DNA from: Bacteroidota bacterium
GTDB lineage: Bacteria > Bacteroidota > Bacteroidia > Bacteroidales > VadinHA17
Direction: 5' to 3'
Assembly (NCBI GenBank): GCA_029552825.1
Contig: JAKPDL010000169.1
Span: 1-44,570, forward strand
DNA length: 44,570 nucleotides
Shown: one piece after another, positions 1-44,570 of the stretch
Numbering within the stretch: the stretch's first letter is position 1
Layout of the letters: each line of letters opens with the position of its first letter
Translations under genes and position numbers: made by a program
The notes under the pieces: model-generated
Seen by the model: the letters and a program-made list of their open reading frames with translations, nothing else
Databases searched by the model: none
Told to the model about the DNA's origin: nothing

Positions 1-1034
1 CCGTCAACAAGAGCAGGTCTGTCTTCATTGAAACGGGTGTTTATTGTTGGACCAAGATTTTTCGCCGGGCCCCAGTCGCCATTTTCTCTATAGGAGATAT
101 AAATATCAAGTCCGCCATATCCTCCGGGTCTGTCAGAGGAAAATACAATTGCATTTCCATCTTCAGTTATGTATGCTTGTGATTCCCAGTATTTTGTATT
201 GATATTTTTATTCAGTTTTACCGGTGCAGACCATCCGCTTCCTTTACTGGTGATTGAATATATGTCGCTGTTGAAAGGATCACTTTTAGAGAAGAAAAGT
301 GTCTTTCCGTCTGCCGAAAGTGAGGAGACGAATATCTGGCCTTCAGGTTGCAACCATTGAGTGATATTCTCAGGTTCACTCCATTTGTCTTCTTTCCTTG
401 TTGTAATCATTACTGCATTATAAAAAGGCAGTACTGTCATGTAAACAAATGTGTTTCCGTCAGCTGAAACAACAGGGTCGAAATTGTCTTTTTCTTCAGA
501 TAAAGGTATACTGGCAGGCTCGATTATATGCCTTGCAGGGTTTGAAATAAGATTTCTGGCATTATTACATACTTCTATCTGATGATCAACAAAACTGATA
601 TTCTCTACGTCAGCTTTAAGGAGCGTCCTTCTGTATTTTTGATATGCTTCCTTTGCTTTGTCAAACTGATAGTTTACCCGGTAAGCATTGCCAAGCTGGA
701 ACAACGCATCATACGGTGCCATTGTATGCATAATTGTTCCTTCTTTGCGCCTTGAAGAAACGTTCTTTACTGCTGATTCTAAATATTCTACCGATAATTT
801 CTTTTTACCATTAATATTCAGGCAACAGACTCCTATCCGGTATGCCAGGTTGGCATTATCTGGCATCTGTTCATAAAGATTGAGGTAGATGGGTAAAGCA
901 TCATTATAAAAACCCGATACAAAGAAATACTCAGCTTCAAGAAACTGCTCCTGCATAGCTTTCAAGTCCTGACTATTGGCTGAAAAAACAAAAAAGCCAA
1001 GAAAAGCAATTATTAATGTGAAAATTTTCTTCAT
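1..1034 (-). CDS. TPR-PD40 (WD40-like beta-propeller) periplasmic protein, 3' part outside window
   Basis: The reading frame runs leftward from an ATG at 1034 and is still open at base 1 (about 344 codons visible). The N-terminus MKKIFTLIIAFLGFFVFSAN is a signal peptide. Next come TPR-like helices (about residues 25-145; for example AYRIGVCCLNIN and APYDALFQLGNAYRVNYQFD), then PD40 propeller blades (for example DNFDPVVSADGNTFVYMT, IFVSSLSADGKTLFFSK and SDRPGGYGGLDIYIS). The order of domains and many blade motifs match the next gene (1184-4045), so the two are tandem paralogues. TPR plus PD40 is the front half of PorE/OmpA-type Bacteroidota envelope proteins; the C-terminal domain that would settle the type lies outside the window. 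A T9SS-associated or peptidoglycan-linked structural role is inference. Confidence 0.8.
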   Translation of the reverse strand, partial: MKKIFTLIIAFLGFFVFSANSQDLKAMQEQFLEAEYFFVSGFYNDALPIYLNLYEQMPDNANLAYRIGVCCLNINGKKKLSVEYLESAVKNVSSRRKEGTIMHTMAPYDALFQLGNAYRVNYQFDKAKEAYQKYRRTLLKADVENISFVDHQIEVCNNARNLISNPARHIIEPASIPLSEEKDNFDPVVSADGNTFVYMTVLPFYNAVMITTRKEDKWSEPENITQWLQPEGQIFVSSLSADGKTLFFSKSDPFNSDIYSITSKGSGWSAPVKLNKNINTKYWESQAYITEDGNAIVFSSDRPGGYGGLDIYISYRENGDWGPAKNLGPTINTRFNEDRPALVD

Positions 1035-1137
1035 TTTTCCTTATTTGTTCAGTAAAAGTAAAAAAACTGTTTTATATAAACGATTGTTAATGAATCAAAA
1101 TTATCAACAGACTTTATTTCATGATCTTATTAAATTA

Positions 1138-1169
1138 AAAGAGGGACTTCCTGATTAAAGCCCCTCTTT
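1138..1169 (-). terminator. Rho-independent terminator downstream of the 953-aa TPR-PD40 gene
   Basis: A 12-bp stem (AAAGAGGGACTT with AAGCCCCTCTTT, one G-U type pair) encloses an 8-nt loop. On the minus strand a short T-run follows. It lies 15 bp past the stop of the gene ending at 1184. It also separates that gene from its paralogue downstream, so the two are probably separate transcripts. Confidence 0.6.
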
Positions 1170-1183
1170 CAATGAATATAGAT

Positions 1184-4045
1184 TTATTCTTCTCTTTCAT
1201 CCTTCTTTTTTCTTCTTCTCATTAAGATTATGAAGAAGAATATTAGTCCGGCTCCAAGAATTATCCAGAGGATAAACAGATAATTTTTCTTTTCCGCTTC
1301 AGGTGCAATAATTTTTTCCTTTTCTATTTTTTTCTTTGCTATGAATTCAGCGAAAGTTTCAAAAAGTTCATCTTCCTGGAAGAGATTCATATTCCTCTGC
1401 TGGATAAGGAAATTTATCAGTTCTTCAGGGGTATCAATTCTGTTTTTACTCAGGTTGAGGCTCTTAAGATAATCAGCAAGTCCACCCTTTGCATAACCGA
1501 TAAATTCTTTCATATAATCCTCGATACTGGTACCGGGTAAAGCAGTCAATGCTTTGAACATTGCTGCAAGATCCTGTTCGGAAAGTTTGTTGTTGAGGGC
1601 TTCATAGAAGAAGTCTTTGAGCCAGAGTCCTGATTTTAGAATATTCTTTGAATCAACAGCAGCTATGGCATTATTAACAGGTTCACTCTTGCCTGAAATC
1701 TCACCGTACCTCTTTATCTGTTCCCTTATAATTGCAATCATCGGATCGATGCCTGCAATTATTTCTTCTGCAATCTTCTTAAGCTGTTCTGGTGTAATTG
1801 CTCCACCGGTCTTTTCTTCAATAAACCTCTGAAGATCTGTAAATGTTTTCAGGTTTTCATCGTAAATATTTAGATTGTCAAGAATTTCTTTTAGTTTTCC
1901 TGTTGTATAGCGTGCCATAATATCCACGGCAGCCTGGGTAAGGATATTATCCATAACGGCCACCTTAAGGGCAAGCCGGTCAACCTCTTCACCACTGATA
2001 TTTTGTTTTGCAGCCTCTTCCTTAATAAATGCGAGAATATCATCTGGAGTTCCGAATTGCTGCTTTCTGAAATCACTCTTTTCGATTACCCCTTTGAGTT
2101 TACCATCTGCTCTTTTCTTAAGCATATCAATGAACAACTCAGCCTGCTTCCTGGCAATAATATGTTTGTATTCAGGTCTTATAATTTTCTCTTCGACTTT
2201 TTTCCTTGTGATGGATATTTCAGAAGTTGTTACATTATTGTATTTATCAGTAAGTTTGAATACGAGCTTATTTGTGCCTTCTTCTGGAAGCAGCCTGTAA
2301 ACGAAAAGTGAATCGGTTAATATGTATTTATCTGTTTTGACCAGCGAGTCCCCAATCCAGTGCTCAACCTCCAGAATTGATTCAGGCTCCGCCTTTATTG
2401 GTATTTCGATGGTATCGCCTTTTGTGGATAGAATGTTTTTATCACTTTTAATCTCAAGTTCCGAAATGAAGTCCAGTTTGGGCAGTTCGATGTCCTGAAT
2501 CAATATACTGTCGGAAGGACTGAACAGGGAAATCTCTATCAGTCTGGATACTACACCAGCATTTTTTGCTTCGTAAGTGATGGTATATTCTCCCTGGGGT
2601 ATCTCAAAAATATATTCTCCAGTTTTAGGATTGGTGTAAACAATAACTTTATCTTCAGGATTCGCTTTGCTTATAGCAGTAACTCTGATGCTGTCGCTGA
2701 AAATGGCAAGAAGGTCTTTTACTTTAACAATACCTCTAACATAGAATTTCCTTGGATGGTCTTTTGAGAATATTTCAATCCTGTAAATGTCGGTAGAACC
2801 GATTCCATCAGGGTCTATCAGTGAATAATATGCTTCATAGCCTTCTTTTACAGGGTGAAAGAAAATATCATCGTCAGTTGTATTGAGCGGGTACCCCACA
2901 TTGAGTGGTACACTCCATTCACCGTTGTCAAGCAACGTTGAATAGAAAATATCATATCCGCCTATATTGAAATGCCCCTGGGAACTGAAGAAGAGAGTTT
3001 TGTCGTCTTTACCCAGAAAGGGTGATTCTTCATTGAATTTTGTGTTAATTACAGGTCCAATGTTCTTTGCCACTCCCCAATCACCCGTACTGTCGCGATC
3101 AGAGAAATAAATATCGAGTCCCCCATACGAACCCTTTCTGTTTGATGTGAAATAGAGCCTTTTACCGTCATGAGTGATTGCAGCATGAGATTCCCAGTAT
3201 TTTGTATTTATGTTATCATTAAGCCTTATCAGGTTGGTCCATGTGTCATCATCCCTTCTGCGTGTAACGTATATATTTCCGTCGTAATTTGCTCCTGCAC
3301 GGTATATATAAAGTTCTCTTCCATCAGATGAAAGAGAGGTGGCATAGTTTTTATCTTCGAATCCAAGCCCCAGATAGGGGATTATATTTACAGGTTCACT
3401 CCACCTGCCATTAACTTTCTTCGAAAAATAAAGAGCCTCCTGAAATGGTTCAGACCTGTTGAAAACCATTATTGTTTCGTCATCTGACACTACCGGGTTC
3501 ATTTCAGGATACTGCTCGTTCACCGGTCGTCCGAGGTTTACTTTCTTGACATAGAGCGGAACTTTTATAAGTTCCAGAGCGTTCTGGCATGCTTCTATCT
3601 GCATGTTTACTATTGTGGTATCATAAACTTTTGTGTTGCAGTGTTTCTTGAATAATTCATAGGTTTCTATTGCTTTTTCCAGCTGGTTGTTTATGCGGTA
3701 AGCATTTGCCAGATAATAATAAGCATCAAACGGAGCTTTTGTTTCCTTGAATCTGCCTTCCTTGTATTTTGGATTGATGTCTTTTACTGCCTCTTCCAGG
3801 TAGCTTATTGCTTCATGCTTTCTGCCAGGTATATTGAGAAGGCATTGCCCTATGCGATATTTATAATTACTATTTCTGGGGTTAACTTTCAGTAAGAGCT
3901 GATACAGAGGTAATGCATCTTTGTATTCTTCGTAAAGAATAAAAGTTTCTCCCCAGTAAAAGTTGTCTTTTAATTCTCCTTTAATCTGGGCAGATAGGTT
4001 CAGTATTGAACCCATCAGCAAAAACAACAGGAAAACACGTTTCAT
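1184..4045 (-). CDS. TPR-PD40-CRD-like periplasmic protein with C-terminal membrane anchor
   Basis: 953 residues. A signal peptide covers residues 1-19 (MKRVFLLFLLMGSILNLSAQ). TPR helices cover about 20-150, and a PD40 propeller about 165-425 (repeated blades such as AAITHDGKRLYFTSNRKGSY and SPFLGKDDKTLFFSSQGHF). A carboxypeptidase-regulatory-like Ig fold follows at about 435-510 (GEYIFEIPQGEYTITYEA), then a second beta-sandwich (about 515-615) and a long helical region rich in acidic and basic residues (about 620-905). The end is a single hydrophobic segment (about 918-940) with a basic tail RRRKKKDEREE. TPR-PD40-CRD is the order known in PorE of the T9SS, but PorE ends in an OmpA-like peptidoglycan-binding domain. 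Here an inner-membrane stop-transfer segment takes its place. Predicted topology: periplasmic body anchored in the inner membrane. Function unknown. Confidence 0.85.
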   Translation of the reverse strand: MKRVFLLFLLMGSILNLSAQIKGELKDNFYWGETFILYEEYKDALPLYQLLLKVNPRNSNYKYRIGQCLLNIPGRKHEAISYLEEAVKDINPKYKEGRFKETKAPFDAYYYLANAYRINNQLEKAIETYELFKKHCNTKVYDTTIVNMQIEACQNALELIKVPLYVKKVNLGRPVNEQYPEMNPVVSDDETIMVFNRSEPFQEALYFSKKVNGRWSEPVNIIPYLGLGFEDKNYATSLSSDGRELYIYRAGANYDGNIYVTRRRDDDTWTNLIRLNDNINTKYWESHAAITHDGKRLYFTSNRKGSYGGLDIYFSDRDSTGDWGVAKNIGPVINTKFNEESPFLGKDDKTLFFSSQGHFNIGGYDIFYSTLLDNGEWSVPLNVGYPLNTTDDDIFFHPVKEGYEAYYSLIDPDGIGSTDIYRIEIFSKDHPRKFYVRGIVKVKDLLAIFSDSIRVTAISKANPEDKVIVYTNPKTGEYIFEIPQGEYTITYEAKNAGVVSRLIEISLFSPSDSILIQDIELPKLDFISELEIKSDKNILSTKGDTIEIPIKAEPESILEVEHWIGDSLVKTDKYILTDSLFVYRLLPEEGTNKLVFKLTDKYNNVTTSEISITRKKVEEKIIRPEYKHIIARKQAELFIDMLKKRADGKLKGVIEKSDFRKQQFGTPDDILAFIKEEAAKQNISGEEVDRLALKVAVMDNILTQAAVDIMARYTTGKLKEILDNLNIYDENLKTFTDLQRFIEEKTGGAITPEQLKKIAEEIIAGIDPMIAIIREQIKRYGEISGKSEPVNNAIAAVDSKNILKSGLWLKDFFYEALNNKLSEQDLAAMFKALTALPGTSIEDYMKEFIGYAKGGLADYLKSLNLSKNRIDTPEELINFLIQQRNMNLFQEDELFETFAEFIAKKKIEKEKIIAPEAEKKNYLFILWIILGAGLIFFFIILMRRRKKKDEREE

Positions 4046-4112
4046 GCAAAAAATATTTTATTAAAATTAATAGACAATACCGGCCGATTCCAGTTCTTTT
4101 ACTTAAATTATT

Positions 4113-4120
4113 CAAATTTA
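4113..4120 (-). promoter_or_regulatory. Possible -7 box (TAAATTTG) upstream of the 953-aa gene
   Basis: On the minus strand this matches the Bacteroidota -7 consensus TAnnTTTG. It would leave a leader of about 60 nt before the ATG at 4045. I found no correctly spaced -33 element, and the interval is AT-rich, so a chance match is possible. The rest of the 4046-4236 gap holds nothing else that I recognise. Confidence 0.3.
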
Positions 4121-4236
4121 TACATATTTCATTACAAAATATTCCTGCTCCTAAATTTAGTATTAAATAAAATTGATTTTTCAACAGTTATCGGATTAAT
4201 TTCAATTTTTTTCAACTTTTTGTTTCATAATTTTCA

Positions 4237-5817
4237 TTAAACACCATCTTTAGCAATTATTGTTTTGCTACCCATGATCACATTTTCACCTTCCGGTACC
4301 AGTCTAATTATTATTTTAAATGCGGCCATTTTTTCAATAAGGGAAATAAGCTGAGAAGGAAGGATATCTCTCAGTGAAAAAAATATTACTTTGATCCGGT
4401 TGGTGTTTAATATTTCCTGTAGTTGATCAATATTTCCAACTGTTTCATCTCCCGGATCATTTTTTAACAGAGAAACCCGTCCTTTGATTTTAACCATGTT
4501 ATCTGTTTCTTTAACCAGATCACATATTCTGAAATAGCTCTCCCTGCTGCCTGCAACCACTGCGTTTTTTACAGTAGAAAACGGATTCTTCAGATCTTTG
4601 AAACCTGCCAATGCCAGAATTATTCTAAATAGCGGAACGGTTATCAAGACAGCAAAACATCCCATTAGCATATTTACGGCTGTATACCTAGTTTTCCAAT
4701 GGATAATGGCATACAAGGCCAGGATAACAATACAGCCCGGGATAAGTCCCTTTATAACTTGTATTGTATATGCAGGCTTTCTGTAACCTCCTGCCAGGAA
4801 AATCGAAATAAGTCCTGGCAGGATAAACAGACCCAGCAAACCTGCAGTGGGAAGTGGTGAAAAATCGGAATTTAATCCGTGCACCTGCGCTCCCCAAATG
4901 TAAGCTGATGCCAGTACACCTGCAGATATAGCTGCAATATCCGAAATTAAAGGCAGAAGGATAACGAAAACTTTGTTAAGAAGTGAAAGTGCTGCTCTGC
5001 TGTATATTGCTGGTTTTATAAGAAGGTGAAACAGTATTACATCCTTTTTCCTTAAATGCTTTCCGGCAAAAACCAGCATTGCCTTATAAAAGTATATGGT
5101 GCTGTTTACAGGTATCTTACGGGCACTTTCTCCTTTGAAATGAATTATTTTTTCTTCAGGAAAATAATAAATTTTATATCCTTCTTTCAGTATTCGATAT
5201 GACAGATCAATATCTTCACCGTACATGAAAAAATTCTCATCGAAAAATCCTGTCTTTTCAAGAACCTTTTTCCTGATAAACATAAATGCCCCAGTAAGTA
5301 TTTCAATTTCAGATGTTTCATTCTCGTCAATATGAGCCATGTAATATTTGCTGAACAGAGGTGACCGGGGGAAAAGCCTTGAAAAACCTGTCATTTTGAA
5401 AAATGCTGTGAGTGGAACAGGAAGAGCCCTTTTTGATTCCTTAAGATATCTTCCGTTCCCGTCAATCATTTTAACGCCTAATGCTCCTGCTTCTTCATGA
5501 CTCCTCATAAAATCAATGCATCTCCTGAAAGTGCTCTCACCAACAATAGTATCGGGATTCAGCAGCAGGACAAATTCACCGGAAGCGACTGCCATTGCCT
5601 GATTGCATGCTTTCGCATACCCTGCATTATGTGAATTTCTTATAAGCTTTACCTCAGGAAAACGTTCACTAACCATCTTGCAGGAATCATCTTCAGAATT
5701 ATTGTCAACAACAAATATCTCACAGGAGATTCCTTCAGAAGCCCTTGTAACAGAGTTTAAACACTGTTCCAGAAAATATCTAACATTGTAGTTGACAATA
5801 ATTACCGATAGCTCCAT
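4237..5817 (-). CDS. GT2 glycosyltransferase fused to a membrane segment and a CoA_binding_3-like domain
   Basis: 526 residues. Residues 1-240 are a GT-A family 2 glycosyltransferase: N-terminal LSVIIVNYNVRYFLEQCLNS, nucleotide-binding VVDNNSEDDS, the DxD-equivalent LLLNPDT (about 85-91) and the acceptor-side motif MYGEDIDLSYR (about 198-208). This resembles rhamnosyl-type transferases acting on surface polysaccharide. Four hydrophobic segments follow at about 280-310, 326-345, 357-375 and 381-404. Residues 417-526 look like the Rossmann-type domain that precedes the catalytic part of large polyprenyl-phosphate sugar transferases (AVVAGSRESYFRICDLV; RLVPEGENVIMG). The phosphotransferase catalytic domain itself is absent, and the protein ends right after this domain. 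The GT2 call is firm; the C-terminal assignment is by pattern only. It probably makes an envelope glycan at the inner membrane. Confidence 0.85.
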   Translation of the reverse strand: MELSVIIVNYNVRYFLEQCLNSVTRASEGISCEIFVVDNNSEDDSCKMVSERFPEVKLIRNSHNAGYAKACNQAMAVASGEFVLLLNPDTIVGESTFRRCIDFMRSHEEAGALGVKMIDGNGRYLKESKRALPVPLTAFFKMTGFSRLFPRSPLFSKYYMAHIDENETSEIEILTGAFMFIRKKVLEKTGFFDENFFMYGEDIDLSYRILKEGYKIYYFPEEKIIHFKGESARKIPVNSTIYFYKAMLVFAGKHLRKKDVILFHLLIKPAIYSRAALSLLNKVFVILLPLISDIAAISAGVLASAYIWGAQVHGLNSDFSPLPTAGLLGLFILPGLISIFLAGGYRKPAYTIQVIKGLIPGCIVILALYAIIHWKTRYTAVNMLMGCFAVLITVPLFRIILALAGFKDLKNPFSTVKNAVVAGSRESYFRICDLVKETDNMVKIKGRVSLLKNDPGDETVGNIDQLQEILNTNRIKVIFFSLRDILPSQLISLIEKMAAFKIIIRLVPEGENVIMGSKTIIAKDGV

Positions 5818-5879
5818 ATAAATATGGTCTGAACTCTAAAATTTACGGTTATTTTAAAATTCTATATTTTACTATAAGT

Positions 5880-6500
5880 TTATGCAGGATTAATAAAAGG
5901 TGTTCTGTTGATTATTGATTTTCCGAGTGTTATTTCATCAGTGTATTCAAGTTCATCGCCTATTGCCACCCCTCTTGAGAGAACCGATAATTTTAAATTA
6001 TACTTGTTAAGCCTTTTGTACAGGTAGAAACTGGTTGTATCTCCTTCCATGGTGGTACTAAGTGCAAAAATTACTTCCACAATACCGCCCTTTTTGACTT
6101 TTTCTTCGAGTGAATCAATGTTCAGGTCGGAGGGGCCTATGCCGTCAATTGGTGAGATAATTCCTCCAAGGACGTGATATAACCCTCTGTATTGCCTTGT
6201 GTTTTCTATTGCCAGAACATCCTGAACCGATTCCACCACACATATAATCGAAGGATCCCGCGACTTGTCGCTGCATATTCCGCATATTTCCGTGTCGGAA
6301 ATGCTGTGGCATATTTTGCAATATTTTATGTCCTCCCTCAGTCTGATAATTGTTTCCCCGAATCTCCTCACTTCTTCTGAATCTTTGCGAAGCAGATGCA
6401 TAACAAGTCTTAATGCCGTTTTTCGCCCTATGCCCGGAAGTGAGGCAAATTCATTTACGGCATTCTCGAGAAGCCTTGAGGGAAAAACCGTAATACCCAT
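5880..6500 (-). CDS. recR: Recombination mediator protein RecR
   Basis: About 206 residues from the ATG at 6500; the upstream in-frame TTG at 6515 would add MKKNL and is less typical. The helix-hairpin-helix [20 protein letters not shown] is followed by a four-cysteine zinc finger ([18 protein letters not shown]) and a Toprim domain (about 75-175: [38 protein letters not shown]). Length and order are as in standard RecR. With RecO it loads RecA onto SSB-coated single-stranded DNA in the RecF pathway. It lies divergent from the symporter gene, with 106 bp between the starts. Nothing odd is seen. Confidence 0.96.
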
Positions 6501-6606
6501 TAAATTTTTTTTCAAAAATAATTCAAATATCCTGATATTTTACCTTAAAATTTTCTGACATAATTTCTTTTTGCTAATCTTGTACGGTTTTTTTACGTAA
6601 TTTTTC

Positions 6607-8067
6607 ATGTCACCTTTTATTATTCTTACAGTTTTTCTTGTTTATACAGCTATTCTTTTTGTAGTAACTTATCTTACTGCCCGGAAAGCCGACAGTCATA
6701 CTTTTTATCTGGGTAAAAACATATCTCCCTGGTATGTGGTAGCTTATGGAATGATAGGGGCTTCCCTCTCAGGAGTAACTTTCATGTCGGTACCCGGGTG
6801 GGTAAAGGATACTCAATTCAGTTATATGGTGGTTGTTTTCGGCTACCTGTTTGGATATTTTGTAATAGCACTCGTTTTGCTGCCTTTGTATTACAGGCTG
6901 AAACTTACATCAATATATACATACCTTGAGAAAAGGTTTGGTTTCTGGACCTATAAAACCGGAGCAGGCTTTTTTATTCTTTCAAGAACTCTCGGAGCTT
7001 CTTTGAGAATGTTCCTGGTTATCAATGTGTTGCAGGTTTTTGTGTTCGATGCATGGAAAGTTCCGTTCTGGGTTAATGTGCTGATTTTTATAACACTGAT
7101 TATTCTTTACACTTTTAAAGGAGGAATAAGAACCATTGTCTGGACCGACACTCTTCAGACAACCTTCATGCTCCTTGCAGTGGTTCTTTCGGTTCTTTAT
7201 ATAAGCAAAGACCTGGGAAAACCTGTTGGACAGCTGGTTACTCTGATAAGAGAGCAGGGTATTACAAAGATGTTTATAACCGACTGGCATCATGAAAGGT
7301 TCTTTCTCAAGCAATTCTTCAGCGGAATGTTTATAACAATTGTGATGACCGGTCTTGACCAGGAAATGATGCAGAAGAATCTGAGCTGTAAAAATATAAG
7401 GGATGCCCAGAAGAATATGTTCACTTTCAGCGGAATACTGGTTTTTGTAAACCTTCTGTTCCTTTTCCTTGGGGCAATTCTGCTGGTATATGCAAATACA
7501 ATGAACATTCAAACTAAAATGACTGATGAAATTTTCCCTACTATTGCACTTAAATACCTGAGTCCGGTTGCAGGTCTTGTATTTCTAATCGGACTAATAT
7601 CTGCAGCTTTCCCGAGTGCCGATGGGGCACTTACCTCGCTGACCACTTCCTTTACCATTGATTTTCTGGGGCTACATCGCCGTCAGGATCTTACAGAAAA
7701 AGCCAGAACAAGAATACGTTATCTGGTTCACGTCTCAATTGCAACGGTATTTTTCGTGGCAATACTTGTATTCAGGGCTGTAAATAACAGGGCCGTTATA
7801 GATAACCTTTTTACAATTGCAGGATATACATATGGTCCACTTCTGGGATTATATTCTTTTGGCCTCTTTACAAGAAGGGATGTTAACGACAGGGCAACAC
7901 CTTTTATAGCAATAATTTCTCCTGTCGTCTGCTACTTTCTGAGCCACTATTCTGTGCAATTGTTTAACGGGTACAGGTTTGGATTTGAACTTCTTCTTCT
8001 CAATGGCTTTCTCACTTTCTCCGGGCTATGGGCTTTCAGCAGGAAAAGCAACAGAAAGGCAGAATAA
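6607..8067 (+). CDS. Sodium:solute symporter family (SSF) transporter
   Basis: 486 residues with about 13 hydrophobic segments from the N-terminus (FIILTVFLVYTAILFVVTYL) to the end. Family signatures are visible: GMIGASLSGVTFMSVPGWV in TM2, GGIRTIVWTDTLQTTFML, and the Na+-site-like LIGLISAAFPSADGALTSLT. SSF proteins use the LeuT fold and move sugars, amino acids, vitamins, sialic acid or similar solutes with Na+; the substrate here cannot be read from sequence. Its stop codon ends at 8067 and the convergent next gene ends at 8068, so there is no gap between the two and no room for a separate terminator. Confidence 0.92.
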   Translation: MSPFIILTVFLVYTAILFVVTYLTARKADSHTFYLGKNISPWYVVAYGMIGASLSGVTFMSVPGWVKDTQFSYMVVVFGYLFGYFVIALVLLPLYYRLKLTSIYTYLEKRFGFWTYKTGAGFFILSRTLGASLRMFLVINVLQVFVFDAWKVPFWVNVLIFITLIILYTFKGGIRTIVWTDTLQTTFMLLAVVLSVLYISKDLGKPVGQLVTLIREQGITKMFITDWHHERFFLKQFFSGMFITIVMTGLDQEMMQKNLSCKNIRDAQKNMFTFSGILVFVNLLFLFLGAILLVYANTMNIQTKMTDEIFPTIALKYLSPVAGLVFLIGLISAAFPSADGALTSLTTSFTIDFLGLHRRQDLTEKARTRIRYLVHVSIATVFFVAILVFRAVNNRAVIDNLFTIAGYTYGPLLGLYSFGLFTRRDVNDRATPFIAIISPVVCYFLSHYSVQLFNGYRFGFELLLLNGFLTFSGLWAFSRKSNRKAE

Positions 8068-8769
8068 TTATTTACCGGCAGGTTTTAGAGTAACTTTCTT
8101 ATAAGGAATACTCCAGACAAAATAGTAATTTATTCCAGGGCTGAATGATTTTGTTCCATTTCCATACGCCGGAATATATATAGGTTTCAAATCTTTTCCT
8201 GTTCCGCCGTAAAGAAGGATTCTCAGCCTTATCGTCCATCCTATTGAAAAATTTTTAAAGAGTTCTGTACGTATTCCAGGTGAGGCTTCTATAAAATGTG
8301 CAATATGCGTGGATTTACCGATTGACTGGCTTAATTTTCCCCAGAAGTTTTCGCTTTCAAAAAACGGAATTTCATGAGAATAAAAGCTTGCCCCATATTT
8401 CAGACCGGTACCGGCATAGTACCTGCCTTTCGAAACTTTTGGCGAAATAAAGTTGAAGTCTATACCTGCCCTTATAAAAAATCCTTTGCATTTATATGAG
8501 TAATTATATTGCTCATAATTGAATCTACTGTAACCAGCTTCAAACGAATAAGACTTCATAGTATCCCTGTCAACTGATATAAAACTTTCAATAGTGAGAG
8601 AATTTTTCTCCGCATAATAGTATGCTGGTCCGTAAATATCTGCACCTATATTTATTTTAAAGGGAAAAACAACAGCAACAGTGTCCTGGCCTGATGCAAT
8701 TGTGGTAAAGGCTGTCACCAGAAAAAATGTTATAATAATCTCAATAAAAAATACGCATATTTTCTTCAT
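8068..8769 (-). CDS. DUF6048-like outer-membrane beta-barrel protein
   Basis: 233 residues with an N-terminal signal peptide (ending about TIASGQ). The body alternates aromatic and hydrophobic strands (for example FEAGYSRFNYEQYNYSYKC, FFIRAGIDFNFIS, TGLKYGASFYSHEIPFF) and ends in a strand with WSIPYKK. This matches my recollection of DUF6048, a Bacteroidota barrel-like family usually adjacent to DUF6452; the assignment is from memory of the pattern. Its 5' end overlaps the upstream lipoprotein gene by 29 bp in another frame, so the two are likely co-translated partners. Function unknown; probably an outer-membrane component. Confidence 0.75.
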   Translation of the reverse strand: MKKICVFFIEIIITFFLVTAFTTIASGQDTVAVVFPFKINIGADIYGPAYYYAEKNSLTIESFISVDRDTMKSYSFEAGYSRFNYEQYNYSYKCKGFFIRAGIDFNFISPKVSKGRYYAGTGLKYGASFYSHEIPFFESENFWGKLSQSIGKSTHIAHFIEASPGIRTELFKNFSIGWTIRLRILLYGGTGKDLKPIYIPAYGNGTKSFSPGINYYFVWSIPYKKVTLKPAGK

Positions 8770-9205
8770 TTCCGGTAGTAATTCTGTTGTTTACCACAAT
8801 TATTGTGTCAATAATGTTTTTTGTCGACCAGTAACCTGTAACTGAAAAACAATACGTATAACCACACTCTTTAGAGACCAGGTAAGGAAATGTTGTGTAG
8901 TTGAATGTTACGGTGTCAGTTGTTTGATTTATTCTTAGAATGAACGTGCATTTTTCTGCAGATGGATCAAAAGGGAGATAAATAATTGCTCTTTTAAACA
9001 GTTTCTGGTAAAACTTAGAAATATCCTCTTTAAGGCAAAATATGGAAACAGTATCCGGGGCTTCGATTTTTCCGGTTCCTGTTTTGTAGAATGTTGCTCC
9101 TGCGAGTGATTCTGTTTTTTCATTGCAAGTTTGAGGCACGCATGAAATCATCGTTGCAGAAATCGCAAGAAAAATTGAACAATATAAGATAATACGGTTT
9201 TTCAT
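8741..9205 (-). CDS. DUF6452-like lipoprotein
   Basis: 154 residues. The N-terminus MKNRIILYCSIFLAISATMISC ends in a lipobox-like ISC, predicting a lipidated, membrane-attached product. The C-terminal half is a compact beta domain with TVTFNYTTFPYLVSKECGY and the ending ENMRIFY, which I associate with DUF6452. Cysteines beyond the lipobox (QTCNEK, FCLKED, EKCTF, KECGYTYC) could form disulfides. The gene precedes and overlaps the barrel-like gene. A possible -7 box (TATTTTTG on minus at 9222-9229) lies 17 bp upstream of the ATG. No biochemical role can be assigned. Confidence 0.72.
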   Translation of the reverse strand: MKNRIILYCSIFLAISATMISCVPQTCNEKTESLAGATFYKTGTGKIEAPDTVSIFCLKEDISKFYQKLFKRAIIYLPFDPSAEKCTFILRINQTTDTVTFNYTTFPYLVSKECGYTYCFSVTGYWSTKNIIDTIIVVNNRITTGNEENMRIFY

Positions 9206-9263
9206 ATTTAGCTCAGAAGCTCAAAAATATAAAATTTTGCTTTGAGCCTCCGGCAAAATGCTT

Positions 9264-11108
9264 CTAAAATTTCGGAAGTCCTTTAAGAATACTGCTGATT
9301 CCGTTTTTAATGCGGTTTATTACCCCTTGTTCTTTATCACTTCGCATATAGATGTCAGCAATAATATCTTTGTATTTTTCTGCAATTATGTTTCTTCTCA
9401 GTTTTAATGTGGGGGAGAGTTCTCCAGTCTGCGGTGACCATTCATCAGTAATAAGCCTGAATCTTTTTATCTGTTCATGTTCGCCGAGACTTTTATTAAC
9501 ATGGTTAACTTCTTTTGCAATTCTATCTATTACTTCCGGAATTTCTATTAGTTCCTTGTTATCCCTGAAGTGAATTTTATGCTCCGAACACCAGTCGTGC
9601 AGATAGGTAAAGTTTGGTGAGATGATTGCACTGGCAAATTTTTCGTTTTCTCCGATTACCATTGCCTGTTCGATAAACATTGATTCTTTAAGTTTGTTTT
9701 CGATTGGCTGAGGCGCTATGTATTTACCTGCCGAGAGTTTAAACATCTCTTTTTTACGGTCGGTTATACGGAGAAAACGCCCGTCTTCAATTACACCTAT
9801 ATCTCCTGTGTGGAAAAATCCTTCACTGTCAATCACCTCGGCTGTCAATTCAGGTGCTTTGTAATATCCCAGCATTACATTGGGGCCTTTGCATAGTATT
9901 TCACCGTCGTCGGCAATTTTTACTTCAACATTTTCTACCACCGGTCCAACGGTTTCAAATTTTATATCATCCAGCCGTAAAGGGTTGACAGCTATAACGG
10001 GAGAGGTTTCGGTGAGGCCGTAACCCTGCAGCACAGGCAGTCCGGCTGCCCAGAAAATACGCTCAAGACGGTTCTGTAATGCTGCCCCACCTGATACTAT
10101 TGCTTCCACATTGTTGCCCAGTGCTTCTCTCCATTTGCTGAAAACAAGTTTACGTGCTATGCTTAGCTTAAGTTTGTAAAAGACTGATTTACCCTTCAGT
10201 TTATATTTTAATCCCAGGTTTACAGCCCAGAAGAAAATAAGTCTTTTAATTAAAGGCAAGCTCTTGCCTTTGGTAATAATGTTATCATATATTTTTTCAA
10301 GTAACCTCGGAACTGTTGTAAAAAGATTAGGTTTTACCTCTCTGATACATTCGGCAATAATACCCATATTGTCAATATAATAAATGCTTATGCCCTTATA
10401 CTGAAAATGGTAGTTCATCATTCTTTCGTAAACATGGCATAACGGCAGAAAACTGACAGCTTTGTGTCCATAACCCATGTGATGAGCTCCTACAGTTGCC
10501 TTGACATTGGATATCAGATTATTATGCGAAAGCATCACCCCTTTCGAATTTCCCGTAGTGCCCGACGTATAAATTATTGTAACCATGTCTTCAGGCCGGA
10601 TACTACCCTTGATTCTCTTCAATTCATCAGCATATTTGTCAGCATTAGATTTACCTGCTTCTATTATTTCCGAAAAGTCTCTTACACCTTCAACGGGTTC
10701 GAATGAAAAAATATCTTTGAGATTCTTTAAGTTGTCCGCAATTGGTTTAACCTTATTGTATATTGACTTATTGCCTAAAATAATAGCTTTTACTTCAGCA
10801 TGGTCGAGAATATATGCGTATTCGTCGGTTCCAATTGTAGGATAGACCGGTACATGAATCATTCCAGCCTGAGCAAGTCCCATATCGACAAAATTCCATT
10901 CAGGCTTGTTTGGAGATATTGTGGCAATCTTGTCTCCCTGTTTGTAACCCATTGCCATGAGTCCATAACTTACCCAGTTTACATGATTTGCTACATCTTC
11001 GGTTGAATATGTATACCAGCCCCCATCATTCCTGCCTCCGTACATGTCATCCCTGGGATATTGCTTCAGATTAAGCTCAATGATATCAAATGTTCTGGTT
11101 ACTTCCAT
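9264..11108 (-). CDS. Long-chain acyl-CoA synthetase (AMP-binding)
   Basis: 614 residues, full length for the FACL/FadD15-like branch of the ANL superfamily. The P-loop-like core VTIIYTSGTTGNSKGVMLSH (A3), LQGYGLTETSPV (A5) and FHTGDIGVIEDGRFLRITDR (A7/A8) are intact. The C-terminal lysine region KLSAGKYIAPQPIENKL is also present. The enzyme activates fatty acids to acyl-AMP and then acyl-CoA at the inner face of the membrane. The basic C-terminus (INRIKNGISSILKGLPKF) may be an amphipathic membrane contact. It is on the same strand as alaS but 182 bp away, probably in a separate transcription unit. The 11109-11290 gap shows no recognisable element. Confidence 0.93.
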   Translation of the reverse strand: MEVTRTFDIIELNLKQYPRDDMYGGRNDGGWYTYSTEDVANHVNWVSYGLMAMGYKQGDKIATISPNKPEWNFVDMGLAQAGMIHVPVYPTIGTDEYAYILDHAEVKAIILGNKSIYNKVKPIADNLKNLKDIFSFEPVEGVRDFSEIIEAGKSNADKYADELKRIKGSIRPEDMVTIIYTSGTTGNSKGVMLSHNNLISNVKATVGAHHMGYGHKAVSFLPLCHVYERMMNYHFQYKGISIYYIDNMGIIAECIREVKPNLFTTVPRLLEKIYDNIITKGKSLPLIKRLIFFWAVNLGLKYKLKGKSVFYKLKLSIARKLVFSKWREALGNNVEAIVSGGAALQNRLERIFWAAGLPVLQGYGLTETSPVIAVNPLRLDDIKFETVGPVVENVEVKIADDGEILCKGPNVMLGYYKAPELTAEVIDSEGFFHTGDIGVIEDGRFLRITDRKKEMFKLSAGKYIAPQPIENKLKESMFIEQAMVIGENEKFASAIISPNFTYLHDWCSEHKIHFRDNKELIEIPEVIDRIAKEVNHVNKSLGEHEQIKRFRLITDEWSPQTGELSPTLKLRRNIIAEKYKDIIADIYMRSDKEQGVINRIKNGISSILKGLPKF

Positions 11109-11290
11109 TTTGCTTCACTTTTAAATTAAATGCAATTCTAACAAAATTTTTCGAACAAATACAAAATTGTCACAATAATATCAGAGATAATCATGCTAAG
11201 TAACTTATTTTCAATTTAATATACGATAAGAAAATAAGTGAGTTTTTCGACCAGAAAATTACTGTTACGGAAAAGCTGAATTGACCTTGA

Positions 11291-13924
11291 TTATCTGTTA
11301 TTAATCCAGTTTTCAGCAAGGTTCAGAGCATCCTGCAGTCCTGACGGCTTTTTGCCTCCGGCAGTTGCAAGGAAGGGTTGTCCGCCACCGCCGCCTTCAA
11401 TGGCGGGTGAAATATATTTAATCAGGTCGGTTGCCGAAATATTTTTCTCTTTAACAAGCCTGTCACTAACAAGAACTATCAGATGTGCCTTCTTATCTGA
11501 AGATGAACCAGCTACAAATACCAGATCATCATAAATGTTTCTGAGCTGGTGGGCAATGTTTTTCAGCAATTCGGGTGAGTCGGTATCCACGATGCCCTTT
11601 ATGAATCTAATCCCATTAACTACAGTGGCTTTATCTTCAAGGTTTTTCCGGTAGATTGCAGCAAGTTGCGACTGCATTCTCTCGATGTTCTTTCTTAGGG
11701 TAGCATTTTCCGAAAGAAGTTTCCTTACATTCTCTGCAATGTTTCCTGTGCTCTTAAGAAGTTCTGCCACCTCATCAGCTTCACTGATTCTTGAGTTAAT
11801 ATATTCTTCCGCTTTCTCACCGGTTACGGCTTCTATTCTTCTAACTCCTGCAGATATTGCACTCTCAGAGATGATTTTGAAAATTCCTATCGAACCTGTA
11901 TTCCTGACATGTGTTCCGCCGCATAGCTCAACCGACTCTCCGAACTTTACAACTCGCACAGTGTCACCATATTTTTCACCAAAAAGTGCAATGGCACCAA
12001 TTTTTTTGGCTTCTTCAAAAGGAACATCTTTATAGACAGTCTGGTCGATATTTTGTCTTATATGGTGATTTACAATTTTTTCAACCTTTATGATTTCTTC
12101 CTGAGTCATTTTTGCGAAGTGGCTGAAATCGAATCTCAGGCGCTCCCAGGTAACGAGTGATCCTTTCTGTTCAACATGTTTACCAAGAACTTCCCTCAAT
12201 GCATGATGAAGCAAGTGCGTTGCTGTATGGTTGCAGGCTGTCATGAGTCGCTTCCTGGTGTCAACCGAAGCTCTGAACACTGCAGAAGGATCAGAAGGCA
12301 GCCGGTCGGTTATATGAATAATCAAATTGTTTTCCTTAATTGTATCAGTAATTTTTATTTTTTCGTCCCCGCATGTCAGAATTCCCGAGTCACCTGCCTG
12401 CCCACCCGATTCGGCATAAAAAGGTGTTCTGTCAAATACCAGATTATACTGGTCTTTTCCTTTAATTTTAACTTTGCGGTATCTGGTAATGAGTACATCA
12501 TCTTCTGTTTTCTCATAACCTGTGAATTCAGTTGTATCAGAAGATTCCCTTACAATTACCCAGTCGCCCGTATCAACTGCAGCATCTTCTCTCGACCTCT
12601 CTTTCTGAGCATTCATAGCTGCTTCAAACCCTTCCGTATCAATTTTTAACTGATTCTCTCTGAGAATCAATTCTGTGAGGTCAACAGGAAATCCGTAAGT
12701 GTCGTAAAGTTCAAATGCCTCATTTCCCGGTAATGTATCTTTGCCTTCCTCTTTGAGCTCTGAAATTCTCTTTTCAATCATTCTAAGTCCTTTACCGAGA
12801 GTCTTGAGAAAAGCAGCCTCCTCCTCCTGTATAACTCTGGTAATGAGGTCTTTATTTTTAATAAGCTCCGGATACTGATCACCCATTATACTGGCAAGCG
12901 TACCGGTAAGCCTGTGGATAAAAGGTTCCTCCATGCCAAGGTATGTATAACCGTACCTTACAGCTCTTCTCAGTATGCGACGTATTACATAACCGGCTTT
13001 ATTGTTCGACGGAAGCTGCCCATCAGCTATTGAGAAAGAGACTGCCCGCAAATGGTCGGCAATTACCCGCATGGCAACGTCCTGCATCCCTCCATTGCCA
13101 TATTTTTTACCTGTCACTGATGAAATTTCATCTATAATTGACCTGAAAATATCTGTGTCATAATTTGAAGTTTTCCCCTGAACCACCATGCAGAGGCGTT
13201 CAAATCCCATGCCTGTATCCACATGCTTTTCAGGCAGCGGCTCAAGAGTTCCATCGGCTTTTCTGTTATACTGAATGAAAACAAGGTTCCATATCTCTAT
13301 TACCAGCGGATGTCCTTTGTTTATAAGCAGATGACCCGGCATTTCCTTTCTCTCATTCTCACTTCTCAAGTCAATATGTATTTCAGAACATGGCCCGCAT
13401 GGACCTGTATCGCCCATCTCCCAGAAATTGTCCTTCTTTGAGCCTTTGAGAACTTTGTTGCTGGCATTGTTGAAACATTTCAGCCAGTAGCGATACGATT
13501 CATCATCAAATGGAACATTCTCATTTTCGCTACCCTCAAAAACGGTCGCATAAAGCCTCTCCTCGGGAATTTTAAGCCAGGCAGTGAGAAACTCCCATGC
13601 CCATTCAATAGCTTCCTTTTTGAAATAATCACCAAACGACCAGTTACCGAGCATTTCAAACATCGTGTGATGGTAAGTGTCGTGGCCTACCTCTTCAAGG
13701 TCGTTGTGTTTGCCCGATACCCTGAGACATTTCTGTGAATTTGCAACCCTCCTATGAACGGCCTGCTGATGCCCTAAAAAAATGTCCTTGAACTGGTTCA
13801 TGCCCGCATTGGTGAACATGAGTGTGGGGTCATTCCTTACAACCATACTTGCCGACGGCACAATAACATGTCCTTTGGATTTGAAAAAATCAAGAAACTT
13901 CTGCCTCAGTTCACCGGATTTCAT
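11291..13924 (-). CDS. alaS: Alanine--tRNA ligase
   Basis: 877 residues, the usual bacterial AlaRS length. The class II catalytic domain starts RQKFLDFFKSKGHVIVPSAS with motif 2/3 regions (FTNAGMNQFKDIFLG). The editing domain has both zinc-site parts, HTATHLLHHALR and CGGTHVRNTG. A coiled coil follows (ENATLRKNIERMQSQLAAI), and the C-Ala region ends with the glycine-rich GGGGGQPFLATAGG. It charges tRNA-Ala in the cytoplasm and clears mischarged Ser/Gly. It is divergent from the M23 peptidase gene at 14032. I found no T-box or leader attenuator before it. Confidence 0.98.
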   Translation of the reverse strand: MKSGELRQKFLDFFKSKGHVIVPSASMVVRNDPTLMFTNAGMNQFKDIFLGHQQAVHRRVANSQKCLRVSGKHNDLEEVGHDTYHHTMFEMLGNWSFGDYFKKEAIEWAWEFLTAWLKIPEERLYATVFEGSENENVPFDDESYRYWLKCFNNASNKVLKGSKKDNFWEMGDTGPCGPCSEIHIDLRSENERKEMPGHLLINKGHPLVIEIWNLVFIQYNRKADGTLEPLPEKHVDTGMGFERLCMVVQGKTSNYDTDIFRSIIDEISSVTGKKYGNGGMQDVAMRVIADHLRAVSFSIADGQLPSNNKAGYVIRRILRRAVRYGYTYLGMEEPFIHRLTGTLASIMGDQYPELIKNKDLITRVIQEEEAAFLKTLGKGLRMIEKRISELKEEGKDTLPGNEAFELYDTYGFPVDLTELILRENQLKIDTEGFEAAMNAQKERSREDAAVDTGDWVIVRESSDTTEFTGYEKTEDDVLITRYRKVKIKGKDQYNLVFDRTPFYAESGGQAGDSGILTCGDEKIKITDTIKENNLIIHITDRLPSDPSAVFRASVDTRKRLMTACNHTATHLLHHALREVLGKHVEQKGSLVTWERLRFDFSHFAKMTQEEIIKVEKIVNHHIRQNIDQTVYKDVPFEEAKKIGAIALFGEKYGDTVRVVKFGESVELCGGTHVRNTGSIGIFKIISESAISAGVRRIEAVTGEKAEEYINSRISEADEVAELLKSTGNIAENVRKLLSENATLRKNIERMQSQLAAIYRKNLEDKATVVNGIRFIKGIVDTDSPELLKNIAHQLRNIYDDLVFVAGSSSDKKAHLIVLVSDRLVKEKNISATDLIKYISPAIEGGGGGQPFLATAGGKKPSGLQDALNLAENWINNR

Positions 13925-13970
13925 TGACTCATTCTTATTTAAGTGGTTAAAAAATTATCCCGAATCGGGC

Positions 13971-14001
13971 TTGTAAAATTAATTTATTTACTTTAGATTT
14001 G
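13971..14001 (+). promoter_or_regulatory. Bacteroidota promoter of the first M23 peptidase gene
   Basis: A -33 TTG at 13971-13973 is followed after 20 bp by TAGATTTG at 13994-14001, a full match to TTG-N19-21-TAnnTTTG. Transcription would start near 14007, about 25 nt before the proposed TTG start codon at 14032. A small palindrome (CCCGA-A-TCGGG, 13959-13969) touches its upstream edge. Confidence 0.6.
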
Positions 14002-14031
14002 TCAGAACCTGAATAAAAAAGATATTTCAGT

Positions 14032-15003
14032 TTGTTTTTAAAGAACCGTAAATACATTTTTGATCACAGTGACCTGCAATTTAAGCAAGTTAAATTGCCA
14101 TTGAAAATCAGACTATTAAGATTTTTAATGTGGTTTGTACTTTCAATTGCAGTATCATCTGTTTATCTAAAAATTTTTTTCAACCGGTTCGGTTCTCCTG
14201 AAGAAAAAATGTTAAACAACGAAATTGAGAATCTTAAGCTTTCGTACTCAATACTGGAGATGAAGTTTGATAATGCATTCAGGGTGATTGAACAACTGAG
14301 GCTTTCTGACGACGGGCGCTACAGGCCGATACTGAACATGGATACAATTCCTTCATCATTCAGGAATCCAGGATACGGAGGTGTTGACAGATACAACGAA
14401 TTCAAGAACCTGAAAAATGCTGAGCTGGTAATTAACGCCCGCAGCAAGTTTGATCTGCTGAAAAACATGACGAAAGTCCAGGAAGAGTCGTTCAGGGAAA
14501 TTGAAGAAAGAAAAGATGAATGGAAGAGGGAAAATGAGCACCTGCCGAAAATATGCCCTGTTGATGTCTCAATACCCAGAGGTGATGGAATAAAATTCCG
14601 GCAAGAACATCCCGTTCTTGGCACTGCAAGATGGCATTACGGACAGGACTTCCTTGCACCATACGGTACTGAGGTTTATGCAACAGGAGCAGGCACCGTT
14701 GTAGCTGCAGGCTGGAGCTCTAATGGTTTCGGATATCATGTGATCATCGATCACGGATACGGGTTCAGAACAATATATGGGCACCTGAGCAAGATTGATG
14801 TGCCTGTGGGACTCAATGTCAAAAGGGGTGACAGAATAGGACTGAGCGGAAATTCAGGGACATCTTCAGGTCCACACCTACATTACCAGATCGATTATAA
14901 CGGCACACACCAGAATCCTCTATGGTTCTTCTCAGATGATCTTACACCCGAAGAATACAGAGACATGATAATGACCCTGAACTCAAAGTCAAAATTCCGC
15001 TGA
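14032..15003 (+). CDS. M23 (LytM-type) peptidoglycan endopeptidase, membrane-anchored, TTG start
   Basis: 323 residues. One transmembrane segment (about 30-50) is followed by a coiled coil (about 58-90 and 125-170) and a C-terminal LytM domain (about 185-310). The zinc ligands are complete: H-x3-D in WHYGQDF and HxH in GPHLHYQID, plus the helper histidine in IDHGYGFRTIYGHL. It should cleave peptidoglycan cross-bridges in the periplasm. No ATG occurs before the transmembrane segment. The TTG at 14032 gives an N-terminus (KNRKYIFDHSDLQFKQVKL) that aligns with the paralogue immediately downstream (KAKYKFNPESLSFDRITL), which supports this start. The promoter position agrees with it. Confidence 0.88.
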   Translation: MFLKNRKYIFDHSDLQFKQVKLPLKIRLLRFLMWFVLSIAVSSVYLKIFFNRFGSPEEKMLNNEIENLKLSYSILEMKFDNAFRVIEQLRLSDDGRYRPILNMDTIPSSFRNPGYGGVDRYNEFKNLKNAELVINARSKFDLLKNMTKVQEESFREIEERKDEWKRENEHLPKICPVDVSIPRGDGIKFRQEHPVLGTARWHYGQDFLAPYGTEVYATGAGTVVAAGWSSNGFGYHVIIDHGYGFRTIYGHLSKIDVPVGLNVKRGDRIGLSGNSGTSSGPHLHYQIDYNGTHQNPLWFFSDDLTPEEYRDMIMTLNSKSKFR

Positions 15004-15068
15004 AAAATAATTTTTCACTGTTTTTGATAAATTTCATCATAAGTGTTTAAAATCACACATTTACCTGA

Positions 15069-15099
15069 TTTTGTTCTTCCCTTTTAATTTATATATTTG
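15069..15099 (+). promoter_or_regulatory. Bacteroidota promoter giving a near-leaderless mRNA for the second M23 gene
   Basis: TTTTG at 15069-15073 lies 18 bp upstream of TATATTTG at 15092-15099. The ATG at 15107 is only 7 bp after the box, so the transcript would have almost no leader. The extended string TATATTTGCACTCG (15092-15105) recurs exactly before the tRNA-Val array at 40446. Confidence 0.65.
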
Positions 15100-15106
15100 C
15101 ACTCGC

Positions 15107-16078
15107 ATGGGAAAAGCAAAATATAAGTTTAATCCGGAATCACTGAGTTTTGACAGAATAACACTGGGTTTCAGAGATATTCTGTTGAGATTTATGGCAT
15201 ATTTTCTCGGTTCACTTTTTATTGCAGCAATTTATGGCGTGATTTTTACAATATTCTTTGATTCCCCCAAGGAGAAGGCCTTAAAACGGGAAATAGAACA
15301 GCTTACCCTGCAATATGAGCTTATGAACCGGGAAATGGATAACATGGAAAAAATTCTGGATCATCTTAAGGAAACTGACGATAATCTTTACCGTACAATT
15401 TTTGAAGCAGAGCCTGTGCCGTCAACTCTCAGGGAGGGAGGAATTGGAGGCATCAACCGGTATAAAGAACTTGAGAACTACAGTAATGCAAAACTAATTA
15501 TAGAGACTGCAAAGAAGCTCGATAGAATAAAGAAGAAAATAGTAGTGCAGTCAAAATCGTTTGATGAGCTTATTTCACTGGCACGAGAAAAAGAAGAAAT
15601 GCTTGCTTCAATCCCGGCTATAATGCCAGTCTCGAACAAAGACCTTACCAGAACTGCCTCTGGATGGGGACTTAGAATCCATCCTATTTACAAAATCGTA
15701 AGATTCCACTATGGCATGGACTTTACTGCACCTGTAGGTACTGAAGTATATGCAACCGGCGATGGAGTTGTGGAAAGTATCATTTCGTCCAGGAGAGGTT
15801 ACGGCAATCATATTGTTGTTAACCACGGTTTTGGTTATAAGACACTCTATGCTCACCTCGACAGATTTAATGTGCGGCAGGGACAGAAAGTAAAAAGAGG
15901 TGATGTTATTGGTTTTGTAGGAAACACTGGTCTGTCAATAGCACCGCATCTGCACTATGAGGTTGAACTTAACGGAATAAAGGTTGATCCATCAAATTAC
16001 TTCTTCCATGACCTCACTCCTGAGGAATACGAGCGCATAGTTGAAATAGCCTCACGAAGCGGACAGTCGTTCGATTAA
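15107..16078 (+). CDS. M23 (LytM-type) peptidoglycan endopeptidase, paralogue of the upstream gene
   Basis: 323 residues from the ATG at 15107; the longer frame from a TTG at 15071 would contain the promoter, so I reject it. A transmembrane segment (about 32-55) precedes a coiled coil (KEKALKREIEQLTLQYELMN; MDNMEKILDHLKETDDNLY). A LytM domain follows with zinc ligands in FHYGMDFTAP and APHLHYEVEL. It is the same length and architecture as the gene at 14032, so this is an old tandem duplication. The tail LTPEEYERIVEIASRSGQ also parallels LTPEEYRDMIMTLNSKS in the first copy. It acts in the periplasm on peptidoglycan. CapA-like starts 24 bp downstream, suggesting co-transcription. Confidence 0.92.
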   Translation: MGKAKYKFNPESLSFDRITLGFRDILLRFMAYFLGSLFIAAIYGVIFTIFFDSPKEKALKREIEQLTLQYELMNREMDNMEKILDHLKETDDNLYRTIFEAEPVPSTLREGGIGGINRYKELENYSNAKLIIETAKKLDRIKKKIVVQSKSFDELISLAREKEEMLASIPAIMPVSNKDLTRTASGWGLRIHPIYKIVRFHYGMDFTAPVGTEVYATGDGVVESIISSRRGYGNHIVVNHGFGYKTLYAHLDRFNVRQGQKVKRGDVIGFVGNTGLSIAPHLHYEVELNGIKVDPSNYFFHDLTPEEYERIVEIASRSGQSFD

Positions 16079-16102
16079 GATTATCTTATTCACAGTGCTT
16101 TT

Positions 16103-17179
16103 ATGAGGATAAGCATTATACCTTTTTTAATTATTGTTTGTTATCAGCTTTTTTTTGTTTTTGAGGAACCAAAAGCGCAGACAGGTGATTCCTGCATGAC
16201 GGCAAAACGTTTTGTTATTGCCGGCGTAGGCGATATAATGCCCGGAACATCTTATCCATCACCGAAATATCTTCCACCAGATAATAATCCTTATCCTCTG
16301 ATTGAAAATGTCGCCGATATCCTCAGAGAACCGGATATTACATTCGGGAACCTCGAAGGCTCCTTCCTTAACGAAGGTGAACCACTTAAAAAATGCAGGG
16401 ATACCACAAATTGCTATATTTTCAGAATACCTGAGAAGTATGCCGGCGTACTCTCTTATGCAGGCTTCGATCTGATAAGCATTGCCAATAATCATTTCAT
16501 GGACTTCGGATCGCCGGCAGTAATCCGTACAATGCAACTACTTGATTCCCTTGGAATAAAATATGCTGGCACAGAAGAAGTTCCATATGCAATAATAACC
16601 AGGGATTCAATAACTGTGGGCTTCTGCGCCTTTTCGGTAAATAAAGGTATTCTTAACCTGAACGATTATGAAACTGCAGAGAAAATAGTCAGGAAACTCG
16701 ACAGTGAGTGCAATATAGTTATTGTATCATTTCATGGAGGTGCCGAAGGAGCAGAAAATCAAAGGGTTACCAGAAACCGTGAATATTTCCACGGAGAAGA
16801 CCGTGGCAACGTTTATGAATTTGCCCATAAAATGATAAATGCAGGTGCAGATGTTGTATTCGGGCACGGACCTCATGTCACCCGGGCTATCGAATTATAT
16901 AAAGACAGATTGATATGCTACAGCCTTGGTAACTTTTGCACTTACAGGAGAATAAATGTTGCAGGCCCAAACGGAATAGCCCCGGTAGTAAGAGTCGAAA
17001 CTGACATTACCGGCCGGTTTATTTCGGGTGATATAATACCCGTATATCATGACGCTGAAAGAATTGTCAGATACGATCCTTTAAAAAGGGCTGTTTTTAA
17101 AATCAGAGAGTTAACTTTGCTTGATTTCCCTGAGACAGGCATTGAAATAACTGATGATGGTAAAATCATAAAAAAATAA
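16103..17179 (+). CDS. CapA/PgsA-type metallophosphoesterase-like protein, exported
   Basis: 358 residues with an N-terminal signal or anchor (RISIIPFLIIVCYQLFFVF). The CapA fold has the metal-site motifs VGDIMPGTSY, FGNLEGSFL, SIANNHFMDFG, VSFHGGAEG, VFGHGPHVTR and CYSLGNF. In Bacillus the homologue belongs to poly-gamma-glutamate capsule synthesis, but most Bacteroidota copies occur without the capsule operon. No capB or capC is seen here, so the substrate is unknown. The position after two cell-wall peptidase genes fits an envelope role. The MerR gene follows after 5 bp. Confidence 0.87.
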   Translation: MRISIIPFLIIVCYQLFFVFEEPKAQTGDSCMTAKRFVIAGVGDIMPGTSYPSPKYLPPDNNPYPLIENVADILREPDITFGNLEGSFLNEGEPLKKCRDTTNCYIFRIPEKYAGVLSYAGFDLISIANNHFMDFGSPAVIRTMQLLDSLGIKYAGTEEVPYAIITRDSITVGFCAFSVNKGILNLNDYETAEKIVRKLDSECNIVIVSFHGGAEGAENQRVTRNREYFHGEDRGNVYEFAHKMINAGADVVFGHGPHVTRAIELYKDRLICYSLGNFCTYRRINVAGPNGIAPVVRVETDITGRFISGDIIPVYHDAERIVRYDPLKRAVFKIRELTLLDFPETGIEITDDGKIIKK

Positions 17180-17184
17180 TAAAT

Positions 17185-17520
17185 ATGCCATACAAAGAAA
17201 AACCGGTAGAAAAGCTTTTCTATACAATAGGAGAAGTCTCAAAAATTCTTAATGTACCGGTTTCTACGGTACGTTTCTGGGAAAACCAGTTCGAGATACT
17301 GAAACCCCGGAAAAACAAAAAAGGAAACAGACTTTTTATGCCTGAAGACCTTAAAAACCTGAAGATGATTCATTACCTGCTTAAAGAAAAGGGAATGACA
17401 ATAGCAGGAGCAAGGAAGCATCTTTCTGAAAAGTTGGATGAAACGGAATATAAACTGGCTATAAGAGAAACTCTTCTGAATATCAAAGAGTTATTAATTA
17501 ACTTGCGTAATAATATTTAA
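17185..17520 (+). CDS. MerR-family transcriptional regulator
   Basis: 111 residues. The winged helix-turn-helix occupies about residues 9-78: FYTIGEVSKILNVPVSTVRF, the typical MerR opening with RFWE, then RLFMPEDLKNLKMIHYLLKE. The remaining 30 residues are helical with no cysteine effector site. It is therefore a short MerR of the type that sits in Bacteroidota housekeeping operons and is not a metal sensor. It lies between CapA-like and Nif3 with gaps of 5 and 10 bp, so it is translated from the same message. Targets unknown. Confidence 0.93.
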   Translation: MPYKEKPVEKLFYTIGEVSKILNVPVSTVRFWENQFEILKPRKNKKGNRLFMPEDLKNLKMIHYLLKEKGMTIAGARKHLSEKLDETEYKLAIRETLLNIKELLINLRNNI

Positions 17521-17530
17521 GCCGATAACA

Positions 17531-18625
17531 ATGAAAGTAAAAGAGATCTGTTCCTTTCTCGATTCAGCCGTACCAGTTGCGTATCAGGAAAACTACGATA
17601 ATTCTGGTTTGCAGGCAGGAGATCCTGAATCGGAAGTGACATCAGCTCTTCTTGCTCTGGATGCTACACCGGAGGTGATAAAGGAAGCTGCGGAGAAGGG
17701 ATGTGGCATTGTTATAACCCATCATCCGGTGCTGTTTCACCCGCTGAGGTCATTGACCGGCAGGAGCCTGGCTGAAAAAGTTGTTATTGAAGCGGTGAAA
17801 AATAATATTTCGATTTATTCATTACATACAAATCTGGATGTTTTCGGTAGCGGAGTGAGCCGGAAGATGGCGGAAAAACTTGGATTGAAAGATATAAGAG
17901 TCATGGTGCCTCTCGAAAACAAACTTATAAAGCTCGTAACTTTTGTTCCTGTTAGCCATGCAGAAAAGGTGAGAGAGGCCCTCTTTTCGGCAGGAGCTGG
18001 TGTAATAGGCAACTACGACCTGTGCAGTTTCAATGTTGAGGGATTCGGCACATTCCGGGGCAGTGAGCATACCAATCCTTTTGCTGGAAAGAAAGGGGAA
18101 TACCATAAAGAGAAAGAGGTAAGAATTGAAACCATTCTTCCGTCACATCTTAAAAATAATGTGATACAGGCCCTGCTGGCAGCGCACCCTTACGAAGAGG
18201 TTGCCTATGATATTTATCCTCTTATGAATGAATACACAGGTGCTGGTAGCGGTTGTACCGGCAATCTGCCTGAACCGCTCGACGAAAATGAATTTCTTAA
18301 GCTTGTTTCGGATATATCTGGTGCAGATAGATTGAAATATTCAAAGCCGGCAAAAGGCAGGATACTCAAGGTTGCTCTCTGCGGAGGAGCAGGGGGATCT
18401 TTTATTCCGGCTGCAATTTCTTCAGGAGCCGACGCTTACATTACCGGAGAAATAAGATACCACGACTTTCTGGACTTCGGCAAATCCATAATGCTGGTGG
18501 AAATCGGCCATTATGAGAGTGAAATATCTTGCCTCGAAATATTATATGAATTAATTATAAAAAAATTCCCTAAATTTGCAGTCCGATTTTCTGACATAAA
18601 CACTAATCCGATAAATTATTTCTGA
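17531..18625 (+). CDS. Nif3/DUF34 family protein with inserted PII-like domain
   Basis: 364 residues. The two halves of the Nif3 fold are seen: residues 1-125 with metal ligands in GIVITHHPVLFHPL and SLHTNLDV, and about 250-364 with CGGAGGSFIPAAISSGADAY, YHDFLDFG and IEIGHYESE. Between them lies the CutA/PII-like insert (about 130-240: LVTFVPVSHAEKVREALFSA, AAHPYEEVAYDI). The length matches the long DUF34 form. It is annotated in databases as GTP cyclohydrolase I type 2 or YbgI; the activity is unsettled and a metal-related role has been proposed. The next gene starts 2 bp after its stop, a conserved Nif3 and zinc-ribbon pairing. Confidence 0.93.
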   Translation: MKVKEICSFLDSAVPVAYQENYDNSGLQAGDPESEVTSALLALDATPEVIKEAAEKGCGIVITHHPVLFHPLRSLTGRSLAEKVVIEAVKNNISIYSLHTNLDVFGSGVSRKMAEKLGLKDIRVMVPLENKLIKLVTFVPVSHAEKVREALFSAGAGVIGNYDLCSFNVEGFGTFRGSEHTNPFAGKKGEYHKEKEVRIETILPSHLKNNVIQALLAAHPYEEVAYDIYPLMNEYTGAGSGCTGNLPEPLDENEFLKLVSDISGADRLKYSKPAKGRILKVALCGGAGGSFIPAAISSGADAYITGEIRYHDFLDFGKSIMLVEIGHYESEISCLEILYELIIKKFPKFAVRFSDINTNPINYF

Positions 18626-18627
18626 CG

Positions 18628-19419
18628 ATGGAAAAAGCAAAAGCACAGGAAACCGAAATATCCGTAGAAGAAAAGTTAAGAGCTCTCTATTCTCTACAGC
18701 TTGTAGATTCGGAGATAGACAAGATAAAAACCCTGCGTGGTGAACTTCCCCTGGAGGTTCAGGATCTTGAGGATGAAATTGCAGGTCTTGAAACCAGGCT
18801 TAACAATCTGAAAGAAGAGGTTGTTAACCTTGAAAAAGCTATTTCCAAGAAACAACATGAAATTGCTGAAGCCCAGCTGCTTATTAAGAAGTATGAGGAG
18901 CAGCAGAAAAATGTTCGTAATAACAGGGAATTTGATTCGCTTTCCAAAGAAATTGAATATCAAACGCTTGAAATTGAACTCTGTAATAAAAAGATAAGAG
19001 AGTTCAATGCTCAGATTGAAGAAAAAAAGGCATTGATTTCTGCATCGGAGGCACAGCTTAATGAAAGAAAACAGGATCTTCAGAATAAGAAGACCGTACT
19101 GGAGGACATAATTGCCGACACGCAGAAGGAAGAGGAATCTCTGCTCGAGAGGTCTGAAAAGATTCAGGCAATGATTGAAGAAAGGCTCCTAACGGCTTAC
19201 AAGAGAATACGTGCCAATGCGCGGAATGGTCTGGCAGTTGTATCTATCCAGCGTGATGCATGTGGAGGGTGTTTTAACCAGATTCCTCCGCAGAGGCAGC
19301 TTGATATTAAATCAAGAAAGAAAATTATTGTCTGCGAGTATTGCGGGCGCATTCTGGTTGATGAAGAAATAATCAAGGAGAGTCAGCCTCAGGAGAAGGA
19401 GAAGGGGAAGGGGAAATAA
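18628..19419 (+). CDS. Coiled-coil C4-type zinc-ribbon protein (CdsZ-like)
   Basis: 263 residues. Residues 10-190 form a long antiparallel coiled coil (for example LEDEIAGLETRLNNLKEEVV and NVRNNREFDSLSKEIEYQ). The C-terminus is a zinc ribbon with CGGCFNQIPPQ and VCEYCGRILVD, four cysteines in two CxxC pairs. Known relatives (CT398/CdsZ and similar) pair with DUF34/Nif3 genes and are suspected chaperone or nucleic-acid-associated factors; the mechanism is unproven. The tail QEKEKGKGK is basic. A TAAATTTG box (18571-18578) inside the end of nif3 could give an internal start, but it lacks a -33 element. The gene is convergent with ispF, with 26 bp between them. Confidence 0.9.
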   Translation: MEKAKAQETEISVEEKLRALYSLQLVDSEIDKIKTLRGELPLEVQDLEDEIAGLETRLNNLKEEVVNLEKAISKKQHEIAEAQLLIKKYEEQQKNVRNNREFDSLSKEIEYQTLEIELCNKKIREFNAQIEEKKALISASEAQLNERKQDLQNKKTVLEDIIADTQKEEESLLERSEKIQAMIEERLLTAYKRIRANARNGLAVVSIQRDACGGCFNQIPPQRQLDIKSRKKIIVCEYCGRILVDEEIIKESQPQEKEKGKGK

Positions 19420-19445
19420 TTGGTTATAAAATAATCCTGGATTTT

Positions 19446-19925
19446 TCAAGGTTTTCTTAACAGAACGGCTGCAATGGCGAAAATGCCTTCTTCACGGCCG
19501 GTAAATCCCATTTTTTCGGTAGTTGTTGCCTTAACTGAAATATCCCCTGTATTTATTCCTGTTATACCTGCAATTATCTTTTTTATTTCGGGAATGTAAG
19601 GAGCAATCCTGGGCTTTTCGAGGCAAACAGTAGAATCAATATTGACTATTTCATATCCTTCTTTTCTGATTAAACTTACAGTTTTTTCGAGAAGAATTTT
19701 ACTGTCGATACCTGAATATTGAGGGTCGTTATCCGGGAATTGATGGCCGATATCGTTTAGTCCGGCAGCGCCGAGGAGGGCGTCGCAAATAGCGTGAAGG
19801 AGAACATCACCGTCGGAGTGGGCTATACAGCCTCTGTCGTGCTGGATTAATATGCCTCCTATCCATAATTTGCGGCCTGGTTCGAGGCGGTGAAAATCAA
19901 TTCCCTGTCCTGTGCGGAAATTCAT
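19446..19925 (-). CDS. ispF: 2-C-methyl-D-erythritol 2,4-cyclodiphosphate synthase
   Basis: 159 residues, the standard IspF length. Active-site segments are intact: GQGIDFHRLEPG with the zinc D-x-H, GCIAHSDGDVLLHAICDALLGAAGLNDIGHQFPD, and the C-terminal KATTTEKMGFTGREEGI. It makes MEcPP in the non-mevalonate isoprenoid pathway. The start codon overlaps the porV stop in an ATGA junction, so it is probably translated by coupling from the secretion operon. This gives an unexpected link between isoprenoid synthesis and T9SS expression. Nothing in the protein suggests a changed role. Confidence 0.97.
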   Translation of the reverse strand: MNFRTGQGIDFHRLEPGRKLWIGGILIQHDRGCIAHSDGDVLLHAICDALLGAAGLNDIGHQFPDNDPQYSGIDSKILLEKTVSLIRKEGYEIVNIDSTVCLEKPRIAPYIPEIKKIIAGITGINTGDISVKATTTEKMGFTGREEGIFAIAAVLLRKP

Positions 19926-21088
19926 CCCTTTGAAGCATTTCTTAATGAGCTGAACTCGAAGGAGAGTGAAAAGCGCAGTGTGCGTGCCAGCGGATGGTTC
20001 TGCACCACAGGCATCAGGTAGGAAAAATCAATTTCGAGGATGTTCATTCTGAAACCGGCTCCAGCAGTGAAATACTTTCGGTTGCCTTTTGTTTCATTCT
20101 CATAAAAATATCCCACCCTAATTGCAAACTGCTGGTTATACCAGTATTCGGCTCCCATCGAAACAGTTATCTCTCTCAGTTCTTCCTTCAAACCGCCGGG
20201 TGCATCAAAAAACGACTGTATAATTGCAACCGGTACCGAAACATTTGGATCTTTCCCTGCGATAATGTTCCTGTCAGGGTCATATTTTGGAGGTGTAGGT
20301 ACCAGCAGCTTGTTGAAATCTGTGGTTAGTGTCAGTTCGTTGAAGTTGTCAAATTTAAAGGTGCATCCAACACCCACTCTCATGTTCATGGGTATGAAAT
20401 CGGGTTCCTTCGATTTCGAATAACTCATTTTGGACCCAATGTTGGAAAAGTTGAATCCGATGCTCAACAGAGCATTTTTATTCAGAATCTCTGTTTCTTT
20501 CCTGTAAAGGCCTGAAACATCAGCTGCAAAAGAGACTCCAGGATGTGTTTCTGTTCCATCTGAGGAGAACCCTCCTGTAAGATTCGAATATATGAAACGA
20601 AAAGCTATACCTCCTGAAAAGTTTTCTCCGAACAGACGAGCATATGCTGCATCAATTGCAAATTCAGTAGGAATAAAAACTCTCTGCAGGTTGCCGAAGT
20701 TATCTGTAAAAGGTATATCTCCAAGTGAAGAATAAAAAAGGCTTGAGGCTACAACCTGCCGGCTGTCAATTCTTTTGTAACCCGACAGATACGCGAGATT
20801 GATATCGGGTACCAGTGTTCTGAGCCAGGGTGAATATGAAATTCCGAAACCTCCCTTGCCATCAATAAAAGCAAATTTTGACGGGTTCCAGTGCATACTG
20901 TAAATATCCGGCGAGGTCGCAACACCTGCATCTCCTATTGCACCTGCCCTTGAATCAGGAGCTATCGTTAGAAAGGGGACAACAGTCTGAATAGCATTCA
21001 ATTCATCAGAAGAGCTCTGTGCACCTAGTTTATTTACCGTCAATATTAAAAGACTACCCAGCAGTAATGCAACCAACGTTTTTTTCAT
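19922..21088 (-). CDS. porV: T9SS outer-membrane protein PorV (LptO)
   Basis: About 388 residues from the ATG at 21088 (MKKTLVALLLGSLLILTVNK signal peptide). The longer frame to 21142 would read through the -7 box, so I reject it. FadL-like barrel features include the N-terminal VVPFLTIAPDSRAGAIGDAG and HWNPSKFAFIDGKGGFGISY, typical of PorV, and a last strand LRFSLSFEFSSLR. PorV collects cargo at the T9SS translocon and shuttles it to the PorU sortase complex. It lies directly downstream of porU (69 bp between the porU stop and this ATG) and overlaps ispF at its 3' end. Confidence 0.93.
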   Translation of the reverse strand: MKKTLVALLLGSLLILTVNKLGAQSSSDELNAIQTVVPFLTIAPDSRAGAIGDAGVATSPDIYSMHWNPSKFAFIDGKGGFGISYSPWLRTLVPDINLAYLSGYKRIDSRQVVASSLFYSSLGDIPFTDNFGNLQRVFIPTEFAIDAAYARLFGENFSGGIAFRFIYSNLTGGFSSDGTETHPGVSFAADVSGLYRKETEILNKNALLSIGFNFSNIGSKMSYSKSKEPDFIPMNMRVGVGCTFKFDNFNELTLTTDFNKLLVPTPPKYDPDRNIIAGKDPNVSVPVAIIQSFFDAPGGLKEELREITVSMGAEYWYNQQFAIRVGYFYENETKGNRKYFTAGAGFRMNILEIDFSYLMPVVQNHPLARTLRFSLSFEFSSLRNASKG

Positions 21089-21116
21089 TCTGTAATTTCT
21101 TGATTCTGAATTTCCG

Positions 21117-21124
21117 CAAATATA
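21117..21124 (-). promoter_or_regulatory. -7 box (TATATTTG) of porV
   Basis: On the minus strand TATATTTG lies 28 bp upstream of the porV ATG and within the porU-porV spacer. Transcription would begin near 21111. I see no clear -33 element. PorV could therefore be made both from a porU read-through transcript and from its own start. Confidence 0.45.
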
Positions 21125-21157
21125 AAACAATTTTCTGCCCATGTTATTGTATAAAAT

Positions 21158-24100
21158 CTATAATATTATCAATCTGCCTGAAGCTCTTGCAGTTTCACCA
21201 TCACCTGTCTTTATTATGACGACATAAGCGTATATGCCTCTGCCTGCCTTTTTACCACCCTCTATGGTGCCGTCCCAGTAAATGGGAGGCAGCCTGTACC
21301 CTGTTGAGGTCAGATTCTCCTCCAGTATCTTTACCTTCCTGCCGCTCATGTCAAAAATCTCAATTATTATATAAAGGTCTTTATCGGGACGGTTATGTCC
21401 GGCGGTGAAATAAGTATACGAGGTTACCGGGTTCGGATAGTTTGATACATCATTTATGATAAATTTTCCTTCACTCCTTACTACAAACTTGAGTGTGGCA
21501 ACAGCTGAATTGTTGAAGTTGTCCCATGCTTTTAATGAGAGGGTATGAACTCCTTCAGATATGTTGTTTAACCGATACTTAACAGTGCCTCTGGTGTAAT
21601 TGTCCATATCGGTTTCGAAGTAATTATTCAGAGAAAATGAGCTGTTCCTCTCTTCATCGAGCCAGGCTGTTATATCATGACCTATTCCGGCGCCCGTGGT
21701 GTTGATACCTGATAGGTCTGAAATCTTTGCCAGCAGAACAGGATTACTGTCAGAAATATCACCATTTCTGAAGAGGGTATCGTTGAGGAATAATCTTATT
21801 TCCGGACCTGTAGTATCTATACTTGCAAGACTGGAGAATCCTCCGATAATAAAATTACTGAAAGCACCGTTCATGTCTGTTTTGTCGTTCTTTGCGTAAT
21901 AACTTATTTTTCCGTTCCCGAAGGAATAATCAATGTCTCTCGGGACAATAAAGCTAAATCTGAATCTGCCATTATTAACCTTTGTCTTTCCGCTGAAAAC
22001 TATGCTGTTCTGAACATAGAATTCCATCGGCTGACCGCCGTCATTTGCCAGGGTCTTAATTTTACTGCTCTTATCAAAAACAACCGGGAAAACAAGTCCG
22101 TTGAAATCATTAAGATAATTTCCGCTGTTATCTTCAATGTGTCCTGTAACTGTAACGACTGAGACAGCTTTAAGAGTATCTGTAAACGAAGTAATACTGA
22201 TGCCGTTAATTGAATCGGTAACAACCCTGCCGTGCCAGGGATATGCCAGGCGAAGAGCCGGGTCGCCAAGCAGCGTAAAGTTTCTTTTGTTCATACCGCT
22301 ACCCGAATTGTTTTTTGCAAGCCGCATGACATCCCCGAGCCTCAGTAACTCGCCAGTAGAATCCCTTTCAAATGCATAATACATAATATTGCGGTTCAGG
22401 GTATAGTTGGGTGCAGAATATACAACCCTGGTCGTTGACATAAGAGCGATTCCACCTCCATCGGGATTCAGCAGTACCATTTCTCCTGCTGAGCTTTTTG
22501 CTGTCATCTCACCTGTAAAAGGATTAAGTTCACCGTCATCAAACCTGCTGAACTCACATGTGGCAGTAATAAACAGAGGCAATTTTCCGCCATTTTTCCA
22601 TGAATTGACACTCTGGGTTCTGACCACCCTTTCATGCGCAAGTCCCACCTCATTCCCATGCCCCAGATAATTAAAAATGATGCATCCTGAGTTTATTCTG
22701 TCATTTATTGCCTTTTCCACATCCGGGTATGATTGTCCGTTAATTGATGTAACCTGCCTGAAGGCATCAAGATAGATTTTTTCAATATTTATTTCAGGAT
22801 ATTTGGTTTCAATCAATGAACTGAGTCCTTCCGAATCGTTCATGTGAGTATTTGAATCCTCATCATCGGCTGTTAATACGACCATATTACGCCAGTCGCC
22901 CCCATTTGAGGGATCCATATACCTTATTATTTTGGAAAGAATTACAGATGCCTGCATAGTATCTATAACAGGAAACCTTCCTATTCCGATATCTTCAGTT
23001 CCTGTAGCTTCACCTTCACCATCTTCAAGCAGCCCGTAGAAGTCATCAGAAACAAAAGATGATGTAACAATGGTTGAATTCTGTGACTGATAAGTAGGTA
23101 TGAAATTCGGATTACGAGGGGGTAATTTCTTGTTGTCGTAAGAACCGTCTCCAAAAAGCAGCAGGTACTTAAGGGGATGGGATGTGCCTGACTGTTTAAG
23201 AAATTTCATCCTGAGAAAATTTCTTATTGCAACAATATCAGGTATTCCACCTGAAAATTCATTGTAAATCTCTTCAGGTGTTACAATTATGGATGTGAGT
23301 CCGCTGTTATTGTTATGAATGCCTGCAAGTTTTACTGCATGTTGATAAAAAAGCGGATGGGTTACAATTACCATATCAGCTTCTGGTGAAGCGTGAAGAT
23401 TTTGATTCGGAACTGGCACACTGTTTATTACAGGGGTTATTGTTCCATCATAGCTGAATACAATAAATTTTCTGAGAGAATCGGTAGATATTCTGAATAT
23501 GCAGTAATCGCCAGTTTTTTCAAACTGGATGTTTACTGGCTCAAAAGGATTTGTGACGTCCCATATACTGATTGAGGCTGATGAGCTTTTGACGTTAAAC
23601 TCGGTTATTCTGCCGGGGGCAACAGATCTGGAATCGGAGAAGATTAAAGTTTTTCCGTTGAAAGCAGTGTTTGCTCTTCCCTGAAGTTCCAGGTAATCGA
23701 GCCAGCCCTTTGCAGATTGTTCTCCATTGTTATAAAACTTTACTTCGAACGACGGGTTTTGTGATGAGGGGGTGAGTGTTCCTGAAATGGTTACATCCCT
23801 TGCAAAAATCCCGGTTGTAGAAAAGAGATTGACTTCAGGAACAAGTACCGCTGCATGGATTGTTTCACCTTCATACAATCTGAACATTACTGGAACTGAC
23901 GATCTTCCAAGTACTCTGAGCCTGTATTTTAATTCTTCTCCGGTAACAAGACCTGAAAAACCGGGTCGGATTTGAATGCCACTCAAAACAGAGACAGGCT
24001 GGTACCATTCTCTTCCCGATTTGAGAAGATTTTCTGACTCAATTTCATGGATGAACAAAGCGTCATGTGAGAAGGATGTATAATCAGGAGCCGATACTAG

Positions 24101-24586
24101 GGAAGGAACAGTAGTGATATATTTCCCCGGCGAAGGTGATGATGTAAGAAAATAATATGCCGTATCGGAATAATTATGTCTGATAAACCTGTAACTGTCT
24201 GTACTGCGGTCGTACTTCCAGCGATGAGTGCTCTGGGCATAGAATAAAAGGTAATCACCTTCATTGAAAATTCCATCTGTCCCGGTAACAAGCAATATGG
24301 CTATTTCTTTCAGATCGTCGGGTTTCGGACTATCGTTGTAATATGAAAGCTGCCCAAAATTATTTCCGTATATTCTCGGGTTTGCCGGGTTTGTCAGGCC
24401 CAACTTCTGGAGAGTACTAAATGGTATACGATATACGCCTTCATCAATTACAGCGATTTTAAACCATTTGCCTGTTGCCAGTACTGACTCATCCGCAAAT
24501 TTTTCACCGGCTGCCTGGGTCAGTGGGAAGGCATATACGTTTAATGCCGAAAAAAGAAACATGATTATGATTCGGGTGATTTTCAT
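21158..24586 (-). CDS. porU: T9SS C-terminal signal peptidase/sortase PorU
   Basis: About 1142 residues from the ATG at 24586 (MKITRIIIMFLFSALNVYAF signal peptide); an upstream TTG at 24598 overlaps a promoter box. The N-terminal beta region (about 40-390) precedes a gingipain-like C25 peptidase domain (about 400-770). The catalytic His is in FNYLGHGNE (about 643) and the catalytic Cys in FITATCEFSRFDD (about 677). Ig-like domains follow. The C-terminus is a T9SS-type sorting domain (SNYPNPVTSYTYFTAGH, FDMSGRKVKIL, GIYAYVVII). PorU removes cargo C-terminal domains and links cargo to the surface lipopolysaccharide. Its own retained CTD is known in the family. Order porV-porU-gldJ-murF is recalled from Flavobacterium. 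Confidence 0.95.
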   Translation of the reverse strand: MKITRIIIMFLFSALNVYAFPLTQAAGEKFADESVLATGKWFKIAVIDEGVYRIPFSTLQKLGLTNPANPRIYGNNFGQLSYYNDSPKPDDLKEIAILLVTGTDGIFNEGDYLLFYAQSTHRWKYDRSTDSYRFIRHNYSDTAYYFLTSSPSPGKYITTVPSLVSAPDYTSFSHDALFIHEIESENLLKSGREWYQPVSVLSGIQIRPGFSGLVTGEELKYRLRVLGRSSVPVMFRLYEGETIHAAVLVPEVNLFSTTGIFARDVTISGTLTPSSQNPSFEVKFYNNGEQSAKGWLDYLELQGRANTAFNGKTLIFSDSRSVAPGRITEFNVKSSSASISIWDVTNPFEPVNIQFEKTGDYCIFRISTDSLRKFIVFSYDGTITPVINSVPVPNQNLHASPEADMVIVTHPLFYQHAVKLAGIHNNNSGLTSIIVTPEEIYNEFSGGIPDIVAIRNFLRMKFLKQSGTSHPLKYLLLFGDGSYDNKKLPPRNPNFIPTYQSQNSTIVTSSFVSDDFYGLLEDGEGEATGTEDIGIGRFPVIDTMQASVILSKIIRYMDPSNGGDWRNMVVLTADDEDSNTHMNDSEGLSSLIETKYPEINIEKIYLDAFRQVTSINGQSYPDVEKAINDRINSGCIIFNYLGHGNEVGLAHERVVRTQSVNSWKNGGKLPLFITATCEFSRFDDGELNPFTGEMTAKSSAGEMVLLNPDGGGIALMSTTRVVYSAPNYTLNRNIMYYAFERDSTGELLRLGDVMRLAKNNSGSGMNKRNFTLLGDPALRLAYPWHGRVVTDSINGISITSFTDTLKAVSVVTVTGHIEDNSGNYLNDFNGLVFPVVFDKSSKIKTLANDGGQPMEFYVQNSIVFSGKTKVNNGRFRFSFIVPRDIDYSFGNGKISYYAKNDKTDMNGAFSNFIIGGFSSLASIDTTGPEIRLFLNDTLFRNGDISDSNPVLLAKISDLSGINTTGAGIGHDITAWLDEERNSSFSLNNYFETDMDNYTRGTVKYRLNNISEGVHTLSLKAWDNFNNSAVATLKFVVRSEGKFIINDVSNYPNPVTSYTYFTAGHNRPDKDLYIIIEIFDMSGRKVKILEENLTSTGYRLPPIYWDGTIEGGKKAGRGIYAYVVIIKTGDGETARASGRLIIL

Positions 24587-24595
24587 AATTCCCGG

Positions 24596-24603
24596 CAAAG
24601 ATA
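24596..24603 (-). promoter_or_regulatory. -7 box (TATCTTTG) of porU, nearly leaderless
   Basis: TATCTTTG on the minus strand ends 9 bp before the porU ATG at 24586, so the predicted message has only a few leader bases. No -33 element is evident. Its overlap with the alternative TTG (24598) argues for the ATG start. Confidence 0.4.
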
Positions 24604-24687
24604 AGAAGTGAGATTATTTTGTTATTATATTTAGAGTTTTTGAAATATTAACGTTGATTACCGCGTTGATATTGCCGGAACTGTGTT

Positions 24688-25656
24688 ATGAAAAAAAACA
24701 GAATACTGATCTTGCTGGCTGTTTGCTTTGCTTCTTTTACAGCAAAGCCGCAGGATAACTTTCATGGTTACGGTTTCCAGTCAATAGTAACTCTAAATCC
24801 TGCTGCAGCTGGTTCTGAAGGAGATGGTACTCTGCGGATGATGTATATAATGCATTATCCGGAAAGAAATATGGATCTGCACTTTTTATCAGTTTCATAC
24901 GACACATATATTCCTTTGTTTCATGGTGGAATAGCAGGTTTTGTAACGGATAACTATCTGGGAGGAGTTTTGAATAACCTGAGTGGAGGGTTTTCATATT
25001 CGTATCATCTACAGGCGGGGAGGAATCTGTTTGTTAATGCAGGCCTGAGTGCTGCTTTCAGGCACAGGGGGATAAATGCTTCAAAGGTTATTTTGCCCGA
25101 CCAGATTGATCCTTTGAGAGGTCCAGTTCTGCCTTCGGGTGAAACCATAAACAACAGGGGAAGAACCATATTTGATGTCGGTACAGGCTTTATGATAATG
25201 TGGGGAGATTTCACTTCAGGAGTTTCGGTAAACCATCTTTCAAAGCCTGATATTGGATGGAATGGGGCATCTGAAGATCAGTTACCATGGCATATAACAC
25301 TGTTTGCCATGAAGGTTTTCAACCTGTCGCGGAAGAATGAACTAAGCTTGCAGCCGGTATTTTTATTTGACTTCTGCGGAGATGAGCTCAATGTTGCCTC
25401 CGGTGCAACGCTTGGAAACGAAAAGTTTGCTGTTAGTTCACTACTATCGTACAGTGGGAATGGAGACATCAACCTGCAACCTGGTTTTTCTTTAAGGTTT
25501 TCAGGCTCTTTGCTTTTTTACAATTATTGTTTTAATTTAACATCGGAAAACGGAATGTTGCCTTTTACAATGTATCATCAGGCAGGATTGTCGTTAAGTT
25601 TAAATAATGTTGATAAAAGAAAAGTGATAAAGGCAATAAAATTCCCTAATTTGTAG
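24688..25656 (+). CDS. PorP/SprF family type IX secretion system membrane protein
   Basis: 322 residues with a signal peptide (KKNRILILLAVCFASFTAKP). The family hallmark near the N-terminus is seen: FQSIVTLNPAAAGSEGDG, then barrel strands (LHFLSVSYDTYIPLFHGGIA; GGFSYSYHLQAGRNLFVNAG; GTGFMIMWGDFTSGVSVNHL). Members are 8- to 14-strand outer-membrane proteins that attach or dock T9SS cargo (SprF for SprB) or belong to the PorK/N ring operon. It starts divergently 101 bp from porU and lies upstream of gldJ. Because porK/L/M/N are not adjacent, it may serve one particular cargo and not be the core PorP. That is an inference. Confidence 0.88.
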   Translation: MKKNRILILLAVCFASFTAKPQDNFHGYGFQSIVTLNPAAAGSEGDGTLRMMYIMHYPERNMDLHFLSVSYDTYIPLFHGGIAGFVTDNYLGGVLNNLSGGFSYSYHLQAGRNLFVNAGLSAAFRHRGINASKVILPDQIDPLRGPVLPSGETINNRGRTIFDVGTGFMIMWGDFTSGVSVNHLSKPDIGWNGASEDQLPWHITLFAMKVFNLSRKNELSLQPVFLFDFCGDELNVASGATLGNEKFAVSSLLSYSGNGDINLQPGFSLRFSGSLLFYNYCFNLTSENGMLPFTMYHQAGLSLSLNNVDKRKVIKAIKFPNL

Positions 25657-25692
25657 TTATATTTGGTAAAACTAAATATTTTACTATTTTTG

Positions 25693-25700
25693 TATATTTG
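25693..25700 (+). promoter_or_regulatory. -7 box (TATATTTG) of gldJ
   Basis: TATATTTGAACTCA resembles the extended TATATTTGCACTCG motif seen at 15092 and 40446. The ATG at 25713 lies 12 bp after it. It sits inside the frame that would start at a TTG (25698), which favours the ATG. No clear -33 element. Confidence 0.5.
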
Positions 25701-25712
25701 AACTCATCAGTT

Positions 25713-27227
25713 ATGGCCATAAAACATAAAAGAGTTATGTACAGATTTAAAGCTTTTCCGGTTGTTTTAATATCAGTTCTGCTGCTGTCATCCTGCAGTC
25801 TTTTCAAGGGTAAGAAATCAGAAGTTTCACCCACTACGGGCTGGAGATATAACGACCCTGACATGGGAGGGTTTGAAGTAGCTATGGGTGTTGAGCAAAA
25901 AACAGGCCCGGGGCTTGTTCTCATCGAGGGTGGCGTATTCAGGATGGGGCAGGTTCAGCAGGACGTGATGTTTGACTGGAATAATCCGCCAAGAACAGTT
26001 ACTGTTTCATCTTTTTATATGGATGAAACCGAAATCAGGAATGTAGATTACAGGGAATACCTTCACTGGTTGAGAAGAGTTTACAAGAGTTACCCTGAAG
26101 TCTACAGGCGTGCACTACCCGACACACTTGTATGGAGAAGCCCGATGGGGTTCAATGATCCATACGTGCAGTATTATTTCCGGCATCCTGCATATAACAA
26201 CTATCCTGTTGTGGGTGTTAGCTGGGTGCAGGCATCGGATTACTGTTTGTGGCGGACCGACAGGGTGAATGAAAGTATATTGATTGCTGAAGGTGAGCTC
26301 AAGCCTGATCCCAACCAGGCAGATGAAAACAATTTCAATACCGAAGCATACCTGGCAGGCCAGTATGAAGGTGTTGTCGGTAAACTGAGGCCAAGCCTTA
26401 GCGGCGACAAAACCGAACGCCGTACCACCTTTGAAGACGGTATACTGTTACCAAGATACAGACTGCCTACCGAAGCAGAATGGGAATTTGCAGCATATGG
26501 ACTGAAAGGTAATACCTTCCAGGAAAGAATATATGAAAGAAGAATTTACCCATGGGATGGCCATAATGTGAGAAATTCATCAAGAAAGCATATGGGCCAG
26601 ATGATGGCAAACTTCCAGCGCGGCAGGGGAGACCTCATGGGGGTTGCAGGAAGTCTGAACGACGCCGGAAGCATTACAGTTGATGTGAAATCGTACTGGC
26701 CAAACGACTATGGCCTCTATTGCATGGCAGGAAACGTCAATGAATGGGTACTCGACGTTTACAGACCACTTTCATTCTATGATATGGATGAATTCAACCC
26801 ATTCAGAGGGAATGTTTTCACCGACCTGAGAAGAGATGCCAACGGACAGGTTGTGCAGAAAGACAGACTCGGACGGCTTCCTATTGACACTGTAAAACCA
26901 CAGGATGTTGCTGATAGATATAATTACCGCAAGGGCGACTATAGAAATTATAGAGATGGGGACAAGAAATCATCCCTTGACCAGAACGAATGGAATGCTG
27001 CAGAAGATGAATTAGAATCATCAACAAGAATGTATGCCCAGAGCCCCGATGATTTTACATCACTTATCAACGACAATGCACGTGTTTATAAGGGTGGTTC
27101 ATGGAAAGACAGAGCCTACTGGTTAAGTCCTTCGGCAAGAAGGTTCCTCGACCAGAATGCTTCAAGGGATGACCTTGGTTTCAGATGCGCGATGATACGC
27201 GTAGGAAGCCCGTCAGGATTTAGATAA
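25713..27227 (+). CDS. gldJ: Gliding/T9SS lipoprotein GldJ (FGE/SUMF1-type fold)
   Basis: 504 residues from the ATG at 25713, or 496 from the ATG at 25737. A lipoprotein signal ends in the lipobox LLLSSCSLF. The sulfatase-modifying-factor-like domain begins at GPGLVLIEGGVFRMGQVQQD and continues with SFYMDETEIRNVDYREYLHW, YNNYPVVGVSWVQASDYCLW, YRLPTEAEWEFAAYG, YCMAGNVNEWVLDVY and VYKGGSWKDRAYWL. The GPGLV...DVMFDWNNPPR segment is characteristic of GldJ and not of PorK/GldK. GldJ is needed for T9SS function and stabilises other Gld proteins in gliding species. A catalytic FGE role is not expected. Its neighbours porU/porV upstream and murF downstream support the call. A strong terminator follows. 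Confidence 0.9.
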   Translation: MAIKHKRVMYRFKAFPVVLISVLLLSSCSLFKGKKSEVSPTTGWRYNDPDMGGFEVAMGVEQKTGPGLVLIEGGVFRMGQVQQDVMFDWNNPPRTVTVSSFYMDETEIRNVDYREYLHWLRRVYKSYPEVYRRALPDTLVWRSPMGFNDPYVQYYFRHPAYNNYPVVGVSWVQASDYCLWRTDRVNESILIAEGELKPDPNQADENNFNTEAYLAGQYEGVVGKLRPSLSGDKTERRTTFEDGILLPRYRLPTEAEWEFAAYGLKGNTFQERIYERRIYPWDGHNVRNSSRKHMGQMMANFQRGRGDLMGVAGSLNDAGSITVDVKSYWPNDYGLYCMAGNVNEWVLDVYRPLSFYDMDEFNPFRGNVFTDLRRDANGQVVQKDRLGRLPIDTVKPQDVADRYNYRKGDYRNYRDGDKKSSLDQNEWNAAEDELESSTRMYAQSPDDFTSLINDNARVYKGGSWKDRAYWLSPSARRFLDQNASRDDLGFRCAMIRVGSPSGFR

Positions 27228-27247
27228 TAAACTGAAACTAATATCAA

Positions 27248-27276
27248 AGGGGCTTAAATAAAGCCCCTGTTTTTTT
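27248..27276 (+). terminator. Rho-independent terminator after gldJ
   Basis: A perfect 8-bp stem (AGGGGCTT with AAGCCCCT) encloses a 5-nt AAATA loop; a G and a T-run at 27270-27276 follow. It ends the PorP-gldJ transcript before murF, so murF needs its own promoter in 27277-27391, where I could not identify one with confidence. Confidence 0.85.
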
Positions 27277-27391
27277 GACCTGACAGAAGGCAATTGAATT
27301 TAAAGATGTTGAAAATCAATTTATTGCAATTGTTCTTTTATACTCATACTGAATGTTTTATAAAGAATAACCCTAATCTGACCAGGTATAA

Positions 27392-28684
27392 ATGAAAACT
27401 GAACAGCTTTATTCAATTTTCAGGGAATCGAAGGGAGTCTCAACTGACTCGCGTACTGTTAATAAAGGAGAAATGTTCTTTGCCCTCTGGGGGAACAATT
27501 ATAACGGAAATCAGTATGCAGCTGAAGCTCTCGGAAAAGGAGCATGCTGCGCTGTAATAGACGATCCTCTGTATGAGACAGAAGGTACGATACTGGTTGA
27601 TGACTGCCTCCTTGAATTGCAGGCACTTGCAACCCATTACCGCAAAGAACTGGGCATACCGGTCCTTGCTATAACAGGTACTAATGGAAAAACAACTACC
27701 AAAGAACTTATTAATGCCATAATGGCAAGAAGCAAAAAGGTACACGCTTCAAAAGGAAATCTAAATAATCATATAGGTGTTCCCCTGACAATTCTTTCTG
27801 CTCCTCCCGATACTGAACTGATGATTATTGAGATGGGCGCCAGCCATCAGGGAGAGATCAGAACCCTTTGCATGATAGCCCGCCCTGATTATGGCATCAT
27901 AACCAATATCGGTTCAGCCCACCTTGAAGGCTTTGGCACTTTTGAAAGCATAGTAAAAGCAAAAACAGAACTTTATGAATACCTGAAAAAAGTTAACGGA
28001 GTAGCTTTTTACAACGATAATAACCCGCTAATTACAGAACAGATTTACCGTACTGTGAACAGAGCAGTACCATATTCAGCACCCGACGGAACTCCAATGA
28101 CAGTGGAAGTCGTGTCGGCTGAATTCAACCTGGTTGTCAAAGTTTACTTCAGGAAAAAGGAATACATAATTAATACGAACCTTTTTGGCCGTCATAATGA
28201 GGAAAATATAAGAGCCGCACTTACTGCATCAATTTTTCTTGGAGCAACGATGGAAGATGCCGTTGCGGCAATCGAATCCTATAAGCCGGAATTGAACAGG
28301 TCGCAGATCAGGGTTACAGAGAAAAATACAGTTTTCTGTGATTCTTACAATGCTAACCCCGAAAGCATGAGAAGCGCAATTATATCATTCAGTGAAATCA
28401 AAGCTGATAAAAAGCTGATTATTCTCGGGGACATGCTCGAACTTGGCAGTAAATCACAGGATGAGCATCTGGCTATTCTTAAAATGCTGAATTCAATGGG
28501 AATAAGCAATGTAATGCTTGTTGGGCCAGTGTTCAAAAGTGTTGCAAAAGAATTCGGATACAAAACCTTCTACGACTCAGAACGCCTCAGGGAGTATCTT
28601 AAAATAAAACCTGTGGAAGGGGCACATATACTTGTGAAAGGATCACGAGGAATGATGCTCGAAAAGATTTACGACATGCTTTAA
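27392..28684 (+). CDS. murF: UDP-N-acetylmuramoyl-tripeptide--D-alanyl-D-alanine ligase
   Basis: 430 residues. The Mur ligase N-terminal domain (STDSRTVNKGEMFFALWG) is followed by the ATP-binding P-loop LAITGTNGKTTTKELI (about 92-107). Then come SKGNLNNHIGVPLTIL, EMGASHQGEI, and the C-terminal domain with DSYNANPESMRSAI and LGDMLELG. These identify MurF among the Mur ligases; NLNNHIGVPLT is particularly diagnostic. It adds D-Ala-D-Ala to the UDP-MurNAc-tripeptide in the cytoplasm. Its position after gldJ repeats an arrangement known in other Bacteroidota. It is convergent with the metallophosphoesterase gene, 8 bp apart. Confidence 0.96.
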   Translation: MKTEQLYSIFRESKGVSTDSRTVNKGEMFFALWGNNYNGNQYAAEALGKGACCAVIDDPLYETEGTILVDDCLLELQALATHYRKELGIPVLAITGTNGKTTTKELINAIMARSKKVHASKGNLNNHIGVPLTILSAPPDTELMIIEMGASHQGEIRTLCMIARPDYGIITNIGSAHLEGFGTFESIVKAKTELYEYLKKVNGVAFYNDNNPLITEQIYRTVNRAVPYSAPDGTPMTVEVVSAEFNLVVKVYFRKKEYIINTNLFGRHNEENIRAALTASIFLGATMEDAVAAIESYKPELNRSQIRVTEKNTVFCDSYNANPESMRSAIISFSEIKADKKLIILGDMLELGSKSQDEHLAILKMLNSMGISNVMLVGPVFKSVAKEFGYKTFYDSERLREYLKIKPVEGAHILVKGSRGMMLEKIYDML

Positions 28685-28692
28685 CTCTCAGG

Positions 28693-29847
28693 CTAATTAC
28701 CTGAAAATGTGATATCCACAACAATTATTTCAGGTCTGGACCCAAGCCTGACCCTCGGTCCCCAGATACCGAAACCAGATGAAACTATTATGTGAGTATT
28801 ACCTTTTTTCTTGTATCCTGAGCTAACCTCATATATCTTTTTTGTAATATAATTCAAGGGCCACATCTGCCCATTATGTGTATGACCAGAAAGCTGAAGG
28901 TCAACACCTGCCTTTTCTGCTTCATCAAGATTAAACGGTTGATGGTCGAGAAGAATTACAGGCTTTGAACTGTCAACCTGCTCCATCAGTTTTGAGAGTG
29001 GCTTCCTTCCCTCATTCCTGTACCTGAGCCCATCCCTGTCGAGCCGACCTATAACCTGTATGCAACCGTCAATAACAACTGCTTCGTCCTTCAGAATACG
29101 GATCCCGTTTTTTTCAATGTATGGTATTGTAACAGATGCACCCCCTATAAATTCATGATTGCCCGTAATTGCCAGCAGCCCGTCCCTGCACTTCGGACAG
29201 TTAAAATATTTCAGAAGATCATTTCTCATTACCGGCCCGATTTCTCCATCAACTATATCTCCCAGCAAAAAAATCACATCAGGCTTCACGTCACTCAACA
29301 TCCGTGAAAGCTTTACAATGCTACGCTTGCGTATTATGCTCCCCAGATGTATGTCAGAAACTGCCGCAATTCTTAAATTCTTTATGCCGCATGCTGCCTT
29401 GCTGATGTTGATTTCATAATGTCTGGTAACGGGAATAAGAGCATTAATAAATCCCACAACAATAAGAGATAAGGAAACAACTATTGTTGAAATGTATACC
29501 CATTTTTTGAATTCCGGGACTTTCTCTACCGGTAAGATGCCTGAAAATCTAAATAGGAGATATATTATATCGGAAACAAAAAACAGTAGAAATCCATATA
29601 GCATGAACGCCAGCCAGAAGCTGCCAATAATATTTAGAATATCTGAAAAAACTGAAGGATGAGTTCGTTCAGTTACTTTGCCGATGATAAAGGAAAGAGC
29701 CAGTATTATAAAGGTAGTTATATAAATTGCATGGTTGCCATGAAAATATGAAACTGCTCTATAGCCTTTTATAAAAAGATACAGGTTTACAAGAAAATAA
29801 ACAGAAAAAACAATGATAAAAAATAGTGCCATGCTTCTGCGTTTCAT
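28693..29847 (-). CDS. Membrane-anchored calcineurin-like metallophosphoesterase (YkuE-like)
   Basis: 384 residues. Four hydrophobic segments occupy residues 5-140 (FFIIVFSVYFLVNLYLF; AIYITTFIILALSFIIG; SFWLAFMLYGFLLFFV; YISTIVVSLSLIVVGFINAL). The phosphoesterase domain carries all five metal motifs: AVSDIHLGSI, LLGDIVDGE, ITGNHEFIGG, ILLDHQPFN and LSGHTHNGQMWP. Relatives include YkuE/YaeI and LpxG-type enzymes that cleave phosphate from lipid-linked substrates at the membrane. Its start overlaps the stop of the glycosyltransferase gene by one base (TAATG), and a lipid A acyltransferase lies two genes upstream. A phospholipid or lipid A precursor substrate is therefore plausible but unproven. 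Confidence 0.92.
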   Translation of the reverse strand: MKRRSMALFFIIVFSVYFLVNLYLFIKGYRAVSYFHGNHAIYITTFIILALSFIIGKVTERTHPSVFSDILNIIGSFWLAFMLYGFLLFFVSDIIYLLFRFSGILPVEKVPEFKKWVYISTIVVSLSLIVVGFINALIPVTRHYEINISKAACGIKNLRIAAVSDIHLGSIIRKRSIVKLSRMLSDVKPDVIFLLGDIVDGEIGPVMRNDLLKYFNCPKCRDGLLAITGNHEFIGGASVTIPYIEKNGIRILKDEAVVIDGCIQVIGRLDRDGLRYRNEGRKPLSKLMEQVDSSKPVILLDHQPFNLDEAEKAGVDLQLSGHTHNGQMWPLNYITKKIYEVSSGYKKKGNTHIIVSSGFGIWGPRVRLGSRPEIIVVDITFSGN

Positions 29848-30881
29848 TAATTAAAATATTTTATAAGACTTGCATAGGTTTTGTTTCTTTTAATATAAAA
29901 CTCAAAAACAAGGCTCCGGTTCAAAATAGTTTTTATTTTGCTGTAGTTTTCATGGTTCCCCGGGTAAATTTCCCGTTTCTTTTTAAGCGACCGTATATTA
30001 TTATAATAATGTATATGTGCTTTGACGATTTGTATTGCATGCACTGGTTTACCCTGCAGAATGAAAAAGATAAAAGCAAGCAGGTCCATGATTTTTCTTA
30101 TAAGAAGTATTTTTCTGAGTTTGCCGGAAGGCAGGTTTTTGTAAAGAAGGAAAAGGTTGTTGCGGAAGTTAAGGAATGTTTTCATGGGTGAATTATACGG
30201 TAGTGCTCCGCCGCCTGCGTGATAAACGACCGAAAGGGGGACTGCATAAAGTTTCCATCCCATATTATGAAGCCGCCAGCACATGTCAATTTCTTCCATA
30301 TGCGCAAAAAAATCGGGGTCAAAGCCTCTGCACTCTTTCCATGCTGAGGCCCTTATCATCATGCATGCGCCACTGGTCCAGAAAACTTCTGCCACATCGT
30401 TATATTGGCCCTTGTCTTCCTCGGTTGTATGGAATATTCTTCCCCGGCAGAATGTAAAACCATATTTATCGATGTAACCACCCGACGCGCCGGCGTATTC
30501 AAAATGGGTTCTCCGGTATAGTGAAAGTATTTTGGGCTGAACGGCAGCTACTTCAGGATGCAAATCAAGATATAATATCAGTGGACTTAGCCAGCCGGGT
30601 GTAACTTCTATATCAGAATTGATTAATACATAATACTCAGCATCTATTTGCCCTAGAGCAAGGTTGTAACCACCTGCAAAACCGTGATTTTCATTTAAGC
30701 AAATTATTTTAACCTGTGGAAGGTTGGCTGCGACCCATTCAACTGATTCGTCGGTGGAACCATTATCAGCCAGCCATACAGAAGTGTGTGGCAGCGAGGA
30801 GTACTCAGTTACCAGTCTGAGAAATTTTTTCAGATATTCCAGTCCGTTCCAGTTTAATATGACTATGGCTGTCTTATCCAT
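29847..30881 (-). CDS. GT2 family glycosyltransferase (rhamnosyltransferase-like)
   Basis: 344 residues. The GT-A fold is read from AIVILNWNGLEYLKKFLRLV, LADNGSTDESVEWV, NENHGFAGGYNLAL, the metal-binding YVLINSDIEVTPGW, and FAHMEEIDMCWRLHNMGWKL. The C-terminus is basic and lightly hydrophobic, without clear transmembrane segments. It likely transfers a sugar to an envelope glycan or lipid carrier at the cytoplasmic face; donor and acceptor are unknown. Translation is coupled at both ends: 8-bp overlap with the acyltransferase gene upstream and 1-bp overlap with the phosphoesterase downstream. Confidence 0.9.
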   Translation of the reverse strand: MDKTAIVILNWNGLEYLKKFLRLVTEYSSLPHTSVWLADNGSTDESVEWVAANLPQVKIICLNENHGFAGGYNLALGQIDAEYYVLINSDIEVTPGWLSPLILYLDLHPEVAAVQPKILSLYRRTHFEYAGASGGYIDKYGFTFCRGRIFHTTEEDKGQYNDVAEVFWTSGACMMIRASAWKECRGFDPDFFAHMEEIDMCWRLHNMGWKLYAVPLSVVYHAGGGALPYNSPMKTFLNFRNNLFLLYKNLPSGKLRKILLIRKIMDLLAFIFFILQGKPVHAIQIVKAHIHYYNNIRSLKKKREIYPGNHENYSKIKTILNRSLVFEFYIKRNKTYASLIKYFN

Positions 30882-31758
30882 TATTAATAGGTCTTTTATA
30901 TTTCCAGCGGCGATGACTCCAGAGCCAGTATTCTGGTTTCTCCCTTATTAGCTCCTCCAGCCTCTTTACATGGGTCTCAGTAATCACATGCTCCGGAAGG
31001 CCCTTTGTATGTTCGAAAAGGAGTTCAAATTTTACATTATAGTATCCTCTTCTGATTTTTTGATGGTTGAAAAAAACCACTGCCATGTCGTACTTCGATG
31101 CAATTTTTTCAGCTCCCAGATAAACTGGTGTTTCCTGGTTAAGAAAGGTTGTCCAGTAATGAATCTCATCCCGTGCAGGTGTCTGGTCGGCAAGCAGTGA
31201 GACAAGTACGCGTTTACCATCAGACCTTAATTTTATTACGTCGCGCATCACCTGCGACATGGGTGAAAGGAGCATTTTCTGTTTTGTCCTCAACCGGTTC
31301 ATGAACCTGTCAAAATGTTTGTTTTTAAGAGGTTTATAAACCGTAAGACAGGTGAAGCTGGTGACCAGTGAAATTATTGTGAGATATTCCCAGTTGCCGT
31401 AATGTCCAACAATTGCCACTGCATCGCGACCTTCTGAATAGAGTTTTTCGAGGAGTTCAGGATTTTCAATTCTGCATCTTCTAAGATGTTCTTTGTCGCT
31501 TAGGTGCGTCAGTTTAAGTATCTCCACGAAGAGGTCAGCAAGATGTCTGTAGAATTTTTTTTCTATGATTCGGAGCTCCGCCTCGCTCTTTTCAGGAAAA
31601 GCATTTCTGAGATTGGTCTGAACAATTTTCCTCCGGTATCCGGGGAAATAGTAAAGAAGCAGGAACAGAAAGTCGGAGAATACATATAATACCCTCAGCG
31701 GAAGGAGGGTTATTATCCAGTTAATAATAAAGAAGAGGCCGAAGGCTATTGAATTCAT
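30874..31758 (-). CDS. LpxL/HtrB-family lysophospholipid (lipid A) acyltransferase
   Basis: 294 residues with an N-terminal membrane segment (FGLFFIINWIITLLPLRVLY). The catalytic HX4E motif is in AIVGHYGNWEYLTI, and later family features are LVSLLADQTPARDE and the C-terminal YWLWSHRRWKYKRP. Such enzymes add a secondary acyl chain to lipid A, or act on aminolipids in Bacteroidota, at the inner membrane. It is the first of three overlapping genes (acyltransferase, GT2, phosphoesterase), suggesting one lipid- or glycan-modifying unit. The inositol monophosphatase gene lies 15 bp upstream. Confidence 0.93.
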   Translation of the reverse strand: MNSIAFGLFFIINWIITLLPLRVLYVFSDFLFLLLYYFPGYRRKIVQTNLRNAFPEKSEAELRIIEKKFYRHLADLFVEILKLTHLSDKEHLRRCRIENPELLEKLYSEGRDAVAIVGHYGNWEYLTIISLVTSFTCLTVYKPLKNKHFDRFMNRLRTKQKMLLSPMSQVMRDVIKLRSDGKRVLVSLLADQTPARDEIHYWTTFLNQETPVYLGAEKIASKYDMAVVFFNHQKIRRGYYNVKFELLFEHTKGLPEHVITETHVKRLEELIREKPEYWLWSHRRWKYKRPINNG

Positions 31759-31773
31759 AAAAATTGTCCAGCT

Positions 31774-32568
31774 TCATTTGTGCATAAAATTATTGAATAT
31801 TTCCAGCATTTCAGGGTGTACTATACCATTTGATGCAATTATTTCTTCGCCTGTTATGTTTTCCGTTCTGCCATTGAAGTCGGTAACTGTTCCGCCTGCT
31901 TCTCTAACGATAAGAGTGCCGGCTGCTACATCCCATGGTTTGAGTGAATATTCAAAAAAGATGTCGAACCTGCCGCATGCCACGTATGAGAGGTCGAGTG
32001 AGGCCGAACCCATTCTGCGGATGCCCTGTGTGGTTTTCATCAGGTGGCCCAGCAGGTTTAGATACTCCTGAAGCCTTGAAAAATCTTTGTAAGGGAAACC
32101 GGTGGCAACAAGAGAATCCGCAAGCTTCACTGCTGATGAAACATTGATTCTTTTTCCGTTGAGCCATGCCCCTCCGTCTTTCCAGGCCGTAAACACTTCC
32201 CTGCCTGATGCCTCGTAAACTACGCCTGCAAGAAGTTCTCCCTCACCCTCAAGTGCTATACTTATTGAGAAAGGATGTATGCCATGGATAAAATTTGTGG
32301 TTCCGTCGAGAGGGTCAACAATCCAGCGATACTTTCCTTCTCCCTGTGTGGTCGTAATTTCTTCCGCGATAATTCCTGCAGAAGGGAGAAGCCGCTGGAG
32401 ACCTTCTGAAATAATACGCTCAGATTCCCTGTCGACATAACTTACAAAATCGTTTGCACCCTTTTCTTCGATGTCGGAAGGACTAAAACCTTCCATCTCG
32501 GACATAATGAAACGGGCTGCTTTTTCTGCAACTTTCACCACATCGGGTACCAGAAATTCAAGTTTCAT
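31774..32568 (-). CDS. Inositol-1-monophosphatase family protein
   Basis: 264 residues, full length. Metal-binding motifs are intact: IAEEITTTQGEGKYRWIVDP with DPLDGTTNFIHG, and the C-terminal KPWDVAAGTLIVREAGG. The family hydrolyses inositol phosphates and, in some members, PAP, NADP or fructose bisphosphate. SuhB-type members also assist rRNA transcription, and the sequence does not decide between these roles. It sits 3 bp after mtaB and 15 bp before the acyltransferase gene in one operon. Confidence 0.94.
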   Translation of the reverse strand: MKLEFLVPDVVKVAEKAARFIMSEMEGFSPSDIEEKGANDFVSYVDRESERIISEGLQRLLPSAGIIAEEITTTQGEGKYRWIVDPLDGTTNFIHGIHPFSISIALEGEGELLAGVVYEASGREVFTAWKDGGAWLNGKRINVSSAVKLADSLVATGFPYKDFSRLQEYLNLLGHLMKTTQGIRRMGSASLDLSYVACGRFDIFFEYSLKPWDVAAGTLIVREAGGTVTDFNGRTENITGEEIIASNGIVHPEMLEIFNNFMHK

Positions 32569-32571
32569 AAA

Positions 32572-33879
32572 TCAGTCAATTAATTTAACCGACATGTTGC
32601 CGGAAGGATTTATACCTGTTATCAAAACTTTTTGTATTGTGCCCTGAAGTCCTTTTTCAAAAGGATGTTCTACCCTCAGGTAATTACCGGTGAATCCTGA
32701 GATCATTCTGTTTTTAACTCTGTTCTCAAATAAAACCTCATGTATAGAATTTATGTTCATCAGTTTGAATTCCATATTTTTCTTCTTCGACAATTCTGTA
32801 AGCTTCTTTCTTCTCTCGTTCCTGACTTCTGGTTTTACTTTATCTTTAAATTCTCTGGCAGGAGTTCCCGGGCGTTCAGAATACGGGAAAACATGCAGGT
32901 ATGAAACAGGCAGGGAGTCAATTAAACTAAATGTTTCGTTAAAATCTTCCTCGGTCTCACCAGGGAAACCGGTAATTATGTCAGCACCAATTCCTGCAAG
33001 TGGTATGGCTCTTCTGATTTTTTCTACCAGCGAAATAAATAACCTGGCAGTATACCTCCGCCGCATGAGCCTGAGTATTTTGTCACTTCCACTTTGAAGG
33101 GGAATGTGAAAATGGGGCATGATTTTACTGCTTTTAGCAACCATTTCAATTATTTCATCTTTAAGCAAATCTGGTTCGATTGAAGACAACCTTATTCTTT
33201 TTATCTCTTCCAGGTTTTCAATTTGCCTCAGCAGTTCAGTAAATGACTCACCTGTTGATTTTCCGAAATCACCTATATTGACGCCTGTAATAACTATTTC
33301 AGGCACTCCTCCTGATGAAATATTTTTTATCTCTTCGATAATATTGCTTATTGGGGCATTTCTGCTTCTGCCCCTTGCCAGAGGAACGGTGCAGTATGCA
33401 CATCTGTAATCGCATCCATCCTGCACCTTTATAAATGTTCTGGTCCTATCACCCGACGACCATGAAGGAATGAACTCTTTTTCCTCCTCTATATTTCCTG
33501 CCTCTGTTATTGCTGTCTGCGCTTTTCTGTTTGTCCTGTCGAGCAGGGAAACAAGGTTGAATTTATCTTTTGTGCCAAGTACTATATCAACACCTGGAAT
33601 AGTAGCTATTTCTTTGGCTCTGAGTTGTGAATAACAGCCTATAACAGCAATTATTGACGAAGGTGACCTGTTAATAAATTTCCTGATTGCCTGCCGGCAT
33701 TTTCTGTCGGCTTCGGAGGTGACAGTGCAGGTATTTATTACATAAATGTCAGCCTGCTGGTCGGGACTAACTTTTGTGTATCTGTCTTCAGGAAAAAGTG
33801 TTGATATGTAAGAAGTCTCAGCAAAGTTGAGTTTGCACCCAAGTGTATAAAAAGCAACTTTCCTTTTTTTATGATGCAT
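32572..33879 (-). CDS. mtaB: tRNA (N6-threonylcarbamoyladenosine37-C2)-methylthiotransferase MtaB
   Basis: 435 residues. The N-terminal MTTase domain has its three cysteines in FYTLGCKLN, NTCTVTSEADRKC and VIGCYSQL. The radical-SAM cluster motif is CDYRCAYCTVPLARGRSRN (CxxxCxxC), and a short TRAM-like C-terminus follows. The GCKLN form and overall length favour MtaB over MiaB or RimO. It converts t6A37 to ms2t6A37 in tRNAs reading ANN codons, using two 4Fe-4S clusters. It is cotranscribed between PhoH (26 bp upstream) and the inositol phosphatase gene (3 bp downstream). Confidence 0.94.
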   Translation of the reverse strand: MHHKKRKVAFYTLGCKLNFAETSYISTLFPEDRYTKVSPDQQADIYVINTCTVTSEADRKCRQAIRKFINRSPSSIIAVIGCYSQLRAKEIATIPGVDIVLGTKDKFNLVSLLDRTNRKAQTAITEAGNIEEEKEFIPSWSSGDRTRTFIKVQDGCDYRCAYCTVPLARGRSRNAPISNIIEEIKNISSGGVPEIVITGVNIGDFGKSTGESFTELLRQIENLEEIKRIRLSSIEPDLLKDEIIEMVAKSSKIMPHFHIPLQSGSDKILRLMRRRYTARLFISLVEKIRRAIPLAGIGADIITGFPGETEEDFNETFSLIDSLPVSYLHVFPYSERPGTPAREFKDKVKPEVRNERRKKLTELSKKKNMEFKLMNINSIHEVLFENRVKNRMISGFTGNYLRVEHPFEKGLQGTIQKVLITGINPSGNMSVKLID

Positions 33880-33905
33880 CGTTCAGTTGAGGATGGTCTT
33901 TTATT

Positions 33906-35237
33906 TTAAAGAAGTTTGCTTGCCAGTTCTGCTAGGAAGCTCCTTTCGCCTTTTACAAGGTTAACATGTGCAAATATGTCCTGTCCTTTCATTTTGTCCG
34001 ACAGATAGCTCAGTCCGTTTGAAGCAGTATCAAGGTAAGGTGAGTCGATTTGTTCGATATCGCCTGTAAAGACCATTTTTGTACCTTCTCCGGCACGGGT
34101 GATTATTGTTTTTATTTCATGTGGAGTGAGATTCTGGGCTTCGTCAACAATGAAAAAGACGCTTGAAAGGCTCCGGCCCCTTATATATGCCAGAGGCGTT
34201 ATGACTAGCTTTTCTTCTTTTATCATTTCATTGATGCGGTTGAATTCCGGGCTCTGCTGGCTGAACTTATGTTTTATAACTGTGAGGTTGTCGAAAAGCG
34301 GTTGCATGTAAGGCTCCATCTTTTCCTTTATATCTCCCGGAAGATATCCCATATCGCGGTTTGCAAGCGGGATAATCGGCCTGGCAAGAAAAATCTGTTT
34401 GTACTTCTTATGCTGATGCAATGCTGCTGCCAGAGCAAGCAGAGTCTTACCGGTACCTGCTTTGCCCGTGAGGGATACCAGCTGTATGTCAGGGTTCAAC
34501 AAAGCTTCAAGGGCAAATGTCTGCTCGGCATTCCTTGGATCAATGCCATATGTGGTTTGCTTGATTACCCTTGTAATCATTTTGGTGATGGGATTGTAAT
34601 GGGCAAGTGCACTTGCACCATTATTCCGTAGAATGTAAAATTTGTGTCCGATCAGTTCATCTTCAACAGGAAATTCTGAGACACTTACTCCTTCAGGTTG
34701 TTCGTACAGTTTGTTTATGAAACTCTGGTCGAAGTTCTCAATTATCTTGATTCCTTTATAAAGATCGTCAATGTTTGTAACTTTGTCGCTCTGATAGTCC
34801 TGCGCCATTATGCCCAGCGACTTTGCCTTCATCCGCAGATTGATGTCTTTTGTAATGAGAATTACGGTTTTGTCTTTATTGGTATTGCATATATAGTCGG
34901 TAATTGCAAGTATTCTGTGGTCGGGTGTCCTGTCGGGAAATGCCTGACTTACCCGGTCGGAAAATTCTTTCGTTTCAATATGCAGATTTCCAAGGTCCTC
35001 TCCAAGTGGGATGTTTGATGTCAGCAGCATATTGCCCGAGAGCTTGTCAAGCTCCCTGGTAAATTCACGGGCATGAAAATTGATAATGTCGTTCCCCTTC
35101 TTGAATTTATCAAGCTCTTCGAGTACCACAATAGGTATTATAACGTCATTTTCCTCGAAGTTGTAAATGCATTTATAATCGTGCAACAGAACGTTAGTGT
35201 CAATTACGAAAATCTTCTTGTTGTGTTTTTTCTTCAT
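33906..35237 (-). CDS. phoH: PIN-PhoH fusion ATPase (YlaK/PhoH2-like)
   Basis: 443 residues. An N-terminal PIN nuclease domain (KIFVIDTNVLLHDYKCIYNF; VILITKDINLRMKAKSLG) is followed by a PhoH-type P-loop domain. That domain has Walker A SLTGKAGTGKTLLALAAALH (about residues 257-275), Walker B SVFFIVDEAQNLTPHEIK and VFTGDIEQIDSPYLD. PIN-PhoH proteins are proposed sequence-specific RNA helicase/RNases; the PIN aspartates (D in VIDTN, D in TKDIN) are kept, so nuclease activity is possible. It heads the six-gene minus-strand run ending at 28693. Confidence 0.95.
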   Translation of the reverse strand: MKKKHNKKIFVIDTNVLLHDYKCIYNFEENDVIIPIVVLEELDKFKKGNDIINFHAREFTRELDKLSGNMLLTSNIPLGEDLGNLHIETKEFSDRVSQAFPDRTPDHRILAITDYICNTNKDKTVILITKDINLRMKAKSLGIMAQDYQSDKVTNIDDLYKGIKIIENFDQSFINKLYEQPEGVSVSEFPVEDELIGHKFYILRNNGASALAHYNPITKMITRVIKQTTYGIDPRNAEQTFALEALLNPDIQLVSLTGKAGTGKTLLALAAALHQHKKYKQIFLARPIIPLANRDMGYLPGDIKEKMEPYMQPLFDNLTVIKHKFSQQSPEFNRINEMIKEEKLVITPLAYIRGRSLSSVFFIVDEAQNLTPHEIKTIITRAGEGTKMVFTGDIEQIDSPYLDTASNGLSYLSDKMKGQDIFAHVNLVKGERSFLAELASKLL

Positions 35238-35342
35238 TAATAAGTGATTTATATCCAGAGTATTGTATTATTTTCATATGGTCTCGACAGGTTTACAAAG
35301 TTATAAAACCTATATGATTTAACCATAACTTTTTATTTTAGA

Positions 35343-35390
35343 GCCCCCCTTTGTTTTTCCCCAGGTAAATGCCCCCCTTTGTTTTTCCCC
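35343..35390. repeat. 20-bp direct repeat, two exact copies
   Basis: GCCCCCCTTTGTTTTTCCCC occurs at 35343-35362 and again at 35371-35390, separated by 8 bp. The strongly C-rich and T-rich strand bias stands out from the surrounding AT-rich spacer. Confidence 0.9.
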
Positions 35391-35404
35391 CAAAATGGGG
35401 GAAA
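35384..35404. repeat. Inverted repeat (9-bp stem)
   Basis: TTTCCCCCA pairs with TGGGGGAAA around an AAA loop. It begins inside the second direct repeat. With no T-run on the phoH side it does not look like a terminator, and it lies upstream of both flanking genes. It may be a dispersed repeat element. Confidence 0.75.
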
Positions 35405-35414
35405 TCCAGCGCAC

Positions 35415-35428
35415 ATGCCCGCGGGCAT
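35415..35428. repeat. Perfect 14-bp palindrome ATGCCCGCGGGCAT
   Basis: A complete dyad of two 7-bp arms with no spacer, 120 bp before the nitroreductase start. It could be an operator half-pair or part of the same repeat element as the hairpin just before it. Confidence 0.7.
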
Positions 35429-35547
35429 TGGAATAATATAAATTGACTATCAAACATATTTTAAAAAATATCTATGCATGAAAATGGTTGGTAATCTTAC
35501 ATTGGATAAAAAAACCTAAATTGGCGCAGGTTTTAAAAGAGCTGAAT

Positions 35548-36057
35548 ATGGAACTATATGAAGGTCTTCTTACAAGGCGTAGCATCCGGAAATATACCGG
35601 AGAAAAGATTTCTGACAAGGATATTGAACTGATTATCAAAGCCGGCATGTATGCTCCATCGGCAAACAACAAGCGTCCATGGCATTTCATAGTGGTTGAC
35701 GACAGGGAGGTGATTGAAAAGATTATGAAAGCTCATCCGTATGCTGCGATGCTGAAAAATGCAAGTCATGCAATAGTTGTGTGCGGAGACCTTAAAAAAC
35801 AGAATGCACCCGGATATTATCTGGTCGACTGTTCGGCGGCTACGCAGAATATTCTTCTGGCAGCACATGCTCTGGGTTACGGTGCAGTGTGGCTTGGCGT
35901 AGAACCGAGGGAAGAGAGGGTAAAGGCTATAGGTGAAATATTCAATCTTCCTGACGATGTCAGACCGGTTGCGGTTGTTTCGGTGGGTGTTCCTGCAGAG
36001 AAGCCCGCATTGCCACAGAGATTCGAGCCTGAGAAGATCAGAAAGAACAAATGGTAA
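35548..36057 (+). CDS. Nitroreductase family protein (FMN-dependent)
   Basis: 169 residues from the ATG at 35548, where the family usually starts (MELYEGLLTRRSIRKYTGEK). FMN-site features are LLTRRSIRKY, MYAPSANNKRPWHFIVVDD, the central AAATQNILLAAHALGYGAVW-like segment (about residues 95-118), and the C-terminal VSVGVPAEKP. These are small flavoproteins that reduce nitro groups, quinones or similar acceptors with NAD(P)H; the physiological substrate is not readable. folC starts 3 bp after its stop, so they are cotranscribed. Confidence 0.93.
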   Translation: MELYEGLLTRRSIRKYTGEKISDKDIELIIKAGMYAPSANNKRPWHFIVVDDREVIEKIMKAHPYAAMLKNASHAIVVCGDLKKQNAPGYYLVDCSAATQNILLAAHALGYGAVWLGVEPREERVKAIGEIFNLPDDVRPVAVVSVGVPAEKPALPQRFEPEKIRKNKW

Positions 36058-36060
36058 GCT

Positions 36061-37350
36061 ATGACTTACGAAGAAGCAGTTGAATTTCTCTACAGCAGGC
36101 TTCCGGCTTACCACCGTATAGGGAAACCGGCATATAAAGCTGATCTGAAAAATACACTCGAGCTTGATGCATATTTCGGCCATCCGCACCTGAAATTCAA
36201 ATCGGTGCATATAGCTGGAACAAACGGCAAAGGTTCGGTTTCCCATATGCTTGCATCTGTGCTTCAGACGGCAGGGTATAAAACAGGTCTTTATACTTCT
36301 CCACACCTTAAGGACTTCAGGGAAAGAATCAGAATAAATGGTGAGATGATTCCTGAAGAAAGAGTGGTGTGTTTCGTTCAGAAGCACAAGGAAATAATTG
36401 AAAACTTGAAACCTTCCTTTTTTGAAATGACGGTGGCGATGGCCTTTAATTACTTCGCTGAAGAAAAGATTGATGTGGCAGTGATCGAAACAGGTCTGGG
36501 TGGAAGGCTCGATTCGACCAATATTATAACACCTGTACTATCGGTAATCACGAACATAGGGCACGACCATATGGACCTGCTGGGAGATACTCTTGAGAAA
36601 GTTGCATACGAAAAGGCAGGAATAATAAAGGAAGGGATTCCGGTAGTTGTGGGGGAGACACAGCCTGAGAGTGCAGGAGTCTTTATTTCACGGGCAAAGG
36701 AAATGAGTGCAGAAATATCATTTGCCGATGGTGAATTTTTCTGTACTCCGGACCCGTTCGATCCTGCATCCGAAACAAGGGAATTTACACTTAAATCTGC
36801 CAAAACAGGTGAGGAAGTGAAAATAAAATCACCCTTAAGAGGAGATTATCAGTCGAAGAATATACCGGTGGTTTTTGTTTCTGCCCTGAAACTGGGAGCG
36901 TGGTTTAAGATTGGTAAGAAAGATATCATTGAGGGAATTGAAAATGTTGTAAGGAATACCGGTCTGGCAGGAAGATGGCAGATTCTTGGCCGAAAGCCGC
37001 TAATTATCTGTGATACAGGTCATAACAAAGAAGGCATTGAACTGGTAATCAGTCAGTTGGTAAAAATTCCGGCTTCAAAAAGGCATTTTGTGATAGGATT
37101 TGTTAGTGACAAAGATGTTGACAGCATTTTACCTTTGTTTCCGGCAGATGCCCGGTACTACTTTGCGCGTTCGTCGGTATTCAGGGCAATGGATGAAAAT
37201 ATTCTGAAGGAAAAGGCTATGAAATATGGTCTGTGTGGCGAAGCTTTCGACTCGGTAAAGGAGGCTCTCAATAAAGCAAGGTCTGAAGCCGGAGAGGATG
37301 ACCTTATATTTATAGGTGGAAGCACATTTGTTGTAGCTGATGCATTGTAA
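36061..37350 (+). CDS. folC: Bifunctional folylpolyglutamate synthase/dihydrofolate synthase
   Basis: 429 residues. The Mur-ligase-like P-loop SVHIAGTNGKGSVSHMLASV is followed by TGLYTSPHLKDFRERIRING, the metal site FFEMTVAMAFNYFAEEKIDV and ETGLGGRLDSTNIITPVLS. Next come NIGHDHMDLLG, YEKAGIIKEGIPVV and, in the C-terminal domain, ICDTGHNKEGIEL. It adds glutamate to dihydropteroate and folates in the cytoplasm. The frame beyond its stop stays open for about 35 more codons (see findings). The upstream partner is the nitroreductase. Confidence 0.96.
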   Translation: MTYEEAVEFLYSRLPAYHRIGKPAYKADLKNTLELDAYFGHPHLKFKSVHIAGTNGKGSVSHMLASVLQTAGYKTGLYTSPHLKDFRERIRINGEMIPEERVVCFVQKHKEIIENLKPSFFEMTVAMAFNYFAEEKIDVAVIETGLGGRLDSTNIITPVLSVITNIGHDHMDLLGDTLEKVAYEKAGIIKEGIPVVVGETQPESAGVFISRAKEMSAEISFADGEFFCTPDPFDPASETREFTLKSAKTGEEVKIKSPLRGDYQSKNIPVVFVSALKLGAWFKIGKKDIIEGIENVVRNTGLAGRWQILGRKPLIICDTGHNKEGIELVISQLVKIPASKRHFVIGFVSDKDVDSILPLFPADARYYFARSSVFRAMDENILKEKAMKYGLCGEAFDSVKEALNKARSEAGEDDLIFIGGSTFVVADAL

Positions 37351-37502
37351 AGCATTTTTTCAACCTCAAAGCCCGTCGGTGTGACGATATTTGAATATGA
37401 ACCTCCGAAGAAGGTTAAAGGAAGTGATAATATGATTATGGAGAAGAAAAAGAAATAATCGGATAATATTGATTATATTTAAAAACAAAAAACATTTGTA
37501 AA

Positions 37503-39299
37503 ATGTTAAAAATTAAATTTTTATTTTTGATTTTGGTTTCGTTTTCCCTATTGCAAGATGCACAATCACAAGGGAAGATTGTGATTCTTCACACAAATGA
37601 CCTGCACTCTCACCTTGAGGGCTTTTCTCCCGAATCACAATATACACCTTTAAGTGTGAATGACGACAAAACTTCGGGTGGTTTCGCAAGGATTGCAGCC
37701 GTGATAAAAAAAGAAAAAGCAAATGTCGGTAATACTGTTTTTGTGGTTGACGCTGGTGACTTTCTCATGGGAACTCTTTTTCACACTGTTGAAGCCTCTC
37801 ATGGCTTTCAGCTTCCTCTTATGAAAATGATGGGCTACGACGCAGTATGTCTGGGTAATCATGAATTTGACTTTGGTATCGCTAAGCTTTATGATCTTAT
37901 TAAATCCTCTATTGTATCACCTGTGCCTCAGTTGCTGCTCGGAAATGCCGTATTCAACAGTAAAGACCCGGGCGATGACCCTCTGGAAGAACTTTTTCAA
38001 AATGAAGTTATTAAAAGGACATTTATAATAGAGCGCGACGGCATTAAGGCAGGATTCTTTTCACTTCTTGGCATTAATGCTATAGATGTAGCACCCTATT
38101 CTGCCCCATTAAAGTTTGAAAAGCAGATACGTTTTGCCAGAAAGGCTGTAATGGAACTGAAGCAGCAAGGTTGCAACATTATAATTTGCCTTTCACATTC
38201 TGGTCTTTCGAGAGGAAAAAATGGAGCCTGGGAAGGTGAAGATTATAAACTGGCCCAGAAAGTGAAGGGAATTGACCTTATAGTGAGCGGCCATACTCAT
38301 ACAGTACTTGATAAACCTCTGATTGTCAATGGTACAGTAATTGTTCAGACAGGTGAATACGGGAATAACATCGGCCGTGTGACTTTTAACCGTGATGGTC
38401 AGAAAGTCACTTTTGAGAATTATGAGCTGATACCTGTTGACGACCGTATTGCAGGAGATGAGGAAACGGAAAAGGCCATCAGCGAGCAGAAGAAATATAT
38501 TTCCGGGAAAATTCTGAGTCGGTTCGGATTGGATTACAGCAGTCAGGTAGCTGAAACCAGTGTGCTTCTGGATATTGATGTACAGGGCAATCTTGACGAA
38601 AGTAATCTTGGACCTTTTGTGGCAGATGCAATATACTATTATATAAATAAACACAGTTCTGCCGGTGCAGATGTGGCAATGGTTTCAGCGGGTATTATTC
38701 GCGATAAGGTTTATCCGGGAATACAAACACCAGCCGACATTTTCAGAGTAATGCCGTTGGGTTCGGGGAGGGATGATGTTCCGGGTTATCCTTTTTCACG
38801 GCTATATGTTACAGGAAGGGAATTGAAAAACATACTTGAAATACTTCTTGTAGCTGCGAAGTCCAACTCTGACTATTATTGCTTCTTTTCAGGCATACGT
38901 GCACAATATAATCCAGATAAGGGATTGTTAAGAAAGGTAATCAATATTGAAATTGTTAAGCCTGACGGGACAACACAGAAAGTGGATTTTTCAAAGAAAA
39001 ATAAAACTCTTTATTCAATCACAGCAAATTCTTACATGCTTGAATTTATTGGGATCATAAAGCAGAAGAGTTTTGGTCTGATAAATGTTGTGCCAAAGAA
39101 TGCAAAAGGTGAGAAGGTGACTGATATGACAACAGCAGTAATTGATTTTGATGAGGGTAGGGATGGAGTACAGGAAGGTAAGGAATGGCTGGCACTTGTG
39201 GAGTATCTGAAGCAGATGAAGGATGAAGACGGAAACGGAATACCCGATGTAGAGAAAAAATATCACGAGCCGGTACAGGCTGTTGTTGCGGTGAAGTAA
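37503..39299 (+). CDS. Secreted 5'-nucleotidase / UshA-type metallophosphoesterase
   Basis: 598 residues with a signal peptide (LKIKFLFLILVSFSLLQDAQ, cut near SQG). The N-terminal metallophosphatase domain has ILHTNDLHSHLEGF, FVVDAGDFLMGTLF, AVCLGNHEFDFGI, ICLSHSGLSRG and VSGHTHTVLDKPL. The C-terminal nucleotidase domain (about 340-540) contains NLGPFVADAIYYYI and YPFSRLYVTGRELKNILE-like substrate-binding features. It releases phosphate from nucleotides or sugar nucleotides in the periplasm or outside the cell. The tail has an EF-hand-like acidic stretch DEDGNGIPDVEKK, possibly calcium-binding. No T9SS sorting domain is seen. Both flanking gaps are under 160 bp. Confidence 0.92.
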   Translation: MLKIKFLFLILVSFSLLQDAQSQGKIVILHTNDLHSHLEGFSPESQYTPLSVNDDKTSGGFARIAAVIKKEKANVGNTVFVVDAGDFLMGTLFHTVEASHGFQLPLMKMMGYDAVCLGNHEFDFGIAKLYDLIKSSIVSPVPQLLLGNAVFNSKDPGDDPLEELFQNEVIKRTFIIERDGIKAGFFSLLGINAIDVAPYSAPLKFEKQIRFARKAVMELKQQGCNIIICLSHSGLSRGKNGAWEGEDYKLAQKVKGIDLIVSGHTHTVLDKPLIVNGTVIVQTGEYGNNIGRVTFNRDGQKVTFENYELIPVDDRIAGDEETEKAISEQKKYISGKILSRFGLDYSSQVAETSVLLDIDVQGNLDESNLGPFVADAIYYYINKHSSAGADVAMVSAGIIRDKVYPGIQTPADIFRVMPLGSGRDDVPGYPFSRLYVTGRELKNILEILLVAAKSNSDYYCFFSGIRAQYNPDKGLLRKVINIEIVKPDGTTQKVDFSKKNKTLYSITANSYMLEFIGIIKQKSFGLINVVPKNAKGEKVTDMTTAVIDFDEGRDGVQEGKEWLALVEYLKQMKDEDGNGIPDVEKKYHEPVQAVVAVK

Positions 39300-39390
39300 T
39301 TATTGATCGAAACATTGGTTATCTTAAAATATTTAATCAGTTTTTCCTAAAATTCTGAGATTTACAATCAGAAAGGTTCAATTATTTTTC

Positions 39391-39398
39391 TATGTTTG
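39391..39398 (+). promoter_or_regulatory. Possible -7 box (TATGTTTG) of the TerC gene
   Basis: TATGTTTGCAG matches TAnnTTTG and lies 23 bp before the ATG at 39422. No convincing -33 element is present. Confidence 0.4.
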
Positions 39399-39421
39399 CA
39401 GCCTGATTTTGTTATTTCTGA

Positions 39422-40384
39422 ATGAGAGAAAACATATACTTCTGGGCAGGTTTTATAATCCTTATAGCTGTAATGCTGGCGCTGGATCTTGGAGTTTTTC
39501 ACAGAAAGCTTCACAGAGTTGGTGTCAGGGAAGCTCTCAGATGGAGTGGTGTCTGGATTAGTATTGCTCTGGCTTTTGGGGTTGTGGTTTATTTTGATTA
39601 TTTGAGAGAAAGCCCTGCAGTTGCAAGGATAAAGATACTTGAATACCTGACGGCCTACCTGATCGAGTATTCGCTGAGCGTAGATAATATATTTGTTTTT
39701 ATACTGATCTTTTCGTATTTCGCTGTTGATGCCAGATATCAGCATAAAGTTCTGTTCTGGGGCATTATAGGAGCGATTGCGATGAGGGCAATATTCATAT
39801 TTGCGGGGGTGACCCTCATTCACAAGGTTCACTGGGTTGTGTACATTTTTGGCGCTTTCCTGGTTTATTCGGGTATTAAGATGCTCTCCCAGATAATCAG
39901 GAAGATTGTTCCGGAAGTTGAACCTGAACGAAATCCGGTGATAAAATTTTCCAGGAAATTTATAAGAATTTCAGAGTCAGAAAGAAAGGACAGATTTTTT
40001 ACAAAGATAGATGGGAAGTTATTTGCTACTCCATTATTTCTGGTTTTGCTGATAATTGAATCATCCGACCTTATTTTTGCGGTTGACAGTATACCTGCAG
40101 TTCTGGCCATATCTGATGACCCATTTATTGTTTTCACTTCCAATATTCTGGCAATACTCGGTTTGCGATCACTCTATTTTGCAGTTTCGGGCATAATGAA
40201 GTATTTCAGATATCTTAAAACCGGGTTGTCGGTTGTATTGATTTTTGTTGGCCTGAAAATGATTTTTGCAGAAGCAATAAAGAAGCTGGAAGTGCCTGTT
40301 TACGTGTCTCTTATATTTATTGTTCTGATTCTGGGTTCATCAGTAATTCTATCAGTGGTTATACCTGACAGAAACAAGAAATAG
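39422..40384 (+). CDS. TerC-family integral membrane protein (Alx/TerC type)
   Basis: 320 residues with about 9 transmembrane segments. Family motifs are AVMLALDLGVFHRKLHRVGV, AYLIEYSLSVDNIFVFILIF with the conserved Asp in the membrane, GIIGAIAMRAIFIFAGVTLI, and FLVLLIIESSDLIFAVDSIP with a second acidic cluster, then TSNILAILGLRSLYFAVSGI. TerC/Alx proteins export Mn2+ or load metals onto exported enzymes; tellurite resistance is an older label. No metal-responsive leader such as a yybP-ykoY riboswitch is visible upstream. The tRNA-Val array promoter begins 37 bp after the stop. Confidence 0.94.
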   Translation: MRENIYFWAGFIILIAVMLALDLGVFHRKLHRVGVREALRWSGVWISIALAFGVVVYFDYLRESPAVARIKILEYLTAYLIEYSLSVDNIFVFILIFSYFAVDARYQHKVLFWGIIGAIAMRAIFIFAGVTLIHKVHWVVYIFGAFLVYSGIKMLSQIIRKIVPEVEPERNPVIKFSRKFIRISESERKDRFFTKIDGKLFATPLFLVLLIIESSDLIFAVDSIPAVLAISDDPFIVFTSNILAILGLRSLYFAVSGIMKYFRYLKTGLSVVLIFVGLKMIFAEAIKKLEVPVYVSLIFIVLILGSSVILSVVIPDRNKK

Positions 40385-40421
40385 GAGGAATTCTGTTATT
40401 TCCTGAAAATTTTAATCAGGG

Positions 40422-40453
40422 TTTTGCATAAATAAAAATGTAGTCTATATTTG
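40422..40453 (+). promoter_or_regulatory. Bacteroidota promoter of the tRNA-Val array
   Basis: TTTTG (40422-40426) and TATATTTG (40446-40453) are 19 bp apart, a full consensus match. The extended string TATATTTGCACTCG is identical to that of the M23 promoter at 15092. Transcription from about 40459 would run through both tRNA-like units and the intact tRNA to the terminator at 40795. Confidence 0.8.
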
Positions 40454-40518
40454 CACTCGTTTTTTTAAGGTCTTTGACTGGAAGGATTTTTTCGACAACC
40501 GCAGGAGAAATATTGCAG

Positions 40519-40597
40519 GGGCGATTAGCTCATCCCGATAACTATCGGGAGGTTCAGAGCATCCCGACTGCAAGTCGGGAGGGTTGGCGGTTCGTTG
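40519..40597 (+). repeat. tRNA-Val-derived unit 1 with palindrome-substituted D-loop and anticodon arm
   Basis: It shares GGGCGAT-TA-GCTC with the intact tRNA-Val. The D-loop trinucleotide GTT is replaced by the perfect 18-nt palindrome TCCCGATAACTATCGGGA (40533-40550). The D-stem closes with GAGC. The anticodon arm is replaced by the 19-nt hairpin TCCCGACTGCAAGTCGGGA (40562-40580). Homology resumes through the variable region and T-stem (GGCGGTTCG) and stops in the T-loop, followed by a poly-A linker. There is no 3' T-stem or acceptor strand, so it cannot fold as a complete tRNA. No standard gene call covers it. Confidence 0.9.
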
Positions 40598-40618
40598 AAA
40601 AAAAAAAAAGAAAAATAA

Positions 40619-40697
40619 GGGCGATTAGCTCATCCCGTTAACTATCGGGAGGTTCAGAGCATTCCGACTTTCAATCGGGAGGTTCGCAGGTTCGTTA
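40619..40697 (+). repeat. tRNA-Val-derived unit 2 with palindrome-substituted D-loop and anticodon arm
   Basis: It starts exactly 100 bp after unit 1 and 96 bp before the intact tRNA. The D-loop insert TCCCGTTAACTATCGGGA (40633-40650) differs from unit 1 by one base, which breaks one pair. The anticodon-arm hairpin TTCCGACTTTCAATCGGGA (40662-40680) keeps a 6-bp stem with one G-U pair and a 7-nt loop. It then reads GGTTCGCAGGTTCGTT and ends in an A/G-rich linker. As in unit 1, everything after the T-loop TTCG is missing. Confidence 0.9.
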
Positions 40698-40714
40698 AAA
40701 GAAAGAAGAGATAA

Positions 40715-40789
40715 GGGCGATTAGCTCAGTTGGTTCAGAGCATCTGCCTTACAAGCAGAGGGTCGGCGGTTCGACTCCGTCATCGCCCA
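40715..40789 (+). tRNA. tRNA-Val (anticodon TAC)
   Basis: 75 nt with a complete cloverleaf: acceptor GGGCGAT/ATCGCCC, D-stem GCTC/GAGC, anticodon stem TCTGC/GCAGA with loop CTTACAA (TAC at 40750-40752), T-stem GGCGG/CCGTC (one G-U) with loop TTCGACT, and discriminator A. CCA is not encoded. U33 and A37 are standard. It decodes GUA/GUG and, with modification, other Val codons. It is the last unit of the roughly 100-bp array and is followed by a terminator 6 bp downstream. Confidence 0.97.
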
Positions 40790-40794
40790 CAGTG

Positions 40795-40818
40795 CCCCGC
40801 CAAAAGCGGGGATTTTTA
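40795..40818 (+). terminator. Rho-independent terminator after tRNA-Val
   Basis: A perfect stem CCCCGC/GCGGGG around a CAAAA loop (40795-40811) is followed by ATTTTTATTTAT. It closes the tRNA array transcript. Confidence 0.9.
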
Positions 40819-41234
40819 TTTATAAACATTTTATAGACTTTACTTTCCTCAACAATTCTGAATTTTACTTTCTATTTAATCATGCTTTTCAAATCAACTC
40901 TGTGAAGTCTGTCAAAATTTTTTGCCCTTTAATCTAATTTTAACAGCAGTTCGTCAAAAAATTACTGAATGTTGCTGTTGCGCTGCAACTAATTACAGAT
41001 GGTTTTGGTCAAAATCAAGAAAGAAAAATTCTACGGGGAAACAGGTTGTAGTGAAAAATTTTCTGAATATGTTAAAATTACTTACCGGGATTTGTAGTGT
41101 AAGTGCAGGAAAATTATATATATTCGCTTTAGAAATTGGTTTATTGAGTGTAAGAAAAGATAGAAGGCTTTAATAATATTTTTACAAATTGATTTGGGTC
41201 TAAATAATTTTGATATACTGAACCTGATTAATAT
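40819..41234 (+). other. AT-rich spacer between tRNA-Val and the giant surface-protein gene
   Basis: About 416 bp. The only long frame (40922-41173, TTG start, 83 codons) has low-complexity composition and no recognisable domain, so I do not call it. A possible -7 box TAATTTTG at 41205-41212 lies 22 bp before the ATG at 41235, with no clear -33 element. I see no integrase, attachment-site duplication of the tRNA 3' end, or other gene. Confidence 0.6.
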
Positions 41235-44200
41235 ATGAAACAGCGTACGTTGGCAGATAGTTTAAAAAGCAGATCATTAGCAAAACTTGCCAGTTCAATT
41301 AATTTTTCCAGGCTTCTTAAAGGTGCAATTCTCTCTTTTACTGTTTTTATAGGCTTTTCTTTATTGTCTCTCAGGGGGTTGTCTTTTACTGAAGCTTTAA
41401 TATCCGATTTGGTTGAACCATCATATGTTTTGGCAGATATTCCAGCAGAATATTCAAATATTGCCTCGGGAAAATCTGTTTCGGGTTTATCATCAGGCTA
41501 TTTTGCGCCTATACCTCTGCCTGCTCCCCAGGATGGTGATTATCAGACACGTGCCACGGGCAACTGGAATGCAAATACTACCTGGCAGGTTAGAGTTGCA
41601 GGAGCATGGGTAAATTGTGCTCCGGGTGATTATCCCGGTGCATCGGCAGGTGCAGGTACAGTCTGGATAAACAGCGGTCATGTCGTTACTCTAAATGTCA
41701 ATCCTGCTAATCCTGTAGCCGGTATTACTTTTGTTGATGGTACAACAGCTGCAACTACTCTTATACTTACAGGCCGTACTTTAAATGTAACGGGAGATGT
41801 TATATTCAGTAACCCTGCAGCTGATGCAGGAGATCAGACTATCACTCTAGGAACAGGAACACTTAATTGTGCTTCCATATTTATGCCGGCAACGGCTGAT
41901 CCCTCCTATGATCTTCTTATCACTGCTTCAACCGGAACAATAAATGCCACCGGCAATATCAGGATGGATGGTGCAGCCGACCGGAACAACATTACTTTTA
42001 CAGGTGCTGCTACATTAAATGTGGGAGGTGATTTTACCGGAGGAGGTTACACCTGCGCTACAGGAAGAGTAAATTATAACGGAACCAACCAGCAGGTGGG
42101 AAGCTATACCTATTATAATTTAAATATCTCAGGAGGAGGCACAAAAAGCCTGGTAGGACCAGTAACTGTAACAGGAACACTTACATTTGCTTCAGGGGTA
42201 TTAAGACTTGGAGATTATGACCTTACTCTTCCCAACACTACAGCAATAGCCGGAGCACCTTTTAGCTCAACCAAAATGATTGAGACAAATGGAGCAGGCA
42301 AACTCATACGCTCAGCAAACGCAACAAACCAAAGCTTCAATCTTACCTATCCTGTTGGAAGCAATGGTTTCTATAATCCTCTGATTATCACCAATCTCCC
42401 TAATATTGCAGCTGCTCCGAGAAGCATATCTGTAAGGGCAGTTCCATCACCTACTGGAACACTTCCTGAATACATTAATAAACACTGGGATATCACTGTT
42501 ACAAATATTACAACACAACCTACAACTGTACTTTCTTTTACATATAATGTTGCTGAAGCTACTGGCAATCCTGCCAATTTCCAGTTATATACAAATACAT
42601 CAGGAACCTGGACACTTGCAACCGGGGCTTCAGCTAAAGGCGTAAACCCTGCTACTTCCACAGGGAGTGCAACTATAACCGGACTATGGACAGTAGGAGC
42701 ACCAGGTACATTTTATTCGTACCAATCGGGTAACTGGGACCAGACTTCGACATGGACATTTGATCCAAGCGGGACAACCGGTCCCTGTTCAATGATTCCC
42801 GGATATGGTGCAAAGGTGGTTATTCTTACCGGAAGGACTGTAACACTTTCTTCAAATGTCACAACTCAAAATCTTGATATAACTATAAACAGCGGTGGAA
42901 TTCTCGACCAATCGGTTTATAGTTTTACAAACGGACTGACGGCTTTAAGGGGAGGTGGTACACTTAAGCTTTCATCTTCAAGTTTTCCATCGCCGGTTAC
43001 AACAAATACTTTTGTGACTACCGATGGAGGTACGACTGAATACAACGCTGCAGTGACATTACCTGCAGCACAAACTACATATTATCATCTTTCAATCAGA
43101 GCACCTGGTACAGTTATTCAAACAGGAAATCTTACACTAAACGGTAACCTGCTGGTAAGGCAGGGTACTTTCCAGATAAACAACGCTACAGCGCAGCGTC
43201 TTTCTCTGGTTATTAACGGGAATGTTGTTGTGGATAACGGTGCCTCGATAACCGTAGGTACAGGAGTTACAAATACACAGACATCACCGCTCGGGATTAC
43301 CGGAACCACAGGTGGGTTTGTCAATTATTATGAACTTCAATCTCACAGAATCCAGATTTATGGGGATTTTACAAATAATGGTACAGTAAGGTTCACAAAT
43401 CTACCTTATCCTGTATATAACAGTTTTCCTCCAATTGTAAATGGACCAACGACTGGTTTTGCAACAGTATATTTCAACGGGGCCGCAGACCGAACTCTTA
43501 CATGTAACGGACAAACCGATTTTTACAATCTGATTATTGACAAAGGTACTGATCAGACGTTCAAACTTACAATATACTCATCGGCTTACAGCAATTTCAG
43601 ACTGTTTGGTGCAAACATTGCACCTGGTGATGCTTCTGCTCCTGCTACTAATGCAAATCCTAATCTAATGAAAGCATTATGGATTCGAAATGGAACACTT
43701 GTTCTGCAGGGGCTTGTAGTAATACCAAGCCTTACTGAGGGTTCCACTGCAGGACCTCCTTCGAGTGATTTCTGTATTCCTTCCAGAGCTGCAATGGTCC
43801 TCGATGGTGCAGGAGTGGTAGTGCTTTCTACTGCTGATGATTATCGCGAAGTAAACGGTGCTTACGGTGTTGCAGCACCCAACAACGCTTCTATGGGAAT
43901 TGACCCGGGAAGTGCAAATAGCGGTATTGCAGTTTATGGCAAGCTGCAGATTAATAATGGTTATTTGTCAACCCGTGAATCAGGTGGTATCACATACTGG
44001 AACTATGCGCCTGGCCAATTTATTCTTAACGGAGGAACAGTAGACACAAAACAGTTTCATTCCTCACCTCTTGCCAACAGTCTCATATCATATTCCCAGA
44101 CAGGTGGTGAGCTTCAGGTAAGGGGAAGATTCCAGAGAACCACAACAGTGTTTACCCCTGCGGGACTGGTAAATGCCGCAATAAATTACACAAGAGCCAC

Positions 44201-44570
44201 TTCTGGAATAAATGGTGCTGCAGGATCATTTGATATTACAGGAAGTGCCGGAGCCAACGGATATTCAATGGGTGGTGGGAGTATAAAAATCTACGATGTT
44301 TGCGGAACCACTTCTCCGACTTTTGCGTTCAGAGTTACATGCACCGCTTCAGACATCAATGTCACCGGAGGAACAGTAGAGCTTCTTCCGGCATCCGGTA
44401 CAGTTCCCGCAGATGACAGAGACCTGTACATCAACACGAATGCACCCTTCTACAATCTGCTTATTAACAGGACAAGTGGCAACGCACAGATACAACTGAA
44501 TACAACTCCTGTTACTGTTCTTAATAACCTTACCATTTCTTCAGGAGCCCTTATAGCAAATAATCTTGAC
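41235..44570 (+). CDS. Giant repetitive surface protein, likely T9SS cargo (3' end outside window)
   Basis: An ATG at 41235 opens a frame with no stop for 1112 codons to the window end. Residues about 28-50 are a hydrophobic export segment (LLKGAILSFTVFIGFSLLSL) after an unusually long basic N-region. The rest is Thr/Asn/Gly/Ser-rich beta-structure. Two copies of an N-W-x5-W module start near residue 102 (TGNWNANTTWQV) and 495 (SGNWDQTSTWTF), each followed by a proline-rich step and IL/WI-x-SG-H/R-x-VTL. A second module recurs as YYNLNIS (about 293), YYHLSIR (615), FYNLIID (762) and FYNLLIN (1072), with following turns such as LTLNGNLLVRQG. This matches adhesin-like Bacteroidota surface proteins exported by T9SS. 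A C-terminal sorting domain would be expected outside the window and has not been seen. Confidence 0.85.
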   Translation, partial: MKQRTLADSLKSRSLAKLASSINFSRLLKGAILSFTVFIGFSLLSLRGLSFTEALISDLVEPSYVLADIPAEYSNIASGKSVSGLSSGYFAPIPLPAPQDGDYQTRATGNWNANTTWQVRVAGAWVNCAPGDYPGASAGAGTVWINSGHVVTLNVNPANPVAGITFVDGTTAATTLILTGRTLNVTGDVIFSNPAADAGDQTITLGTGTLNCASIFMPATADPSYDLLITASTGTINATGNIRMDGAADRNNITFTGAATLNVGGDFTGGGYTCATGRVNYNGTNQQVGSYTYYNLNISGGGTKSLVGPVTVTGTLTFASGVLRLGDYDLTLPNTTAIAGAPFSSTKMIETNGAGKLIRSANATNQSFNLTYPVGSNGFYNPLIITNLPNIAAAPRSISVRAVPSPTGTLPEYINKHWDITVTNITTQPTTVLSFTYNVAEATGNPANFQLYTNTSGTWTLATGASAKGVNPATSTGSATITGLWTVGAPGTFYSYQSGNWDQTSTWTFDPSGTTGPCSMIPGYGAKVVILTGRTVTLSSNVTTQNLDITINSGGILDQSVYSFTNGLTALRGGGTLKLSSSSFPSPVTTNTFVTTDGGTTEYNAAVTLPAAQTTYYHLSIRAPGTVIQTGNLTLNGNLLVRQGTFQINNATAQRLSLVINGNVVVDNGASITVGTGVTNTQTSPLGITGTTGGFVNYYELQSHRIQIYGDFTNNGTVRFTNLPYPVYNSFPPIVNGPTTGFATVYFNGAADRTLTCNGQTDFYNLIIDKGTDQTFKLTIYSSAYSNFRLFGANIAPGDASAPATNANPNLMKALWIRNGTLVLQGLVVIPSLTEGSTAGPPSSDFCIPSRAAMVLDGAGVVVLSTADDYREVNGAYGVAAPNNASMGIDPGSANSGIAVYGKLQINNGYLSTRESGGITYWNYAPGQFILNGGTVDTKQFHSSPLANSLISYSQTGGELQVRGRFQRTTTVFTPAGLVNAAINYTRATSGINGAAGSFDITGSAGANGYSMGGGSIKIYDVCGTTSPTFAFRVTCTASDINVTGGTVELLPASGTVPADDRDLYINTNAPFYNLLINRTSGNAQIQLNTTPVTVLNNLTISSGALIANNLD

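Follow-up and report, generated by a model that had tools for sequence, protein, structure and literature searches.

Genomic islands and phages that integrate into tRNA genes use integrases, regenerate an intact tRNA and leave a plain tRNA fragment behind. For one of the stand-alone GIY-YIG proteins considered below, the closest solved sequences are those of UPF0213 proteins (PDB 1ywl, 1zg2), for which we know of no link to tRNAs or palindromes. SegB of phages T4 and T6, which may be regarded as the closest working parallel to the elements presented here, is a free-standing GIY-YIG homing endonuclease encoded in a tRNA cluster (PMC13096335, PMC2988022), and in the cited part of one account its association with tRNA genes favoured no particular isotypes (PMC13096335). 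REP elements are described, in the sections cited, as short palindromes that go together with a small nuclease-type gene, the RAYT (TnpA-REP) transposase (PMC2817692, PMC8266576).

The array studied here lies in the window, i.e. the whole 44,570-nt stretch of Bacteroidota DNA that was analysed, and consists of two hairpinned tRNA-Val fragments followed by an intact tRNA-Val gene. With a probability of about 0.58, it is a nuclease-less array, non-autonomous or a relic, of a tRNA-targeting GIY-YIG mini-element that would act by break-induced recombination in a SegB-like manner. As far as the cited parts of the SegB descriptions go, the elements resemble SegB in the position of a GIY-YIG gene between tRNA genes and in an ORF end that, here often, overlaps a tRNA copy. 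Unlike the phage-borne SegB they are chromosomal, hairpinned pseudo-tRNAs are not among the SegB features described there, and the nuclease lineage here tracks the tRNA isotype. With the REP/RAYT systems, as portrayed in those sections, they share palindromes beside a small nuclease-type gene, arrays and nuclease-less copies, and repeats flank the nuclease gene as well; they differ in having a GIY-YIG enzyme instead of a tyrosine transposase and palindromes embedded in tRNA copies. As with tRNA-integrating islands and phages, an intact tRNA appears to be regenerated and a tRNA fragment left, but hairpins replace loops here, in contrast to the plain fragments of those elements.

A search of the open-access full text of PMC found no description of hairpinned tRNA copies, or of GIY-YIG genes linked to tRNAs, in Bacteroidota, and this presumed family of small mobile elements on tRNA genes is apparently undescribed so far. 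If the reading is true, it would account for broken tRNA copies at many Bacteroidota tRNA genes and would suggest a role for small stand-alone GIY-YIG genes, which are numerous in some genomes. It would also provide a naturally occurring system for testing, with a selfish nuclease that is apparently adapted to essential RNA genes one isotype at a time. The duplication of tRNA genes and errors in the assembly and annotation of their loci are further topics on which it has a bearing.

The tRNA-Val array

An earlier note on this DNA had reported three units with a common start, only the last being a tRNA, and this is confirmed by the sequence and the tRNA calls: GGGCGATTAGCTCA starts at 40519, 40619 and 40715 (spacings of 100 and 96), and ARAGORN and Rfam made no tRNA call for units 1 and 2. 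The claimed layout, an 18-nt palindrome in the D-loop and a 19-nt hairpin replacing the anticodon arm, can likewise be read from the letters, as can the retention of the D-stem strands, the variable region and GGTTCG in both units, which end alike at GGTTCGTT. The features are as follows.

40422..40454, + strand: putative promoter of the tRNA-Val locus (TTTTGCAT from 40422, TATATTTGC from 40446; by inspection), a motif which we take to be a Bacteroidota-type promoter
40519..40596, + strand: pseudo-tRNA unit 1, 78 nt, with acceptor 5' strand, hairpinned D-arm, hairpin for the anticodon arm, variable region and T-arm start (from sequence)
40533..40550, + strand: D-loop hairpin of unit 1, the 18-nt palindrome TCCCGATAACTATCGGGA, between A14 and G18G19 (from sequence)
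40562..40580, + strand: anticodon-arm hairpin of unit 1, the 19-nt TCCCGACTGCAAGTCGGGA, exactly replacing the anticodon stem-loop (from sequence)
40597..40618, + strand: A-rich linker/leader 3' of unit 1 (from sequence)
40619..40696, + strand: pseudo-tRNA unit 2, 78 nt, layout as in unit 1, 87% identical to unit 1 (from sequence)
40633..40650, + strand: D-loop hairpin of unit 2, five outer pairs intact, one inner T-T mismatch (from sequence)
40662..40680, + strand: anticodon-arm hairpin of unit 2, with one T-G pair and one C-A mismatch (from sequence)
40697..40714, + strand: A-rich leader 5' of the intact tRNA-Val (from sequence)
40715..40790, + strand: intact tRNA-Val(TAC), Rfam 71.7 bits (ARAGORN/Rfam)
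about 40795..40817, + strand: terminator-like stem and T-run (by inspection)

Judged by inspection only, all three copies sit between one promoter and one terminator-like stem. The stems of unit 2 are weaker than those of unit 1. When folded as single-stranded RNA, unit 1 has an advantage over its shuffles (z -3.2), which is weak for unit 2 (z -1.8); in the minimum-energy fold of unit 1, the two hairpins pair with each other. The array is neighboured by an ORF resembling a membrane protein (39422-40384) and one resembling a large secreted protein (from 41235), and the window holds no GIY-YIG trace at E up to 10. A known RNA family was rejected for the units, as the tRNA alone reached an Rfam threshold in the window, and so was a defence system, for which the PADLOC matches were weak and partial.

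Copies beside other tRNA genes of the same genome

Unit 1 matches ten places in the 3.38-Mb genome: the pair in the window, an array at tRNA-Ala(GGC) that spans the ends of contigs C99 and C125, and an array at tRNA-Gly(GCC) with a 54-bp period and the D-loop hairpin only. Partial same-isotype copies were found in the own flanks of 11 of 39 tRNA genes (blastn, E up to 0.01), upstream at Ala(GGC), Asp, Gly(GCC), Leu(TAA) and Val(TAC) and downstream at Arg(ACG), Cys, Gln(CTG), His and two CAT-anticodon tRNAs; foreign-isotype tRNAs, compared with the same flanks as a control, matched in 1 of 195 cases. By eye, some downstream copies (Cys, His, one CAT) are without a clear hairpin of the window type, and two tRNA-Ser loci look similar that the blastn flank comparison did not find. 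A single tRNA-Val-derived repeat spreading genome-wide is out, since each unit copies the tRNA that it adjoins.

The palindrome YCCCGAN{4,8}TCGGGR occurs at 38 places per strand, compared with 11 for the reversed control, and a large share of these places, though not all, lies near tRNAs by eye. The genome has one small GIY-YIG gene, placed directly after a CAT-anticodon tRNA and followed by a remnant of that tRNA; two further PF01541 matches both fall in long frames.

Some minor observations concern the same genome. Contigs C99/C125, C2, C157, C232 and C107 terminate at or near hairpin or tRNA-copy arrays, which may be structures that short-read assembly fails to cross. The end of C107 (L052) and C81:8045 (L053) have hairpin repeats of a similar style, with no called tRNA seen adjoining. 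In tRNA-Ser(TGA) and tRNA-Ser(CGA) (L039, L044), the natural long variable arm TCCCGAGTAATCGGGA equals the stem of inserted hairpins, and it is a possible source of these.

Hairpins in relatives and across the phylum

Related units were analysed by means of sequence patterns and stem pair counts. Pattern A stands for the D-loop hairpin and pattern B for the anticodon-arm hairpin, both requiring the TCCCGA/TCGGGA core. Searching 98 relatives, with the own genome counted among them, gave pattern A in 16, of which 15 belong to the window's genus; pattern B was present in 29 of 395 Bacteroidota genomes. The reversed controls gave 0 matches in the 98 and in the 395 genomes, which, together with the ten places matched by unit 1, argues that the unit structure is more than chance. 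A collection of 84,980 species yielded at least 117 stretches with pattern A; among the matches listed, 116 are Bacteroidota by title and one belongs to an Actinomycetota draft genome. The core, which the patterns themselves require, is thus common across the phylum. Named isolates with units, again among the matches listed, include Algoriphagus, Flavobacterium, Muricauda, Leeuwenhoekiella, Belliella, Gelidibacter and Mesonia, and one locus (L133) lies within a one-contig genome. The Actinomycetota match (L230) is probably mis-binned; its contig bears the title Solirubrobacterales, and the 8 kb analysed contain no called tRNA on the same strand.

The units adjoin tRNA genes and derive from them locally. 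Among the listed matches, 80 of the 117 pattern A loci are annotated; 70 of the 80 have a tRNA on the same strand within 600 bp (67 of them downstream) and 22 a GIY-YIG gene within 1 kb, with none in the other 58; for pattern B the figures are 28/30 and 15/30. The acceptor strand of the hairpinned 5' fragment is identical to that of the neighbouring tRNA at 7 of 7 positions in 85 of the 97 usable loci among the matches listed (20 of 117 were dropped for having no downstream tRNA within 700 bp), compared with a mean of 5.1 and a maximum of 11 after shuffling. The hairpins occupy the same two tRNA positions beside about a dozen isotypes.

Comparison of hairpins shows that their stems are maintained. 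In 17 anticodon-arm hairpins, from loci reached by unit-1, tRNA or GIY-YIG searches and not by the hairpin patterns, the outer and inner pairs differ by matched changes (T-A/C-G, C-G/T-A, A-T/C-G). Of 34 distinct pattern B hairpins, 32 have a Watson-Crick pair at the first inner position (shuffled mean 13.6, maximum 21); the D-loop hairpins of pattern A are paired in 22 of 23, a small margin over shuffling (mean 17.1, maximum 22). Many copies with compensatory stem changes, which the earlier note had proposed as a check, thus exist in relatives, and its scenario of palindromic inserts in two loops of a tRNA copy followed by tandem amplification is borne out. Its single palindrome family was rejected: stems vary by isotype, and tRNA-Lys, -Leu and -Phe loci have other stems (e.g. 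TTCCGC/GCGGAA) at such positions. In several loci the hairpins border the copied part of the tRNA.

A phage origin is not favoured: pattern A has no match in viral contigs, and one GIY-YIG protein (L131) has none in 50,697 phage records (tblastn at 1e-5). Pattern B occurs in 8 viral stretches, and these eight IMG/VR contigs (L391-L398) could represent host DNA or provirus ends that flank a tRNA.

The tRNA-Val(TAC) locus within the genus

The tRNA-Val(TAC) gene was located in 40 of 55 genomes, and the best 30 of the 40 loci, the window among them, were read. Units are present between promoter and tRNA in 8 of these 30 loci (window included), one or two in each and all with palindromes; the remaining 22 have no units, and none of them has a matching palindrome. 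A GIY-YIG gene follows the tRNA in 3 of the 8 loci with units, one of the three genes having an internal stop, and in 0 of the 22 without (L387 has no downstream DNA). A TAnnTTTG promoter element lies 18-21 bp before the tRNA in 18 of the 22 unit-less loci; one locus of the comparison (L368) has only 64 bp of upstream DNA. The units of L376 are of the double-hairpin type seen in the window. Whether or not a locus carries units, the anticodon arm of its intact tRNA-Val is of one kind, so the hairpin is not simply an immunity at a cut site inside the tRNA, and this candidate is weakened.

Two loci (L380, L384) have an extra leader before the tRNA, which may represent decayed units. In both tandem units of L376, a palindrome is nested inside the D-loop palindrome.

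A GIY-YIG gene linked to the tRNA copies

While inserts and tandem copies had been read correctly in the earlier note, it missed a GIY-YIG gene that accompanies the copies in relatives, the gene being absent from the window. A GIY-YIG domain is encoded by the ORF that comes after the hairpinned 5' fragment at tRNA-Phe loci; at one of them (L086), this ORF precedes another copy of the promoter and then the intact tRNA. PF01541 was found in 4 of 4 proteins of relatives (E 1.8e-10 to 1.3e-12), and the GIY-YIG motifs align across 24 proteins of the genus. With the protein of the tRNA-Phe loci as query, matches were obtained in 30 of 55 genus genomes; 20 of the 30 loci contain a called tRNA, in 17 cases within 150 bp of the ORF.

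Two layouts recur. In the downstream type (Met, Lys, Val, Ala, Arg, Gly), the intact tRNA is followed by a terminator-like stretch, the GIY-YIG gene and a 3' remnant of the same tRNA, which often has a hairpin for its anticodon arm; hairpinned 5' units sometimes precede the tRNA. In the upstream type (Phe, Asn, Pro), the order is promoter, 5' remnant with D-loop hairpin, GIY-YIG gene and intact tRNA. A copy of the preceding tRNA follows within 330 bp in 43 of 54 GIY-YIG ORFs with such a tRNA (in L196 and L207 the copy is a whole second tRNA) and starts at or before the GIY-YIG stop codon in 27 of the 43. In 42 of the 43, the own tRNA scores higher than each of six foreign isotypes; foreign tRNAs gave weaker matches to the same regions in 69 of 324 comparisons because tRNAs share arms.

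PF01541 was surveyed over 148 genomes, with up to 24 matches in one genome, a count that includes other GIY-YIG proteins. From the best-scoring matches 60 small-ORF regions were taken, long ORFs and near duplicates being skipped; in this non-random sample of GIY-YIG genes, a tRNA is found no more than 400 bp away from 18 of 73 ORFs, which belong to 17 of the 60 loci, and in all 18 cases on the strand of the ORF. For random positions drawn from the same DNA, the corresponding count is 470 of 87,016 (0.54%). Flanking direct repeats of at least 30 bits were found at 31 of 51 single-copy loci (the 60 minus 8 tandem ones and 1 with short flanks) and at 1 of 168 random positions. Eleven of the 31 are tRNA-linked and 20 have no tRNA within 400 bp. 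At many of these 20, the repeats are palindromic by eye, and a composite built from one of them matches 31 places in the genome it comes from and no place in three other genomes.

In three proteins of 84, 94 and 102 aa, the domain fills nearly the whole length with no separate DNA-binding region, leaving little room for such a part as compared with SegB-type enzymes. The NCBIfam intron-endonuclease model stays below cut-off, and PHROG homing-endonuclease models match one of the three. The solved sequences closest to the L131 protein are the UPF0213 entries 1ywl (E 5.5e-5) and 1zg2 (E 0.019).

Nuclease lineage and tRNA isotype match. A tree was built from 80 columns of 136 distinct GIY-YIG domains, 78 of them with a tRNA (rows with X, long ORFs and short matches were dropped), and 57 of its 133 inner branches are drawn open; 27 isotype changes were counted on it, against a mean of 55.4 and a minimum of 48 in 300 shuffles. 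Isotype is shared with the nearest relative of less than 80% identity in 48 of 78 cases (shuffled mean 7.8, maximum 17); the number falls to 38 of 78 below 60% and to 20 of 78 below 50% identity (shuffled maximum 19). The tandem copies within L135, L136 and L274 are non-independent. No same-strand tRNA lies within 450 bp in 58 of the 136 rows, and 40 of these form one clade with other palindromic repeats; tRNA targeting is therefore not general for this protein. It is as if GIY-YIG proteins served palindromes in Bacteroidota in the role that RAYTs have elsewhere.

Two arrangements may be added. In L135 (G362:C224, about 560-1700), three tandem units of GIY-YIG gene and pseudo-tRNA with a 358-bp period follow tRNA-Arg(TCT). 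The motif GTCTCGC, which resembles the 3' end of tRNA-Met, stands directly before the GIY-YIG ORF at several different tRNAs (e.g. L114, L116, L119, L123).

Proposed origin and alternative explanations

The sequences directly show the layouts, the presence or absence of units among relatives, the maintenance of hairpins, the local derivation of each unit and the agreement between nuclease and isotype. We infer DNA cutting, a recombination route, mobility, a role for the hairpins and the former presence of a nuclease gene at the window array. A full element would comprise a stand-alone GIY-YIG gene and a copied part of its target tRNA gene (358 bp in the one tandem case measured); the copied part would be the 3' half and terminator if the element lies downstream, or the promoter and 5' half if upstream, with a hairpin closing it where the anticodon arm or D-loop should go on. 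The nuclease may cut the cognate tRNA gene or a sister copy, and recombinational repair over the copied tRNA part would yield an intact tRNA and a hairpinned pseudo-tRNA. Through repeated events or unequal exchange, tandem arrays could then arise that include or lack the nuclease gene, and loss of this gene would lead to arrays like that of the window. Points that count against this reading are the lack of any GIY-YIG trace in the window, the 58 of 80 annotated pattern A loci with no such gene within 1 kb, the tRNA-less GIY-YIG rows and the isotype match at under 50% identity, which hardly exceeds the shuffled maximum. The hairpin might end the homology, disable the copy as a tRNA (or shield it from cutting), or be the recognised structure itself.

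Type III toxin-antitoxin loci have a layout that tandem units beside a nuclease gene resemble, and the units could act as transcribed structured RNAs, much as the earlier note had considered with its RNA on a tRNA scaffold. They might serve as decoys for the GIY-YIG protein or for a different enzyme that cuts tRNAs, counter such an enzyme in the manner of an antitoxin RNA, or form a structured leader tuning tRNA processing. This would suit the one promoter and terminator seen by inspection around the array, the stems retained through compensatory change, the exactly chosen D-arm and anticodon-arm positions and the better-than-shuffled fold of unit 1. An RNA role is nevertheless unlikely, given the weak fold of unit 2, the joining of both hairpins in the minimum-energy fold of unit 1, the coming and going of units among relatives and the 58 of 80 annotated pattern A loci, among the matches listed, without a nuclease within 1 kb. 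If REP/MITE-like palindromes simply entered tRNA copies, with the GIY-YIG genes as separate passengers or general palindrome actors, hairpins at two exact tRNA positions with stems differing by isotype would not be expected, nor would the copying of the own tRNA by each unit and the tracking of isotype by nuclease lineage; such an origin is quite improbable, even though the required core recurs across the phylum, a palindrome sits within a palindrome in L376, and most of the repeat-flanked GIY-YIG loci (20/31) are without a nearby tRNA.

Tandem duplication of tRNA genes is common, and the decaying stems of unit 2 would agree with extra copies silenced by selection and hairpins arising as by-products. 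The same two hairpin positions at about a dozen isotypes, the compensatory changes and the linked nuclease make plain duplication very unlikely. An assembly artefact from collapsed tRNA repeats is scarcely credible: the draft genome does break at a similar array (C99, C125), but the window array is internal to a 44.6-kb contig, and the same structures recur in independent assemblies, including the one-contig genome and named isolates.

Within the preferred reading of a tRNA-targeting GIY-YIG mini-element, the pattern would be placed among free-standing GIY-YIG elements as a variant, although there is a fair chance that it forms a separate class. More tentatively, and with considerable doubt, this mobile class might consist of isotype-tied GIY-YIG lineages for which a hairpin-capped pseudo-tRNA (as DNA or RNA) serves as address and homology arm, the target tRNA being regenerated, and the wider family might also move interspersed palindromes of Bacteroidota, as tyrosine transposases do for REPs. 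In the tRNA-less GIY-YIG clade (L301-L360, e.g. L341, L351, L309, L315), the genes lie among repeats that begin with GTCATTCCCGC or TTCGACTGCGCTCA, and among others.
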